Part shown: piece after piece, positions 1-59,184 of the stretch
How positions within the stretch are numbered: the first letter of the stretch is position 1
Layout: every line of letters begins with the position of its first letter
Source: Flavobacteriales bacterium
Lineage (GTDB): Bacteria; Bacteroidota; Bacteroidia; Flavobacteriales_C; GCA-002722245
DNA length: 59,184 nt
Reading direction: 5' to 3'
Assembly: GCA_947444925.1 (NCBI GenBank)
Contig: CANFBW010000016.1
Location: forward strand, 1-59,184
Notes under the pieces: model-generated
Databases searched by the model: none
What the model was told of the DNA's origin: nothing
Seen by the model: only the letters and a program-made list of their open reading frames with translations
Program-made: the position numbers and the translations under genes

Positions 1-375
1 GAAGCAAAAGCAGCGGCAGAGAAAGCAGCGGCTGAAGCAAAAGCGGCAGCGGACAAGGCAGCGGCAGAGAAAGCAGCGGCCGAAGCAAAAGCAGCAGCGG
101 ACAAGGCAGCAGCAGAAAAAGCAGCAGCCGACGCAAAAGCTGAAGCAGATAGAATAGCAGCAGAGAAAGCGGCAGCCGAAGCAAAAGCAGCAGCAGAGAA
201 AGCAGCAGCGGACAAAGCAGCGGCTGACGCAAAAGCAGCAGCGGATAAGGCAGCAGCAGAGAAAGCAGCAGCCGAAGCAAAAGCGGCAGCGGATAAGGCA
301 GCGGCTGACGCAAAAGCTGAAGCAGATAGAATAGCAGCGGATAAAGCAGCAGCCGACGCTCTTGCAGCAGCAGAG
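1..375 (+). repeat. 15-bp-unit tandem repeat encoding (E/D)KAAA / (E/D)AKAA
   Basis: Degenerate 15-bp units built from gcagcggca, gagaaagca and gaagcaaaa blocks run in frame from the left edge to about 375. The longer block encoding DAKAEADRIAA occurs twice (around 130-165 and 305-340), suggesting higher-order duplication. The array probably continues to the left and could vary in length between strains. Confidence 0.85.
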
Positions 376-768
376 GAACTCAAACGTAAATTAGCTCAGG
401 ATGCACTTGATGCGGAGAAAAAACGCAAGGATGATGCAATTGCTAAATACAATGAGAAATTGAAAGAGAATTCTGCAGCAGCGACCAAAGTGGTAACAAA
501 GCCAGTTAAGGCGGCAGACTCCAAAGACATAGATTTTTCTAATAAGGAAGTGAAAGAAAAATACTTGTCGGAACTAGCTAAAAAATATCCAGAAGGTATT
601 ACCAGAGAGGTGTTGGAAGAAACAACGAGAACGATAAAACGCGTAATTGTTGTTAAATCAAGTATAGCTGTGGAATATAGAGAAGTTAAATACAATTACG
701 GTGGAATATTTTACTTTAAAAATGGGGCGTCTATGACTCCTTCAGCCTTTGCTATTGAAACCAAATAG
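1..768 (+). CDS. Ala/Lys/Glu-repeat protein, C-terminal part (5' end outside window)
   Basis: The frame is open from base 1 to a TAG at 766-768, so the start lies upstream. Residues 1 to about 125 are a low-complexity array of (E/D)KAAA and (E/D)AKAA units, predicted to be a long charged helix like the middle of TolA. A charged linker with KRK motifs follows. The last ~75 residues look like a small folded module (YPEGITREVLEETTRTIKRV near its start, YYNYGGIFYFKNG-like sequence near its end). I recall similar short modules at the C-termini of other Bacteroidota surface or periplasmic proteins, but cannot name a family. Role unknown; an envelope-spanning or peptidoglycan-associated spacer is an inference from composition only. 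Confidence 0.75.
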   Translation, partial: EAKAAAEKAAAEAKAAADKAAAEKAAAEAKAAADKAAAEKAAADAKAEADRIAAEKAAAEAKAAAEKAAADKAAADAKAAADKAAAEKAAAEAKAAADKAAADAKAEADRIAADKAAADALAAAEELKRKLAQDALDAEKKRKDDAIAKYNEKLKENSAAATKVVTKPVKAADSKDIDFSNKEVKEKYLSELAKKYPEGITREVLEETTRTIKRVIVVKSSIAVEYREVKYNYGGIFYFKNGASMTPSAFAIETK

Positions 769-832
769 TTGCTTTTGAAGTATAGGTTCGTGTTGCTGAG
801 GTGGAATTAAATAAATATTGAATCCGAAAAGT

Positions 833-2455
833 ATGGACGAGTCTTTCAAAAAGAACGAAGAAAAAATGAAGACCTTGGTTGCGGCGATGAAGCAAAAGCT
901 TCAAGCTGTATTTCCTTCCCAAAAGGCGATTGATAAATTGCACGAAAAAGGCAAGTTGAGTGCCCGTGAAAGAATAGATTTATTGCTCGATAAGGACTCT
1001 CAAACTCTTGAAATTGGCGCATTTGTTGGTGATGGTATGTACGCTGAGCATGGCGGTTGTCCGGCTGGCGGAGTTGTGGTGGTTATAGGTAAAGTTAGTG
1101 GAAAACAATGCGTGGTGGTGGCCAATGACGCCACTGTAAAAGCGGGAGCCTGGTTTCCCATCACCGGAAAAAAGAATTTGCGCGCTCAAGAAATAGCGAT
1201 GGAAAACCGTCTGCCCATTATTTACTTAGTGGATAGCGCAGGTGTTTACCTTCCTTTGCAAGACGAAATATTTCCTGACAAAGAGCACTTTGGTAGAATA
1301 TTCAGAAACAATGCCATCATGTCTTCAATGGGCATACCGCAAATAGCAGCTGTTATGGGCAGTTGTGTAGCAGGAGGAGCCTACTTGCCTATAATGTCTG
1401 ATGAATCGCTGATCGTCAAAAAAACAGGTAGTATATTCTTGGCCGGTTCGTATTTGGTGAAAGCAGCCATTGGCGAAGATGTTGACAATGAAACGCTGGG
1501 TGGCTCAAAAACGCATTGTGAAATATCGGGGGTTACTGATTATGAATGTGAAAACGATACTGAATGTTTGTCTAAAATACGTGAGTTGGTCGACAAGTTC
1601 GGTAGTTTTGATTTGGCCGGTTTCGATAGAAAGAAGGCCGTTGTACCAAAAGAAAAAGAGGGGGAATTGTACGGTACATTTAATTCGGCGACCAACAAAG
1701 CACACAATGTAAAAGACATTATTGCGCGTTTGGTTGATGCTTCGAAATTTGACGAGTACAAAGAAGGCTTTGGTAAAACCATCGTTTGTGGATATGCGCG
1801 CATTGATGGGTGGGCCGTTGGGATTGTTGCCAACCAGCGAGGCATCATTAAAACGGCAAAAGGAGAAATGCAATTTGGCGGCGTGATTTATTCAGACTCA
1901 GCCGATAAAGCAGCGCGTTTCATCATGAATTGCAATCAGAAAAAAATACCCTTGGTTTTTTTGCAGGACGTCACCGGATTTATGGTGGGGTCTCGCTCAG
2001 AGCAAGGCGGAATAATTAAAGACGGCGCTAAGTTAGTGAGTGCTGTTGCAAATTCAGTAGTACCGAAATTTACCATTGTAATAGGTAATTCTTTTGGCGC
2101 CGGAAACTATGCAATGTGTGGAAAGGCTTATGATCCACGTTTGATTGTAGCTTGGCCAACAGCGCAAATTGCTGTGATGGGGGGTGAGCAGGCAGCTAAA
2201 GTGTTGTTGCAGATTCAAGTAGCCACAATGAAAGCCAAGGGTGAGGAAGTTGATAAGGTTAAGGAAGAAGAAGAGTTTGCTAAAATAAAAGCGAGATACG
2301 AAGCTCAAACTTCGCCATATTATGCAGCAGCTCGATTGTGGGTCGATGCTATTATAGATCCATTAGATACGCGTAAATGGATTGCACAGGGCATTGAGGC
2401 CGCAAATCATGCGCCAATTACAAAGCAATTCAGCGTAGGTATCATACAAACCTAG
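833..2455 (+). CDS. Acyl-CoA carboxylase, carboxyltransferase (beta) subunit, methylcrotonyl/propionyl-CoA type
   Basis: Transfers CO2 from carboxybiotin to an acyl-CoA; the biotin-carboxylase/BCCP partner is not in this window. Full-length (540 aa) crotonase-fold carboxyltransferase. The N-terminal half carries GDGMYAEHGGCPAGG, KAGAWFPITGKKNLRAQEI and DSAGVYLPLQDEIFPDKEHF; the C-terminal half carries GFMVGSRSEQGGIIKDGAK and GNSFGAGNYAMCGKAYDPR. The latter motifs resemble 3-methylcrotonyl-CoA carboxylase beta more than PccB, so leucine catabolism is the best guess, but specificity is not provable by eye. I chose ATG 833 (MDESFKKNEE), the family-like N-terminus; an in-frame TTG at 818 is an alternative. 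Confidence 0.9.
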   Translation: MDESFKKNEEKMKTLVAAMKQKLQAVFPSQKAIDKLHEKGKLSARERIDLLLDKDSQTLEIGAFVGDGMYAEHGGCPAGGVVVVIGKVSGKQCVVVANDATVKAGAWFPITGKKNLRAQEIAMENRLPIIYLVDSAGVYLPLQDEIFPDKEHFGRIFRNNAIMSSMGIPQIAAVMGSCVAGGAYLPIMSDESLIVKKTGSIFLAGSYLVKAAIGEDVDNETLGGSKTHCEISGVTDYECENDTECLSKIRELVDKFGSFDLAGFDRKKAVVPKEKEGELYGTFNSATNKAHNVKDIIARLVDASKFDEYKEGFGKTIVCGYARIDGWAVGIVANQRGIIKTAKGEMQFGGVIYSDSADKAARFIMNCNQKKIPLVFLQDVTGFMVGSRSEQGGIIKDGAKLVSAVANSVVPKFTIVIGNSFGAGNYAMCGKAYDPRLIVAWPTAQIAVMGGEQAAKVLLQIQVATMKAKGEEVDKVKEEEEFAKIKARYEAQTSPYYAAARLWVDAIIDPLDTRKWIAQGIEAANHAPITKQFSVGIIQT

Positions 2456-2463
2456 TAATCGGC

Positions 2464-2937
2464 ATGGAAGAAAATAAAGTGCTGATTCAAAAGTTTTATA
2501 CTTCGTTTCAAAACAAAGATTACAAGGGGATGCAAGAGTGTTATGCTTCTGAGGCAGTGTTTGTCGATGATGTTTTTCAAGAACTTGACGCTAAGAAGGT
2601 AAAAGCAATGTGGCAAATGTTGCTAATGTCGTCAAGAGATTTGCAAATCACTTTTGACAATATTCATTTCGATGAGCATTCGGCCTCGTGCGACTGGGTG
2701 GCGGTATACACTTTTTCACTCACTGGCAACAAGGTGATCAACAGTATTCATGCTGAGTTTGAAATTCAAAATGGAAAATTCACCGCGCATCACGACAGTT
2801 TTAATTTTTACAAATGGGCTCGTCAGGCTTTTGGTATCAAGGGATGGCTGTTCGGATGGATGCGTAGTTTTCAGTGCGCGGTTCAAAAAAAATCACAGGA
2901 AAAACTCTCCGCTTTTATCGTTTCTAAAGCGGATTAG
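2464..2937 (+). CDS. SnoaL/NTF2-like small cone-barrel protein
   Basis: 157 aa. The N-terminus (VLIQKFYTSFQNKDYKGMQE), followed by CYASEAVFVDDVFQ and a later EFEIQNGKFTAHHDSFNFYKWA, is the standard layout of SnoaL-like polyketide-cyclase/NTF2-fold proteins. It lies 8 bp behind the carboxyltransferase and is probably co-transcribed. There is no signal peptide. The family includes enzymes and stress proteins with diverse substrates; no function can be assigned. Confidence 0.8.
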   Translation: MEENKVLIQKFYTSFQNKDYKGMQECYASEAVFVDDVFQELDAKKVKAMWQMLLMSSRDLQITFDNIHFDEHSASCDWVAVYTFSLTGNKVINSIHAEFEIQNGKFTAHHDSFNFYKWARQAFGIKGWLFGWMRSFQCAVQKKSQEKLSAFIVSKAD

Positions 2938-3145
2938 CTTTTTATTGCATCTTATTTTGTTGTTTGAATTATTCAAAAATCCTTATTTGTAGGGCTTGAT
3001 GATGATTCGCTTGTTTTGTGTTTTTGGTGATTCCAGTTTCTCAAAACCGAATCTTATAACATTTTCGCTTTAAACTATAACAACAAGGTTTTTTAATCCT
3101 CGTTTATTTGTCAAAGCAATCTACATAAACCATAAAACCAATTTT

Positions 3146-3400
3146 ATGAATATTAAGAAGAACATAGCACTCAGTGATTCAGGATTTGTTTTCGATCCTT
3201 CGAGTGGAGATTCGTTTTCAACCAATCCAATTGGTTTGGAGATTATTAAACTACTTCAAAATGGCAAGTCGGCTGACGACATCAAAAAACACATTACCGG
3301 CGCATATATGACCGACGGCGATTCTTTTGAAAAAGATTTTTACGATTTCGTAAACATGCTGCAGAAGTTGAAGATTGCCGATGGCGCAGAAAAAAAATAG
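3146..3400 (+). CDS. PqqD-like small protein
   Basis: 84 aa. The layout fits PqqD/RRE-type winged-helix proteins: an N-terminal beta-strand region (SDSGFVFDPSSGDSFSTN), then helix NPIGLEIIKLLQNGKSADDI, then FEKDFYDFVNMLQKLKIAD. PqqD relatives bind precursor peptides for modifying enzymes, and some act as stand-alone recognition elements. It is the first gene of a same-strand cluster followed by an ATP-grasp ligase and a PLP decarboxylase, so it may present or carry the substrate for them (inference). No conserved serine for a phosphopantetheine arm is evident, so it does not look like an acyl carrier protein. It is preceded by a ~200-bp gap without a clear promoter match. Confidence 0.7.
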   Translation: MNIKKNIALSDSGFVFDPSSGDSFSTNPIGLEIIKLLQNGKSADDIKKHITGAYMTDGDSFEKDFYDFVNMLQKLKIADGAEKK

Positions 3401-3460
3401 TGGGTACCCCAAACACTAACTATGAATAGCGCGACTCAAAACGCATAAAAAGCATTGTAT

Positions 3461-4510
3461 ATGAAAAAGAAAAAATTCACCATTGCCGTCACTGGTCTCA
3501 ATGCCATTGATAGTCCGGGACCAGGAGTTCCTGTAATTCGAGCCCTTCGCGAAAGTAAGCATTTTGATGTGCGCATCATCGGCTTGTCCTACGAGGCCTT
3601 GGAACCAGGTATTTATATGCACGATTTGGTAGATAAAACCTATCAAATTCCTTTTCCGTCATCGGGCATTGACAGCTTGTTAACACGGTTGAAATACATC
3701 AACGACATTGAAAAGATAGACTTGATTATTCCCAACTTCGATGCCGAATTGTTCAGCTTTATTAAGCTTGTAGATACCTTGGAAAAGAAAATGAAAATCA
3801 AGGTTTTTGTTCCCACAATTGAACAATTTGAAGAACGCCACAAAGTAAATTTAGAAGCGTTTGGTAAAAAGCATAAAATAAAAGTGCCTTACAGTAGAAC
3901 AATTTTCAGCACTGCGGAGATACCTGCATTGAAGGATCAGTTCACTTATCCGCTGGTTGTCAAAGGAAAATTTTACGATGCTTCTGTTGCATACACTCCT
4001 GAGCAAGCGGCAAACTATTTTAATAAAATCACTGCCAAATGGGGTTTGCCTATTATCATACAACAGTTCGTTCATGGGCAAGAAGTGAATGTTACTGCGA
4101 TTGGCGATGGCAACGGAAATACGATAGGCGCTGTGCCGATGCGTAAAACTTATATCACCGATAAAGGTAAGGCTTGGGCAGGCATTTCAATTGCCGATGA
4201 CAAGCTCATGAGCATGACAAAAAAGATGATTAAGTCGAGTAAATGGCGCGGTGGTTTAGAGTTGGAAATCATTAAAACAGCAGAGGAGGATTACTATTTG
4301 TTGGAGATTAATCCGCGTTTTCCGGCTTGGGTATATCTTGCTGTAGGTTGCGGACAAAATCATCCGGAAGCCTTGGTGCGAATGGCAATGGGTGAAGAGG
4401 TGAAGCCTTTTAAGAAATACGATATTGGTAAAATGTTCATTCGTTATGCCTACGACATGATAGTAGAATTGAAAGAGTTTGAAAAAATTTCAACTCTTGG
4501 TGAATTGTAG
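3461..4510 (+). CDS. ATP-grasp ligase (carbamoyl-phosphate-synthase/PylC-like)
   Basis: 349 aa cytosolic ATP-grasp enzyme. A Rossmann-like pre-ATP-grasp domain (TIAVTGLNAIDSPGPGVPVI) is followed by an ATP-binding region with the lysine of YPLVVKGK, the hinge QQFVHGQEVNVTAIGD and the metal-binding EINPRFPAW motif. Such enzymes activate a carboxylate as acyl-phosphate and join it to an amine or thiol. Position between a PqqD-like protein and a PLP decarboxylase suggests ligation of an amino acid or related acid (inference). I chose ATG 3461 (MKKKKFTIAV); a TTG two codons upstream is unlikely. Ends 55 bp before the next gene. Confidence 0.85.
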   Translation: MKKKKFTIAVTGLNAIDSPGPGVPVIRALRESKHFDVRIIGLSYEALEPGIYMHDLVDKTYQIPFPSSGIDSLLTRLKYINDIEKIDLIIPNFDAELFSFIKLVDTLEKKMKIKVFVPTIEQFEERHKVNLEAFGKKHKIKVPYSRTIFSTAEIPALKDQFTYPLVVKGKFYDASVAYTPEQAANYFNKITAKWGLPIIIQQFVHGQEVNVTAIGDGNGNTIGAVPMRKTYITDKGKAWAGISIADDKLMSMTKKMIKSSKWRGGLELEIIKTAEEDYYLLEINPRFPAWVYLAVGCGQNHPEALVRMAMGEEVKPFKKYDIGKMFIRYAYDMIVELKEFEKISTLGEL

Positions 4511-4565
4511 TTCTGTTTAAATATCAAGTTTAAAATTCGACTGATAAAATTTAAAAATATACGCT

Positions 4566-5923
4566 ATGAAAAAATTGCAATATGAACGTCCGGTGATCAC
4601 TCGATTAAATACTGGAGTGACCAATAAATTTGGAACAAAAACAGAATATGCTCCAGTGACACATGTCGATGGAAATTTAGTAGAAGGATTGATTGCAAAA
4701 TATGGTTCGCCGTTGTTTGTGATCTCTGAAAAAACCATGCGAAAAACGTATAAAGATGCCAATAGGGCTTTCACTACTCGCTATCCGAAGGTGCAGTTCG
4801 CATGGTCGTACAAAACAAATTACATCAATGCGGTGTGCAATGTTTTTCATCAGGAGGGATCTTGGGCCGAAGTGGTGTCGGGTTTTGAATACCACAAAGC
4901 GCTAAAAAAAATGTGCCGGGAAGCAAAATTATTTTCAATGGTCCCGACAAAACAGAAACCGATTTAAAGTTGGCGATTGAGAACAATTCTTTGATTCACA
5001 TTGACCATTTAGATGAGTTGTACCTCATTAAAGAATTGGCGGTGGAGATGAACAAAAAACCACGCGTTGCCATTCGCGTGAACATGGACACAGGTGTATA
5101 TCCAATTTGGGATCGCTTTGGTTTTAATTATGAAAATGGACAAGCATGGGACGCGATCAATAAAATTATGTTGAACGACAAAATGGAATTGGTTGGTTTG
5201 CATTCACACATTGGTACTTTTATGTTGTCGCCAAATGCATATGGAATTGCCGCTTCTAAACTTTCAGATTTGGCTTTGGGGATTAAGAAAAAATACAAAA
5301 AAAATATTCAGTATTTAGATTTAGGAGGAGGTTTCGCATCAAAAAACACGCTAAAAGGCTCGTATTTACAGGGTGTTGACACGTCGCCAACTTTTGATCA
5401 ATATGCCGAGGCGATTTCAACTGCAATATTGAACGCTGGATTTGTTGAAGATGAATTGCCGCTTTTGCTCTTGGAGTCAGGAAGATCTTTAATTGATGAG
5501 GCGGGCTCTTTGCTGGGAACAGTGATCTCCAACAAACGCTTGTCTGATGGGCGCCGTGCAACGATTATGGATTTTGGTGTGAATATTTTATTTACTTCTT
5601 TTTGGTATGATCACAAAATCAGTCCAGCCCAAGATTTTAGTCAGTACACCGAGGATGCTGTTTTGTATGGTCCTTTGTGTATGAATATCGACGTGATCAG
5701 AGAGAACGTTACCTTGCCACCATTGAAACGTGATGATCACGTAGTGGTGCATACTGTGGGGGCTTATAACATGACGCAGTGGATGCAGTTCATTGCCATG
5801 CGTCCGGCTGTTGTGATGATTGATATGAATGAAAAGGCACATGTTATTCGCAATAGAGAAACTTTAGATTCAATAGAAAGTGCAGAAGTAATGCCTGAAT
5901 ATTTGAAGAAGTTTAAGTTGTAA
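4566..5923 (+). CDS. Fold-type III PLP-dependent decarboxylase (diaminopimelate/ornithine decarboxylase-like), split by a -1 frameshift
   Basis: Two overlapping frames encode one enzyme: 4566-4967 gives the N-terminal part (PLP lysine in AWSYKTNYINAV, then EVVSGFEYHKALKK) and the frame reaching 5923 continues with VPGSKIIFNGPDKTETDLK. The join needs a -1 shift inside the A8 run at 4904-4911; with it the product is about 452 aa and complete. Later motifs are intact: HSHIG, LDLGGGF, ESGR, GPLCMNIDVI with the conserved Cys, and VGAYNMTQWM with the active-site Tyr. The family decarboxylates basic amino acids, and BtrK-type members act on carrier-bound aminoacyl groups. The substrate here is unknown. 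Homopolymer error, decay or real frameshifting could explain the split. Confidence 0.85.
4904..4946 (+). other. A8 slippery run with downstream stem: frameshift site or homopolymer error
   Basis: In the upstream reading frame the run reads A_AAA_AAA (4904-4910), a canonical -1 slippery heptamer. A -1 slip yields AAT GTG CCG, exactly the frame of the downstream half. Six bases later CGGGA (4917-4921) can pair with TCCCG (4942-4946). A missing A in the assembly would produce the same picture. Confidence 0.6.
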
Positions 5924-5931
5924 ATAAATAT

Positions 5932-5959
5932 GAACGGTAGTGCAAGCGCACTACCGTTC
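5932..5959. other. Perfect 12-bp inverted repeat with AAGC loop
   Basis: GAACGGTAGTGC (5932-5943) is exactly complementary to 5948-5959, separated by four bases. It starts 9 bp after the decarboxylase stop and lies 37 bp before the transporter start. No T-run follows on either strand, so it is not a typical intrinsic terminator; it could be an mRNA processing or stabilising hairpin, an operator, or a REP-like element. Confidence 0.8.
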
Positions 5960-5996
5960 TCAAATGAATACGCATTAAATTCGCAAAAAAGACAAT

Positions 5997-8168
5997 ATGA
6001 AATTTTACCGAGACAGTATCGTCAATAGCTACGCACAAATATTTTTTTCAAACCACAAGTGGTTGGCGTATCTGTTGTTGCTTGCAAGTTTCATTGATCC
6101 TTATTTGGGTGTCAGTGGATTGATTGCTGCTGCCGCTTCTGTGTTTTTTGCCAAGTGGATGGGTTTCAATCAGGAAAGTATTCGCAGTGGAATGTATTCG
6201 TACAATTCAATTTTGGTGGGCTTCACGATAGGTGTATTTTACAAATTCTCTTTGCCGTTTTTTGGTATTTTACTTTTAGCGTCCTTATTGACCATGCTGA
6301 TTACTGTTTGCTTGTCGGCTTTTGTAGCGGCATACAGAATTCCATTTTTAAGTTTGCCTTTTATGCTTGGTGTGTGGGCAATATTGCTTGGTGCGCGTGG
6401 ATTTAAAGCTATTGAGCTCAGTGAGCGCGGTATTTATGCGATCAATGATTTGTATAGTTTTTGGGGACCAGATATGGCCAAATTCATGCAAGAAATGGCT
6501 TTGCTGAAATTTCCATTGTTGATCGATGTGTACTTGAAATCTATGGGTGCTATATTTTTTCAATACAATTTATTGACCGGAATTTTAATGGCTTTGGGCT
6601 TGTTGATTTATTCACGCATTGCATTCTCACTATCGGTGTTGGGATTTTTAACAGGGTACTATTTTGTTCAGTTTTTTCAGGGCAATATGACCGAGTTGGA
6701 GTACAGTTATATTGGCTTCAATTATATTTTGTCATCAGTTGCTTTGGGCGGATTTTTTATGGTGCCTTCACTTCGGTCGTATTTGTTGGTGATGGTTTCA
6801 GCGGCCTTGATTGCGTTAAGTATTAGTGCTCTTGGGAATTTCTTTTACGTATTTCAATTGCCTATTTATTCGTTACCCTTTTCAATAGTGGTGATGCTAA
6901 TGATTTATGCATTAAACAATCGCTATTCGATGAATGGTTTGCACATGGTGCAATACCAACAGTATTCTCCCGAGAAGAATTTATATACCTACCACAACCG
7001 CCTTGAGCGTTTTAAAAACGATACGTATTTCCACATTCATTTGCCTTTTTATGGTGAATGGTTTGTCTCGCAGGCGCATGAAGCTGCGATCACACATAAA
7101 GACGATTGGCGTTTTGCTTTTGATTTTGTGATTGCCGATGAAACTCAAAAGACATTTAAAAGTCCGGGTGAAGAAGTGACTGATTTTTACTGCTACAATC
7201 TTCCTGTACTGTCTCCTGCAGCAGGATACGTGGTGACATTGGTGGATGGTATTGTGGACAATGCCATTGGTGAAGTGAATCTTGGTGAAAATTGGGGAAA
7301 TGCTATTGTGATCAAGCACAGCGATTTCTTGTACAGTAAAATTACGCACATCAAAGAAGCTTCATTTAAAGTGAAATTGGGTGACTACGTGAAAAAGGGA
7401 GAGGTCTTGGCAAGTTGCGGTAATTCTGGCCGTTCACCTGAGCCACACATACACTTTCAGGTTCAGTCGACGCCTTTTGTGGGTGCTAAAACATTGAAGT
7501 ATCCAATCAGTTATTATGTTTCGAAACAAAACGAAAAATATACTTTTCATTCTTTCGACTATCCTTTGGAGGGGCAAACGATTTTCAGAATTAATACTAC
7601 TACGTTGCTTAAAAACAACTTTGATTTTGTGCCTGGAATGACCATGGATTTTGCTGTTGATAGAGACGGTGAAAAATCCAATGTTAAGTGGGAAGTCTTT
7701 GTTGATAGCGCTAATCAATCGTATATATTTTGTCATGAAACACAATCGCTTGCCTATTTTGTCAACAATGAAACATTGCACTATTTCACCGATTTTAAAG
7801 GAGATAAAAAATCATTGCTTTACTATTTCTACTTGGGAGCACACAAAATACTTTTGGGTTATTACTACGAACTTGAAGTGAAAGATGTATTGCCTATTGA
7901 TGGATTTTTTACTGGTTTTTCAAAGGTGATTCAAGATTTCGTAGCGCCTTTCGGCATTTATCTGAAAACAGAATATAGCGCAAAGTTCATTGAGATCGAC
8001 GATCCAATGAGTCCAAGTAAAATCCGTATTTCCAGCAGTGCTTTGGTGAAGATTGGTGAAAACGTAAAAAGAAAAATTGAATTTTATTTTGTGCTGAACC
8101 ACAGCAAAAATTTCACAATGACCATTAACGAAGGAAAAATATGCACGCACGTTATCCGCATCGCTTAG
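5997..8168 (+). CDS. Urea-transporter-like membrane protein fused to an M23 (LytM) peptidase domain
   Basis: 723 aa chimera. Residues ~20-310 are strongly hydrophobic with many membrane spans, and contain the urea-transporter-like FNQESIRSGMYSYNSILVG near residue 58. Residues ~365-490 are an M23/LytM metallopeptidase domain with zinc ligands visible in HKDDWRFAFDF and PEPHIHFQVQ, plus GDYVKKGEVLASCGNSG, so it looks catalytically competent. The last ~230 residues are probably beta-rich. UT proteins form channels for urea and related small amides; M23 enzymes cut peptide cross-bridges or act as envelope scaffolds. The peptidase part would be periplasmic. Overlaps the next gene by 28 bp, indicating an operon. 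Whether the channel moves the product of the upstream enzymes is inference. Confidence 0.82.
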   Translation: MKFYRDSIVNSYAQIFFSNHKWLAYLLLLASFIDPYLGVSGLIAAAASVFFAKWMGFNQESIRSGMYSYNSILVGFTIGVFYKFSLPFFGILLLASLLTMLITVCLSAFVAAYRIPFLSLPFMLGVWAILLGARGFKAIELSERGIYAINDLYSFWGPDMAKFMQEMALLKFPLLIDVYLKSMGAIFFQYNLLTGILMALGLLIYSRIAFSLSVLGFLTGYYFVQFFQGNMTELEYSYIGFNYILSSVALGGFFMVPSLRSYLLVMVSAALIALSISALGNFFYVFQLPIYSLPFSIVVMLMIYALNNRYSMNGLHMVQYQQYSPEKNLYTYHNRLERFKNDTYFHIHLPFYGEWFVSQAHEAAITHKDDWRFAFDFVIADETQKTFKSPGEEVTDFYCYNLPVLSPAAGYVVTLVDGIVDNAIGEVNLGENWGNAIVIKHSDFLYSKITHIKEASFKVKLGDYVKKGEVLASCGNSGRSPEPHIHFQVQSTPFVGAKTLKYPISYYVSKQNEKYTFHSFDYPLEGQTIFRINTTTLLKNNFDFVPGMTMDFAVDRDGEKSNVKWEVFVDSANQSYIFCHETQSLAYFVNNETLHYFTDFKGDKKSLLYYFYLGAHKILLGYYYELEVKDVLPIDGFFTGFSKVIQDFVAPFGIYLKTEYSAKFIEIDDPMSPSKIRISSSALVKIGENVKRKIEFYFVLNHSKNFTMTINEGKICTHVIRIA

Positions 8169-9355
8169 TACTTTTTTCTATGCTGTTGCTTGCTGTGAAT
8201 GCTTTTTCTCAGCAAGGCATTAACACGCAAATAGTAGCAAAAAGATCTTACGGAATGTATCTCGCCAAGCAATGGCCTGAACTCATTGTTTACGGTGACT
8301 CTGTGTTGAAGCTGGGCTTTGATTACTACTACATTCGCATGCGTATGGGTATTGCTTATTTTGAATTAAAAAAATACCGCATTGCCGAAGAGCATTTTAA
8401 AAAGGCCATTGCCTTTAATGCTTCTGAAGATTTAGCCTTCGAGTATTTGTATTTTATTTACATCTATACCGATCGTTTTGAAGAAAGCAGAAAGTTGAGC
8501 ACAACATTTTCAAAGGCCTTGAAATTGAAACTGAAAACCGATTCATTGCCTGCTGTTGATTGTTTTACCGCAGAATTTGGAAAAAAAATAAGTAGCAGTG
8601 ACGCTCTGCCAAATGCCAACTATCTTCAATTGGGACTCAGTCATTATATTGCAAATAAGGTTTCGTTGTTTCATGCTTATACTTATTACGGGCAAGGAAA
8701 TGATGATTGGAAGGTGCATCAAAATCAATATTATTTGGGTATGAACCTTCCATTAAAAAGTAGATTTATGTTGTCGGGTTCTTTTCATTTTTTAGAACGA
8801 AACACCTCTTTATATTCTAGTGTTCCTGTGCAAATGAAGGGGCCTTTATTGCCAACGACGCAAGAACGTGCTTTCAACTATGTGGAATCGGTGTCGCTGA
8901 AGAAAAGTTTTAATTATTTCGATGTAAGCGCTGGGTCAACCGTTTTGTGGCTCGACAGTGTGTTTCAATTTCAACACAATGTGTCGACAACTTATTTTCC
9001 TTTCGCAAACAACAGATTGGGTATAGGTGCTGCGTATTACTTGCACAGCAGAGATAATTATGCGAGTGTATATTCAGCTTTTGTTCCATTTGTGTCATAC
9101 AAGCCTACACAGCGTCTAAGTTTGTTTGCCAGTTATTTGAACAACTCAGGTCAAAATATTGCCGAATGGAATGGTTTTGTGGTGAACAATTCTCCTGATC
9201 TTACCACTGGGAAATTTACGATTACTGGCGATTATCATCTGAGCAAGAAGATGGAGGTTTACGCCACCTATCAGTACGAAGACAAGCTTGTTGCAGAATC
9301 GAAAAGCACTTATAATTTCTCCTCTTTTTTTGCAGGCATCAAATACAAACCTTAA
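8141..9355 (+). CDS. Secreted TPR plus outer-membrane beta-barrel protein (YaiO-like)
   Basis: 404 aa. Signal peptide (HRLVLFSMLLLAVNAFSQ, cut near residue 24). Residues ~30-125 hold TPR-like helical pairs (IRMRMGIAYFELKKYRIAEE). From ~150 on, alternating amphipathic strands with many Tyr/Phe/Ser end in SSFFAGIKYKP, typical of an outer-membrane barrel. This arrangement resembles YaiO-family proteins. It starts inside the 3' end of the transporter-peptidase gene, so translation is probably coupled. A role as outer-membrane exit or anchor for the cluster is an inference. Confidence 0.75.
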   Translation: MHARYPHRLVLFSMLLLAVNAFSQQGINTQIVAKRSYGMYLAKQWPELIVYGDSVLKLGFDYYYIRMRMGIAYFELKKYRIAEEHFKKAIAFNASEDLAFEYLYFIYIYTDRFEESRKLSTTFSKALKLKLKTDSLPAVDCFTAEFGKKISSSDALPNANYLQLGLSHYIANKVSLFHAYTYYGQGNDDWKVHQNQYYLGMNLPLKSRFMLSGSFHFLERNTSLYSSVPVQMKGPLLPTTQERAFNYVESVSLKKSFNYFDVSAGSTVLWLDSVFQFQHNVSTTYFPFANNRLGIGAAYYLHSRDNYASVYSAFVPFVSYKPTQRLSLFASYLNNSGQNIAEWNGFVVNNSPDLTTGKFTITGDYHLSKKMEVYATYQYEDKLVAESKSTYNFSSFFAGIKYKP

Positions 9356-9376
9356 ACTAACTTAATACCTACGACT

Positions 9377-9994
9377 ATGAAAACTGTTTTTAAATTATTA
9401 TGTAGCGCAATGCTCTTGATGGGATCAACTTCTGCGCAGGCGCAAGACAACGCTTTAGAAGATGTGTTTACGCAAAGTTACTATTCTGAAAAACAAGGGA
9501 ATTACACACTGGCCATTTCAGCAATGAAGAAAGTGTACGATGCACAATCGTACGAAATAAATTTGCGTTTGGGATGGCTTTCATATTCTGCTGGCATGTA
9601 CAAAGAATCATTGAATTATTACCAAATTGCAGTGGACTTAATGCCTTATTCTATTGAGGCTAAAACGGGTTTGGTTTATCCTGCAGTCGCATTGGGCAAT
9701 ATGACGCAAGTGGTAGAGACGTACCGTAAAATTTTAGAAATTGATCCGCAAAACACCAATGCGAATTACCGCATGGGATACATTTATTACGATAAAAAAG
9801 ATTACCAAAGCGCCCACAATTATTTTGAAAAAGTAGTGAATTTGTATCCCTTCAGCTATGACGGATTACTCATGTTTGCTTGGACAAATTTTCAGATGGG
9901 AAAAACGCGCGAGGCAAAAGTATTGTTCAATAAGGTGCTTCTATTGTCACCATCAGACAAATCGGCTCTTGAGGGATTGTCGTTGATCAAATAA
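9377..9994 (+). CDS. Secreted tetratricopeptide-repeat protein
   Basis: 205 aa. Signal peptide MKTVFKLLCSAMLLMGSTSA followed by AQA|QD. About four to five TPR units fill the rest (for example YRMGYIYYDKKDYQSAHNYF). Periplasmic protein-protein adaptor by family. It follows the barrel gene by 21 bp and closes the same-strand cluster; the next gene is convergent. Confidence 0.8.
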   Translation: MKTVFKLLCSAMLLMGSTSAQAQDNALEDVFTQSYYSEKQGNYTLAISAMKKVYDAQSYEINLRLGWLSYSAGMYKESLNYYQIAVDLMPYSIEAKTGLVYPAVALGNMTQVVETYRKILEIDPQNTNANYRMGYIYYDKKDYQSAHNYFEKVVNLYPFSYDGLLMFAWTNFQMGKTREAKVLFNKVLLLSPSDKSALEGLSLIK

Positions 9995-10025
9995 TGCTGG
10001 ATCGCGCAGTGCTTCTGTTGCAAGA

Positions 10026-10565
10026 TTATTTAATGCTGAGTCTTCCCCAGCGTACTTCGTCTTTGAAGGTGAATTGTAGTTCGTCGTGAAAGGTGCCCAA
10101 AGCCCGCACAACTTCTTCGGCCCAATTGAGGTACTCAATTTTTGTTTTGTAATCCCAGTCGGGAATGTTTTCGCCGCAAATGTCGCGCACGTTGGCAATT
10201 TTGTCGGCAATGCGTATTAGTTTGGCTGGCGAAGAAAGATGGGGTGCATGATCGATTTGCTTTTGTTTGCTTTCGGCTTTTGACAATGATTTGTCATCGG
10301 TTACTTCTTGCACAATTGCGGCTATTGTTGGGCCAAATAAATTGATGATGTCGTCGATGGTGGCATCCGTATCTTCTACAACATCGTGCAGCAATGCGGC
10401 GGCAATAAGTTCGTCGCTTGGTTGGGTGATGAACTGTGTCAATATTGTTGTGACCTTTATAGGGTGGTTGATGTAAGGTACAGATTCATTGCCTTTTCTG
10501 CGTTGTGCTTTGTGTTGCTCGGCAGCGTAATTGAGGGCTTTGAACTGCAATTGTAAATTTGACAT
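10026..10565 (-). CDS. HD-domain small alarmone hydrolase (MESH1/SpoT hydrolase-like)
   Basis: 179 aa. Contains the SpoT-type HD layout: RRKGNESVPYINHPIKV, then LLHDVVEDTDAT (metal-binding HD and ED) and later KLIRIADKIANVRDI. There is no synthetase, TGS or ACT domain, so it matches stand-alone (p)ppGpp or NADPH phosphohydrolases of the MESH1 type. The substrate is inferred from family only. Convergent with the TPR gene (31-bp gap). Confidence 0.82.
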   Translation of the reverse strand: MSNLQLQFKALNYAAEQHKAQRRKGNESVPYINHPIKVTTILTQFITQPSDELIAAALLHDVVEDTDATIDDIINLFGPTIAAIVQEVTDDKSLSKAESKQKQIDHAPHLSSPAKLIRIADKIANVRDICGENIPDWDYKTKIEYLNWAEEVVRALGTFHDELQFTFKDEVRWGRLSIK

Positions 10566-10773
10566 TGCTTTTTTTTATTGAATTAACGAATAAATATTTT
10601 AATAAAAAAGTTTGTGGCTTCTGTCACAATGAAAAATGAGGCCAAGTCGGAGTTGTTTTGTATTTGTTGTTCGCTGGAAAGTTTTGTTTTTGCTGTGGTT
10701 TGTAAAATTTGATTGTGGCTGCAGAGCCTACAGTTATTCAATTTTTGTAAGAAATGTGCTTTTGGGTTTTTTT

Positions 10774-10797
10774 AAAACCTGCCTTTTGACAGGTTTT
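10774..10797 (+). other. 8-bp-stem hairpin in the gap upstream of narK
   Basis: AAAACCTG (10774-10781) pairs with CAGGTTTT (10790-10797) around an 8-base loop; the sequence attgtctttttt follows. It lies in the 355-bp gap between two divergently oriented genes, upstream of the narK promoter. It could end a short transcript before narK or be an AT-rich chance structure. I see no gene in the rest of the gap. Confidence 0.45.
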
Positions 10798-10860
10798 ATT
10801 GTCTTTTTTGATAGCTGAGATACTGTAAATATGCAGTTTGAAAATTGTAATCTGTCATTC

Positions 10861-10888
10861 TTGGCCTTGTATTCTTACAATACATTTG
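10861..10888 (+). promoter_or_regulatory. Bacteroidota-type promoter of narK
   Basis: TACATTTG at 10881-10888 matches the -7 box TAnnTTTG; TTG at 10861-10863 is a weaker -33 match, 17 bp away. Transcription would start near 10895, inside the longest possible reading frame, supporting the downstream ATG at 10921. Confidence 0.6.
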
Positions 10889-10920
10889 TGGCATCAATAA
10901 TATTTAAAAGTAGAAAGCCC

Positions 10921-12216
10921 ATGAAAAGTAATCTTAGCATCGAGAAACCCCTTGAAAAATTAAATGTGCTCCGTTTTAGTGGAGTACAAATGCGCACCTT
11001 TCACATTACGTGGTTAACCTTTTTCGCTTGCTTTTTTGCATGGTTTGGGTTGGCTCCCTTGATGCCAACGATTCGTGTTGAGCTTGGTTTAAGTAAAGCA
11101 CAAGTAGGGAACACGATTATCGCAGCGGTATCGGCTACAATTGTTGCGCGCTTGCTGATAGGACGACTCTGCGATACATGGGGACCTCGGAAAGCATATA
11201 CTACTTTACTTGTTATGGGATCTATACCAGTAATGTGTGTAGGCTTGGCGGACTCGTATTTGTCTTTTTTGCTTTTTCGTTTGGGCATTGGTGTCATAGG
11301 TGCTTCATTCGTCATTACGCAATTTCACACTTCGATGATGTTTGCTCCAAAAATAAAAGGCACAGCCAATGCGGTAGCTGGTGGATGGGGAAATTTAGGT
11401 GGAGGTATCACCAACATGTTGATGCCTGTTTTGTTTGCGTCCATCGTAGGCATGGGTTATACCAGTGGTGAGGCTTGGCGTTATGCGATGGTGTTTCCAG
11501 GCTTGTTGATGTTGATTATGGCATTTGTGTATTTTAAATTCACAAAAGATACGCCGAGTGGAAATTACGATGAAATTGATAGAGTGAAAACGCAAAATAA
11601 AAAGACAGATTGGACAGTGTTGCAAGATTGGAGAGTGTGGGCGCTTTCACTGTCGTATGCAGTTTGTTTTGGAATGGAAATTACTTTTGATGGTGTTGCT
11701 GCGTTACATTTCGTTGATAATTTTGGTCTTGACCAAGGTAGTGCTGGTATGTGGGCCGGTGCCTTTGGAGCGATGAATATTTTTGCACGCGCTATGGGTG
11801 GTATTTTCGCTGATAAAATTGGTGCTAAGTGGGGAATGAAAGGCAAGGGCTGGTTGTTGGCAATTGTGATTGTTTTAGAAGGTATTGGCTTGATGTTTTT
11901 CGCAATGTCGGGCAATTTAACAATGGCAATTATTAGTATGTTTTCGTTTGCATTATTTTTGAAAATGGCCAATGGCGCAACTTATTCTATTGTTCCTTTT
12001 GTTGATGAAAAAAATGTAGGCATGGTGAGTGGCATTGTTGGTGCTGGTGGAAATGTTGGCGGTATGTTGTTTGGATTTTTATTTAAGTCGGAGTCAATTA
12101 CCTACGTCGAGGCTTTTCAATACATAGGAATCATCGCGGTGATTGTTGGCTTGATTGTTTCTGTGACGAAGTTTAAAAAAACAGAAGACATAGCAGAAAA
12201 AGTGGTGTTAACGTAA
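10921..12216 (+). CDS. narK: NarK/NasA-type nitrate/nitrite transporter (MFS)
   Basis: 431 aa MFS transporter with about 12 predicted membrane helices. Family hallmarks are the first-helix region FFAWFGLAPLMPTIRVELGL, the loop RLLIGRLCDTWGPRKAYT and the nitrate-signature-like glycine stretches AVAGGWGNLGGGITN and GIVGAGGNVGGMLFGFL. Moves nitrate in and/or nitrite out across the inner membrane. No nitrate reductase gene is visible nearby. The frame is open 30 codons further upstream, but the promoter match lies inside that stretch, so I use ATG 10921. A strong terminator lies downstream. Confidence 0.9.
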   Translation: MKSNLSIEKPLEKLNVLRFSGVQMRTFHITWLTFFACFFAWFGLAPLMPTIRVELGLSKAQVGNTIIAAVSATIVARLLIGRLCDTWGPRKAYTTLLVMGSIPVMCVGLADSYLSFLLFRLGIGVIGASFVITQFHTSMMFAPKIKGTANAVAGGWGNLGGGITNMLMPVLFASIVGMGYTSGEAWRYAMVFPGLLMLIMAFVYFKFTKDTPSGNYDEIDRVKTQNKKTDWTVLQDWRVWALSLSYAVCFGMEITFDGVAALHFVDNFGLDQGSAGMWAGAFGAMNIFARAMGGIFADKIGAKWGMKGKGWLLAIVIVLEGIGLMFFAMSGNLTMAIISMFSFALFLKMANGATYSIVPFVDEKNVGMVSGIVGAGGNVGGMLFGFLFKSESITYVEAFQYIGIIAVIVGLIVSVTKFKKTEDIAEKVVLT

Positions 12217-12316
12217 AGAAAAGAAAGCGTAGTGCTTGCTACATCTGTTAATTTATTGGGGAAGTTGAATGTTTGATTTGTCCTTTATGGTGTGAAATAG
12301 GGTTTGAATTATTGAC

Positions 12317-12356
12317 AAAAAAGGCGCTGAAATTAATTATTTCAGCGCCTTTTTTT
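12317..12356. terminator. Bidirectional intrinsic terminator between narK and the GH9 cellulase
   Basis: GGCGCTGAAAT (12323-12333) pairs perfectly with 12339-12349 around TAATT. It is flanked by A6 on the left and T7 on the right, so it can stop transcription from both convergent genes. Confidence 0.9.
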
Positions 12357-12445
12357 ATTTAAGTAATTGTATTAAAAGGATTGTTTTCAGTAGTGTTTCA
12401 TGGTTTGAAAACAGGGCGCTTTATGATGGATGCAATTGGAAGTAA

Positions 12446-15400
12446 TCATAATTTAGTAATTCTAATGTGTTTAATTTTTTTAGTGGTTTTGGCCGATACA
12501 ATATACATTCCAGCATTGTAAATAGCATTGGTGTTTATTTCAATTTTATTGCCGCCATCTGCGTTTGTTTCATATTCATTTGCGTACAATATTTTTCCAT
12601 GCATGTCGCTAATTTCTATTGAAACATTTTCTTGCGATTCATATCCCGATAGCTCCAGTTCAAGTAAATTGTTTGACAACGGATTTGGATATACAGCGAT
12701 TTCGTGTTTGTCGTTTTCACTGTTTTCCTCATCCTCAACTGCTGTTGAAATGTCACTGGTGAATTTCATCCAATTGATATCCCATCCATTCGCAAGCACC
12801 AAAAGTTTTAGCTTTTGTATACCAGCAGAAAGGCTGAGGTTGTTTGATGTCGTTGTCCAATTTGACCAGCTATTCGTGTTTGGCAGTGCAGTGGTGCAAA
12901 GTACATTGTTGCCTGCTAAGATTTGCAATTGTCCACTAGACGAAGTGGAAGCAATGCGGAATTCAACTTTGTAAGTGCCGCTTGAAAGCACATTTACGTA
13001 ATATTCCATGTAGTCGTTGGGATCGATCCAACCACAGGTTAATCCACCGCTAACATCATTTGTTGGAGCTGTTTTTATACCGTACATGCTGTTCCAGTTT
13101 TCGGTTTGAATGATACCTGGTATTGGCAGTGCTTCTGGCGAAAGGTAAACAGTGCTTGAAGTGGTTTGACTGTTTAAATTGTCTGTTACTACCGCTGTGA
13201 TGGAATAAAATCCTTTGGCGGAAGTTATCGTGTAATTGTAGGGTGCATTGTACACAGTGCCCAATAAGGTGCTTCCATTGTAAAAACTAACGCTGCTAAT
13301 TGTGTCGCCGGTATCAGTGGCTGTGGCTTTCAGTATAACTGAACTTCCCGGAAAGTAGGTTGAATTGTTTGCAGGAGAGGTGATTTTCACGTTCACATTA
13401 TTTGCAGTAAATGGCACTACTGTACTTGTTGTTTTACAAGCGGAATTATCACTCGCGACTGCAGTAATGGAATAATTGGCTGTAGGTATTGCATTGAAGG
13501 TGTAGTTGAAAGGCGCATCAATTGTGGAGCCCAATAGTGTTGTTCCATTGTAAAAACTAACGTTGGTGATTTTTCCGTCGATGTCAGATGCATCGGTGGT
13601 GATGGTAAATTTAGTTCCTGATTTTACAATTGCATGGACGGTTGGTGATGTGATATGAATGCTTGGACAGATATTGGGTTTCACGTAGTTTGGATCTTTA
13701 GAAACATCATACAAAAATCCCCACATACAGGTATTCCATACGTTTGTTTCCCAGGTGGTAAATTCGTTAACGGATATCAGCGACCAGCCGTCTGACCAAC
13801 GGCGCTGACCTGGCATTTGACCTGCTTGCTTGTCCCACGTCGGATACACTTTGTCGCTCACAACGGCTTGGTAATCAATTTTGCTGCGGCTTTCCATTGG
13901 TCCGTAGGTTACAATGCCTGGCACTTTTCCGTACTTTGTCCACCAAGAATCCAGATGACATGTGCTCTGGGGTTGGTCTTTTCCCAACCCAGTAGTAAAT
14001 GATTTTCCCAATGGATTTAATCCTAGCGCATAGTTCGCGAAATTGCTGGCTAGGTTGTAGTATTTTTGGCGATCAACGGATGATACCGACAATTTGTACA
14101 TGTAACAAGGTGCTTCGGCGTACAGGCCTTGTGCCGACAATGCTCCCCACCCAATAAATTTTGTTGCCCCTTGTGCATAGGGATAAATTGCTGGGTTCCA
14201 AGCCATGTATCCACCCTCATCGGCTGATGTTTTTAGTGTAGCAATTAGGTTGGATTTTAGCGTTGCATCGGTATTGAATTTCGTGAACAGATAACTTGCG
14301 AAATGAGAAGCTTTGATTTTTGCCGCCGGGTTGCCCCCATAGTATTGGTCGGGCCAGTTTCCGCCATTTACAATGAGTTCGTTGGCGAGCTGAATGTATT
14401 GTAAATGATACTTGTTTTGTGCGTCAATTTGTGCATTTCCACTCGCGCTTGCCAAATACAATTGCAGTGCCGCATACATCAGATAAGATTTAGGACTATT
14501 GTATCCTTTATTTTTGCAATAGTTCCATGCTAAAACTGCTCTGTTCAACAATGCGGCCGCATGCACTGGGTCGTAAGGTTTTACCAATCGGGATGCTTGC
14601 GCAAAAATTCCTGCTGCTTGCAAGGTAACATAATCGGCAACTTCATAAGTGCCATAGCTTCCTCGTTTGTCGTCGAAGTCCGCTCTGTCAATGCCATAGC
14701 CGGCATCACTACCGTTGTCGGTGCCTTGCATCACTCCGCCGTATTCTGATGGATCATTGGTATTGCTGGAGTCGAGTTGTAAATTTTCCCACAGAAGAGT
14801 GGCCCACAAGGCCTCATCTAAAAAATCAGGAAGGCCATTTCCCGATTCGGGAATGTTGTATTGAGCATCCACAAAATGTTCGGGGAAAGCGTCGTAAAAA
14901 TTAAGCAATAGTATTGGTATGATGGTGTGCATTGGTCGGCGGTCATAATCACCTGCGTCGTGATAACCTCCAATAACTTTGTGCGTTGACGCGTTTGCAG
15001 GAACATCCACCCAATCTGCGTCCCATATATTTTTTACAAAAGCAACTTCCTCGTGGCAAACGCCACGTGTGTAATGCGTGAAAGGCTCTTCAAGAGCGAT
15101 GCCGCAGCGTTGATGGTACATTCCTCGACTGTGTACTTTTGCAATTTCCTGAAGGTATTTATTGCCCACGCCAAAAGAGTAGGAACGACCAATGCCGCTG
15201 ATAGAGATGTAATAGGGGCCACCTTCGGGCAAGGCAGATAGATCAATTCGGTAAACAAATTCGCCTGAACTGGAGCCGGAGAGAGCAGTGTCTTTTCCCC
15301 AATAGCTAAGTGTACCAGTTAGCACATTAGTGTTTGTTGCTGAATCAACAATGGCGAAGGCAGGTAATGTCGCCAGTTGTTTTGATCCCAGGTTTCCTAG

Positions 15401-15856
15401 AAAAATACCAAAGTTGGCATATTTGTCTGTTGAAAGCGGTGCATATCCAACTTGATTTACTTTTATCGATTCGCAAAAGGTGATCTTGTCATTGAATTTG
15501 TAATTGATGTTGCCATAGGGCGAAGTGATAGCATAGGTGCTGTCGTTCATTAGGTTTTTAGGCAATACGAGATAAATGTGGTGGTGGGTGGTGATGGGAT
15601 AGTAGTTCATCCAGTTCGCTAAAACCTTTACTTCTTCTTCGTCGCGCACATAAGAGTATCGTCCGATTTCGTTAGGTGCTGCGCCGTTTATTTTCCAACC
15701 AGAAAGGTTGGGGATTAATTTTTCTTCTCCCGGAGGAGCTTCAAGCACAACAACCAAAACATTGTTGCTTGCCGTTTTTACTTCAAATATGTTTGCTGCG
15801 TAAACGCAAAAATTACTGAGTGTCGAGAGACAAATGATTAGGATTTTTTTATTCAT
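12446..15856 (-). CDS. Secreted multidomain GH9 cellulase with CBM6-like module and T9SS sorting domain
   Basis: 1136 aa. Order of parts: signal peptide (ICLSTLSNFCVYA); an N-terminal extension; a cellulase N-terminal Ig-like domain (~125-225, starting KVNQVGYAPLSTDKY); the GH9 (alpha/alpha)6 domain (~230-725) with base Asp in GGYHDAGDYDRRP near 300 and acid Glu in SVNEFTTWE near 698; two bacterial Ig repeats (VSFYNGTTLLGST and VSFYNGSTLLGTV); a CBM6-like module (~910-1030, IPGIIQTENWNSMYG); and a T9SS type A sorting domain (VYPNPLSNN, ending IKHIRITKL). Predicted to be exported by the T9SS, attached or released at the surface, and to cut beta-1,4-glucan. No PUL partners (SusCD) are adjacent. 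Confidence 0.93.
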   Translation of the reverse strand: MNKKILIICLSTLSNFCVYAANIFEVKTASNNVLVVVLEAPPGEEKLIPNLSGWKINGAAPNEIGRYSYVRDEEEVKVLANWMNYYPITTHHHIYLVLPKNLMNDSTYAITSPYGNINYKFNDKITFCESIKVNQVGYAPLSTDKYANFGIFLGNLGSKQLATLPAFAIVDSATNTNVLTGTLSYWGKDTALSGSSSGEFVYRIDLSALPEGGPYYISISGIGRSYSFGVGNKYLQEIAKVHSRGMYHQRCGIALEEPFTHYTRGVCHEEVAFVKNIWDADWVDVPANASTHKVIGGYHDAGDYDRRPMHTIIPILLLNFYDAFPEHFVDAQYNIPESGNGLPDFLDEALWATLLWENLQLDSSNTNDPSEYGGVMQGTDNGSDAGYGIDRADFDDKRGSYGTYEVADYVTLQAAGIFAQASRLVKPYDPVHAAALLNRAVLAWNYCKNKGYNSPKSYLMYAALQLYLASASGNAQIDAQNKYHLQYIQLANELIVNGGNWPDQYYGGNPAAKIKASHFASYLFTKFNTDATLKSNLIATLKTSADEGGYMAWNPAIYPYAQGATKFIGWGALSAQGLYAEAPCYMYKLSVSSVDRQKYYNLASNFANYALGLNPLGKSFTTGLGKDQPQSTCHLDSWWTKYGKVPGIVTYGPMESRSKIDYQAVVSDKVYPTWDKQAGQMPGQRRWSDGWSLISVNEFTTWETNVWNTCMWGFLYDVSKDPNYVKPNICPSIHITSPTVHAIVKSGTKFTITTDASDIDGKITNVSFYNGTTLLGSTIDAPFNYTFNAIPTANYSITAVASDNSACKTTSTVVPFTANNVNVKITSPANNSTYFPGSSVILKATATDTGDTISSVSFYNGSTLLGTVYNAPYNYTITSAKGFYSITAVVTDNLNSQTTSSTVYLSPEALPIPGIIQTENWNSMYGIKTAPTNDVSGGLTCGWIDPNDYMEYYVNVLSSGTYKVEFRIASTSSSGQLQILAGNNVLCTTALPNTNSWSNWTTTSNNLSLSAGIQKLKLLVLANGWDINWMKFTSDISTAVEDEENSENDKHEIAVYPNPLSNNLLELELSGYESQENVSIEISDMHGKILYANEYETNADGGNKIEINTNAIYNAGMYIVSAKTTKKIKHIRITKL

Positions 15857-16245
15857 AATCGTCAGTTTACTTGGTGAATTTGAAAAGTTGAAAAACTTAA
15901 ATGAGGTTCATTTAGCGGCATGTTGCACATTCTGCATCAGCCTAAAAAATCAATTAAATCGGCTAATGCAAGCGTCGGAGGTAATTTACTGTTTTGCTAT
16001 TGATGCAGCGCAGTAAATTGACAGATGCTTGAAGTGAATTGATATGCGCTCGATAATGGCTCTTTTTTGTTTTGTGCTGTAGTTCGTGTTACCTTTTGAA
16101 AATGCATTTGGCACTGTTTGTCTCGCTGCATTGATGACGCAATAGCAATTGTTGGTTTTTGGATTGATTATTCGATTTGCACAGCTAAGCGTTAGCCTAA
16201 GCAGAAAAGCATTTATAGCAGGCAGCACCATAGGGATTTGCCGAA
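15857..16245. other. Intergenic region with one inverted repeat, no gene seen
   Basis: No convincing coding sequence. AATTTACTG (15983-15991) and CAGTAAATT (16011-16019) form a perfect 9-bp inverted repeat 19 bp apart. No promoter of the TAnnTTTG type is visible for the cellulase. Confidence 0.5.
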
Positions 16246-16282
16246 AATAAAAAACCTCTCGAATCATTGATTCGAGAGGTTT
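16246..16282 (-). terminator. Terminator downstream of tRNA-Lys
   Basis: AAACCTCTCGAATCA and TGATTCGAGAGGTTT form a long perfect stem (16252-16282). Read on the minus strand it is followed by a T-rich run, so it ends the tRNA transcript 25 bp after the tRNA 3' end. Confidence 0.85.
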
Positions 16283-16306
16283 CGTGCGTTAACGTGGTAT
16301 GTTTTG

Positions 16307-16379
16307 TGATCCCGCTGGGATTTGAACCCAGGACCCCTTCATTAAAAGTGAAATGCTCTACCAGCTGAGCTACGGAATC
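16307..16379 (-). tRNA. tRNA-Lys(TTT)
   Basis: The minus strand folds as a complete cloverleaf: acceptor GATTCCG/CGGGATC, D-stem GCTC/GAGC, anticodon loop CTTTTAA with anticodon TTT, T-arm CTGGG TTCAAAT CCCAG, discriminator A. CCA is not encoded. Confidence 0.95.
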
Positions 16380-16439
16380 ATTATTTTAACGCGAGGGCAA
16401 ATATATACGCATTATTCGTAAAATAAAAAGTTTTAGCGC

Positions 16440-16447
16440 TATTTTTG
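16440..16447 (+). promoter_or_regulatory. -7 promoter box of aroK
   Basis: TATTTTTG matches TAnnTTTG and lies 29 bp before the aroK ATG. No clear TTTG is present 19 bp upstream. Confidence 0.5.
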
Positions 16448-16476
16448 CCTAAGTGCTGTTTTTCAGGTAAATAAAA

Positions 16477-16995
16477 ATGAAAAGAATTTTTTTAATTGGC
16501 TTTATGGGGTCGGGAAAGTCGACCTTGGGTAAAAAGTTAGCTTCTAAACTGGGCTACTCTTTTATTGATATGGACGCTTTTATAGAGCAACAGGAAGGCT
16601 TGTCTATTGCCGAAATTTTCGCTAGCAGCGGCGAAGATCACTTTCGTGTGTTAGAGCGCAAGGCCCTGCTTTCCCTTTTAAATATGGAGAATGTAGTGGT
16701 GGCTACCGGTGGTGGCACCCCTTGTTTTTTTGACAATATGGAAATGATCAATCAGGAAGCCTATTCAATATACTTGAAAGTCGATATTGAAAAGTTGATT
16801 GGTCGGCTAAAAATTGCTGCCGACAAACGACCGCTTGTGGCTGCTCTCAATGCGGGTGAATTGGATAAAGATGTGCGTGCACGGCTTGCAGTGCGCGAAC
16901 CGTTTTACAGTAAAGCCAAATTGGTGTTTTCCTCACATGGATCGCCTCACTTGGATGCCGAAATAATTAAAGACCTTATTTTACAATCGAAATAG
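16477..16995 (+). CDS. aroK: Shikimate kinase
   Basis: 172 aa, the usual AroK length. Phosphorylates shikimate with ATP in the chorismate pathway. Walker A in IGFMGSGKSTLGKKL, shikimate-binding DMDAFIE and ATGGGTP, and the LID region KRPLVAAL with arginines are all present. It heads a run with the K+ channel and PyrR-like genes, 9-bp gaps apart. A second shikimate-pathway gene, aroQ, lies about 4.4 kb downstream. Confidence 0.95.
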   Translation: MKRIFLIGFMGSGKSTLGKKLASKLGYSFIDMDAFIEQQEGLSIAEIFASSGEDHFRVLERKALLSLLNMENVVVATGGGTPCFFDNMEMINQEAYSIYLKVDIEKLIGRLKIAADKRPLVAALNAGELDKDVRARLAVREPFYSKAKLVFSSHGSPHLDAEIIKDLILQSK

Positions 16996-17004
16996 AACCT
17001 TGTC

Positions 17005-17949
17005 GTGAAAGTATTTAGAAATAGTCAAAAAAATGATTTAGGCTTTGGAGAAAAGTCTTACAACAATGGTTCGCGACTGATCAATCGTGATGGTTCATTC
17101 AACGTCAAGAGCAAAGGAATATCGTCCTTCAACGTATCGGATATTTACCACTCGCTCATTACCATTAAATGGTGGCTATTTGCGCTTCTGATTTCTACCC
17201 TTTTTTTTGTTGTGAATGCGCTGTTTGCCTTGTTGTATTTGTATTGTGGAGTGGATCAAATCACATCTATACCCGCTGGAGATTTGACCAGTAATTTTTG
17301 GGATGCTTTTTACTTTAGTACACAAACCATGACAACTGTGGGCTATGGACTTTTTGCGCCCGTGGGTACGCATGCCAAAATATTTGCATCGGCAGAGGCT
17401 TTCATTGGATTGCTAGGGTTTGCGGTGGCTACTGGTATCTTGTATGGGCGTTTTTCGCGACCGCTAGCGCGATTGAAGTACAGCAAAAACGCATTGATAG
17501 CGCCTTACCAGGAAATCAACGCCATGATGTTTCGTATGGTGAACATGCGTAGCAATCAGTTGATCGAAGTGGAAGTGAGTGTGAATATGGTATGGCTCAA
17601 CAAGGAAACGAATAAGAGAGAATACGCCAATCTGCCGCTTGAGCTGAAGAAAATCAATTTTATGCCCTTGGGTTGGACACTCGTTCATGCCATTGACGAA
17701 GCAAGCCCATTTTGGGGAAAAAGCGCTTCATACTTTGCCGACCAAGATGCTGAGCTCATCGTTTTGGTAAAAGCCTTTGAAGAATCTTTTTCACAAGTAG
17801 TGTATAGTCGCGCGAGCTACAGAGTGGAAGAAATCGTTTGGGGTGCTAAATTTGTGAGTATGATGGAAAACCGATCAGGTGGTATTGTACATCTCGATGT
17901 GGACGCACTCGATAAATTTCAGGAAGTTTCTTTAAATTCACAGTCTTAA
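17005..17949 (+). CDS. Inward-rectifier-type K+ channel (KirBac-like)
   Basis: 314 aa. Two transmembrane helices (~50-75 and ~130-150) flank the selectivity filter in TQTMTTVGYG. The C-terminal ~160 residues form the cytoplasmic Ig-like domain of Kir channels (starting FRMVNMRSNQLIEVEVSV, later PLGWTLVHAIDEASPFWG). Conducts K+ across the inner membrane; the cytoplasmic domain usually gates it. Starts with GTG 9 bp after aroK. Confidence 0.9.
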   Translation: MKVFRNSQKNDLGFGEKSYNNGSRLINRDGSFNVKSKGISSFNVSDIYHSLITIKWWLFALLISTLFFVVNALFALLYLYCGVDQITSIPAGDLTSNFWDAFYFSTQTMTTVGYGLFAPVGTHAKIFASAEAFIGLLGFAVATGILYGRFSRPLARLKYSKNALIAPYQEINAMMFRMVNMRSNQLIEVEVSVNMVWLNKETNKREYANLPLELKKINFMPLGWTLVHAIDEASPFWGKSASYFADQDAELIVLVKAFEESFSQVVYSRASYRVEEIVWGAKFVSMMENRSGGIVHLDVDALDKFQEVSLNSQS

Positions 17950-17957
17950 CGATTTAT

Positions 17958-18470
17958 ATGCCATCAAAGAACGCTACTATAGTGCTTAGCAAAGAAAAAG
18001 TTTTGCAAAAGCTCAATCGCTTAATTCATCAAATTCACGAAAATGTTTTTGATGAAAAGGAAATTATTATCGCTGGTATTGATGGCTATGGTTACGTTAT
18101 TGCAGAACGCATCGCTAAAGAACTGGGAACGATATCCAATTTGAAAATCATTTTGAGTAAAATCAATATGGACAAAGAAAATCCATTGTCTCGACCCATC
18201 ACCTTGGATGGTGTGACTGCAGCCCAGTATGAAAACAAAGTGATTTTGGTGGTTGATGATGTGATCAATTCTGGAAAAACCATAATATATGCAGTGAATC
18301 ATTTTTTAGACAAACCTGTGAAACGCATTCAAACAGTAGTGCTTGTTGATAGAGACCACACGCGTTATCCGGTGAAGGCCGACTATGTTGGACTGTCGAT
18401 CTCCACCACCATGCAAGAAAATATTCGCGTGAGTTTAGAAAAAAACAAAGAAGCGATATACTTAGAATAA
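17958..18470 (+). CDS. PyrR-like phosphoribosyltransferase
   Basis: 170 aa type I phosphoribosyltransferase fold. PRPP-binding motif VILVVDDVINSGKT is clear. The C-terminal VLVDRDHTRYPVKADYVG matches PyrR-type proteins, which regulate pyrimidine genes and/or have uracil phosphoribosyltransferase activity. No pyr genes adjoin it, so regulation of pyrimidine synthesis is not shown. Lies 8 bp behind the channel gene. Confidence 0.8.
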   Translation: MPSKNATIVLSKEKVLQKLNRLIHQIHENVFDEKEIIIAGIDGYGYVIAERIAKELGTISNLKIILSKINMDKENPLSRPITLDGVTAAQYENKVILVVDDVINSGKTIIYAVNHFLDKPVKRIQTVVLVDRDHTRYPVKADYVGLSISTTMQENIRVSLEKNKEAIYLE

Positions 18471-18483
18471 GCAATCCTGTTTT

Positions 18484-20382
18484 ATGAAATTATTTTTATC
18501 TCTTGCGTTCGGAATTTTCTTTTCGAACCTTCTGTTTGCGCAGCAAAATAAAACCGAAGACAGCATTCCCGTCACCTGCGCGCATTCGGTGCTCAATTTA
18601 GACAGTAGTGATTTTTCATCTTTCTCCATTTTTGATACGCTGATTCCACAGAAAAATATTTTCTTCATCGGCGAAGACCATACTTATCGCCGCAGCAACA
18701 CGCGCTTGCAGATGAAGTTTTTGAAATACCTGCACAACAAAGCCGGAGTGCGTACTTTGCTTTTTGAATTTGGTCCCAGCATCGGTTGGATGGTGAATCA
18801 GTACATTCAAACAGGTGACTCTTCGTTTTACCATTCGTTTAGAAATTATGCTTTCGTTGATTTTCAAAAGTTTTATGAGCAGTTGCGCGAGTACAATGTT
18901 ACTTTGGATTCGGCCAATAAAATAAATGTAGTTGGCATTGATATGGAGCGTTCACTCGCCGCCGCTACAAAATACCTTAATTTACTTTTGCCGGTTGACA
19001 AAGACGTTCCTGCAGCCATACAGTTGAATGTAGAGAGTTTGCGCGGTATTGGTGCATATTTGGACAAGTATTTCGACGAGTACCATAAAGATTCGCTTTT
19101 TGAAAAAGACAATACTTTTGAAAACCATTCACAGTATTTTTCAAGCAACAATACCGTTGATATTTTTTTAGAAGATTTTAAAAAGAACGATTCCTTGTAC
19201 CGCATTTATTTGGGCAAGAATTACGAAGATTTTAAAACAGTAGTCGAAGGCATCAATACCAATAAACAGTGGGAGGAGTACCAAAACAAAAACGCCTATC
19301 AAGAATGGGTTTACCGCGAACAGTATATGTTTCATCGTTTTGAGGATCTGGTGCAAAAAAATCCCGGTCAAAAATATTTTGGATCCTTTGGCCGCTGCCA
19401 CACCAGCTTGAACAAGCAGAGCGAGTGGTGTGGTTTGTATTATTTTCAGTCGCTGTTGCAGCGCATCAATGCATCGGGTAATCCATTGCTTAAAGACAAG
19501 GGGTTGTCTGTGGGCACCTATTATCCCAAAAGTGCCAGTCATCTGAACAGTGCCACACATGAATCCTACTATCTCGACCAACTGATTGCACATGCCGCTG
19601 ACGATTCTATTGTGGTATACAAAATTTTCAGCGACACTGCAGCGGCCAACGATATGAAAAAGAAATTTCAATATGTGATTATTAATAAGCTGAATCCCGA
19701 TAAGGAATCGCGCGAAATCGAGGTGAGCGCTGGTTTTAATGATTTTGATGCTGAAAAAATTCGTTTCCATTTGGATTTAAACTATGGTGCATTGTCGGCT
19801 AATTTTTACAATCTCAACAATTACATCACTACTAAACTCGATCCGAGTTCAGCTGCTAAATTCAATAATTATTTGCCAATGGTAGGGGTGGGTACCATGT
19901 GGTCAGGAGATAAATTTGCTGTTGGTTTTGACTACCGATATTATATGAAACAAAGTAGAGATTTGATGAATAGTGATGTTTTGGATTTAGATGGTTATTC
20001 TTTGCAATTGCTGATGGGTCGCGATTTGTTTAAGAGTCCTGTTTTTGATTTCATTGCTTCTGGAGGATTGGGTTATGGGGTGCTTAAATTACAGCAAAAT
20101 ATAGCCGCACAAAATGGTGCTGGTTTGTTTGGAACGGCCTTGAATACAACTTATGAGAACAGGGCTTTTAATGCTTTGCTGCAATTGGATGCACGCGTGA
20201 ATATTAAGTTTATCAGTGTTGGATTTAAAGCGGGCTATCAATTTGATTTTTCAAATTCAGAATGGCGCAACAAAGATTTGATTGGCAATTCTCCTGCAAC
20301 GGGTATGACGGGCTGGTTTGGGATGTTGAATTTCTCTTTTTTCCGCAGCGATGTCAGTGATAAAAATCAAACAGAATACTAA
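18484..20382 (+). CDS. Secreted erythromycin-esterase/ChaN-like domain fused to an outer-membrane barrel-like region
   Basis: 632 aa. Signal peptide (LSLAFGIFFSNLLFAQ). Residues ~50-400 resemble the EreA/ChaN-like superfamily: IFFIGEDHTYRRSNTRLQ with the His-containing first motif, LLFEFGPSIGWMVNQYIQTG, VVGIDMERS and FGRCHTSL. From ~415 on, alternating strands (FHLDLNYGALSANFYNLNNY, later MTGWFGMLNFSFFR) look like a small barrel at the outer membrane. The family includes esterases and haem-binding proteins; the substrate is unknown. The tail is convergent with xerD with no gap. Confidence 0.7.
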   Translation: MKLFLSLAFGIFFSNLLFAQQNKTEDSIPVTCAHSVLNLDSSDFSSFSIFDTLIPQKNIFFIGEDHTYRRSNTRLQMKFLKYLHNKAGVRTLLFEFGPSIGWMVNQYIQTGDSSFYHSFRNYAFVDFQKFYEQLREYNVTLDSANKINVVGIDMERSLAAATKYLNLLLPVDKDVPAAIQLNVESLRGIGAYLDKYFDEYHKDSLFEKDNTFENHSQYFSSNNTVDIFLEDFKKNDSLYRIYLGKNYEDFKTVVEGINTNKQWEEYQNKNAYQEWVYREQYMFHRFEDLVQKNPGQKYFGSFGRCHTSLNKQSEWCGLYYFQSLLQRINASGNPLLKDKGLSVGTYYPKSASHLNSATHESYYLDQLIAHAADDSIVVYKIFSDTAAANDMKKKFQYVIINKLNPDKESREIEVSAGFNDFDAEKIRFHLDLNYGALSANFYNLNNYITTKLDPSSAAKFNNYLPMVGVGTMWSGDKFAVGFDYRYYMKQSRDLMNSDVLDLDGYSLQLLMGRDLFKSPVFDFIASGGLGYGVLKLQQNIAAQNGAGLFGTALNTTYENRAFNALLQLDARVNIKFISVGFKAGYQFDFSNSEWRNKDLIGNSPATGMTGWFGMLNFSFFRSDVSDKNQTEY

Positions 20383-21282
20383 TTAGGAACGCGGGTGAAA
20401 TTGAATGATGGCTTCGCGTAAATAATGTTTGTCGAGATGCGTGTATATTTCAGTGGTGGTGATGGATTCATGTCCCAGCATTTCCTGCACGGCGCGCAAG
20501 TCGGCACCTCCTTCAATCAAATGTGTTGCGAAGGAGTGACGGAAGGTATGTGGCGATATGCTTTTCTTTAAATTTATTTTTTCGGCGAGTTGTTTTACGA
20601 TGGTGAAAATCATTACACGCGTCAGTTTTTTTCCGCGTCGATTTAAAAATACAATGTCGCTTGCTTCCGGTGCAATGTTAAGGTGCACACGGTCGTGTTC
20701 ACGGTACGATGCGATTTCACGCAGTGCTTTGCCACCAATGGGGACAAGTCTTTCCTTGCTTCCTTTTCCCTTCACCTTAACAAAACCATCGTTGAGGTAC
20801 ATGTCTGAAATTTTAAGACCAACCAATTCACTAACGCGCAAGCCGCAGCTATACAGGGTTTCTATAATTGCTTTGTTGCGTTGACCTTCAGCTTTGCTGA
20901 GGTCGATGGCATCCATCAGTGCGTCGATGTCTTCCATACTCAGCGTGTCAGGCAGGCGTCTACCATATTTTGGCGCTTCTAACATCAGAGTAGGATCTAC
21001 TTTGATCACTTGCTCCATCACCAAAAATTTATAAAATGCTTTGATGCCCGATACCACGCGTGCCTGAGTATTTAAACTCATGCCGAGTTCAGTGGCCCAT
21101 TTTAAAAAATCGCGCAGGTGACTTAGCGTGATTTGCTCAGGAGTGATGGACAGTTGCTTGAAGTCTAAAAACTGTTGCAGTTTTACGATGTCGTGCAAAT
21201 AGGCTTCAATGGAATTGGGCGAGAGCGATTTCTCCAAGCGAAGAAAAGCTTTAAATCCTTTTGTGCTGCTGTTCCAATCCAT
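20383..21282 (-). CDS. xerD: Tyrosine recombinase XerD
   Basis: 299 aa. Resolves chromosome dimers at dif with XerC and FtsK. N-terminal SAM-like domain then catalytic domain with the full set: Arg in YSCGLRVSEL, Lys in KGKGSKERLVP, HTFRHSFATHL, His in MLGHESI and nucleophile Tyr in TTEIYTHL. No mobile-element context, so a housekeeping Xer protein fits. The stop abuts that of the upstream convergent gene. Confidence 0.92.
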   Translation of the reverse strand: MDWNSSTKGFKAFLRLEKSLSPNSIEAYLHDIVKLQQFLDFKQLSITPEQITLSHLRDFLKWATELGMSLNTQARVVSGIKAFYKFLVMEQVIKVDPTLMLEAPKYGRRLPDTLSMEDIDALMDAIDLSKAEGQRNKAIIETLYSCGLRVSELVGLKISDMYLNDGFVKVKGKGSKERLVPIGGKALREIASYREHDRVHLNIAPEASDIVFLNRRGKKLTRVMIFTIVKQLAEKINLKKSISPHTFRHSFATHLIEGGADLRAVQEMLGHESITTTEIYTHLDKHYLREAIIQFHPRS

Positions 21283-21397
21283 GCTTAAAAATACAATTTT
21301 AAAATTTTAATGTGCTAGTTCAGCGCCTAAAGTTTAGTGTGTGAAATTAGTAGTGTTGAGCAGTGTTCGCATTCTGCTGGCACATTAAACCTGTGAC

Positions 21398-21428
21398 TTT
21401 GATCTTTGATCTTTGAATCTTACATTTG
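21398..21428 (+). promoter_or_regulatory. Consensus promoter of aroQ
   Basis: TTTG (21398-21401), 19 bp, TACATTTG (21421-21428): an exact match to the Bacteroidota housekeeping consensus. The -33 box is the first of three TTTG boxes spaced 7 bp apart. The ATG follows only 4 bp after the -7 box, implying a leaderless or nearly leaderless mRNA. Confidence 0.75.
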
Positions 21429-21432
21429 CCTT

Positions 21433-21849
21433 ATGAAGCTATTAATCATCAACGGTCCGAATTTAAATCTCTTGGGAAAAAGAGAAACCAGTATTTACGG
21501 TGCGCAATCTTTTGAAGAGTATTTCGTCACATTGAAATCGAAATATCCCGCCATTCAGTTGGAGTATTTTCAGTCGAATGTTGAAGGCGAGTTGATCAAT
21601 AAAATTCATGAAGTTGGTTTTTCATATGACGGCATTGTCATCAATGCTGGCGCTTACACGCACACATCTGTTGCTATTCGCGATGCGATAGCGGGTATCA
21701 CTGCGGCAACTATTGAAGTACACATTTCAAACACATATGCACGCGAAGATTTCCGCCATCATTCTTATTTGTCACCCAAATGCAAAGGGGTGATTGTAGG
21801 TTTTGGAATGGATTCTTACCGTTTGGCAATAGAAGCTTTTGTAGGTTAG
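21433..21849 (+). CDS. aroQ: Type II 3-dehydroquinate dehydratase
   Basis: 138 aa, standard length. Converts 3-dehydroquinate to 3-dehydroshikimate. Motifs: INGPNLNLLGKRE with the lid Arg, FQSNVEGELINKIHE, INAGAYTHTSVAIRDA, EVHISNTYAREDFRHHS and the terminal GFGMDSYRLAIEAF. I use ATG 21433 (MKLLIINGPN) rather than an ATG nine codons upstream because the promoter overlaps that extension. Confidence 0.95.
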   Translation: MKLLIINGPNLNLLGKRETSIYGAQSFEEYFVTLKSKYPAIQLEYFQSNVEGELINKIHEVGFSYDGIVINAGAYTHTSVAIRDAIAGITAATIEVHISNTYAREDFRHHSYLSPKCKGVIVGFGMDSYRLAIEAFVG

Positions 21850-21858
21850 ACGAAGCGT

Positions 21859-23007
21859 TTAAAATTTAATATCACTGCCGCTTACTTCCGTCATTTCTAC
21901 TTTTTTACCCATCTTTTTTTGTATCACGTTGAAGTGGTGTACATCCTCGTGCGTGACAAAAGAAATCGCTTCTCCTGGTGATTCGGCGCGGCCGGTTCGT
22001 CCAATTCGGTGCACGTAATCTTTGGGTGAACGGGGCAATTCGTAGTTGATGACGAAGGGCAAAAACTTGATGTCGATACCACGTGAAATTAAGTCGGTAG
22101 CAACGAGTACTGTGACCGCGCCACTTTTGAATTGCTGCAAAGCATCTGTTCGTGCGCCCTGACTTTTTTTGCTGTGTATGGCCACTGCTTCAATGCCATT
22201 TTTGCGGAGCTTGTCGGCCACGTTATCGGCTTTATAAGTAGAGGAGGTAAAAACCAAAACTTGTTTCATGCCTTTGCTTTTAATGAGGTAGCGCAGCAGC
22301 GGACCTTTTTTGTCTTCAAAAACCAAGTAGGCAGTTTGCGTAATCAAGTCGATGTTTTCTGCATCGCTTTCGCCATCGTCTATTTTGATCACCAGCGGAT
22401 CGCGCAAATGCAGTTGTGTAATGTCGTTGATGTTTTTACTGAGCGTGGCCGAGAACAAAAGGTTTTGCCGTTTTTTGGGCAGCATGGCTAAAATGCTGTT
22501 GACTTCTTCTTTGAAACCGAGGTTGAGCATTTTATCGGCCTCGTCAAGTACCAGCGTTTCAATGTCGGAAAGATGTACTGCGTTAGATTCAATGAGTTCG
22601 AGCAAGCGTCCGGGTGTTGCAATCAAAACATTCACCCCTTGCAAAGCCATCATTTGCGGGTTGATTGATACGCCGCCAAACACTGCCATTGACTTAATGC
22701 GGTCGGGAAGCACCAAACTAAAAGAATGAAATACCTCGCGCACTTGCACCGCCAATTCGCGGGTAGGTACTAAAACCAAAACATTCACGTGTCGGTTTTT
22801 TGAAAGTATTGCGCCTTGTAAATTCGTTAAGATGGGCAACACATACGAAGCGGTTTTTCCCGATCCTGTTTGCGCAATACCGAGCACATCTTTTTTCTGC
22901 AAAATAGCAGGTATTGCCTCTCTTTGTATGGGGTAGGGCTCAGTGTAATTTTGAGTGGCCAAAGCCTTCAATAAAAAGGGAGATATACCAAGATCGCTAA
23001 ATGACAT
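21859..23007 (-). CDS. rhlE: DEAD-box RNA helicase, RhlE-like
   Basis: 382 aa. All helicase motifs are present: AQTGSGKT, PTRELA, TPGRLLEL, DEAD, SAT and HRIGRTGRAE, preceded by the Q-motif region SFSDLGISPFLLKAL. Unwinds structured RNA in ribosome assembly or decay. Short, without a long basic tail. Start set at ATG 23007; the open frame extends 21 codons upstream, across the -7 box at 23034-23041. Confidence 0.9.
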   Translation of the reverse strand: MSFSDLGISPFLLKALATQNYTEPYPIQREAIPAILQKKDVLGIAQTGSGKTASYVLPILTNLQGAILSKNRHVNVLVLVPTRELAVQVREVFHSFSLVLPDRIKSMAVFGGVSINPQMMALQGVNVLIATPGRLLELIESNAVHLSDIETLVLDEADKMLNLGFKEEVNSILAMLPKKRQNLLFSATLSKNINDITQLHLRDPLVIKIDDGESDAENIDLITQTAYLVFEDKKGPLLRYLIKSKGMKQVLVFTSSTYKADNVADKLRKNGIEAVAIHSKKSQGARTDALQQFKSGAVTVLVATDLISRGIDIKFLPFVINYELPRSPKDYVHRIGRTGRAESPGEAISFVTHEDVHHFNVIQKKMGKKVEMTEVSGSDIKF

Positions 23008-23033
23008 GCTGTTTTGTTTTTTAATTTGTGAAA

Positions 23034-23041
23034 CAAAGATA
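23034..23041 (-). promoter_or_regulatory. -7 promoter box of the RhlE-like gene
   Basis: The minus strand reads TATCTTTG, 26 bp before the chosen ATG. No good -33 TTTG match is seen. Confidence 0.55.
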
Positions 23042-23048
23042 CGGGAAA

Positions 23049-24464
23049 TTAAACCTTCATTGTTTTCCATTTTCCCTTCTTAAAATAATACCATGCGGCA
23101 ATGGCAACCAGCACGTCGGTAAGGGGAATGGCTAAAAATGCACCGGTAGATTTCATGTCCATGCCCCAAGCAAAGAAATAGGCAATAGGGATTTGAAAAG
23201 CCCAAAAGCAGAGGAAGTTGATGAGGGTTGGGGTTTTCGTGTCGCCTGCACCGTTGAGCGCCTGGGTAAACACCATGCCGATGCCCCACAGGGCTTGTCC
23301 TGATCCCATGATTTGTAAGGCCAAGGTGCCATAGCGCACAACGCCTTCTTCAGTGGTGAAAAAGGAGATGATGGGGTGCGCAAAAAACACAAACACAAGG
23401 GTGACTATCGACATAAAAATAGTGTTGTATTTTACGGTGAGCAGCACACTTTTTTCGGCTCTGTCTATTTGATTGGCGCCCAAATTCTGTCCCACTAAAG
23501 TAGCGGCTGCATTACTCAATCCCCAGGAGGGCAGTATACAGCAGATGAAGCAGCGCATCGCCAACTGATATCCCGCCGAGGCAGTAGTACCACCGCTTTC
23601 AGCTACTAAATGTGTGAGTACGATCCAACTTCCGCTGGCCAAAATAAATTGAAATGCAGCTGGCCAACCAATATTCACAATCGATTTGAGTTGCACGCTG
23701 TCCCAAATAAAATGCTTTTTTAAAATGGTCACGCGTCCTTTGCCATTGAACAAATGGTAGCATTGGTACAAAACGCCGCTAGCTCTTCCAATCACTGTGG
23801 CAATGGCAGCACCTTTTAAGCCGAAAAATGAAATCAATATAGGACAAAGTATAATGTTGATGGCTGATGCTATCCACAAACTTTTCATGGCCATGGCCGG
23901 ATTGCCAGTACCACGAAAAATACCATTGATTAAAAACAAAAGAATGATAACCATGCTGCCGCCCAAAAGTATTTGTGTGAATATCGCGCCATCGCGGATC
24001 ACCGCTTCGCTGGCGCCCATTAGAGTGAGTATCTCAGTGGCGAAGACAATGCCGAGTAGGCTCATCAATGCCGATACGATGATGCCAATAATGAGTGCTT
24101 GTGCGCCGGCATGTGCTGCCGCTTCTGTGTTTTTTTCTCCTATGCGGCGCGATATAATTGCGGTAGCGGCTGTGCTGATGCCAATAGCGAGTGAGTAAAT
24201 AACGGTGACAACGGCCTCCGTCAATCCTACAGTGGCAATGGCATTTTCGCCGAGTTCACTTACGAAAAACATATCCACGATGGCAAAAACGCTTTCTAAA
24301 ATCAATTCTAAAATCATTGGAATAGCCAATAGAAATACGGCGCTGCGCATGCTGCCTTTGGTGTAATCCACCAACTCGCCATTGAGTGAGCGTTTTACCA
24401 AGTGTAAAAATCGTTTTATTTTATCGAGCGTATTCAAGTGTGCTTTTTCAAAATTGTTAGACAA
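23049..24464 (-). CDS. MATE-family efflux transporter
   Basis: About 471 aa with 12 predicted membrane helices and the MATE N-terminus DYTKGSMRSAVFLLAIPMIL. Exports drugs or metabolites using Na+ or H+. The start is uncertain: the furthest one is a TTG at 24464 that overlaps the -7 box TATATTTG (24462-24469), so the real start may be a TTG about nine codons further in (24437), or the mRNA is leaderless. No other gene suggests a substrate. Confidence 0.88.
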   Translation of the reverse strand: MSNNFEKAHLNTLDKIKRFLHLVKRSLNGELVDYTKGSMRSAVFLLAIPMILELILESVFAIVDMFFVSELGENAIATVGLTEAVVTVIYSLAIGISTAATAIISRRIGEKNTEAAAHAGAQALIIGIIVSALMSLLGIVFATEILTLMGASEAVIRDGAIFTQILLGGSMVIILLFLINGIFRGTGNPAMAMKSLWIASAINIILCPILISFFGLKGAAIATVIGRASGVLYQCYHLFNGKGRVTILKKHFIWDSVQLKSIVNIGWPAAFQFILASGSWIVLTHLVAESGGTTASAGYQLAMRCFICCILPSWGLSNAAATLVGQNLGANQIDRAEKSVLLTVKYNTIFMSIVTLVFVFFAHPIISFFTTEEGVVRYGTLALQIMGSGQALWGIGMVFTQALNGAGDTKTPTLINFLCFWAFQIPIAYFFAWGMDMKSTGAFLAIPLTDVLVAIAAWYYFKKGKWKTMKV

Positions 24465-24469
24465 ATATA
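24462..24469 (-). promoter_or_regulatory. -7 promoter box of the MATE gene
   Basis: The minus strand reads TATATTTG, matching TAnnTTTG. It overlaps the furthest possible TTG start of the downstream gene. Confidence 0.5.
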
Positions 24470-24578
24470 GGAATGCCTTTAGTTTATTGCTGTTTTGATT
24501 TATGCTTTCTACCGACTAAAGCTGCGCATTCACCTTTTTGGGCTTGTGTTTGCTTATGTGGAGTACTAGTTTTACCAC

Positions 24579-25799
24579 ATGAGAATAATCCCTGTTTTGA
24601 TCATTTGGTTTTTATTTGAACTCTTTGCTTTTCAATCTTTGCAAAGCGCTCTTGTTGGTTTTGATCCTGATTTTATCTATGTTTTTTATACGCTGTATTG
24701 GCTGGTGGATGTGTTTTTGCTTGGTGCAATTTTGCAGCAAGTATCAAAAGGAAACATGACGAGTGGTCCCACCAATAAGCTGAATTGGCTGATGGCGTTG
24801 GTGATGCTCTCAGTTGTTCCAAAGATTTTTATTTCACTTTTTTTGTTGCTTGAAGATGTGTTTCGTTTTGGTGATGCGCTTTTTCACATTGGCGAACGCG
24901 CCACTTTTTTTGCCGATAGAAGTACGTGGTGGAACCGAATAGTGTTGCTTACTGCATTCATTCCGTTTTCAGGAATTTTGTACGGAGTGCGCAAGGGCAA
25001 GTACGCGTACAAAGTGCACAAAGTGATTTTGAAATTTAAAGATCTGCCTGCTGCGTTTCACGGTTTTACGATTTCGCAAATTTCAGATGTGCATTCGGGA
25101 AGTTTCGACAATAGAGCGGCAGTGGAAAAGGGCATTGCCCTTGTCAATGAGCAAAAAAGCGACATCGTTGTTTTTACTGGTGATTTGGTGAACAACCGCG
25201 CCGAAGAGATGGACGAATGGATTTCTTCTTTCGCGCAGTTGAAAGCGCAGCACGGTAAGTTTTCAATCTTGGGCAATCACGATTATGGCGATTATATTCC
25301 TTGGGAAAGTGCAATAGCCAAGCAGGAAAATTTGCAGCGTTTGAAAAATGTGCACTGTGAAATGGGGTTCCGATTGTTGCTTAACGAAAATTTTGAAATT
25401 GAAAAAAACGGTGCGTCGATTTCTTTAGTGGGTATTGAAAACTGTGGAAACAGAGGCTTTGCGAAGTATGGCGATTTAAATAAAGCATTGCATGATGTTG
25501 ATGAAAATGCATTTAAAATTTTGTTGTCGCACGATCCCTCGCATTGGGAAGCACAAACTTTAGTACACGACAAGCACGTGCATTTGACCTTGGCCGGACA
25601 CACGCACGGCATGCAATTTGGCATTGAGATTTGGGGTTTCAAATGGAGTCCGGTAAAATACATTTACCGCCAGTGGGCCGGCTTGTACCAGCGTGGCGAA
25701 AAGCATTTGTATGTTAACAGAGGTTTTGGTTTTATTGGCTTTCCGGGTAGAGTAGGCATTATGCCTGAAATCACAGTGCTTGAATTGCAGCGCGCTTAA
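24579..25799 (+). CDS. Membrane-anchored metallophosphoesterase (YkuE/calcineurin-like)
   Basis: 406 aa. The N-terminal ~150 residues contain several hydrophobic helices. The catalytic domain (~165-400) has all five calcineurin-like motifs: SDVHSGS, GDLVNN, GNHDYG, LLSHDPSHW and AGHTHGMQFG. The same layout occurs in YkuE/YaeI-type phosphodiesterases; the substrate is unknown (UDP-2,3-diacylglucosamine or phosphodiesters in relatives). Convergent with tag at a 2-bp gap. Confidence 0.88.
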   Translation: MRIIPVLIIWFLFELFAFQSLQSALVGFDPDFIYVFYTLYWLVDVFLLGAILQQVSKGNMTSGPTNKLNWLMALVMLSVVPKIFISLFLLLEDVFRFGDALFHIGERATFFADRSTWWNRIVLLTAFIPFSGILYGVRKGKYAYKVHKVILKFKDLPAAFHGFTISQISDVHSGSFDNRAAVEKGIALVNEQKSDIVVFTGDLVNNRAEEMDEWISSFAQLKAQHGKFSILGNHDYGDYIPWESAIAKQENLQRLKNVHCEMGFRLLLNENFEIEKNGASISLVGIENCGNRGFAKYGDLNKALHDVDENAFKILLSHDPSHWEAQTLVHDKHVHLTLAGHTHGMQFGIEIWGFKWSPVKYIYRQWAGLYQRGEKHLYVNRGFGFIGFPGRVGIMPEITVLELQRA

Positions 25800-25801
25800 A
25801 A

Positions 25802-26356
25802 TTATTTTTGCATCCACATTGGATTTGTAGCCGCCACCTTTTTGTAAATCGCGCACGATTCAACATGTGCATGGGGCAAATATCCAGTGCTCATTAAAAA
25901 TTCATTAACGATTTCACCACCCGTGAACTTGAATGTTTTTTTGAAGAGTTTCATCCATTCTTCTTTTGTTTTAGGGTGGTGGTAATTCAGCCAATTTTTA
26001 AACGAACCACTTTCTTTTTGCAGTTGTAATAGCACATTGGCGTTGTGAATGGCAGCATCTACTTTGAGTCTGTTTCGGATGATGCCGCTGTCGTTGAGCA
26101 GTCGTTGTCGGTCGGCTTCGCCATAGGCCGCTACTTTTTTGATGTTGAAGTGGTGGTAGGCTTTTTTGAAATTTTGCTGTTTCACTAAAATGGTATTCCA
26201 GCTTAATCCGGCCTGATTGATTTCTAAAATCAAGCGTTCGAACAATTCGTCATCGCTATCGATTGTATAACCGTAGGCCGTGTCGTGGTATATTTTGTGG
26301 AGGTTGTTGTCGTCGTAATTTGCAACAACAGCGCAGTAGCTATTTGCTTTTTCCAT
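25802..26356 (-). CDS. tag: DNA-3-methyladenine glycosylase I
   Basis: 184 aa, family length. Removes 3-methyladenine from alkylated DNA. The N-terminus lacks the usual MxRCxWC form but keeps Cys in SYCAVV and His in IYHDTAYG. The core QAGLSWNTILVKQQNFKKAY and C-terminal HAHVESC (zinc His and Cys, HxxxC spacing) are standard. Confidence 0.88.
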   Translation of the reverse strand: MEKANSYCAVVANYDDNNLHKIYHDTAYGYTIDSDDELFERLILEINQAGLSWNTILVKQQNFKKAYHHFNIKKVAAYGEADRQRLLNDSGIIRNRLKVDAAIHNANVLLQLQKESGSFKNWLNYHHPKTKEEWMKLFKKTFKFTGGEIVNEFLMSTGYLPHAHVESCAIYKKVAATNPMWMQK

Positions 26357-26388
26357 AATTATATAGGCATTTCAAACGAAGTGTAAAA

Positions 26389-27075
26389 CTATCCTTTGCT
26401 TTTGTAATCAATGAAAGTTTGCCAATAGGGATTGTTGGGTACTGGTGCTTCGATGGTGATTTTTTCAGAAGTTACTGGATGCGCAAATGTGAGGTAGCGC
26501 GCGTGCAAGCAGATGGATCTGTCTTTGTTGGGTGTTGGTGCGCCGTACTTTGTATCGCCTTGAATGATGCAGCCGATTTTCGACAACTGCACTCTGATTT
26601 GGTGGTGGCGTCCGGTTTTAGGATACACTTCCACCAAAGTTTGATGGCCTTCTGTGCTGAGCCATTTGTAGGTCAAAACGGCCAATTTTGAATTTTTTAT
26701 TTCTTGCTTGAAGGCGAAGGATTTATTTTTTTCGGAATTCTTCACCAAGTAATTTTGCAGCGTATCTTCCTTCAATGGCGGTGCTTGTATGACGATGGCC
26801 CAATATGTTTTTTGAATTGTTTTTTCTTGAAACATTTGGTTCATGCGCGCCAATGCCTTAGATGTTTTGGCAAAGAGAACAATTCCTGTTACCGGTCGAT
26901 CAATGCGGTGGGTGATGCCCAAATAGGCTGCGCCTGGCTTGTTGTACTTAACGCGCAAGAACTCTTTCACCCTGTCGGCCAGTGTTTCATCGCCGGTTTT
27001 GTCGCCTTGCACCAAGTCGGAAGAGGCTTTGTTTACTGCAATCAAATGATTGTCTTCGTATAAAACTTCAACCAT
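26389..27075 (-). CDS. RluA-family pseudouridine synthase
   Basis: 228 aa. Isomerises uridine in rRNA or tRNA. Catalytic Asp in ITHRIDRPVTGIVLFAK; TGRHHQIRVQLSKIGCIIQGD is the second conserved block. No S4 domain. The ATG overlaps the panB stop (TAATG), so the two are translationally coupled. The target site cannot be told from sequence. Confidence 0.9.
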   Translation of the reverse strand: MVEVLYEDNHLIAVNKASSDLVQGDKTGDETLADRVKEFLRVKYNKPGAAYLGITHRIDRPVTGIVLFAKTSKALARMNQMFQEKTIQKTYWAIVIQAPPLKEDTLQNYLVKNSEKNKSFAFKQEIKNSKLAVLTYKWLSTEGHQTLVEVYPKTGRHHQIRVQLSKIGCIIQGDTKYGAPTPNKDRSICLHARYLTFAHPVTSEKITIEAPVPNNPYWQTFIDYKSKG

Positions 27076-27893
27076 TAGTATTGTTCTTTATCGCTTGGGA
27101 AATTGCCGCTTTGCACATCTTTAATGTAGTGTTGCGTTGCGCTCTTCATTTCTTCGTAGAGGTTGAGGTAGCGGCGCAAAAAGCGTGGATGAAATTCGTG
27201 GGTCATGCCAAACATATCGTGCGACACGAGTACTTGTCCGTCAACCCATTTTCCTGCGCCAATGCCGATTACCGGAATGCTCAGTTTTTTTGCGATTTGC
27301 TTGCCCAAGGTGGCGGGTACTTTTTCGAGTACCAATGCAAATACGCCTGCTTCTTGTAAAATCAATGCGTCTTCCAATAATTTTTTGGCCTCAATGGCCT
27401 CTTTTGCGCGCACGCTGTAGGTGCCGAATTTATAGATGGATTGCGGCGTTAAGCCCAAGTGGCCCATCACCGGAATTCCGGCGGTCAATATTCTTTCTAC
27501 CGATTCTTTGATTTCTTTACCGCCTTCTAGTTTTACAGAATGTGCCCCTGATTCTTTCATGATTCGGATGGCCGAGTTCAATGCTTCTTTTGAATTTCCT
27601 TGGTAAGAACCAAAAGGCAAGTCAACAACGACCAAGGCACGAGAGGTAGCGCGAATAACCGATGCGGCGTGGTAAATCATTTGGTCGAGCGTGATGGGCA
27701 AAGTAGTTTCGTGACCAGCCATAACGTTGGATGCCGAGTCGCCCACCAATATCACGTCGGTGCCAGCACCGTCAATAATTTTTGCCATAGTAAAGTCGTA
27801 GGCAGTGAGCATAGAGATTTTGTGCTTTTGGCGTTTCATCTCCTGAAGTGTGCTCGTGGTGACTCTTTTGATGCTTTCGAATTCTGCTGACAT
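27075..27893 (-). CDS. panB: Ketopantoate hydroxymethyltransferase
   Basis: 272 aa. First committed step of pantothenate/CoA synthesis: adds a hydroxymethyl group from methylene-THF to 2-oxoisovalerate. Motifs: [56 protein letters not shown] and [18 protein letters not shown]. Other pan genes are not in the window. Confidence 0.95.
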
Positions 27894-27950
27894 GGTTCGG
27901 TTTTATACGGTAAAGCTGATAAATTATAAATGAATTGTTGCGGTAAAAAG

Positions 27951-28958
27951 TTACTCTTCTTCTTTTTTGAGTGCTCCTTTGTTGATTCCAGGCAGTTTTG
28001 ATTTAGCACTGTCATTTGGTGCGCCTTCAACTTCTTTGTCGTCGTCGCCCAGTTCGTCAACCGCTTTTTGCAGTCGGGTATTTTTAGCTTGCAGACTGTC
28101 GTTTTTAGTTTGCAGTGTTTTGATTTCACGTGCCGCTCCCGACTTCTTTTTGAGTGCAGCATTTTCAGCACGGAGCATTTCAATTTGTTGCTCTAATATT
28201 TGAATGGCCGCGTTGGGATTGGCTTTGGCACTTAATTTTATTTTAAGGCTGTCGTTTTCGGCGCGCAAACTGTCCATTTTTGCTGCCATTGCTACTTTAG
28301 CGTCCTCAAGTGGAGAACTCATGCTGAGTTTGTAAATGTAGAAATAATCAATTTTTCCCGTGGCTCCGGGGCCCATCAAAATACCCATATCACCTTTGAT
28401 GAATCTGTTGTTTTCAAAAGAAAAATGATACACGTCGTTGATGTAGATGTCGAATTTGCCTTTAAAGCCTTTAATAGTGATGGTGTTGAATTGATTAGAG
28501 AGCAGGTTTTTTGATTTAACCCATCCGCTTTCGCCTGTAGTGATGTATTGTCCGGCGGCGCTGATGCTGCGCACGCGGTATTGTTTTTTACGGTTGAATT
28601 CAAACACGTAGCCTCCTGACCCGTCACGCATTTGCGCCATAAATAAAATGCCTACCGTTTGTGTTTCGGTGCTTGCTTCGCCCAATTGAAGAGCTGCTTT
28701 GATCATAAAATTGCAGCTCGTTTCAGGGTAGTTGGGCACAATGGCTTTCGATTTCTCGCTGCCTTTGCTCTCCATATAATAGTAGCTCTTTAAGGTGGCG
28801 CCTTTAAGGCCCGGCTCACTCAATATAGGCCATTCTTTGCTTTGGTCGGTGAAATCTTCAGTGTATATTTTCTCGGTAGATTCGTTGCTGATCATTGGCT
28901 GTGCCAACAAAGATATGGGCAATAAGCCCACTGCAATTAGCACTTTATATAATTTCAT
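27951..28958 (-). CDS. Secreted protein with lectin-like beta-sandwich and C-terminal coiled coil
   Basis: 335 aa. Signal peptide (LIAVGLLPISLLAQ). Residues ~25-215 look like a LamG/DUF1080-type sandwich (DIYINDVYHFSFENNRF, then GPGATGKIDYFYIYKL). Residues ~225-310 are heptad-rich with repeated SLxAxNxxL, a coiled coil. Function unknown. Start at ATG 28958 is supported by a TACCTTTG box just upstream; a TTG seven codons earlier is an alternative. Confidence 0.75.
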   Translation of the reverse strand: MKLYKVLIAVGLLPISLLAQPMISNESTEKIYTEDFTDQSKEWPILSEPGLKGATLKSYYYMESKGSEKSKAIVPNYPETSCNFMIKAALQLGEASTETQTVGILFMAQMRDGSGGYVFEFNRKKQYRVRSISAAGQYITTGESGWVKSKNLLSNQFNTITIKGFKGKFDIYINDVYHFSFENNRFIKGDMGILMGPGATGKIDYFYIYKLSMSSPLEDAKVAMAAKMDSLRAENDSLKIKLSAKANPNAAIQILEQQIEMLRAENAALKKKSGAAREIKTLQTKNDSLQAKNTRLQKAVDELGDDDKEVEGAPNDSAKSKLPGINKGALKKEEE

Positions 28959-28976
28959 GCGGTATAAGTTAATGGA

Positions 28977-28984
28977 CAAAGGTA
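28977..28984 (-). promoter_or_regulatory. -7 promoter box of the coiled-coil protein gene
   Basis: The minus strand reads TACCTTTG, 18 bp before the chosen ATG. Confidence 0.55.
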
Positions 28985-29034
28985 AAAAAAATAGACAATA
29001 AGCGCTACTGCGTCAGGGCTAGGTTGGTAAGTGT

Positions 29035-29099
29035 CTTTTTGTCAGTAGGAAATGCATTGGTTTTCGAATTCTGTCTGTATATAATGACAAAAAGTGTCA
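29035..29099. promoter_or_regulatory. Inverted repeats upstream of dnaK
   Basis: CTTTTTGTCA (29035-29044) and TGACAAAAAG (29085-29094) are exact inverted copies, 40 bp apart. The second is part of a small palindrome, TGACA-N5-TGTCA (29085-29099). They could be operators of a heat-shock regulator. No TAnnTTTG promoter is visible here, which also hints at a different promoter type. Confidence 0.45.
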
Positions 29100-29167
29100 A
29101 CCTGTCCCGTTGAATTCAATGGCACGGGCATTGACAATAGCACACCAAACAATTAAATATTACGAGA

Positions 29168-31081
29168 ATGGCAAAAATTATTGGAATCGACTTAGGAACA
29201 ACCAACTCATGTGTGGCTGTTATGGAGGGAAATGAACCGGTTGTAATTTCGAACAGTGAAGGTAAAAGAACAACACCTTCTATTGTAGCGTTTACAGAAA
29301 ACGGAGAAAGAAAAGTGGGTGACCCGGCGAAACGTCAGGCAATCACCAACCCTACAAAAACTATTTTCTCTATCAAGAGATTCATGGGTACTAGCTACGA
29401 TCAAGTGGCGAAAGAAATCACACGAGTTCCTTACACAGTAGTGAAAGGTGACAACAACACACCAAGAGTAAAAATTGACGACCGCGATTATACAGCGCAG
29501 GAAATTTCAGCTATGATCCTTCAAAAAATGAAGGCTACAGCGAAAGATTTCTTGGGTACTGAAGTGGTTGACGCTGTGATCACAGTGCCAGCTTACTTTA
29601 ACGATGCGCAAAGAAAAGCAACCAAAGAAGCAGGTGAAATTGCTGGTTTGAATGTAAAAAGAATCATTAATGAGCCAACAGCAGCAGCTTTGGCGTATGG
29701 CCTTGACAAAAAAGGTAAAGACATGAAAATTGTAGTGTTCGACTGTGGTGGTGGAACACATGACGTGTCAGTATTGGAATTGGGTGACGGTGTATTTGAA
29801 GTTAAATCAACTGACGGTGACACGCACCTAGGTGGTGACGACTTTGACCACGTGATCATTGACTGGTTGGCTGACGAATTTTTGAAAGAAGAAGCGTTAG
29901 ACTTGAGAAAAGATCCTATGGCTTTGCAACGTTTGAAAGATGCCGCTGAAAAAGCGAAAATCGAATTGTCAAGCACAGCTTCTACTGAAATCAACTTGCC
30001 ATACATCATGCCAGTAAACGGAATTCCTAAACACTTAGTGAAAACCTTAACTAGAGCTAAATTTGAGCAATTGGCTGACAGCTTAATCAAAAGAACAATT
30101 GAGCCTTGTAAAACAGCATTGAAAAATTCAGGTTTTACAGTTGCGCAAATTGACGAGATCATCTTAGTAGGTGGATCAACACGTATCCCAGCTATCCAAG
30201 ATGCAGTAAAAGCATTCTTCGGAAAAGAGCCTTCTAAAGGTGTTAACCCTGACGAAGTTGTAGCGATTGGTGCTGCAATTCAAGGAGGTGTATTGACAGG
30301 TGAAGTGAAAGATGTATTGTTGTTAGACGTTATTCCTCTTTCTTTTGGTATCGAAACGTTGGGTGGTGTATTGACCAAAATGGTTGAAGCAAACACAACT
30401 ATTCCTACCAACAAAAAAGAAGTTTTCTCTACAGCTGCCGACAACCAGCCTTCAGTTGAAATTCACGTATTGCAAGGAGAACGCGCAATGGCGACCGACA
30501 ACAAATCTTTGGGTAGATTCCATTTAGATGGTATTCCTCCAATGAGAAGAGGTGAAGCGCAAATCGAAGTTACTTTCGATATTGATGCCAACGGTATCTT
30601 GAACGTTTCTGCTAAAGAAAACAAAACTGGTAAACAACAAAGCATTCGCATCGAAGCTTCTTCTGGATTGTCAAAAGAAGAAATCGAAACAATGAAACGC
30701 GAAGCTGCATTGAATGCTGATTCTGATAAATTGGCTAAAGAAAGAGTTGACAAATTGAACCAAGCTGATGCTCTTGTTTTTCAAATTGAAAAACAATTGG
30801 AAGAACTAGGTGATAAATTGGCAGCCGATAAAAAGAAACCACTTGAAGATGCATTGACTGCGTTGAAAGCGGCGCACCAATTGCAAGATTTAAGCATGCT
30901 TGAATCAGCAACTAAAGGTGTTAACGATGCGCATCAAGCATTGTCTGCTGATATCCAAGCGGCTTACCAAGCAGGTGCTGCAGGACAAGCGCAAAGTGCT
31001 GAATCAGGAGGTGCTTCTGCAAGTAAAGATCAGGAAGTAACTGATGTTGACTTTGAAGAAGTTGCTGACGAGAAAAAATAA
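29168..31081 (+). CDS. dnaK: Chaperone DnaK (Hsp70)
   Basis: 637 aa, full length. ATPase domain with [46 protein letters not shown] and [11 protein letters not shown]; substrate-binding domain with linker [16 protein letters not shown]; lid and a C-terminus ending [14 protein letters not shown], the conserved EEVD-like tail. Folds and protects proteins with DnaJ and GrpE, neither of which is adjacent. Monocistronic: the upstream gene is divergent and a strong terminator follows. Confidence 0.97.
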
Positions 31082-31101
31082 GAAGTGATTCTTAGTATAT
31101 G

Positions 31102-31132
31102 AAAAGGGAGAGCATTTGCTCTCCCTTTTTTT
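31102..31132 (+). terminator. Terminator of dnaK
   Basis: AAGGGAGAGCA and TGCTCTCCCTT form an 11-bp stem with a very short loop, followed by a T-run ending at 31132. Confidence 0.9.
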
Positions 31133-31615
31133 GTGGTGCTATTTTTTGGACTCGTATAAGTTCGGATTTTGAATGCTAAGAATGTTCGGCGAAAAACAGG
31201 GCTGTTCGACACTCACACTTAAATGTCCTCTTTACGAAAATGCGGATGTTTCTATTGTTGGCTGTCCCATTCATTATTATGTCTATCGCATTTTGGCAAT
31301 TATTTTTATCTCTTAACTTTGAAATATTCCTGCCCTAAGATTGGGGGACATTATAGACATCCCCGAGGATATAGATAAATGGTCGGAACTAAACGTACAA
31401 ATGAGTACTCAATATAAAAGTTATTGAAAGTCTTACGTAAAGGATTTTAATTGCATCAACCACAAAAATCCGTTCAATGACAGTTTAGAAATTTGCAATA
31501 GGATTCTTTGTGTTCAATTGAATTTTACGCGAAACAAATCAAATCCGTAAGCTGGTTTGAAGACATGCGTTTGCTGATTTCGTGAGATTTTCGCAGAATG
31601 TTTTCAGCTATGTGG
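31133..31615. other. AT-rich gap with a possible gene remnant
   Basis: About 480 bp with no complete gene. One stretch near 31335-31425 is open in the plus direction and reads LGDIIDIPEDIDKWSELNVQ before a stop, without a start codon; it may be debris from a lost gene. No promoter or repeat is recognised. Confidence 0.4.
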
Positions 31616-32332
31616 TTAGAAAAAAACTTTAAACTTGGCGTTTTCTTCTTTTATTATAGTTTCAATGTCCTCCATGCTTATCAAGCTTTTTAGGGAGAAC
31701 ATAGCTCTATATACCTCTAGCGCATCTTCAATATTATTCTCGTCATTTGATTCTTTAAAACTTTTATTCATTATTTCTTTTATTCTGAAATAGATATTTG
31801 AATAAAAATAAAATTTTGAAAAAGGCAAGTATTTGTCAACAAGGTCTTGATACATTGCGATCGAAAATTTTGGATACAAAGTACACGGTTTTTCAATTTT
31901 CAAATCATCAAGAATATCGTCAATAAGCGATAAGTTCGTCATTTTAACTATTGTTCCGTCCTCATTAAAATATGGAATATAGGGGTATAGAAAACAAGAT
32001 AATGGTCTAAACTTGTGATTCGGACATAATCCTCCATATCCGCAGCTAATGTTGTAAAATGTTATTTTCCAATTGTTGACAATAAACTCATTTTTTTGAA
32101 GTGTTTTGGCAAATTCAGGGTCAAGCTGATTGTGTTTTATAAGATAATCTAATTCAAAATCATATAAATGAATCACCTGAGCTTTATTTTCATCAGAAGA
32201 TTCTTTTTTTGTGTATCTAGCGAGTTTGCAACAGCTTGAGCCTCCACAGCTATTCCAGCAACCTTCTATTGAAAGTTTTTTCGCTTCATAGAACGGTCCC
32301 AAATCAATTTCTTTGCCAATAATATTTTCCAA
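31616..32332 (-). CDS. YkgJ-like cysteine-cluster protein
   Basis: 238 aa. Two Cys clusters: CWNSCGGSSCCKLA near residue 21 and CGYGGLCPNHKFRPLSCFLYP near 100, the pattern of YkgJ/Fe-S or zinc cluster proteins. Function unknown. Starts with TTG; no ATG is available upstream before a stop. More AT-rich by eye than its neighbours to the left, consistent with the accessory block beginning here. Confidence 0.7.
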   Translation of the reverse strand: MENIIGKEIDLGPFYEAKKLSIEGCWNSCGGSSCCKLARYTKKESSDENKAQVIHLYDFELDYLIKHNQLDPEFAKTLQKNEFIVNNWKITFYNISCGYGGLCPNHKFRPLSCFLYPYIPYFNEDGTIVKMTNLSLIDDILDDLKIEKPCTLYPKFSIAMYQDLVDKYLPFSKFYFYSNIYFRIKEIMNKSFKESNDENNIEDALEVYRAMFSLKSLISMEDIETIIKEENAKFKVFF

Positions 32333-32521
32333 TTTTCTTTTTTTTATGAATGAATCTCTACGAAACTAATGAATATAAATTCACTACATATATTTAATTT
32401 AAAAAAAATGCACTTGAGATTTTTTCAAAGTCCTAGCGAAGAAGTGTGTTTGAGTAAAATTGGATATCTAGATTGAAATAATTGAGATTCTGGGTTCAAC
32501 AGCCAAAAAAATTCAAAAAAA

Positions 32522-32765
32522 TCAATTACAACTTTAGCATTTCCTCCAACACCAATCGCAAGTCAATTTTAATTTCTCGCAGGTCGTCACTCGACGGTTT
32601 GTTTTTGGCGAAGATGTACAAATAATTTTAGGTAACTTCTATGCTTTCCATGTACCGTAAATTTGGGTAAGCGCTCAAAATATTTTCGCGGTTGAGCTCT
32701 ACCATTTTTCCTCTTTTCCAGTCAACAATAAAAATTGAATTTTGAATGGCAGGGTAGGGTTGGTT
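32522..32765 (-). pseudogene. Broken copy of the 3' end of the gene at 35923-37041
   Basis: The 244 bp align without gaps to 35919-36162 with 9 mismatches by my count (about 96%). The encoded end (SIFIVDWKRGKMVELNRENI) is recognisable, but GAA has become TAA near 32630, cutting the product, and everything upstream of 32765 is unrelated. It forms the left direct repeat around the expansin/HigBA segment. Confidence 0.85.
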
Positions 32766-32776
32766 TAAGTAAAAAC

Positions 32777-32809
32777 AAAAAAAAATCTCGTCGGTAAGAC
32801 GAGACTTTT
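32777..32809 (-). terminator. Terminator of the expansin-like gene
   Basis: TCTCGTC (32786-32792) pairs with GACGAGA (32798-32804). On the minus strand the stem is followed by a long T-run. It lies 30 bp past the expansin stop, directly against the repeat boundary. Confidence 0.85.
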
Positions 32810-32834
32810 CTACTTGAATTAATGAGTAAATCAC

Positions 32835-34448
32835 CTATAACTTAACAAATCTTGAGGAGTATGTTTTGCTTCCGTTGCTCATTTTTACAAAATATAATCC
32901 TGTATTTAAATTTGCAACATTTAGTGATATCTGTTCGGTAGCTCCATTCAGCGATTGAGTTGCAACTACTTCGCCTATAGAGTTGAAAACAACAATTTCC
33001 TGTACACCCGCAATTCCATCAAAGGTAATTTGTTCTGATGCTGGATTTGGATACGCAGAAATGTAGTTCAATGGGTCAATCTGTGCTATTTCTGTAGTCG
33101 TACATGCGCTGAAATTGCTGGTTCCGGGATTTTTAGAATTTGTGGGATTATTTACAAAACTAACACCTTTCACTTCTATTTGTTGATCATAAATATCTGT
33201 TATTCTAAAATCTTTAGAAGTTCCATTAATACTTCCTAGTTCCCAAGAATTATCTACTTTTCTGCTCATTGCGACATAAGAACCGCCAAACTTAACTTCT
33301 ACCAGCTTAATTCTATTTACGTGGTTTCCAACAATAACTTTTGCGAACCATTCATTTGACCCTTGAACAATTATGTGAATAGGCGTTACAATTGGACAAG
33401 GAATTTCTGTCCATGACATTTTAGCTCTACCTACTGATTGCTGGCCAACAACAGCTGCAAAAGCCGCAGGACTTAAGTCGATATCGGTAGCTCCAGGGTT
33501 TTCATGACAGTCTGGGCATTCATCAACAACACGAACGACAGCTGTGCCGTTAGGTCCAGTCATTTGTACACACATTCCACAATATTTAGCTGGAGTTTCA
33601 TTTAACATGTCCATGTCTAAAGCACCATACATTAAACCTTTCACGTCAGCTAAAACGTCATAAGAACATTTTACAACTGTGCTAGTACCTAGTTCAATTA
33701 AATTGTAAAAAGTTGCGTCAGCTCCTGTGTGTGTGTTGCCGACACAGCTTGAGCCTGTGCCAGGGTCAGGGTCTGTGCCAGGGTCTACTACAGTAACAGC
33801 ATCTGCCCCTATTTTTGTTTCGTTTACTTTAAAAGTAACGCCATTGGTTCCTGATCTATATCCAACGCATTGTACTTTGCTTTTCCCTGCCCATCCTGCC
33901 CATACCGAGGAATTTAAAGAAGAGTAATCAATAGAAAATGTTTCTGGAGTATTTGCAGCTGCAAAAGTGTGAGATGCTATGATTGATGATCCAGCGCCTG
34001 TGTTGTAAGTAGAGGTTTCCGGACTCCATTGTCCTTCTCCTCCTAAGTAAAATTCCAAAACTGCACCTGCTGCACTAGCTGCTGCAGTTATTGACACTTT
34101 CGAAGTACTACTCATGTTAATTCCTTGTGATGTGGAATACAATGTTCCACAAGTGGCTGATTGGCCAGAGCCAACAACTACCGGAATAGCAAACCACGTA
34201 ACGGTGCCCCCAGAAGGAATGGATGCAACTGATACTAATTCTAAAGTAGTACTAGTTAAATAATTAGGACCTGAAACGATGGTTGAACCATGAGACATAA
34301 TACCGCCATTGTTTGGTGCAGTACTTTTGTAGCAATTTGAATTTGCGTTGGTGTTTGTAAGCGTAAATCCGTCACCAGCAATATTTAACTGTGCAGATAA
34401 GTTTAACGAAATAGCACATACTAGTGCCAATAGAAGTTTTTTAGTCAT
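32835..34448 (-). CDS. Secreted expansin-like protein with T9SS sorting domain
   Basis: 537 aa. Signal peptide (LLLALVCAISLNLSAQ). An N-terminal ~190-residue beta-rich region of unknown type (possibly carbohydrate-binding); a short acidic/Pro linker (DPGTDPDPGTGSS); an expansin double-psi barrel (ADVKGLMYGALDMDM, CGMCVQMTGPNGTAVVRVVD, then TDIDLSPAAF with the conserved Asp); a CBM63-like domain (SNEWFAKVIVGNH with surface aromatics); and a T9SS sorting domain (YPNPASEQITFDG). Expansins loosen cellulose/matrix contacts without hydrolysis. Likely complements the GH9 cellulase at 12.4-15.9 kb. Sits between direct repeats, suggesting acquisition. Confidence 0.88.
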   Translation of the reverse strand: MTKKLLLALVCAISLNLSAQLNIAGDGFTLTNTNANSNCYKSTAPNNGGIMSHGSTIVSGPNYLTSTTLELVSVASIPSGGTVTWFAIPVVVGSGQSATCGTLYSTSQGINMSSTSKVSITAAASAAGAVLEFYLGGEGQWSPETSTYNTGAGSSIIASHTFAAANTPETFSIDYSSLNSSVWAGWAGKSKVQCVGYRSGTNGVTFKVNETKIGADAVTVVDPGTDPDPGTGSSCVGNTHTGADATFYNLIELGTSTVVKCSYDVLADVKGLMYGALDMDMLNETPAKYCGMCVQMTGPNGTAVVRVVDECPDCHENPGATDIDLSPAAFAAVVGQQSVGRAKMSWTEIPCPIVTPIHIIVQGSNEWFAKVIVGNHVNRIKLVEVKFGGSYVAMSRKVDNSWELGSINGTSKDFRITDIYDQQIEVKGVSFVNNPTNSKNPGTSNFSACTTTEIAQIDPLNYISAYPNPASEQITFDGIAGVQEIVVFNSIGEVVATQSLNGATEQISLNVANLNTGLYFVKMSNGSKTYSSRFVKL

Positions 34449-34977
34449 AATAAAAGTAGTTATAGTAAGTAGCGTTTTGCGAATTTACAATTTATATATT
34501 TTATTCACTACTGCTATCCAAAAAAAAGTAATAGTTGAAATTACGCTTTCCTTTTTCGAATTATGGAGATCTAGGGAACAAGCCTGCATTAAATAGGAGG
34601 GAAAGCTGTGAACAAGAGCGTTCGAAAAATGAATATTATATTTACGTGTATTCCTTATACTGCTTCTGTTCCGCCGCCTCACTGAGGGTTCTTTTCCCTC
34701 AGCTATATTTTTACTCTTGAAGCCTCCGGCTTAAATAATGTCCTTTAAGGCAATAAACAAAAAGGGTTTTATTGGGAGTGTACATTAATTGTGCTATTTA
34801 AGTATCCGTCAAGCACTGAAAAGTATAGGGTAAAAGGTACTCAGCAGCAAAGGAAAATGATAAATATAGATCACCCGTTGGTGTGAGATAATGCTAAGAT
34901 GTGTTAATCTTATTTCTTGATTTGATAATTAATTTCGTTTTTGATAATTATTTAAATATCTTTATACTGTGGTAATA
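34449..34977 (+). promoter_or_regulatory. AT-rich gap with candidate HigA operator
   Basis: No convincing gene. CTGAGGG/CCCTCAG (34682-34702) is a small inverted repeat. TTTGATAATTA occurs twice (34921-34931 and 34940-34950), 19 bp apart, 28 bp or more before higB; repeated near-palindromic sites are usual for antitoxin autoregulation. TATCTTTA (34957-34964) resembles a -7 box with one mismatch. Confidence 0.5.
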
Positions 34978-35262
34978 ATGACAAAAAGAAAACTGATTGA
35001 GTTTTATGAACTTGAACCGAAAGCCAAAGAAGTTATGTTGTTATGGTTCAATACAACGTTGTTAAGTGATTGGAATGATTTTCATAGTGTAAAGGAAACC
35101 TTTAATAGTGTTGATAGTGTTGGGAATAGTAGATATGTTTTTAATGTGGGAGGAAATAAGTATCGGATTGTTGCTGTGATTCATTTCGATAAGAGAACCA
35201 TGTATTTGAAATTTATTGGTACACACAAACAATATGATAAAATTGATTGCAAAACGATATAA
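34978..35262 (+). CDS. higB: HigB-family toxin (mRNA interferase)
   Basis: 94 aa from ATG 34978 (an upstream GTG at 34969 is less likely). RelE-like fold of the HigB-2 type: WNDFHSVKETFNSVDSVG, RYVFNVGGNKYRIVAVIHF, KFIGTHKQYDKID. Cleaves mRNA on ribosomes in characterised relatives. Toxin precedes antitoxin, the HigBA order. Confidence 0.88.
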   Translation: MTKRKLIEFYELEPKAKEVMLLWFNTTLLSDWNDFHSVKETFNSVDSVGNSRYVFNVGGNKYRIVAVIHFDKRTMYLKFIGTHKQYDKIDCKTI

Positions 35263-35278
35263 TTTAAAGTTGGTAATT

Positions 35279-35659
35279 ATGAAAAAGGAAGTAACGAAAA
35301 GAGAGTATGCAATAGCGGAAGAAAAGATGAATGAAGTCTTAGCTATTGTGGATAAAAAGGGTGGTTTTGATAAGCTTACAAAAAAGGAGTTAGCTGAATT
35401 AGATAAGCAAACTCAAATAGTAAAAGCTTATGAGGACGTGAATTATATAATACCACTACCTCAAACAGTTCAGGGGTTAATTGAATTGAAAATGTTTGAG
35501 AATAAACTGAAACAGAAAGAGCTTGCAAAAATGCTGAATACAACAGATACCAAGCTTTCAGAGATAATGCACAATAAGCGAAAGCCAAGTTTATCCTTTG
35601 TAAAGGCTTTGCATCAAGTTCTAGGAATTGATGGGAATCTTCTTTTAAAAATAGCGTAA
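35279..35659 (+). CDS. higA: HigA-family antitoxin with XRE-type HTH
   Basis: 126 aa from ATG 35279. An N-terminal helical part that would wrap HigB and a C-terminal HTH (LKQKELAKMLNTTDTKLSEI, then KPSLSFVKALHQVLGID). Binds its own operator and neutralises the toxin. Starts 17 bp after higB. Confidence 0.88.
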   Translation: MKKEVTKREYAIAEEKMNEVLAIVDKKGGFDKLTKKELAELDKQTQIVKAYEDVNYIIPLPQTVQGLIELKMFENKLKQKELAKMLNTTDTKLSEIMHNKRKPSLSFVKALHQVLGIDGNLLLKIA

Positions 35660-35677
35660 GAAATATAATTATTAGTG

Positions 35678-35709
35678 AAGCTCGAAGCAGAAATGTTTCG
35701 GGCTTTTTT
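35678..35709 (+). terminator. Terminator of higBA
   Basis: AAGCTCGAA (35678-35686) pairs with TTCGGGCTT (35697-35705), with one G-U pair, followed by a T-run to 35709. Confidence 0.75.
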
Positions 35710-35918
35710 GTTGTTTGAAATTTAGGAGACACAGTGCCAAAAGGGTATATTTACAACATTGTAATTTCATTGCAAAGACTGGCTAGAATGATTTTTATAG
35801 AATGTGTGAGCGGCGCTAAAATAGTTGGCGAAAAAACACTAACACCTTATATAAATACGGCTACCAAGGTTCAGAGAAGAAAAATCAGATGTCTTGACTA
35901 TTCCTCTTGCCTATAATT

Positions 35919-36162
35919 TCAATTACAACTTCAGCATTTCTTCCAACACCAATCGCAAGTCAATTTTAATTTCTTGCAGGTCGTCACTCGACGGTTTGTT
36001 TTTGGCGAAGATGTACAAATAATTTTCGGTAACTTCTATGCTTTCCATGTACCGTATATTTGGGTAGACACTCAAAATATTTTCGCGGTTGAGCTCTACC
36101 ATTTTTCCTCTTTTCCAGTCAACAATAAAAATTGAATTTTGAATGGCAGGGTACGGTTGGTT
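35919..36162. repeat. Right 244-bp direct repeat (intact copy; partner at 32522-32765)
   Basis: Same orientation as the left copy, constant offset of 3397 bp, 9 mismatches counted. Here the sequence is the undisturbed 3' end of a full-length gene. The gap 35660-35918 between higA and this repeat holds only the higBA terminator. Confidence 0.85.
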
Positions 36163-37041
36163 GAGCACAATCACATAGTCGTTGTATGTTTTGATGTCAA
36201 TGATGCTTTCCCATTCTAATTTTTGAATGTTGTTGTACAGTGCTCCATCGCTGACAAATATCCAAGCATACATTGAATCTTTTTTGATGTAGATGCCGTG
36301 TGCACTTTGGTATAAGGTGAATTTTTTTGGAATTTCTGTTTTGATAGGATATACTGCATTCACGTCATTTCTGTTGAGAGAAATTGCCGACGCGTGAAAT
36401 TTACCGAGGTAGGTGATGTAGGTGCTGCTTGTGCTGTCAGTGATTTGCTGTGTTTTGTAAAGCGCTTTCACCAACATGGAATCATTCATCATTAAACGGT
36501 AGTTGGCGGGGAGTGCTGGTTTCTCTTTTAACCAAGCACTTTGAAAAGTGCTATGACTCGAAAAATATTTGTTGCTGCTTTTTGTTTTGGTGAGGCAGTT
36601 GTCGAGCAACCACAAAAGTGATTGATCGGCTTTTTTAGTAAGTGGTATTGAAAAGAGTAGAGAGTCAATTTTAGGCAAGGCGCGTTCTCCTTTTTCGCTT
36701 AAAAAATAGCTTGGAATTGGCGTTAGCTTGATCATGCTTTGTTTGTTTTCTTGTCGCTGGTAAAGCAATTTGTATTGCTTTTTCGTGGCTCCATCGGTGA
36801 ATCTTGCGAAATCTAAAGTGCCAATAAAATAATTCACAACAAGTTCGTCGACAACGCTGTCTTCATTGAAATCAAAATTGTAGTGCTTGCTGTCGCCTTG
36901 GGCAAATAATAAATTGCAGGATATAAATAAAAGCACCAGCAAAATACTTTGTAGGGAAAATAAATTGCTCGAGTTTTGTGCAGTATTTAATATCATTGTA
37001 TTGCTCATTGTGAAGCTTATAGTCTGTACGAATATATTCAT
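35923..37041 (-). CDS. Secreted or membrane-anchored protein of unknown function
   Basis: 372 aa at most; ATGs at 37008 and 36996 are alternatives. A hydrophobic signal (SILLVLLFISCNLLFAQ) follows a polar leader. The mature part has an FNEDSVVDELVVNYFIG stretch near the start (calcium/FG-GAP-like look) and an IVDWKRGKMVELNREN stretch near the end. I do not recognise a family. Its last ~80 codons are duplicated at 32522-32765. Confidence 0.7.
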   Translation of the reverse strand: MNIFVQTISFTMSNTMILNTAQNSSNLFSLQSILLVLLFISCNLLFAQGDSKHYNFDFNEDSVVDELVVNYFIGTLDFARFTDGATKKQYKLLYQRQENKQSMIKLTPIPSYFLSEKGERALPKIDSLLFSIPLTKKADQSLLWLLDNCLTKTKSSNKYFSSHSTFQSAWLKEKPALPANYRLMMNDSMLVKALYKTQQITDSTSSTYITYLGKFHASAISLNRNDVNAVYPIKTEIPKKFTLYQSAHGIYIKKDSMYAWIFVSDGALYNNIQKLEWESIIDIKTYNDYVIVLNQPYPAIQNSIFIVDWKRGKMVELNRENILSVYPNIRYMESIEVTENYLYIFAKNKPSSDDLQEIKIDLRLVLEEMLKL

Positions 37042-37131
37042 TTTAGGTTCTGTAATACTGTACTTGAAAACAAAAAGATGTTTTTAAGCAACATGCAAAG
37101 CGCATGCCGCGTACTACGTAAAACTAGTATT

Positions 37132-37380
37132 ATGACATTGCGCCAATATAAAAAACTTATGCGCTCGGAAGGTTTTCAATTGGTGTCACAACAAGGTGTG
37201 GTTGTTGATGAAGTGACGATTTATGGAATGCTGCGTTTGCGCTTGTACAGCTTTTGTAATTTTTATGTGCAGGTATTGTTCAATAAGAATGATCACAAAT
37301 TGTTAGAAGTAAAAGCGCTTGAAAGTGATGACGATTGGCAGGCCTATTTAGACGCTAAAGATTTAAAAACTTTTTATTGA
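37132..37380 (+). CDS. Small protein of unknown function
   Basis: 82 aa from ATG 37132 (MTLRQYKKLMRSEGFQLVSQ); the frame is open 18 codons further upstream. Predicted alpha/beta, no signal peptide, ends LDAKDLKTFY. No family recognised. Its 3' end overlaps the YgjV-like gene by 7 bp, convergent. Confidence 0.55.
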   Translation: MTLRQYKKLMRSEGFQLVSQQGVVVDEVTIYGMLRLRLYSFCNFYVQVLFNKNDHKLLEVKALESDDDWQAYLDAKDLKTFY

Positions 37381-37595
37381 GCCTGTTCGCGTGTCGCCAA
37401 TAGATGGAAGATATTGACAGCGGATAGAAAAACATTAAGAATTAGAACAGGCATACTTTCAATGGCGACGCCGTATATTACAAAGAGCAAGGCGCCCACC
37501 AAATTCCAAATGCGCAACTGTTTTATTTTTTTCATCGACAAGGAAAGTCCAACACAAGCCATCGCGGCGTAACCAATTATTTCAGTTGTTATCAT
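37374..37595 (-). CDS. YgjV-like small membrane protein
   Basis: 73 aa, two to three hydrophobic helices: EIIGYAAMACVGLSLSMKKI, then LRIWNLVGALLFVIYGVAIE and MPVLILNVFLSAVNIFHLL. This is the repeat pattern of YgjV/inner-membrane-protein relatives; function unknown. Confidence 0.75.
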   Translation of the reverse strand: MITTEIIGYAAMACVGLSLSMKKIKQLRIWNLVGALLFVIYGVAIESMPVLILNVFLSAVNIFHLLATREQAQ

Positions 37596-37708
37596 ATTTT
37601 CTTGCTTTGCTGAAGGGTATACTTGTTTTGCGCTGCAGAGTTACGCTATTGAAATAAGGAAACAGGTAGGCTTCTCATATTTAAGTGTAGCAGGAGGTCG
37701 CTGCGCAT

Positions 37709-37744
37709 AAAAAAAAGGCCCACGTTTGCGTGGACCTTTTTTTT
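37709..37744 (-). terminator. Terminator downstream of the bTHX-like gene
   Basis: GGCCCACG (37717-37724) pairs with CGTGGACC (37729-37736), one mismatch, loop TTTG. It is flanked by A8 and T8, so it can act on both strands; the minus-strand gene ends 18 bp away. Confidence 0.8.
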
Positions 37745-37761
37745 ATATTGTTCTGCTAAAA

Positions 37762-38049
37762 CTATTTCTTTTTCGCAGGTGCTTTTTTAGGAGCGGCTTC
37801 TTTTTTAGGAGCAGCTTCTTTTTTAGGAGCGGCAGCTTTTTTAGGAGCAGCAGCTTCAGTGGCAGCGGCAGCAACTTTTTTAGGAGCAGCCTCTTTTTTA
37901 GGAGCGGCAGCTTTTTTAACTACAGTACCTTTTTTAGCAGCAGCTTTTTTAGCGGCAACTTCAGTTTTTGATGCTTTTGCTGGTCTTGAATTTCCAGTAG
38001 ATCCTTTGAATCTTTTTCCTTTGGCTGTTTTTTTATCTCCTTTTCCCAT
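37762..38049 (-). CDS. bTHX-like 30S ribosomal protein with histone-H1-like tail
   Basis: 95 aa. The first ~24 residues (MGKGDKKTAKGKRFKGSTGN, then SRP) match the bTHX consensus MGKGDxxTxxGKxxxGxxGxxRP. Known bTHX is only ~25-30 residues and sits in the 30S head. Here ~70 residues of AAPKK and AAAKK repeats follow, as in bacterial histone-H1-like proteins. The tail could bind rRNA or DNA. Own promoter and terminator. Confidence 0.8.
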   Translation of the reverse strand: MGKGDKKTAKGKRFKGSTGNSRPAKASKTEVAAKKAAAKKGTVVKKAAAPKKEAAPKKVAAAATEAAAPKKAAAPKKEAAPKKEAAPKKAPAKKK

Positions 38050-38082
38050 GGTTAATTATTTATTTATTTGTGGTTGATTGGT

Positions 38083-38090
38083 CAAATGTA
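38083..38090 (-). promoter_or_regulatory. Promoter of the bTHX-like gene
   Basis: The minus strand reads TACATTTG, with TTGA near the -33 position (38111-38114). The surrounding sequence is nearly the same as the promoter at 38524. Confidence 0.6.
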
Positions 38091-38146
38091 ATTAAAATAT
38101 TTTTTCTGTGTCAATAATAGTGTCAATGGTTTTTAGAAAAATTATG

Positions 38147-38182
38147 CAAAAAAAAAGGTTCATGAAACATGAACCTTTTTTT
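38147..38182 (-). terminator. Terminator downstream of the H1-like gene
   Basis: GGTTCATG (38157-38164) pairs perfectly with CATGAACC (38168-38175), loop AAA, flanked by A and T runs. Confidence 0.88.
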
Positions 38183-38201
38183 GTTTGCGATAAATCGCTG
38201 A

Positions 38202-38495
38202 TTACTTTTTCTTAGCAACCGCTTTTTTAGCAACTACTTTTTTAGCAACCGCTTTTTTAGGAGCAGCAACTTTCTTAGCAGGAGCAGCTTTTTTAGCAAC
38301 CGCTTTCTTAGGAGCAGCAGCTTTCTTAGGAGCAGCAGCTTTCTTAGCAGGAGCAGCTTTCTTAGCAACTACTTTTTTAGGAGCAGCAGCTTTTTTAGCT
38401 GGAGCTTTTTTCACAGCGCTAACAGTTTTTTTAGCAGCAGCTACTTTTGTTGTTTTCTTCGCAACTGAAGATTTTGTTGTTTTTACTTTTCCCAT
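38202..38495 (-). CDS. Histone-H1-like Lys/Ala-rich protein
   Basis: 97 aa, almost entirely K, A, P, V. After MGKVKTTKSSVAKKTTKVAA the repeat units KKAAPAKK and AAPKKAVAKK dominate. Such small basic proteins bind DNA in chlamydiae, Bordetella and Bacteroidota; nucleoid binding is inferred from composition. Repeated ~24-30 bp units in the DNA make length variation likely. Confidence 0.8.
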   Translation of the reverse strand: MGKVKTTKSSVAKKTTKVAAAKKTVSAVKKAPAKKAAAPKKVVAKKAAPAKKAAAPKKAAAPKKAVAKKAAPAKKVAAPKKAVAKKVVAKKAVAKKK

Positions 38496-38523
38496 GATTA
38501 AAATTTTAAATGGTTGATTAAGT

Positions 38524-38531
38524 CAAATGTA
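38524..38531 (-). promoter_or_regulatory. Promoter of the H1-like gene
   Basis: The minus strand reads TACATTTG, with TTGA near -33 (38552-38555) inside the end of trmH. The flanking bases match the promoter at 38083 closely. Confidence 0.6.
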
Positions 38532-38541
38532 ATTAAATAAT

Positions 38542-39237
38542 CTATTCGCTGTCAACAATGTTATCATTCCTTTTGTAAAATTCTTTTTCGAGTAATTCCG
38601 ACTTCTTAATTACTTGTTTTGTCCACTCCAATAAAGTTTCTGTTTTTTCTGAATCACTTAATTTATATGGTGCTTCAGAAGTATTTATTTTCCATCGAAG
38701 ATGATGTAAACATATCGCTGCACTGACGGAAATATTAAAACTCTCTGTGAATCCAAACATTGGAATGTTAATAAATTCATCACATTCTTCCATTGCGATT
38801 TTTGAAAGTCCTGGTTCTTCCGATCCAAAAAGCAAAGCGAATTTTCCTTTCGTAATATCAAAATCTTCGAGAGCACAACTTTTTGAATGAGGCGTTGTGC
38901 CAACAATTCGGTAGCCTTTTTTTTTCAGTTCGCGAATGCAATCGACGGTATTGTTTTTTTCTTTGTTGTATTTATTTAGCGTGATCCATTTTGTTGAACC
39001 CATCGCCACGTCGGGGTTAATCAAGTATTCGTTTTCGTTTTCAATTACGTGAATATCTTGCACGCCAAAGCAATCGCAAGAACGCATGACGGCACTTGCA
39101 TTGTGTGATTGAAAAATATCTTCGAGCACAACAGTCATGTATTTTGTTCGGTGCTCGATGTTGTTTTGGAAAAGATTTTTTTTGTTTTCGGAAATAAATC
39201 CGCTCAAAAATTCAAGTAATTTTTCTTTTTGTGGCAT
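38542..39237 (-). CDS. trmH: TrmH-like SPOUT tRNA/rRNA 2'-O-methyltransferase
   Basis: 231 aa. SPOUT motifs: motif 1 SHNASAVMRSCDCFGV, motif 2 LLFGSEEPGLS, motif 3 NIPMFGFTESFNISVSAA. Most like tRNA (guanosine-18-2'-O)-methyltransferase TrmH, using SAM. The exact nucleotide modified is inferred from the family. Confidence 0.88.
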   Translation of the reverse strand: MPQKEKLLEFLSGFISENKKNLFQNNIEHRTKYMTVVLEDIFQSHNASAVMRSCDCFGVQDIHVIENENEYLINPDVAMGSTKWITLNKYNKEKNNTVDCIRELKKKGYRIVGTTPHSKSCALEDFDITKGKFALLFGSEEPGLSKIAMEECDEFINIPMFGFTESFNISVSAAICLHHLRWKINTSEAPYKLSDSEKTETLLEWTKQVIKKSELLEKEFYKRNDNIVDSE

Positions 39238-39340
39238 GGCTCAATTTTTTACTACAGTACAACAAGGTTAATATTTTTTGAGATGCATTGCTAATGGTGA
39301 AAAAAGTTTCTAAATTAACGTAGAATTAAAATTACACACT

Positions 39341-39475
39341 ATGAAAACCATTCTTACATTATTTTGTTTTGTTGTGTGTTTGACTGTACTGATGAGTTCA
39401 TGTGCATCGGGAGGGCGTCAGGCAGGACACCAAGAGAAGTTGGATCTCTTTCACTTGGAGAAGGAGGTGAAGTAG
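39341..39475 (+). CDS. 44-residue small lipoprotein
   Basis: ATG 39341 to TAG 39475. N-terminus MKTILTLFCFVVCLTVLMSS ends at Cys21 (MSSC lipobox-like), followed by ASGGRQAGHQEKLDLFHLEK. A 23-residue mature lipopeptide would result. No family recognised. It is followed directly by a strong terminator, which supports a real transcript; similar tiny lipoproteins are common and usually unannotated. Confidence 0.6.
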   Translation: MKTILTLFCFVVCLTVLMSSCASGGRQAGHQEKLDLFHLEKEVK

Positions 39476-39493
39476 TTGTTGGGGAAATAAGAC

Positions 39494-39530
39494 AAAAAAA
39501 AAGAGACATTGGAAAATGTCTCTTTTTTTT
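39494..39530. terminator. Bidirectional terminator between the small lipoprotein and the thioredoxin-like gene
   Basis: GAGACATT (39503-39510) pairs with AATGTCTC (39515-39522), loop GGAA, flanked by A9 and T8. Confidence 0.9.
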
Positions 39531-39545
39531 GAGTTGATTGGCAAC

Positions 39546-41012
39546 TTACTCTTCGTCGTGTTCTTTGTGTTCTTCTGTTTTTGTTTTGTCGGCTGTTTTG
39601 AATAATCTTTCTTCTTCCGGCACATTGATATTCCATACGCGCAGTAAAAAATCATATAGTCCTTCTGGATCTAATCTTTTTGCGATGATCTTTTTGTCTT
39701 TATCTAATAAATACATCACTGGTGTGGAATAGATGTCGTAGAAATCTCTGAAGCGCGATTGATGTGTGGTGTCGCTTACGTTCGTCCATTTTTCTAAACC
39801 TGTTTCTTTGACGAATTTTTTGAATCCTGGAGTTTCGTATTCGATGTTTACCGAATACACCACCAAGCTGTCTTTGAAGGGAGCGGCATCGGTAATTTTT
39901 TTAAGTTTTGGTGTTTGCGATTTACAGTGGCCGCAATCAGAATCCCAAAACCAAACTACAGTGTAGGGCGATTTTATTTTGCTGAGTTGGTGAATTTTTC
40001 CGTCAAGTCCATCCAATTTGAGGTCGCGTGCTTCTTGTCCGCAACCCACATATTGTAAGCTTTTTGCACGTGTAATCATTTTGGCTAAAGTAGTTTCGTT
40101 TACCCACGGACACATTTTTTTAGCGTAATATTTATTTACCAAATGCACAAACACTGCGTCGAAACACATGATTTGTGAGCGTTCGTATTTACTGGTGATG
40201 GTGTGTAAAACATACTTAAACATTTCGGGATTTGCTTTTGCCTTCTCTACTAAAAAATCTGCAGCAGCGATGAGTGAGTCGAAATCTTGCGCAATCACTT
40301 TATCAAAATAGCGCACCAATTTAGGGTGAAATAGTGGAGTGCGAATAAGTCCTTCTTCTGAGAAATCAATTTTGTCCCAAAAGTGATTTTTGTAGTGTTG
40401 GTACTTTAGGGTGTCGTTTGCAAGGGTTGTTGGAATTTCTACTTCTTGCATTAATAAAAATATTTTAGACAAAAGATGTGTTGGATGCGCAGCGATGTAA
40501 TCTTTTTGATCTTTGTCGACTTCATTATTGGTGTTTGATATTTTTTCTTCCAACGTTTTAACGAGGTCGCTTTTGTTTTCTTTTTTTGCAAGATCTAAAG
40601 CTTTCATGAGCGAATCTCTTTCTTTGCCTTTTTTGTTTACCCAGCGATTGTGTTCAAAGAACAAAATGTTTTGCTCCGATCCTTTTACTTTCATGTTTTT
40701 TGAATAGTCACCAGTATCGGTTACCATAGTGAAATGTTGTTCGTTTTGGATGATGACATCAAAGTAGCTTTTTTTGTCTTTTGGTACTATCATATATATA
40801 CCGTGTTCAAGAGCGGTGTCTTGTTTGATGGTGGCCCAACCTTTTATCACTGGAATGGTGTCTTTGATGAATTGCTGGTTGCCGTAGTAGTGCGCTAAAA
40901 AAATAATGGAGTCTTTGTAGTGGTTGATTTTGATTTTGATATCGGTTCCGCTTTGTGCGCTGATAGACAAGGCAAAGAGCAAGGAGCCAAAAAGTAGAGC
41001 AATCTTTTTCAT
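39546..41012 (-). CDS. Secreted thioredoxin-like protein (DUF4369/TlpA type)
   Basis: 488 aa from ATG 41012. Signal peptide (KKIALLFGSLLFALSISAQ). An N-terminal DUF4369-like beta domain, a helical middle (KLVRYFDKVIAQDFDSLI), and a C-terminal thioredoxin fold with active site WDSDCGHCK and cis-Pro in YSTPVMYLLDKD. Likely a periplasmic thiol-disulfide protein of the kind common in Bacteroidota. The open frame extends 26 codons upstream, across a promoter box. Confidence 0.85.
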   Translation of the reverse strand: MKKIALLFGSLLFALSISAQSGTDIKIKINHYKDSIIFLAHYYGNQQFIKDTIPVIKGWATIKQDTALEHGIYMIVPKDKKSYFDVIIQNEQHFTMVTDTGDYSKNMKVKGSEQNILFFEHNRWVNKKGKERDSLMKALDLAKKENKSDLVKTLEEKISNTNNEVDKDQKDYIAAHPTHLLSKIFLLMQEVEIPTTLANDTLKYQHYKNHFWDKIDFSEEGLIRTPLFHPKLVRYFDKVIAQDFDSLIAAADFLVEKAKANPEMFKYVLHTITSKYERSQIMCFDAVFVHLVNKYYAKKMCPWVNETTLAKMITRAKSLQYVGCGQEARDLKLDGLDGKIHQLSKIKSPYTVVWFWDSDCGHCKSQTPKLKKITDAAPFKDSLVVYSVNIEYETPGFKKFVKETGLEKWTNVSDTTHQSRFRDFYDIYSTPVMYLLDKDKKIIAKRLDPEGLYDFLLRVWNINVPEEERLFKTADKTKTEEHKEHDEE

Positions 41013-41040
41013 ATATTTCAGTATTGTAAAGTAAGCGCTG

Positions 41041-41048
41041 CAAAAGTA
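41041..41048 (-). promoter_or_regulatory. -7 promoter box of the thioredoxin-like gene
   Basis: The minus strand reads TACTTTTG, 28 bp before ATG 41012. Confidence 0.55.
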
Positions 41049-41229
41049 AGCAAAACTAGTGCCACTCTGAAATGCAATTGTAAGGTGCAAAACAGTTTAG
41101 AGGCTAAGTTTGAGTTAAAAATAAGTGGTGGCAAGTAATTTTCAAAAAAAAAGATCGAAATGCTTTTCTTTCTTTCGCAAAAAGAGTTATTTTTAAATCA
41201 GTTCATTGAACAAAAGAAATTGAAGGCTT

Positions 41230-41391
41230 CCACACAGACAAGCTCGAGAAACTTAACACCTATTTATTTTGGAGTAATGCTCATGCGAGCATAGGGCGTG
41301 CCTGACTTGTTTCAGGATTACCGAATTTCGCGGCATCTTCATACGTCCACTTTTCAAGTTTCTTCAGGTCAGTTCTGTGTGGTTTTTTTTT
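41230..41391 (+). ncRNA. Candidate structured RNA, 6S-like rod with terminator tail
   Basis: CCACACAGA (41230-41238) pairs perfectly with TCTGTGTGG (41374-41382), followed at once by T9. A second stem pairs GAGAAACTT (41246-41254) with AAGTTTCTT (41356-41364). Inside lies an asymmetric open region (AACACCTATTTATTTTGG on the 5' side), then small hairpins ATGCTC-ATGC-GAGCAT and CCTGA...TCAGG. A long closed rod with a central bubble is the 6S RNA plan, and a 6S-Flavo motif is described in this phylum. I cannot run a covariance search, so the name is tentative. It fills the ~500-bp gap before the DtxR gene. Confidence 0.55.
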
Positions 41392-41476
41392 GTTTGGCCA
41401 TTTTTTGCTGTAGAGCTCGCCATACTTGTTTTTATTGCGATTTAGGGTTGTCTATTTAGAGGGCTCTAAACTATTT

Positions 41477-41507
41477 TTTGAATTCCTCTAATATATTCTT
41501 ATTTTTG
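41477..41507 (+). promoter_or_regulatory. Consensus promoter of the metal-uptake operon
   Basis: TTTG (41477-41480), 19 bp, TATTTTTG (41500-41507): exact consensus. Transcription should start around 41512-41515, ruling out the GTG at 41509 and favouring ATG 41524. No clear DtxR-type palindrome is visible by eye. Confidence 0.75.
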
Positions 41508-41523
41508 CGTGAAAGTGACTAAC

Positions 41524-42195
41524 ATGAATTCATCTACAGAAGAAGATTACCTAAAGGCAATTTATAAGCTAACGCCTAAATATCCCGATGGTGTATTGAC
41601 CTCGGCTATTGCAGAAGCGCTGGAAACAAAGGCGTCTTCGGTAACCGATATGCTTAAGAAATTGTCGGAAAAAGGATACATCAACTACGTTAAATACCAA
41701 GGTGTTACCTTGCAGCCGATTGGCGAAGAGGTGGCGATTCGTGTTATTAGAAAGCACCGACTGTGGGAGGTGTTTTTGGCTGAAAAATTAGATTTTACTT
41801 GGGACGAAATTCACGATATAGCGGAACAATTGGAGCACATTGTCTCCGTTAACCTGATTGACCGTTTGGACAAATACCTTGGTTTTCCCAAGTTTGATCC
41901 GCACGGCGATCCTATACCTGATAAAAACGGAAAATTCCAAAAGGTGAAAGATGTTGCCTTGAGAGATCTTAATATTGGTGATGTCGCTTTGTTGGTGGGT
42001 GTTCGTGAGCACTCCAAGGAGTTTTTGCAGTACTTAGAAAACATTAATTTGCTGCTAGGCTCTAAAATTGAGGTGGTGAATAAATTTGCTTTCGACGAAT
42101 CGGTATTGGTGAAGATCAATGGAAAAAGCGAAATCATGCTGTCGAGTTTACTGTGCAAAAACATAAGTGTCACTCATGAAAAACCTAAGAAATAG
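41524..42195 (+). CDS. DtxR/MntR-family metal-dependent repressor
   Basis: 223 aa from ATG 41524 (MNSSTEEDYLKAIYKL). Winged HTH (ALETKASSVTDMLKKLSEKG), metal-binding and dimerisation region (VIRKHRLWEVFLAEKL, later IAEQLEHIVS with the ligands E and H), and a C-terminal SH3-like FeoA domain (GSKIEVVNKFAFDESVLVKI). First gene of an operon for ABC metal uptake, which it likely represses when Mn or Fe is plentiful. Confidence 0.9.
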   Translation: MNSSTEEDYLKAIYKLTPKYPDGVLTSAIAEALETKASSVTDMLKKLSEKGYINYVKYQGVTLQPIGEEVAIRVIRKHRLWEVFLAEKLDFTWDEIHDIAEQLEHIVSVNLIDRLDKYLGFPKFDPHGDPIPDKNGKFQKVKDVALRDLNIGDVALLVGVREHSKEFLQYLENINLLLGSKIEVVNKFAFDESVLVKINGKSEIMLSSLLCKNISVTHEKPKK

Positions 42196-43096
42196 TTTTC
42201 TTTTAACCTTGGTGCTTGCTTTGTTTTTTGCTTGTGGTGGCAGCGGAAGGCAAAGTACTTCTAAAATATACATTGTTACTACTACAGGCATGATTGCCGA
42301 TGCGGTGAAAAACATAGCCGACACTTTGTTTGAGGTAGAGGCATTGATGGGACCTGGCGTTGATCCACATTTGTACAAAGCCAAACAAAGCGATACTAAA
42401 AAATTGTTGGCAGCCGATGTGGTGTTTTACAATGGTGTTCACCTTGAGGGAAAAATGGCGGAGTCACTTGAAAGTCTTGCCAAAACAAAAGCGGTGTTTG
42501 CCGTGGCCGATGGCATTTCCGAATCCCGACTGATCAGCACTTCTCAGTTTTCAGGAACGCATGATCCGCACATTTGGTTTGACGTCACTTTGTGGATTGA
42601 CGTTGTGAAGTATGTGAATTTAAAATTACAGGAAAAATACCCTGAACACAAAGCGCACTTTCAGCAAAATACCGTTAAGTATCTTAACCAATTGGTGCAA
42701 TTCAACACCTGGGTGGCCGAAGAAGTAAATAAAATTCCTGACTCCGTTAGGGTGCTTGTTACGGCCCACGATGCCTTTGGTTATTTTGGTCGCGTATACG
42801 GTATGAAAGTAGAAGGATTGCAGGGAATATCCACAGTTTCTGAACCAGGATTGAAAGACATTACTGCTTTGGTTGAGCATATTTCATCTTCTAAGGTGAA
42901 GTCTATATTTATGGAGTCATCGGTATCGGCACGATTTATTAATGCAGTGGTGGAAGGGTGCAAACAAAAAGGGCACAACCTGAAATTGGGTGGTACTTTG
43001 TATTCTGATGCAATGGGAGCAGCGGGAACCGAAGAAGGGACCTACATCGGAATGATTCGCCACAATGTAAACACCATCGTAGTTGGTTTAAAATAA
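42176..43096 (+). CDS. Metal ABC transporter substrate-binding lipoprotein (ZnuA/MntA type)
   Basis: 306 aa from ATG 42176; overlaps the repressor gene by 20 bp. Lipobox LALFFAC at the N-terminus. Cluster A-I binding fold with candidate metal ligands in GVDPHLYKAKQSD, GTHDPHIWFDV, VTAHDAFGYFG and LYSDAMGAAGTEEGTYIGM. No His-rich loop, so Mn/Fe is as likely as Zn. Confidence 0.92.
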   Translation: MKNLRNSFLLTLVLALFFACGGSGRQSTSKIYIVTTTGMIADAVKNIADTLFEVEALMGPGVDPHLYKAKQSDTKKLLAADVVFYNGVHLEGKMAESLESLAKTKAVFAVADGISESRLISTSQFSGTHDPHIWFDVTLWIDVVKYVNLKLQEKYPEHKAHFQQNTVKYLNQLVQFNTWVAEEVNKIPDSVRVLVTAHDAFGYFGRVYGMKVEGLQGISTVSEPGLKDITALVEHISSSKVKSIFMESSVSARFINAVVEGCKQKGHNLKLGGTLYSDAMGAAGTEEGTYIGMIRHNVNTIVVGLK

Positions 43097-43101
43097 GTTG
43101 T

Positions 43102-43890
43102 ATGATCATTCACACTGAAAATCCAATCATTGAAGTACACGATCTCACGGTGAGTTACAACAACAAACCGGTATTGTGGAATGTTGATTTTACACTTCCC
43201 GCAGGTGAAATGATAGGGATCATTGGTCCCAATGGTGCGGGGAAATCTACCCTGCTTAAATCATTGATGAATCTTATACCGAACAACAGTGGATATATCA
43301 AGTTGTTCAACGACGATTTAGATAAGGTGCGCCACAAAATCTCATATGTTCCACAGCGCGAATCGGTCGACTGGGATTTTCCTGCTAGTGTCATGGATGT
43401 GGCATTGATGGGGCGGTACAAACCGAACAATATTTTTAAAAGATTCACTTCTGAAGACAAAGACATTGCTGCCGAAGCGTTGAAACGCGTGAATATGTTG
43501 GATTATGCCAAGCGACAAATATCGCAATTATCGGGAGGTCAGCAGCAACGTGCTTTTTTGGCGCGCGCCTTGGCACAGCAGGCTGATTTGTATTTGATGG
43601 ATGAGCCTTTTGCAGGCGTTGATGCCTCCACAGAAAAAACAATTGTTGAACTTTTTATGTCGATGAAAGCAGAAGGTAAAACCATTTTGGTGGTGCACCA
43701 TGACTTACAATCGGCTGCCGATTATTTCAATTGGATACTACTGGTTAATACTCGTTTGGTAGCCTCTGGTCCAACCAAGGAAGTGTTTACCCCCGAAATG
43801 CTGCGCGAAACCTATGGTGGAAAATTGACCGTATTGACGAAGGTTGGTGAAATCATTGCAGAAACCCAGTTTCCAATTCGCGAAAGCTAA
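43102..43890 (+). CDS. Metal ABC transporter ATP-binding protein
   Basis: 262 aa. Walker A GPNGAGKSTLLKSL, signature QLSGGQQQRAF, Walker B DLYLMDEPFAGVD and switch His in LVVHHDLQ. Energises the two permeases that follow. Its stop overlaps the next start (TAATG). Confidence 0.95.
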   Translation: MIIHTENPIIEVHDLTVSYNNKPVLWNVDFTLPAGEMIGIIGPNGAGKSTLLKSLMNLIPNNSGYIKLFNDDLDKVRHKISYVPQRESVDWDFPASVMDVALMGRYKPNNIFKRFTSEDKDIAAEALKRVNMLDYAKRQISQLSGGQQQRAFLARALAQQADLYLMDEPFAGVDASTEKTIVELFMSMKAEGKTILVVHHDLQSAADYFNWILLVNTRLVASGPTKEVFTPEMLRETYGGKLTVLTKVGEIIAETQFPIRES

Positions 43891-45191
43891 TGACTGCTTT
43901 TCAAAATATCATTGATTTTCTTTCGCTGAAAGAAGCAAATGTGCGCTATGTGGTATTGGGTACAATATTGTTGAGCGTTGCTTCATCGGTGATTGGTTGT
44001 TTTGCTTTACTGCGCAAACGCGCCTTAATTGTTGACTCTATATCTCATTCAATTTTGCCAGGTGTGTGCATAGGTTTTATGGTTTCGGGTACCAAAGATC
44101 CATTTTTTTTATTGGCAGGCGCCATGCTTACAGGTTGGTTGTCCATTTACTTTATCGACATTATCACGCGCTATTCTAAAATAAAAGCAGATACAGCGAT
44201 CGGTTTAAATTTGTCGGTGTTTTTTGCTGTCGGAATTTTGCTACTGACAGTGATTCAAAATTCGGGAAACCCTAACCAGTCTGGTTTGTCAGACTTTCTG
44301 TTTGGAAAGGCAGCCACCATGGTGCTAGCGGATCTTTACGTTTTTGGCGGTATGGCTTTGTTTGTCATCTCTGGTGTTGCGTTATTTTACAAGCAATTTG
44401 TGTTGCTGTCATTCGACTTGCATTTTGCGAAAACCATTGGATTGAACATTAAATTTTACGAATTTATTTTGTCGATTCTCACCGTAATGGCTGTTGCCAT
44501 TGGTATACAAACAGTGGGGGTGGTGCTGATGGCGGCAATGCTGATTACACCCGCTGCGACGGCTCGGTATTGGACTGATAACTTGCGCAAAATGTTGGTC
44601 ATCGCTGCTGTGATTGGCGCCTTGTCAGGCATTGTTGGCGCCTTTATTTCGTACTCCTATGAAAATATGCCCACAGGTCCTTGGATCGTTATTGTTTTTT
44701 CTTTGATAGCCATGTTGTCGATGATTTTTTCGCCCAAAAAAGGCATTGTTGCCAAATGGATGCGTCAGCGCAGGAATGCGCACAAAATGATGGAAGACAA
44801 TATTCTTAAAGCCTTTTACCATTTGGGTGAAAAGGAAGGAGATTTTTTCAAAAAAAGAACGGTGGAAGACCTTATGGGTTTGCGTAAATTTGAAAGAAAC
44901 AAATTGTTGAACGGATTGAAATGGCTGAGTGCTGAAAACACAATAGTGCACATCAATAATACTTACGTGTTGTCAAAAAGAGGAAAAGCAACAGGTGCTA
45001 GAATTGTGAAAATACACCGTTTGTGGGAACTGTATTTAAAAAAATATTTGCGTGTGGCCGACGATCATGTGCACGACGATGCCGAAACCATTGAGCACAT
45101 CATCACGCCTGAGCTAGAAATACAATTGGAAAAATTATTGGACTATCCAACAGAAGACCAGCACAACCAAAAAATTCCTTATTCAAAATAA
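43890..45191 (+). CDS. Metal ABC permease fused to a DtxR-like C-terminal domain
   Basis: 433 aa. Residues ~15-285 are an ABC-3 family permease (8-9 helices; ALIVDSISHSILPGVCIGFM, and later AAMLITPAATARYWTDNL). Residues ~300-433 resemble DtxR: a winged-HTH-like part (EDLMGLRKFERNKLLNGLKW) and the dimerisation/metal helix VKIHRLWELYLKKYLRVADD with HVHDDAETIEHIITPELEIQ. The tail would lie in the cytoplasm and may sense metal or gate transport. Similar fusions are known in Bacteroidota, Chlamydiae and spirochaetes. Confidence 0.9.
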   Translation: MTAFQNIIDFLSLKEANVRYVVLGTILLSVASSVIGCFALLRKRALIVDSISHSILPGVCIGFMVSGTKDPFFLLAGAMLTGWLSIYFIDIITRYSKIKADTAIGLNLSVFFAVGILLLTVIQNSGNPNQSGLSDFLFGKAATMVLADLYVFGGMALFVISGVALFYKQFVLLSFDLHFAKTIGLNIKFYEFILSILTVMAVAIGIQTVGVVLMAAMLITPAATARYWTDNLRKMLVIAAVIGALSGIVGAFISYSYENMPTGPWIVIVFSLIAMLSMIFSPKKGIVAKWMRQRRNAHKMMEDNILKAFYHLGEKEGDFFKKRTVEDLMGLRKFERNKLLNGLKWLSAENTIVHINNTYVLSKRGKATGARIVKIHRLWELYLKKYLRVADDHVHDDAETIEHIITPELEIQLEKLLDYPTEDQHNQKIPYSK

Positions 45192-45192
45192 T

Positions 45193-46059
45193 ATGGATTT
45201 AGTCATTATCATCACTGCTTGTTTGGTTGCTGTTACCAGTAGCATCATTGGCTGTTTTTTGATTTTGCGCAAGATGGCGATGGTCGGCGATGCGATTTCA
45301 CATTCTGTTTTGCCAGGCATTGTAATTGCCTTTATGCTGGGGGGTACTTTGGGTTCGTGGTATTTGCTTTTGGGGGCTGCTGCCTTCGGCATTCTGACTA
45401 CTTTTTTAATAGAATTTTTTAATAAAAGGGGAGGGATGCAGCACGACGCCACCATTGGTGTTGTATTTACGTCACTCTTTGCTTTGGGAATTATTTTGGT
45501 GACGGTTTATGCGCGCGATGTTGATATTGATCAGGATTGCGTTCTATACGGAGAGTTGGATCACGTTGCTTTTGAAGAAGGGAAAAACATATTTGGACTC
45601 CTAATTCCTTATACCATATTGCGCCTGTCGGTGATGTTGCTTTGCGTTTTGGCCTTGGTTGTTTTTGGTTATCGCGGATTGTTTTTAACCACGTTTGATC
45701 CGGCTTATGCCGCTACGATAGGTATTTCAGTAATGGCGTGGCACTATATTTTAATGGCGGCGGTATCCTTGTCAACCGTGCTTTCTTTCGGGTCGGTGGG
45801 CGCTATTTTGGTGGTGGCTTTTTTAATCACACCTCCTGCAACTGCTTATTTGCTAAGTGATAAATTGAAGCAAATGATTTTGTTGTCTTTGGTTTTTGGT
45901 GTGAGTGGATCTGTCGTTGGCTACTATTTCGCAGCGGCTATCGATGGCGCTACATCGGCTGCTATTGCTAGTGTTTTGGGTGCGCAATTCATTGTTGTTT
46001 TTGCTTTCAAAGCCGTGCAGAAAAAATATTTCTCTGCGCCAAATATACCAGTGGTTTAA
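45193..46059 (+). CDS. Second metal ABC permease
   Basis: 288 aa ABC-3 family permease with 7-9 helices (KMAMVGDAISHSVLPGIVIA, later GAILVVAFLITPPATAYLL). Pairs with the fused permease to form a heterodimeric channel. Starts 1 bp after the previous stop. The 290-bp gap after it holds no gene I can recognise. Confidence 0.92.
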   Translation: MDLVIIITACLVAVTSSIIGCFLILRKMAMVGDAISHSVLPGIVIAFMLGGTLGSWYLLLGAAAFGILTTFLIEFFNKRGGMQHDATIGVVFTSLFALGIILVTVYARDVDIDQDCVLYGELDHVAFEEGKNIFGLLIPYTILRLSVMLLCVLALVVFGYRGLFLTTFDPAYAATIGISVMAWHYILMAAVSLSTVLSFGSVGAILVVAFLITPPATAYLLSDKLKQMILLSLVFGVSGSVVGYYFAAAIDGATSAAIASVLGAQFIVVFAFKAVQKKYFSAPNIPVV

Positions 46060-46303
46060 TTTCTTTTTTGAAGTTTTAAATTGACCAGGTATAGCATGAA
46101 TGTGTTTGTTTGGATCTGAAAGTGAATTTGCCTGTCAGTGTTAAAGCTTTAATTTCGCCAGACATTTTAGGAATAATTTGATCAAGTAATTGTGTTTGTT
46201 GAACGCATGTGTTTTTATTTGTGACGATTTTGTGGCGCGGTGCTGCAGTGTATAAATAGAAAGTTGTAAAATACTTGTCGTGCACGCTGCAGAAAATACA
46301 CTT

Positions 46304-46311
46304 ATCTTTGT
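46304..46311 (+). promoter_or_regulatory. -7 promoter box of the DbpA-like gene
   Basis: TATCTTTG, 45 bp before the ATG at 46357; no TTTG at the expected -33 position. Confidence 0.5.
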
Positions 46312-46356
46312 GTTCTTAGCGCTGCGGTTGTAGCTCAAGTATTAAAAATAATGATC

Positions 46357-47724
46357 ATGACTTTTTCTGAACTGGGCTTAAACGCTGCCTTATTGCAATC
46401 TCTTGAAGAAAATAAAATTTTAACACCTACAGAAATACAGGAAAAAGTAATTCCTTTTGTGTTGAGTACGCGCAAAAATTTGGTAGGTGTTTCGCAAACA
46501 GGAACCGGAAAGACAGCGGCCTTTGGTTTGCCAATTTTACAACTTATCAATCCGCATTTAATACAAACGCAAGTACTGGTGATTGTGCCTACACGTGAGT
46601 TGGCGCAGCAGGTGGCGAAAGATTTATTTGTGTTTTCGCGTTACATTGTACGCATTCATACGGAGGCTTTATTTGGCGGGAAGAAAGTAGAAGAACAAAT
46701 TAAAAAATTAGCAACACCCAAGCATATTTTGGTGGCCACACCGGGCCGACTCGTTGATTTAATGAATAGAAAAATAGTGGATCTATCGCATCTTAAATTT
46801 TTGGTGATGGATGAAGCCGATGAGATGTTGCGCATGGGATTCAAGGCTGATGTGGAAAGAGTGTTGCGCGCTTGCAAACCTGCTGTGCGCAAGTTTTTGT
46901 TTACTTCAACCATGCCTGCTGAAATCAAAGAAGTAGCGCGACAATATTTGGGTGAGGGTGTGGATGAAATTCACATTAAACCGCAGGAATTTGTCAATAG
47001 AAATATTGCGCACCAATACATCGCGTATGCTTTCGGTTACAAATTTGAATTTTTAAAAAGCTATTTGTTGCAGCATCCCGAAGAGCGCGGAATTGTTTTT
47101 TGTAGAACACAAGCTGCGGTCAAATTACTGCAACAACAGTTGACAGGATGTGACATTAATGCGGGTTCTTTGTACGGCGATTTGAGTCAATTTGAACGCG
47201 ATAAAGTGATGTCGGCTTTCAAAGGAAAACGCATTCAAGTGCTTGTTGCTACTGACGTTGCAGCGCGTGGTCTTGACGTTGCTGATTTAAATTTTGTGGT
47301 GCATTATCATTTGGCAGAGAACGAAGCGCAATATGTGAATCGCAGCGGACGAACGGCGCGCGCAGGTAAAACAGGAGTGTCTATTTCAATGGTGCAAGAC
47401 GACGAATTGTTTCAAATAAAAGAAATAGAAGAGGTTATTAAAGTTCAGTTTTCTCCAGTGAAATTAAATGTAGAGATAGCGAAAGCGCTTTCTATTGATT
47501 TGGAATTGAAGATCAACATTGGCACGCGGCATGAACTCAATATTGCATCCTTTAAAGAATTTTTATTGGAGCACTGTGGTTTGAAAGACGAGGCGATTCG
47601 CGACGTGAAATTGTACCGTGCAGAATGCACTTTCGTGATTGATTCGCGCTACGAAAATCAGTTGATGAAGAACATTCACAATGCCAAGTTTTTTCACCAG
47701 CGAATAGTGGTAGAGAAAGTGTAA
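46357..47724 (+). CDS. dbpA: DEAD-box RNA helicase with DbpA-type RNA-binding tail
   Basis: 455 aa from ATG 46357. Motifs SQTGTGKTAAFG, PTRELAQQ, DEAD, TSTMPAE, RGLDVADL and VNRSGRTARAG. The last ~70 residues (LNIASFKEFLLEHCGLKDEA, then CTFVIDSRYENQ) look like the DbpA RRM that binds 23S rRNA hairpin 92. Likely acts in 50S assembly. The subfamily is inferred; CsdA/DeaD is the alternative. Confidence 0.85.
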   Translation: MTFSELGLNAALLQSLEENKILTPTEIQEKVIPFVLSTRKNLVGVSQTGTGKTAAFGLPILQLINPHLIQTQVLVIVPTRELAQQVAKDLFVFSRYIVRIHTEALFGGKKVEEQIKKLATPKHILVATPGRLVDLMNRKIVDLSHLKFLVMDEADEMLRMGFKADVERVLRACKPAVRKFLFTSTMPAEIKEVARQYLGEGVDEIHIKPQEFVNRNIAHQYIAYAFGYKFEFLKSYLLQHPEERGIVFCRTQAAVKLLQQQLTGCDINAGSLYGDLSQFERDKVMSAFKGKRIQVLVATDVAARGLDVADLNFVVHYHLAENEAQYVNRSGRTARAGKTGVSISMVQDDELFQIKEIEEVIKVQFSPVKLNVEIAKALSIDLELKINIGTRHELNIASFKEFLLEHCGLKDEAIRDVKLYRAECTFVIDSRYENQLMKNIHNAKFFHQRIVVEKV

Positions 47725-47743
47725 TTGTTCTTGCGCAACAATT
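47723..47743. terminator. Small hairpin between convergent dbpA and pruA
   Basis: AATTGTT (47723-47729) pairs with AACAATT (47737-47743) and spans both stop codons. AT-rich without T-runs, so a weak terminator at best. Confidence 0.4.
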
Positions 47744-49364
47744 AATCCATAAATGGGTACGGGTAATTTTTGGGCGGATTTAAATTTTCTTTGATCGTGC
47801 GTGCGCTAACCCATCGCAGCAAATTGATGTAAGATCCGGCCTTGTCATTGGTGCCCGAACTACGCGCTCCGCCAAATGGTTGCTGGTTCACTACTGCTCC
47901 GGTTGGTTTGTCGTTGATGTAAATGTTTCCCGCCGAGTTCTCTAATGCTTTTAACGCTTGTAAAAGCGCGAATTTATCCTCGGAAATAATGGCGCCGGTT
48001 AGTGCGTATTCACTTGTTTCATCAACTAGTTTCAATGTTTCTTCGTATTGATCGTCGTCGTAAACATAAATGGTGAGAACAGGGCCGAAGATCTCTTCGC
48101 ACATCGTTTTGAATTTTGGATTTGTGGTAAGCACCACTGTGGGTTCAATGAAATAGCCTTTGCTGTCGTCGTATCCACCGCCAATTAAAATCTCAGCATC
48201 TTCTGAAGCTTTGATGTATTGAAGGTAAGTGGCTATTCTATTGTAAGCCCTTTTGTCGATCACTGCGTTAATGAAATTTTCAAAGTTTTCAGGTGGTCCC
48301 ATTTTAAACGAAGCGATGTCTTTCAAAAGACCTTCTTTTACAGCAGGCCATATTGAATTAGGGATATAGGCGCGTGATGCCGCCGAACATTTTTGTCCTT
48401 GATACTCAAAAGCGCCGCGTGCAAGCGCTGTAATGAGCACGCGAATATCGGCCGAGTGATGGGCCATTACAAAATCTTTTCCTCCCGTTTCACCCACGAT
48501 GCGTGGATAGGTTTTGTAAATGTCGATATTGTTACCAATTGTTTTCCAAAGTGATTTGAAAACTTTTGTAGAACCAGTGAAGTGTAAACCTGCGAAATTT
48601 TTGTCGTTGAAAATCACCTCGCCAACTTCGGGGCCGTCGGCAATAACCATGTTGACAACGCCGTCAGGCAAACCAGCTTCTTTAAATATCTCCATTAAAA
48701 AATAGGCAGAGTAGGCTTGCGCTTCATTGGGTTTCCACACGATGGTATTTCCCATTAGGGCTGGTGCTGCAAATAAATTTCCGGCAATGGCGGTGAAGTT
48801 GAAGGGTGTTAGCGCGAAAACAAATCCTTCAAGAGGGCGGTACTCCACTTGGTTGCTGATTTCAACAGTAGATGAAGGTTGGTCGGCGTAAATTTTTTCA
48901 AGAAAATACACGTTGAAACGCAGGAAATCGGCGAGTTCACAAGCGGCATCGATCTCTGCCTGATACGCGTTTTTTGATTGACCAAGCATGGTGCTGGCCA
49001 AAATTTTATATCGCCATTTTTCAGATACGAGGTCGGCCGCTTTTAAAAATATTTTTGCTCTTTCTGTCCATGGCATCGCGCTCCATTTTGCCTTTGCGGC
49101 AAGGGCGGCGTCAATTGCCATTTGCACATGTTCTCTGTTGCCAACAGCATAAGTTCCTATTTGATGCTGTAAATCGTGCGGCGGAAAAATCGCGATTTTT
49201 TTACCACTGTGTATTTCTTTTCCACAAATGTACAATGGAACATTGATGTGCTGTGTTCTCAAATACGCGATCTCTTCTTGAAGTAGTTTTCTTTCTTTGC
49301 TTTCAGGAGCAAAAGAGTAAGTGATTTCATTTTCGGGTATTGGGAAATGAAAGGCGTTGTTCAT
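47742..49364 (-). CDS. pruA: 1-pyrroline-5-carboxylate dehydrogenase
   Basis: 540 aa aldehyde dehydrogenase. Oxidises P5C/glutamate semialdehyde to glutamate with NAD+ in proline catabolism. Catalytic Cys in YQGQKCSAASRAYIP, Glu in VGETGGKDFVM, and the P5CDH-type end GARSSGTNDKAGS. A monofunctional enzyme; the proline dehydrogenase domain is not in this window. Followed on the same strand (upstream) by apaG at a 4-bp gap. Confidence 0.95.
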   Translation of the reverse strand: MNNAFHFPIPENEITYSFAPESKERKLLQEEIAYLRTQHINVPLYICGKEIHSGKKIAIFPPHDLQHQIGTYAVGNREHVQMAIDAALAAKAKWSAMPWTERAKIFLKAADLVSEKWRYKILASTMLGQSKNAYQAEIDAACELADFLRFNVYFLEKIYADQPSSTVEISNQVEYRPLEGFVFALTPFNFTAIAGNLFAAPALMGNTIVWKPNEAQAYSAYFLMEIFKEAGLPDGVVNMVIADGPEVGEVIFNDKNFAGLHFTGSTKVFKSLWKTIGNNIDIYKTYPRIVGETGGKDFVMAHHSADIRVLITALARGAFEYQGQKCSAASRAYIPNSIWPAVKEGLLKDIASFKMGPPENFENFINAVIDKRAYNRIATYLQYIKASEDAEILIGGGYDDSKGYFIEPTVVLTTNPKFKTMCEEIFGPVLTIYVYDDDQYEETLKLVDETSEYALTGAIISEDKFALLQALKALENSAGNIYINDKPTGAVVNQQPFGGARSSGTNDKAGSYINLLRWVSARTIKENLNPPKNYPYPFMD

Positions 49365-49368
49365 GGTT

Positions 49369-49755
49369 TTAGTTTAATACAAATTTTGCAAGCAGATCGA
49401 ATTTTGGAATGTACACATCAAAGTCTTCCCCCGTGTCGAGGTTTTGAAAAGTATAGTGTCCTTCCATGGTGCCAATTCCTGTTTTTAAATCTGTGCCAGA
49501 TTCATAGCGGTATTCCTCCCCAGGATGTAAAATGGGTTGTTGTCCCACCACACCATCGCCTTCTACTTCGAGTTGTTCGCCAACAGAGTCCATGATATAC
49601 CAATTGCGTGAAAGCAATTGCACGCGGTATTCCCCTAAATTTTTAATGGTGATTTTGTATGCGAATACAAAAACGCCTTCGCGCGGCATGGAATGTTTTT
49701 CTTTGAAAATTGATTCCACCGTGACTTCTATATTTTCTGTTATAAGTTTTTCCAT
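49369..49755 (-). CDS. apaG: ApaG (CorD) domain protein
   Basis: 128 aa, family length. Fibronectin-III-like fold: FVFAYKITIKNLGEYRVQLL, RNWYIMDSVGEQLEVEGDGV, and GTMEGHYTFQNLDTGEDFDV. The GxGVVG glycine motif is visible. ApaG is tied to Co2+/Mg2+ homeostasis and diadenosine tetraphosphate levels; molecular role uncertain. Confidence 0.93.
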   Translation of the reverse strand: MEKLITENIEVTVESIFKEKHSMPREGVFVFAYKITIKNLGEYRVQLLSRNWYIMDSVGEQLEVEGDGVVGQQPILHPGEEYRYESGTDLKTGIGTMEGHYTFQNLDTGEDFDVYIPKFDLLAKFVLN

Positions 49756-49765
49756 AGTGTTGCTG

Positions 49766-51061
49766 CTATCTTAACGCACTTTTTATCAAAGAGGTTCCAA
49801 GTAACTGATAATAATCTCCGACAACACTTTTGAAATACACCAATACTTGGTAAACGTTTTCGGTTTGGTAGAAATTGCCTTCGTAGTATGCTTCGTCGGG
49901 TTTTGTTTCTTTATCGCGATGTACCACGTATTTATAGTTGTAGTAGCCTTGTTTGAGCAGTAGTGTTGTTTCGTAAGATTTGTTTTCTTCGTTGTATTTC
50001 ATTTTTGCTTCTGGTAAAAATTCCCAGTTGCTGAGTTGTCCAAAAACATAAACATTGCCGTCACTTAGTGCTTTGTCGGCATTGAGTTTAAAATGAACAT
50101 AGGTGTAGTCGGCCTCAATTTCGGCGCGATTGCCTTCCTGCACTTCAATGCTGAGTTCACCGTTGAGGTCACCGTAAAAGCGGTATTGTTTAAAGTTGCG
50201 CTTGTCGTCAGCCTTCAATAGTGTATGGTAAATGTGATCGGTAAATTCGTAGGTTAATACTCTTTCAGATTGAAAGCGCAGCGATCGTGTATCGAAGTAA
50301 CGCCATTCATTTCCCGCAGGAAAATTATTTTCGCCGTCATAATTGTAGTTAAGGGCATCGTTGCTGATGAAGCGTGGTTTCAATCCGCTTACAGCCTGAC
50401 TCCAATTGTAATTTTGCAACAGTACTACTTTGAATTCGGTGAAGGGATCGGTGATGTTGATTTGGCCGGCAGTGAGTATATTGAAATCCAATTCGTGCTT
50501 GTAGTATTGTTCACTCGGAATGCTTGATGCGCGCAAATTGGCTTGTACTTCCAACTGATCGTCGAGTACCATAAAGCGCATGGTCAGCACTACATTGTCG
50601 GGGTTGTAATCTTGGTATACTTTAACAAGGTAATTGCCCGATTTGGTGATTTGAAAATTCTCATGTGGAAAGGCTACAGAATAGTGAATGTATTTTTGAA
50701 AAGTGTTGAACGAATATTCGTAGCCCGAAATATTTTCTTCGGAGTAGCCTTTGAGGTAATCAGAAGTAAACATATTGTTGGTTGGTTGCCAGTCGGGAGT
50801 GCAATGCACTATTGTATAAGTGTAGTTGTTGATGGCGGGACTCAAATCGTCAAAACTCAACAAGAATTGTTCTCCCGAATTGAGGGCAATGATGGGAAAA
50901 GAAAGCTGAAATGTTTTGGGGTGAAGCAGTGGAGTGCGGATGTTTTTTTTGTAAATATGATTGTCGTAACGCAAGTATTGATCACTGTAATAGCCCGTGT
51001 CGACAGCTGTTTGAGCGAAGATGTAGAGTGGGCAAATCAATGCGAATAGGGCTGCTTTCAT
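49766..51061 (-). CDS. Type IX secretion plug-like protein (DUF5103)
   Basis: 431 aa with signal peptide (ALFALICPLYIFAQ). Matches DUF5103 as I recall it: YLRYDNHIYKKNIRTPLLHP, IALNSGEQFLLSFDDLSP, NYTYTIVHCTPDWQPTN and GNYLVKVYQDYNPDNVVLTM. The C-terminal ~110 residues look like an Ig/CBM48-like domain (VYVFGQLSNWEFLPEAKM). The family contains the Plug protein that closes the SprA translocon. Agrees with the two T9SS cargos in the window. Confidence 0.82.
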   Translation of the reverse strand: MKAALFALICPLYIFAQTAVDTGYYSDQYLRYDNHIYKKNIRTPLLHPKTFQLSFPIIALNSGEQFLLSFDDLSPAINNYTYTIVHCTPDWQPTNNMFTSDYLKGYSEENISGYEYSFNTFQKYIHYSVAFPHENFQITKSGNYLVKVYQDYNPDNVVLTMRFMVLDDQLEVQANLRASSIPSEQYYKHELDFNILTAGQINITDPFTEFKVVLLQNYNWSQAVSGLKPRFISNDALNYNYDGENNFPAGNEWRYFDTRSLRFQSERVLTYEFTDHIYHTLLKADDKRNFKQYRFYGDLNGELSIEVQEGNRAEIEADYTYVHFKLNADKALSDGNVYVFGQLSNWEFLPEAKMKYNEENKSYETTLLLKQGYYNYKYVVHRDKETKPDEAYYEGNFYQTENVYQVLVYFKSVVGDYYQLLGTSLIKSALR

Positions 51062-51092
51062 TTCAATATACTTTCAAAAACCGCACCATGTT

Positions 51093-53396
51093 TTATAAGG
51101 GAGCAGCGGTGGAATCTACAATCACATCTTCAATTTTCAACGAATCCAATTCCACAACGGTGGTGTCAATGCGTGGCACCAATACTCTGCAGTTGTGTGC
51201 TTTCTCAATAGGGAAAGGTTCTTTTGGGTACATGGTTGGTTGTATCGAAGATTTTTTATCGGCATATACTTTTTGTAAAAAGAGTCCAAATACAGGAAGT
51301 GCTGTTTTCATCGCTTCACCAGTGGCTGAGTTTTTAAAGTGAATAACGCGGTCTTCGGCTCCCACCCATGTGCCACCAATGAGATCGCTGGTAACACCAA
51401 CGTACCAGCCGTCGGAATAATTGCTTGACGTTCCTGTTTTACCACCCATTTGGTTGCGCCCAAAAATTGAATATTGAAATAGCGCTTGCGATGTGCCCCT
51501 GTTTTCTTCAACGGTACCGCGAAGCATATAAGACATGAGCCATGCTGTTTCCTCGCTAAGTGCACGTTCTTTTTCAACGGTGAATCGGCCAATTTCTTCG
51601 CCTTTTTGGTTGACTACATGTGTTACTAAAATGGGTTTTACTTTGTATCCTCCATTGATGAAAGGCGCATAGGAAGAAGTCAATTCAATTAGTGAAACAT
51701 CATTGGAGCCCAGGCCAATTGACGGAACTGGTTCAAGGGGACTATTGATGCCACATTTTTTTGCGGTTTCAGCAACGTTTTCAGGGCCACATTCCAAGGT
51801 CAATTGTACGGCGATACTGTTGATCGAATTGGCCATAGCTTGGCGCAAGGTGAGTGTGTCATAAGAAAAAACGCGACTCGCATTTTTAGGTTCCCAAATG
51901 TGGTGCACACCATTTTCGTCGTATTCGTGACGAACGTATCTGTCTATGCGCGTGTCGCAGGGACCGCTGCCTTGTTCAAAAGCAGTAGCGTAAACAAAGG
52001 GCTTAAAGGTAGATCCAGGTTGTCTTTTGGCTTGCACAATATGGTCGAACTTCGTGATTTTATAATTCCATCCGCCCACCCAGGTTTTGATGTGTCCATC
52101 TCGGGGATCCATGGTGAAAAATCCGCAACGCAGCATTTTTTTGTAATGCGCAAGTGAGTCCATTGAGCTAATGTTTTCCGTTTTGTATCCTTGATGCGTG
52201 TATACTACACAGCGATGCGGTTTGCGCAAAAAATACATGATGGTGTCTTCGTTTTCCCCCCATTTTTTTTTGAGTCCACGGTAAGCATCGGTTTGTTTGA
52301 TTCCATTTTCAAGAAAATTCGGAATTTCTTGTTTGTTGCCATCAAGCCACGGATTTTGTCCGGCCCACTGTGCATCGAAGCGGCGCTGCAAAGTGGTCAT
52401 GTGCTCGGTGACTGCTTCTTCAGCATGTTTTTGTAAACGCAAATCAATGGTGGTGTAAATTTTTAATCCGTCACTGTAAATATCATAACCATTTTCACTG
52501 CACCATTCGCTGAGTTCCCGCGCCACTGCTGCGCGCACGTACGGTACTTTACAGTCTTCTGAATTTTCAATGTGAAAATCAAGTGCAATGGGGCGAGCCA
52601 TTGCTTTTTTGAAATCATCGTCGGAAATCACTTTGTGTTTTTTCATCAATGACAACACTACGTTACGGCGCTCGAGTGATTTTTCGGGGTGAAGTGCAGG
52701 ACTATAGGTGGTAGTGGCCTTGAGCAAACCAATTAATATAGCCGCTTCGTCGATGCTCAGTTGCTTTGGCGTTTTGTTGAAATAGGTGCGTGCCGCGGTG
52801 TTGATGCCGAAGGCGTTGCTTCCAAAGTCAACAGTGTTCATGTAGAGCAACAAAATTTCATCTTTTGAATAGTTGTCTTCTAATCGTTTGGCCACCATCC
52901 ATTCTTTCAGTTTGGTATTCACTGTGGCAATGCCCGGAATGCAGGTGAGTAGGCCTTTGTTGACTTTTCTGATTTTAAATAAATTTTTCGCCAATTGCTG
53001 ACTGATCGTGCTGGCTCCGCGTTTGTCGCCTTTGATCATGTACCAGAAAATGGAAAGGTTGGCTTGCCAATCAATGCCGTGGTGTTCGTAAAATCGTGCG
53101 TCTTCTGTGGCGACAAGGCCTTTGTAAAATATTGGATTGATGTCTTTGAGTTCAACTGAAGATCTGTTTTCGCGAAAAAACTTGCCAATGAGTTGTCCGT
53201 CTGCTGCATAAATTTCAGAAGCCACCGGAAGGTCGGGATCTTTTAATTCACTTACAGATGGCATACTGCCCACCAACCACAAAAAGTTGTGTTGTATGGT
53301 GAGGTACAAAAATGATACAACGATGATGGTGTAACGGTAGCGTTTTTTAGACCAAATATATTTTGCGCCACTTTTTACTTTGTCGAGAGCTTTCAT
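51093..53396 (-). CDS. Penicillin-binding protein 1A (bifunctional)
   Basis: 767 aa from ATG 53396. One membrane helix near residue 30, a GT51 glycosyltransferase domain (ATEDARFYEHHGIDW, KRGASTISQQLAKNLF) and a transpeptidase domain with SxxK in PGSTFKPFVYATA, SxN in ANSINSIAVQL and KTG in MGGKTGTSSNYSDGW. Polymerises and cross-links peptidoglycan. The open frame extends 15 codons upstream into hemB; the ATG chosen starts 4 bp after the hemB stop. Confidence 0.92.
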   Translation of the reverse strand: MKALDKVKSGAKYIWSKKRYRYTIIVVSFLYLTIQHNFLWLVGSMPSVSELKDPDLPVASEIYAADGQLIGKFFRENRSSVELKDINPIFYKGLVATEDARFYEHHGIDWQANLSIFWYMIKGDKRGASTISQQLAKNLFKIRKVNKGLLTCIPGIATVNTKLKEWMVAKRLEDNYSKDEILLLYMNTVDFGSNAFGINTAARTYFNKTPKQLSIDEAAILIGLLKATTTYSPALHPEKSLERRNVVLSLMKKHKVISDDDFKKAMARPIALDFHIENSEDCKVPYVRAAVARELSEWCSENGYDIYSDGLKIYTTIDLRLQKHAEEAVTEHMTTLQRRFDAQWAGQNPWLDGNKQEIPNFLENGIKQTDAYRGLKKKWGENEDTIMYFLRKPHRCVVYTHQGYKTENISSMDSLAHYKKMLRCGFFTMDPRDGHIKTWVGGWNYKITKFDHIVQAKRQPGSTFKPFVYATAFEQGSGPCDTRIDRYVRHEYDENGVHHIWEPKNASRVFSYDTLTLRQAMANSINSIAVQLTLECGPENVAETAKKCGINSPLEPVPSIGLGSNDVSLIELTSSYAPFINGGYKVKPILVTHVVNQKGEEIGRFTVEKERALSEETAWLMSYMLRGTVEENRGTSQALFQYSIFGRNQMGGKTGTSSNYSDGWYVGVTSDLIGGTWVGAEDRVIHFKNSATGEAMKTALPVFGLFLQKVYADKKSSIQPTMYPKEPFPIEKAHNCRVLVPRIDTTVVELDSLKIEDVIVDSTAAPL

Positions 53397-53400
53397 ACTT

Positions 53401-54393
53401 CTATTTCGTTTTTTGTAGGAGGAGTGCGTAATCTTTCGCAAAGTAGGTGAGTATCACATCGGCACCTGCACGGCGCATGCTGTAAAGTGTTTCAGGCATA
53501 GCTTTGTTGAAATCCAACCATCCGTTGTTGCAAGCAGCAGTGAGCATGGCGCACTCGCCACTTACGTGATAGGCGGCCACTGGAATAGGAAATTCGTCTT
53601 TCAGTGCTTTGATGACATCTAAATAATGCAGGGCTGGTTTTACCATCAGAAAATCAGCGCCTTCGGTGAAGTCTAAATCGGCTTCCAATAAAGCTTCTCT
53701 GCTGTTGCGCGGATCCATCTGGTAGCTTTTTTTGTCGCCGAGTTTGGGTGCCGAATTTAACGCATCTCTGAACGGACCGTAAAAAGCACTCGCGTATTTT
53801 GCAGTGTAGGCCATGATGCCTGTGTCGTGAAAACCATTGTCGTCGAGTTCATCGCGCAAAAAGCCAATACGGCCATCCATCATATCCGACGGACCAATTA
53901 AATCTATGCCCGCTTCGGCTTGCGCCAAAGCCATCTTCGACAAAATGGGCAATGTTTCGTCGTTGAGAATTTTTCCGTTTTTCACCAAGCCGTCATGACC
54001 ATCGGAACTATACGGATCCATCGCGACATCGCTGATAAGGATGATGTGCGGAAAGCGTTTTTTTATTTCTTTGATCGCTCTGAGGTAAAAGTTTTTAGAG
54101 CTATAGCTGTAAGTTGCGGTTTTGTCTTTGTGTTTTTCTTCCACGCTCGGAAAGAGAATGAAAGAGTGCAAACCGAGTTTCACGCAGCTGTCGATTTCAC
54201 GCAACAGGTGTTCTATTGAAAGTCGGAAGTTGCCCGGCAGTGAAGCGATCTCGCTCTTGATGTTGGTGCCGTCTACCAAAAAAAGTGGATAAATCAAATT
54301 CGAAAGATCAAGTGATGTTTCTTTCGACATTTCTCTGATTGCTGCAGATGTTCGGCGGCGTCGTGGACGTATTTGCATAAGCTCAATTTTCAA
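53401..54393 (-). CDS. hemB: Delta-aminolevulinic acid dehydratase (porphobilinogen synthase)
   Basis: 330 aa. Condenses two ALA molecules to porphobilinogen in haem synthesis. Schiff-base Lys in FLMVKPALHYLDV, and SDVAMDPYSSDGHDG, the metal-site region, which lacks the three-Cys zinc cluster (Mg-type). PSDMMDGRIG and ETLYSMRRAGADVILTYFA also match. Start is ATG 54393, or 54378 (MQIRPRRRR). Confidence 0.95.
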   Translation of the reverse strand: MKIELMQIRPRRRRTSAAIREMSKETSLDLSNLIYPLFLVDGTNIKSEIASLPGNFRLSIEHLLREIDSCVKLGLHSFILFPSVEEKHKDKTATYSYSSKNFYLRAIKEIKKRFPHIILISDVAMDPYSSDGHDGLVKNGKILNDETLPILSKMALAQAEAGIDLIGPSDMMDGRIGFLRDELDDNGFHDTGIMAYTAKYASAFYGPFRDALNSAPKLGDKKSYQMDPRNSREALLEADLDFTEGADFLMVKPALHYLDVIKALKDEFPIPVAAYHVSGECAMLTAACNNGWLDFNKAMPETLYSMRRAGADVILTYFAKDYALLLQKTK

Positions 54394-54471
54394 TTCCTAA
54401 CAATATTAAGAAAGAGTTGGGTATTAAAGCAGTGTAAAACGAAAATTTTAAATTTTAAACACTTTCTTATC

Positions 54472-54479
54472 TACCTTTG
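54472..54479 (+). promoter_or_regulatory. -7 promoter box immediately before pbpC
   Basis: TACCTTTG ends one base before the ATG at 54481, implying a leaderless mRNA or a different true start. Confidence 0.5.
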
Positions 54480-54480
54480 A

Positions 54481-56799
54481 ATGGTGAAGAATTTCCTGCT
54501 GAAGCATAAATTCAAATTGCTATTTATTGTCCTTTTTGCAGGATGGTTTTACTTTTTAATTCCGTCACCTTTGTTTCAATTGCCCAAAAGCACAGTGGTC
54601 TATAGTGCCAATGGCAACTTGATGGGCGCGCGCATTGCCGATGACGGACAATGGCGTTTTCCGGCTGAAGACTCAGTGCCCTTCAAATTCACGCGCCTGA
54701 TCACACTTTTTGAAGACGAGTATTTTTACTATCACCCTGGAGTGAATCCTATTTCAATGGGAAAAGCCTTGTGGAGCAATGTGCGCAAGATGCGTGTTAA
54801 GCGCGGGGGAAGCACGCTCACCATGCAAGTAGCGCGAATGGCGCGCGGAAACAACAGTCGAAATATTTGGAATAAGGGGATTGAAACTTTTTGTGCCGTC
54901 CGCATTGAAGCTGCTTATTCAAAAGAAGAGATTTTGAATTTATACGCGTCAAATGCGCCATTTGGAGGAAATGTGGTGGGCTTAAGCGCTGCGTCGTGGC
55001 GCTATTACGGGCGCGAACCTTCGCAACTCTCCTGGGGGGAAATGGCCACCATCGCGGTATTGCCAAATGCACCATCGCTTATTTTTCCCGGAAAAAATCA
55101 AGCGCGTTTGTTGAATAAACGCAATCAGTTGTTGCATAAATTAATGACGGCAGGGGATTTGACAAACGAAGATTATGAATTGGCCATTGCGGAACCTTTG
55201 CCCGGAAAACCTAGAGAATTGCCCGATATTGCGCCGCATCTTATTGGATTTTTTGAGAAAAATGGACAAAAGGGCGAGCGCATCACTTCGGCTTTGAATT
55301 ATGAATTGCAAGCCCGTATTTACAAACAACTCAAGCGCTTTCAAACAGCATATTCCTTAAATGAAGTGCACAATTTGGCGGCAATTGTGGTAGAAGTGAA
55401 AAGCGGAAAAGTACTTTCTTACATTGGTAATATTGCGGGAAAAGCAAAAGAAAAAGGGGAGGATGTCGATATTATTCAGTCGGCGCGCAGTTCGGGCAGT
55501 ATTTTAAAACCCTTCTTGTATGCCGCTGCGGTAGATGAAGGGATGAAGTTGCCCGACGCTTTGGTGAACGATATTCCCTATACTTTCGCTGGTTATTCTC
55601 CACAAAATTACGAGTTGTCGTACGACGGTGTTGTACCCATGTCGCACGCACTCACTCGCTCGCTCAACATTCCATTCGTGTTGTTGCTGAAAGAATATGG
55701 CGTGCAGCGTTTTTTAGATAAGTTGAATGCCATCGGTTTTTCATCGCTGAATCGTACGTCAAATAATTACGGACTCTCCCTGATATTAGGTGGAGGCGAG
55801 GTGAAGTTGATGGATCTCGCGAGCTCTTACCGCAAGATGGCTTACGATTTACAAATACAGTCGCGCCCTGCGCAATCCCTGCTGTTTGCTATTGCTCAGG
55901 CGAACAATGCTCCATCAAAAAAAACGGCGAATTATTCGCAAAGTGCCATTTGGCATACCTTTGAAACAATGAGCAACGTTGTTCGTCCGCGATCGGAAGA
56001 TGGTTGGCAACAATTTTTGGGAGGACGAAAAGTGGCCTGGAAGACAGGAACCAGTTTTGGTCACCGCGATGCATGGGCTGTTGGCGTCACGCCTGAATAC
56101 GTGGTAGCGGTTTGGGTGGGCAATGCATCGGGAGAAGGTAGGCCCGATTTAACGGGTTTGAGTTATGCGGGTCCAGTACTCTTTAGAATTCTGCAATTTT
56201 TACCGGCTACCACGTGGTTCAAAGAACCAGGCGGCATGGCGTCGCTGCGCGTTTGCAAGCAAAGTGGTTTTCGCGCTGGCGCAAATTGTGATGGGGTGTA
56301 TTGGCAAAAAAGTAGTGCCAAAGGATTGGAGGCGGCTACTTGTCCTTACCACCAAAAAATATTTTTAGATCAAAGTCAGCGTTTTGTGGTCAACAGCAAT
56401 TGCTATCCGGTAGATTTGATGAGTAGCAAAAATTGCTTTGTTCTGCCCCCGTTACAGGCGTTTTATTACAAATACAGATCAACCGATTACAAAGAATTAC
56501 CGCCCAATTATCCTGGTTGTTTTGAAGAAAAAAACACAGTGAATATTGTGTATCCATTGAACGGCGCAAAAGTTTTTGTGCCGCGCAATTTGTCGGGAGA
56601 ACACGAAGAATTGATTTTTGAGGCGGTGCACAATAGAAAAAACAGTGTGGTACACTGGCATTTGGATGGCAATTATTTGAGCACGACCACAGGTGTTCAC
56701 CGCATTTCCTTGCGTCCATCAATAGGCAAACACAAGCTTACCGTGGTGGATGAATTTGGCAACGAAGACAGTGCTGTTTTTGATTCGAGCGAGAAGTAG
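54481..56799 (+). CDS. pbpC: Penicillin-binding protein 1C
   Basis: 772 aa. N-terminal membrane anchor (LLFIVLFAGWFYFLIP); GT51 domain (FEDEYFYYHPGVNPIS, RGGSTLTMQVARMARG); transpeptidase domain with SxxK in SSGSILKPFLYAAA, SLN in LTRSLNIPFVL and KTG in AWKTGTSFGHRDAWAVG; C-terminal BiPBP_C-like domain (NIVYPLNGAKVFVPRNL). Peptidoglycan synthesis; PBP1C is often linked to alpha-2-macroglobulin, which is not seen here. Divergent from hemB. Confidence 0.93.
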   Translation: MVKNFLLKHKFKLLFIVLFAGWFYFLIPSPLFQLPKSTVVYSANGNLMGARIADDGQWRFPAEDSVPFKFTRLITLFEDEYFYYHPGVNPISMGKALWSNVRKMRVKRGGSTLTMQVARMARGNNSRNIWNKGIETFCAVRIEAAYSKEEILNLYASNAPFGGNVVGLSAASWRYYGREPSQLSWGEMATIAVLPNAPSLIFPGKNQARLLNKRNQLLHKLMTAGDLTNEDYELAIAEPLPGKPRELPDIAPHLIGFFEKNGQKGERITSALNYELQARIYKQLKRFQTAYSLNEVHNLAAIVVEVKSGKVLSYIGNIAGKAKEKGEDVDIIQSARSSGSILKPFLYAAAVDEGMKLPDALVNDIPYTFAGYSPQNYELSYDGVVPMSHALTRSLNIPFVLLLKEYGVQRFLDKLNAIGFSSLNRTSNNYGLSLILGGGEVKLMDLASSYRKMAYDLQIQSRPAQSLLFAIAQANNAPSKKTANYSQSAIWHTFETMSNVVRPRSEDGWQQFLGGRKVAWKTGTSFGHRDAWAVGVTPEYVVAVWVGNASGEGRPDLTGLSYAGPVLFRILQFLPATTWFKEPGGMASLRVCKQSGFRAGANCDGVYWQKSSAKGLEAATCPYHQKIFLDQSQRFVVNSNCYPVDLMSSKNCFVLPPLQAFYYKYRSTDYKELPPNYPGCFEEKNTVNIVYPLNGAKVFVPRNLSGEHEELIFEAVHNRKNSVVHWHLDGNYLSTTTGVHRISLRPSIGKHKLTVVDEFGNEDSAVFDSSEK

Positions 56800-56805
56800 A
56801 CAGTC

Positions 56806-57465
56806 TTATTTGAACTCAGCGATAGTGCTGATTCCTCCTTTTACGACATCGCCAATTTTTACTTTGATTTCTGTTCCCAAAGGGAAAAACAAATCTACAC
56901 GTGAACCAAATTTGATGAAGCCAAATTCAGCACCTTGTACTGCTTTGTCGCCTTCTTTAGAATAGCAAACAATTCGTCGCGCTAAGAAGCCGGCAATTTG
57001 ACGGAAGAGCACTTCTTTGTTGTTTACTGTATTTTGAATCACCAAAGTAGAACGTTCGTTTTCTGTAGAACTTTTTGGATGCCATGCTATAAAATACTTA
57101 CCAGGATGGTATTTCACGTATTTTACAATTCCGCTGATTGGGTTTCTGTTCACGTGCACATTGAGGGGCGACATGAAAATGCATACCTGAATGCGTTTGT
57201 CTTTGAAGTATTCTGTTTCAACCGTTTCTTCAATTACTACGACTTTGCCATCGCAGGGTGCTATGGCAAAAGCATCATTGAGAGTGGTGTGTCTTTTAGG
57301 GTTTCTAAAAAATTGCAACACGATCACCAGCAAAAAAGCAGCGATGGCGTAGGTAAAATAGTGTGCAATCACGCAGTTGGGACAAAAATATCTGGCCAAA
57401 AAAACCAAGAGTCCCGCTAGCAGCAGGGTCAATACGATGGATGCAATTCCTTCCCGGTGTATCAT
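56806..57465 (-). CDS. psd: Phosphatidylserine decarboxylase, short form
   Basis: 219 aa. Makes phosphatidylethanolamine. One to two hydrophobic helices at the N-terminus; IAPCDGKVVVIEE; SPLNVHVNRNPISG; and the self-cleavage site FGSRVDLFFP, where Ser becomes the pyruvoyl group. First gene after (upstream of) a barrel and cdsA run on the same strand. Confidence 0.93.
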   Translation of the reverse strand: MIHREGIASIVLTLLLAGLLVFLARYFCPNCVIAHYFTYAIAAFLLVIVLQFFRNPKRHTTLNDAFAIAPCDGKVVVIEETVETEYFKDKRIQVCIFMSPLNVHVNRNPISGIVKYVKYHPGKYFIAWHPKSSTENERSTLVIQNTVNNKEVLFRQIAGFLARRIVCYSKEGDKAVQGAEFGFIKFGSRVDLFFPLGTEIKVKIGDVVKGGISTIAEFK

Positions 57466-57521
57466 GAATGTATTTTAATTTGATGTGGGGCAAAAACCGA
57501 AGAAAAATCAATACGCTTTCG

Positions 57522-58088
57522 CTAAAATTTCAAGCCGATTTCAGCCCTTACCCCAACGTCATTTTTAAAGCTGTAGGCGTTGGTAATGCGCTCGTAAATT
57601 CCAATCGCGAAAAAGATGCCATAGGTGCTTCGTGGAACTATATACACTTGCTGAAGTGGAGCTAAACCGATAATGGGGTGGGTTACGGGTTTGCCATAAA
57701 CGTCTTGCAATTGCTCGCTACTTATAGGGATTTGCAGTCCGAAATTGAACCATACATTGTCGCTAAAGTTTTTACATGCGGCGATACCTGGTAGAAAAAA
57801 GTTGAGTGGAGAGGTTTGAAAATTCAATTGGCTGATATTGCCAGCTTTTACGGATATGTTTTCGACAGAAAAGGAGAAGGGGAAATACCAACCTTTGTAG
57901 TTGCTTTTTGGAAATCGGTAATAAGAGAGTCCGTAACCATCAGAGTTGACTCCGGATTTATATGAAAAAGAAATCATTGACATCCGGTGATCTGTAGGAA
58001 GGGTCGTTGAAATCACAGTGGAGTCTTGGGCTGTGGCGAAAAAAAATCCTCCAAAGAATAATATGCTCGTTAGTAGGTATTTGTACAT
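57522..58088 (-). CDS. Small outer-membrane-barrel-like protein
   Basis: 188 aa from ATG 58088 (MYKYLLTSILFFGGFFFATA signal peptide). Alternating Tyr/Phe/Ser strands, ending SFKNDVGVRAEIGLKF, look like an eight-stranded barrel. No family name. Lies 1 bp after cdsA and before psd on the same strand, so likely in a lipid/envelope operon. Confidence 0.7.
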   Translation of the reverse strand: MYKYLLTSILFFGGFFFATAQDSTVISTTLPTDHRMSMISFSYKSGVNSDGYGLSYYRFPKSNYKGWYFPFSFSVENISVKAGNISQLNFQTSPLNFFLPGIAACKNFSDNVWFNFGLQIPISSEQLQDVYGKPVTHPIIGLAPLQQVYIVPRSTYGIFFAIGIYERITNAYSFKNDVGVRAEIGLKF

Positions 58089-58089
58089 G

Positions 58090-58929
58090 TCAATTGTTGC
58101 TAATAAAGTGCGCAACTTGCAATAGAAAATACACCATCGGGGCAGCCAATAACAAGCCGTCGAAACGATCCAAAATACCGCCATGGCCAGGTAATATTGT
58201 ACCGGAGTCTTTCACGCCCAAAGATCTTTTTAGCATGGATTCCACAAGGTCTCCCCAGGTGGCGAAAAGCACTACCGTAAAAGCCATCAATAGCCAAAAA
58301 CCAAGTGATTCTGTGTGAAAGAAAAGGTGACAGAAATAACCCATTAGAAGAGAAATGAGTGCGCCACCAATGAATCCTTCCCACGATTTTTTAGGTGAAA
58401 TTCGTTCAAAGAGTTTGTGTTTTCCAAATTTTGTTCCAGCAAAATATGCGCCGGTGTCGTTGGCCCACAGCATAAAAAAGAAGGCGAATACAATATCGAA
58501 TTTTCGAGTGCTCCAAGTGGTGCTTTCGTTGAAATTGGAGAGTAGCAATAAACCGAATGGAAGCACAACATATGGCACACCTGCCAATGTTAGGGCGATA
58601 TTTGCAAAAGGGTTTTCGGATTTTCGATAGAGCTCGATCACAAAAATCAATGCTGTGATGGGAATGGTGAATAATAGTCCGATTAAATAATTTCCCCCCA
58701 AAACGTAAGCCAAAATAGTGGTGAAACAAACTGCTCCCAATAGCATTCCGAAGAAAGCATTGGGTTTCATTTTTGACGTTTTGAACAAGCCGTAAAATTC
58801 ATTTAAGCCAATGATCGAAACAACGCCGAACAGCGCAGCGAACGTGGCAAAACTGTACCAAGTTGCACTTAGCAGCACCAGCACAAATACAGCGCCGGTG
58901 GTGGCTCGTTGAGAAAGATTTGAGCTCAA
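58090..58929 (-). CDS. cdsA: Phosphatidate cytidylyltransferase
   Basis: 279 aa, eight or so membrane helices. Makes CDP-diacylglycerol from phosphatidic acid and CTP. The signature SMLKRSLGVKDSGTILPGHG plus GILDRFDGLL is complete. Starts with TTG at 58929, directly after the ftsH stop (TAATTG); no ATG fits the family N-terminus (RATTGAVFVLVLL). Confidence 0.93.
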   Translation of the reverse strand: MSSNLSQRATTGAVFVLVLLSATWYSFATFAALFGVVSIIGLNEFYGLFKTSKMKPNAFFGMLLGAVCFTTILAYVLGGNYLIGLLFTIPITALIFVIELYRKSENPFANIALTLAGVPYVVLPFGLLLLSNFNESTTWSTRKFDIVFAFFFMLWANDTGAYFAGTKFGKHKLFERISPKKSWEGFIGGALISLLMGYFCHLFFHTESLGFWLLMAFTVVLFATWGDLVESMLKRSLGVKDSGTILPGHGGILDRFDGLLLAAPMVYFLLQVAHFISNN

Positions 58930-59184
58930 TTAGAAATCAAGATTGATTTGAAGCGGCGGTTTTTTTTCAGCAGCGCTATCACTTTCATCGTCTTGCTCAG
59001 CTACTTCTTTTGAAGATGTTTCTTCAGCAGGAAGTGCCACTTCACTTTCTTTCAGTTCTTGCTCTTCAACGATCGCATCGATTTTTTTGTCAACGTCGTC
59101 GTTTTTCTCTTCTGCACTTTCTTCGCCTGGACGCGTACCGAAAATTGCTTCTAAATCTTCTTTGAAGATCACCTCTTTTTCTAA
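58930..59184 (-). CDS. ftsH: FtsH protease, C-terminal end (rest outside window)
   Basis: 84 codons plus stop, open to the right edge. It begins LEKEVIFKEDLEAIFGTRP, the typical end of the Bacteroidota FtsH peptidase domain, followed by ~65 acidic residues (EESAEEKNDDVDKK...) ending QINLDF. The protease and AAA domains lie outside. Order ftsH-cdsA-psd is usual in the phylum. Confidence 0.8.
   Translation of the reverse strand, partial: LEKEVIFKEDLEAIFGTRPGEESAEEKNDDVDKKIDAIVEEQELKESEVALPAEETSSKEVAEQDDESDSAAEKKPPLQINLDF

Follow-up and report, generated by a model that had tools for sequence, protein, structure and literature searches.

The butirosin proteins BtrI, BtrJ, and BtrK combine an ATP-grasp ligase and an alanine racemase (AR)-fold decarboxylase with an acyl carrier protein (ACP). 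BtrK belongs with FigC, SbnH, AcsE, and MccE to a group that decarboxylates conjugated amino acids (PMC7857480). In FigC/FslC, the N-citrylornithine decarboxylase of Francisella rhizoferrin biosynthesis (PDB 7kh2), a Met following the catalytic Cys takes the place of the residue binding the free side-chain amine, and citrate is contacted by H357, R387, and N389 (PMC7857480). Other described proteins with which we compared the present locus were the RiPP recognition elements (RREs) TbiB1 and TfuB1 of lasso-peptide systems, the urea transporters (UT) UT-B and dvUT (PDB 3k3f, 3k3g), and CPS-like ATP-grasp proteins of the PRK12767 family (PDB 2pn1).

The locus lies at 3146-9994 of the window, the whole 59,184-nucleotide stretch of Flavobacteriales DNA that was analyzed, and comprises six genes on the plus strand in the order PqqD/RRE-type protein, ATP-grasp ligase, AR-fold decarboxylase, fusion of UT and M23 peptidase domains (UT-M23), TPR and beta-barrel protein, and TPR protein (Table 1). 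This six-gene cluster had been proposed in an initial annotation, and we confirmed it: all of the predicted families were found in place, with four assignments above Pfam cut-offs. Pfam also detected TPRs in genes five and six, the matches in gene five falling below cut-off. Two details were revised, as the decarboxylase is interrupted by a frameshift rather than occupying a single frame, and the ligase most likely starts at the ATG at 3461 rather than the TTG at 3455.

Table 1. Features of the six-gene cluster and the evidence for each
Feature	Position	Strand	Evidence
PqqD/RRE-like protein, 84 aa	3146..3400	+	Pfam PF05402 (30.9 bits, cut-off 23.4); TbiB1 profile match; invariant residues
ATP-grasp ligase, 349 aa	3461..4510	+	ATPgrasp_Ter (37 bits); PF15632/PF02655 above cut-off; invariant residues; AF2 model
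AR-fold PLP decarboxylase, split by one-base frameshift	4566..5923	+	Orn_Arg_deC_N/Orn_DAP_Arg_deC (PF02784/PF00278, 72/47 bits); intact FigC-like relatives
A8 run, decarboxylase frame lost here	4904..4911	+	DNA compared with relatives
UT-M23 fusion	5997..8168	+	UT PF03253 (201 bits); Peptidase_M23 PF01551 (51 bits); AF2; Foldseek; invariant M23 ligands
TPR and predicted outer-membrane beta-barrel protein	8141..9355	+	TPR below cut-off; N- and C-terminal features
Periplasmic-type TPR protein, 205 aa	9377..9994	+	TPR_2 (73 bits); signal-peptide-like N-terminus

The enzymes and the PqqD-like protein

At the A8 run the decarboxylase shifts by one base between two frames, 4566-4967 and 4889-5923, and one extra A would restore the gene. 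The enzyme is encoded by one intact frame of 453-467 aa in all 11 relatives read, and the segment 3' of the break has a dN/dS of about 0.02. Its closest solved relative is FigC (E 4e-68), and BtrK was also matched. Motifs in common with FigC are HIGT, GAYN, and the Met after the catalytic Cys, a position where LysA has an acidic Glu. With these matches the protein appears to be of the conjugate-acting AR-fold kind, and the shared Cys-Met motif points to a putative conjugated substrate. The three FigC citrate contacts align, in the order given above, with Ile375, Gln405, and Met407; the curated FslC cut-off is not reached (238 vs 500 bits), and the ligase of the rhizoferrin pathway is an NIS synthetase, whereas that of the cluster is an ATP-grasp enzyme. 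The initial annotation had allowed that the enzymes might group with ordinary lysA/speA-type genes. This was not the case, as the decarboxylase scored below the TIGR01048 lysA cut-off (210.7 vs 297.9 bits) and the genome carries a separate LysA scoring 393.6 bits. In a decarboxylase tree the position of FigC was poorly supported and one sequence from the same genome was misread; since the tree was only partly repaired after wrong ORF picks, the placement was based instead on motifs and profile scores.

Residues K168, E208, E269, E282, N284, and R286 of the ligase are invariant in 33 relatives. The structure nearest to its AF2 model (pLDDT 88) is 2pn1 (Z 28.7), for which we know of no established function. 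The PRK12767 family is its closest fold and sequence group, but the ligase falls far beneath the curated cut-offs for proteins of that type (101 vs 390 bits).

The family profile of the PqqD-like protein matched the lasso-peptide RREs TbiB1 (E 4e-12) and TfuB1, and A8, S10, G13, F14, F16, G21, S23, N27, and G30 are invariant in 30 relatives. The RRE feature is thus present by PqqD family membership and the lasso RRE match, and peptide binding is predicted. Lasso systems also have a precursor peptide, a B2 protease, and a lasso cyclase, none of which is in the cluster. No conserved precursor peptide was found upstream, between, or downstream of the cluster genes by a search that recovered PqqD itself in 70 loci, and which does not exclude a distant or very short gene.

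The initial annotation had drawn a parallel with butirosin synthesis, in which an amino acid would be ligated and the conjugate then decarboxylated, with the PqqD-like protein replacing the ACP as covalent carrier. The first part of this idea is well motivated, because the decarboxylase is closest to FigC, of the conjugate-acting group, and the cluster likewise pairs an ATP-grasp ligase with an AR-fold decarboxylase. The second part was not supported. When compared with RRE and ACP profiles, as had been suggested, the protein matched an RRE, and no ACP family was detected by Pfam at E values up to 0.1; the variable C-terminal tail showed neither an evident attachment residue nor a conserved attachment signature, and we rejected an ACP- or LysW-like carrier. 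In place of the ACP, the cluster has an RRE-type PqqD, and it also includes a channel and envelope proteins.

Conservation of the cluster and exchange of its enzymes

The neighborhood proved to be conserved in Bacteroidota, a check the initial annotation had put forward. We examined 295 genomes of the class and found genes for both the ligase and UT-M23 in 57, the ligase alone in three, and UT-M23 alone in seven (Fisher p 4e-49, a statistic that ignores the relatedness of the genomes). The two lie less than 6 kb apart in 51 of these genomes, representing 24 families. In a second collection, PqqD adjoins the ligase in 78 of the 80 best loci. The order PqqD-ligase-decarboxylase-UT-M23 was found again in 20 more loci, 19 of them from other classes, and the flanking genes vary from locus to locus. 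Because of this co-occurrence and recurring order, the cluster cannot be regarded as a chance neighborhood. The three cytosolic proteins have a dN/dS near 0.02, and with an order kept across several classes the gene set must therefore matter to its hosts.

The earlier statement that no known pathway has this gene set agrees with our search of the open-access literature, where no description of the combination was found; mention in an older survey of ATP-grasp amidoligase neighborhoods is possible. A defense system was rejected, as PADLOC returned nothing for the cluster beyond one weak generic TPR match.

Six of the seven UT-M23 genomes without the ligase and decarboxylase described above (type A) have an unrelated pair, an ATP-grasp protein and a fold-I decarboxylase (type B), by a swap that amounts to approximately one evolutionary event. 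One pair or the other is found in 63 of 64 UT-M23 genomes. Type B loci lack PqqD, and their UT-M23 channels have altered pore motifs. Type B enzymes also occur without UT-M23 in catabolic-looking clusters having aminotransferase, C-N hydrolase, C45 hydrolase, and aldehyde dehydrogenase genes, none of which is a conserved neighbor of the type A cluster.

The UT-M23 fusion and the envelope proteins

UT-M23 (AF2 model pLDDT 89) consists of a UT domain at residues 6-305, an M23 domain at about 366-490, and a further C-terminal domain. Foldseek aligned the UT domain with dvUT (TM 0.85) and also returned matches to the M23 domain. Both pore repeats of the UT fold are present, with LPxxSxPF motifs, and the M23 metal ligands and catalytic His (H367, D376, H441, H451, H484, and H486) are invariant in 37 relatives. 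The urea selectivity residues of dvUT are Gln24, Glu187, and two Thr. Among the 37 relatives, UT-M23 has in common with UT-B and dvUT the UT fold and, in 30, the first-site Gln, but differs in having Ala or Gly at the Glu187 position in all, mostly Ser for the pore Thr, and a fused M23 domain. Urease-linked urea uptake was rejected because urease is nearly absent from the UT-M23 genomes, being found in only one of 64. UT channels are passive and work both ways, and therefore the direction of transport is not set by the sequence.

The charge pattern is that of a protein with its C-terminus inside, and no membrane segment follows the UT domain. Together with UT homology, this predicts that the M23 domain lies on the cytosolic side; M23 domains normally cleave peptidoglycan outside the cytosol. 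An apparent UT/M23 gene fission at one locus (L240) was rejected as evidence for a cytosolic M23 domain, since the break arises from the loss of one base within an A run and no new gene start is involved. A second locus, L102, has the same kind of break.

The TPR/barrel gene overlaps that of UT-M23 by 28 bp. Its product has a signal-peptide-like N-terminus and, across relatives, beta-signal-like C-termini; the barrel call derives from these C-terminal sequence features and not from a profile match. With a dN/dS of about 0.13 it is the fastest evolving of the six. The sixth gene, encoding the TPR protein, adjoins UT-M23/barrel in most loci. We favor export of the product as the role of these envelope proteins.

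Candidate functions of the operon

We propose, with somewhat less than even confidence, that this phylum-conserved and uncharacterized operon is a set of genes to make and move a small compound derived from an amino acid, by ligation, decarboxylation, passage across the cell envelope through the UT channel, and possible release by M23. Gene order, co-occurrence, intact catalytic residues (for the decarboxylase, in its relatives), the UT fold, the Cys-Met motif, and the swap of the enzyme half are seen in the sequence; from there we infer the reaction order, export over import, a cytosolic M23 domain, the kind of product, and the role of PqqD. We picture the ATP-grasp enzyme as a cytosolic ligase that would couple an amino acid either to another small molecule or to a peptide held by the PqqD/RRE-like protein. 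Next, the alpha-carboxylate of this conjugate would be stripped by the FigC/BtrK-type decarboxylase, leaving a small amine with an amide linkage. This product would pass through the inner membrane by way of the UT domain, as a urea-type channel with altered pore, while the fused M23 domain on the predicted cytosolic side would hydrolyze a bond and free it at the entrance to the channel. The outer membrane would be crossed by a route formed of the periplasmic TPR and TPR/barrel proteins. Against this proposal are the presence of type B enzymes in catabolic-looking clusters without UT-M23, the lack of any exported precursor in our search, the passive nature of UT channels, the usual action of M23 on peptidoglycan outside the cytosol, and the near-single origin of the type B swap.

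The bidirectionality of UT channels, and the company type B homologues keep with catabolic genes in genomes lacking UT-M23, would also suit uptake and catabolism, with the barrel and UT importing a small nitrogen compound, either an amide or a polyamine-like molecule, for cleavage by M23 and processing by the ligase and decarboxylase. We consider this unlikely, as the type A cluster does not conserve the catabolic genes, urease is nearly absent, and an ATP-consuming ligase with a conjugate-type decarboxylase is better suited to synthesis.

The M23 family matches are to peptidoglycan hydrolases, and TPR and barrel proteins belong to the envelope, which raises the question of envelope remodeling, in which a periplasmic M23 would cut peptidoglycan and the enzymes would make an amine attached to the wall or surface. 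UT homology and the charge pattern, however, put the C-terminus in the cytosol, and the operon lacks a transferase gene, making this quite unlikely.

In a RiPP pathway, the PqqD-like RRE would bind a ribosomal precursor, the ligase and decarboxylase would modify the peptide, and M23 would act as leader peptidase. A peptide would not fit through the narrow urea-type pore, PqqD is missing from type B loci, and no conserved precursor ORF was found upstream, between, or downstream of the cluster genes. Thus, we view such a pathway as improbable, even though lasso-peptide RREs are the nearest matches of the PqqD-like protein and MccE-type decarboxylases work on peptide conjugates (PMC7857480). Finally, while each domain family is common by itself, a chance assembly of housekeeping genes (LysA/SpeA and PurK/CarB types with a urea transporter) is hardly credible and is refuted by the cross-class order, the co-occurrence and adjacency of the two anchor genes, the separate LysA, and the differing flanks.

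If the make-and-move proposal is followed further, UT-M23 might represent a novel class of transporter, in which a hydrolase placed at the cytosolic opening of a urea-type channel frees a small molecule from a precursor and lets it out through the pore. It would serve a phylum-wide pathway, often linked to AraC or two-component regulators, to a decarboxylated amino acid amide acting as a signal, a toxin, or a group on the cell surface, and each of the two unrelated ligase/decarboxylase pairs could supply this amide. We regard this suggestion as doubtful at present. The operon unites a ligase/decarboxylase module in the style of natural product pathways with a fusion of urea-type channel and peptidase. 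Its product, once found, would be a previously unseen Bacteroidota metabolite and could reveal a new coupling of hydrolysis to transport, for which the natural swap of the enzyme half provides a genetic handle on the cargo of the channel.

Conservation and integrity of the cluster

All six same-strand genes proposed in the initial annotation were located on the plus strand of the window.

Genes of the cluster and their positions in the window
Gene product	Coordinates	Strand	Remark
PqqD-like protein	3146-3400	+	
ATP-grasp ligase	3461-4510	+	ATG start at 3461
PLP decarboxylase	4566-5923	+	frame broken by one base
Urea-transporter/M23 fusion (UT-M23)	5997-8168	+	
TPR + beta-barrel protein	8141-9355	+	
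TPR protein	9377-9994	+	

Of 60 relatives, 15 had a UT-M23 match spanning most of the protein; the same table holds two further weak partial matches. The families occurred in one order and on one strand in 11 of 14 fetched loci, the barrel being undetected in one of the 11, and the flanks differed. Of 295 genomes from the class, 60 had the ligase (E<=1e-60), 64 had UT-M23, and 57 had the two together; these genes lay <6 kb apart in 51 genomes from 24 families (Fisher p 4e-49, overstated, as genomes were taken as independent). Each of the three ligase-only genomes had part of UT-M23 at the end of a contig. A second collection, scanned with the ligase alignment, yielded >580 relatives, and in the best 80 loci the PqqD gene adjoined the ligase in 78, with the decarboxylase next in 77 and UT-M23 in 73. 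Five of the seven loci lacking UT-M23 stop at or near a contig end and one has 0.7 kb left, leaving L188 as the sole clear absence. A further 20 loci, of which 19 belong to other classes of the phylum, keep the order PqqD-ligase-decarboxylase-UT-M23 at identities down to ~30% (PqqD-to-ligase distance 1.9 kb in one). At the level of ORFs, the first gene after UT-M23 in L231, L233, L235, and L245 is a TPR gene and the second is a barrel-like ORF of 272-296 aa; these two are swapped in L239. The genes are therefore linked across genomes and classes, and the lack of a conserved neighbourhood in related genomes, which would have refuted the initial proposal, was not observed.

Two loci show additional genes. 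L215 carries two PqqD-like genes of the cluster type (842-1090 and 6355-6615), one lying ~5.5 kb upstream of the copy in the cluster, and in L159 (6243-8576) genes judged by eye to be multicopper-oxidase-like and thioredoxin-like lie between the decarboxylase and UT-M23.

The window decarboxylase has a one-base break at an A8 run (4904-4911) that was initially overlooked. The gene is a single unbroken frame of 453-467 aa in eleven relatives, and its segment 3' of the break has a dN/dS of ~0.02 against two congeners, similar to the ligase, indicating that it is functional in the window lineage. The simplest explanations of the break are a sequencing or assembly error and a lesion of very recent origin. 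The same run also forms a candidate A AAA AAA slippery site, for which we claim no use, where a -1 slip would restore the frame. One-base losses in A runs within the cluster were found in three genomes, the others being in UT-M23 of L240 (~8999-9004) and L102 (~7709-7714); two of the three genomes are single-contig assemblies, in which homopolymer errors are a likely cause.

Upstream of the window cluster are a SnoaL-like gene and a carboxyltransferase gene. We surveyed 68 loci having >1.2 kb of upstream sequence for five genes on the same strand within 3.5 kb, and 36 had a homologue of at least one (AraC-type 20, LytTR-type 13, hybrid histidine kinase 8, response regulator 4, TPR 5); none of the five was seen in L140 and L141, the loci of the two nearest relatives. 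In L147 (5124-9745) a TPR gene, a LytTR regulator, a response regulator, and a CHASE3 hybrid histidine kinase with Hpt directly precede PqqD, and comparable arrangements at several further loci suggest that the cluster has signalling of its own. Elsewhere in the window, positions 1-356 belong to a coding region that is truncated by the start of the contig and consists of degenerate tandem repeats rich in Ala, Lys, and Glu (periods 15-96), and 12446-15856 (minus strand) encodes an 1136 aa protein that by eye resembles a secreted family 9-type glycoside hydrolase carrying a C-terminal sorting domain.

The decarboxylase, ligase, and PqqD-like protein

Elsewhere, the window genome encodes a LysA of its own (393.6 bits against a cut-off of 297.9), along with two lysA-like matches under the cut-off, and the closest solved relative of the cluster decarboxylase is the N-citrylornithine decarboxylase FigC/FslC (7kh2, E 4e-68), followed more weakly by DapDC (E 2e-49) and BtrK (E 1e-30). 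These results speak against an ordinary lysA-type enzyme, the alternative raised initially. The active-site motifs GPLCMNID, HIGT, and GAYN share Cys-Met, HIGT, and GAYN with FigC (GPSCMQHD, HIGT, GAYN), whereas DapDCs have G(G/P)(L/I)CE, HIGS, and GAYG. In FigC the Met takes the place of the residue that binds a free side-chain amine. The citrate-contacting FigC residues H357, R387, and N389 (PMC7857480) are, however, Ile375, Gln405, and Met407 in the cluster enzyme. With the Met present and the citrate contacts absent, the simplest reading of the sequence is that the substrate would be conjugated but non-citryl.

The ligase active site is intact, with the expected ATP-grasp residues kept. 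The closest of many matches to its AF2 model (pLDDT 88) is 2pn1, and PylC and amino-acid ligases also appear in the list; this modelled likeness does not fix the substrate.

The PqqD-like protein had been proposed to stand in place of an ACP. It matches lasso-peptide RREs, yielded no ACP match, and has a C-terminal tail that varies among relatives, all of which weigh against that proposal. No other conserved small ORF was found around the cluster by a search that recovers PqqD itself in 70 loci. Two other PqqD-family proteins of the window genome, G000:C113:1276-1473 (72 bits) and G000:C5:47922-48119 (68 bits), score much higher than the cluster's, indicating that other RRE-using loci exist there.

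The UT-M23 channel and apparent replacement of its partner enzymes

In the confident UT-M23 model (pLDDT 89), a UT domain like dvUT (TM 0.85) is followed by an M23/LytM-type domain and an unassigned C-terminal domain. The latter (residues ~520-723, window ~7554-8168) is conserved, beta-rich, and confidently modelled, gave no Pfam match, and contains a nearly invariant Cys579. The M23 ligand positions do not vary across 37 relatives. Where the dvUT pore has Gln24, 30 of the 37 also have Gln; where it has Glu187, all 37 have Ala or Gly; and the pore Thr residues are mostly Ser. Both termini of UT proteins are cytosolic. The charges match this topology (K+R 5.9 versus D+E 3.0 in the C-linker; 2.5 versus 4.2 in the central loop), which would place the M23 domain on the cytosolic side, and no membrane-like segment was found in the linker after the UT domain. 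Urease was found in only 1 of 64 UT-M23 genomes, which rules out urease supply as the function.

Seven UT-M23 genomes lack the cluster's ligase and alanine-racemase-fold decarboxylase (type A). One of them, G212, has a completeness of 68% and a truncated contig; the remaining six have a fold-I Orn/Lys/Arg-type decarboxylase (type B). Three of these six carry, divergently oriented beside UT-M23, a VOC gene, the type B decarboxylase gene, and a gene for a 495 aa ATP-grasp protein distinct from the type A ligase. A fourth has its VOC and decarboxylase genes in this arrangement until the contig ends, and in a fifth, G172, all three genes sit next to part of UT-M23 on a short contig. Of the 57 genomes with type A enzymes, just 1 also has the type B decarboxylase (p 6e-7, overstated, as genomes were taken as independent). 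The five type B UT-M23 proteins in the comparison group together in a single clade (support 1.0). Their pores have Leu for Gln at the Gln24 position, which is also changed in two type A proteins (Leu, Ile), and LKAY(S/T)xSF for LPxYSLPF, seen in no other compared protein. An unrelated ligase and decarboxylase pair thus seems to have taken the place of the type A pair, in what looks like one event, with the channel retained in modified form. No other result hints as clearly that what the channel handles is made or used by the enzymes, but it is a single event.

Another 16 genomes have the type B decarboxylase but no UT-M23. In 14 of these, which were examined, it mostly adjoins the ATP-grasp gene, and class-III aminotransferase, C-N hydrolase, C45 hydrolase, and aldehyde dehydrogenase genes are frequent nearby. 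Because such neighbourhoods resemble polyamine/GABA-type metabolism, a catabolic role for the cluster, in which barrel and channel would import a small nitrogen compound to be cleaved by M23 and processed by ligase and decarboxylase, stays alive. L126 (G169), L130 (G082), and L132 (G229) share a second, different conserved cluster with genes for a class-III aminotransferase, a C-N hydrolase, a VOC protein, the fold-I Orn/Lys/Arg-type decarboxylase, the 495 aa ATP-grasp protein (NCBIfam PRK06524), a C45 hydrolase, and an aldehyde dehydrogenase, and this set looks like an undescribed polyamine/amino-acid degradation route.

A tentative export pathway

We tentatively propose, at somewhat less than even odds, a pathway in the export direction. 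The ligase would first form a conjugate on which the decarboxylase would then act; a small product, possibly set free by the fused M23 hydrolase, would leave through the urea-type channel, and the TPR/barrel pair would carry it over the outer membrane, with a putative part for the PqqD-like protein. The sequences establish the linkage of the genes, the intact active sites, the UT fold, the FigC-like motif, and the enzyme replacement; the sequence of reactions, the direction of transport, the location of M23, the product, and the part played by PqqD are inferred. The initial comparison with BtrI/BtrJ/BtrK would hold for the scheme of conjugation followed by decarboxylation but not for membership, as the cluster has no carrier protein; FigA/FigC likewise conjugate and then decarboxylate, yet the cluster lacks their citrate residues. 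Our search, which covered open-access literature, yielded no paper describing this gene combination. The cluster is a system assembled from known domain families.
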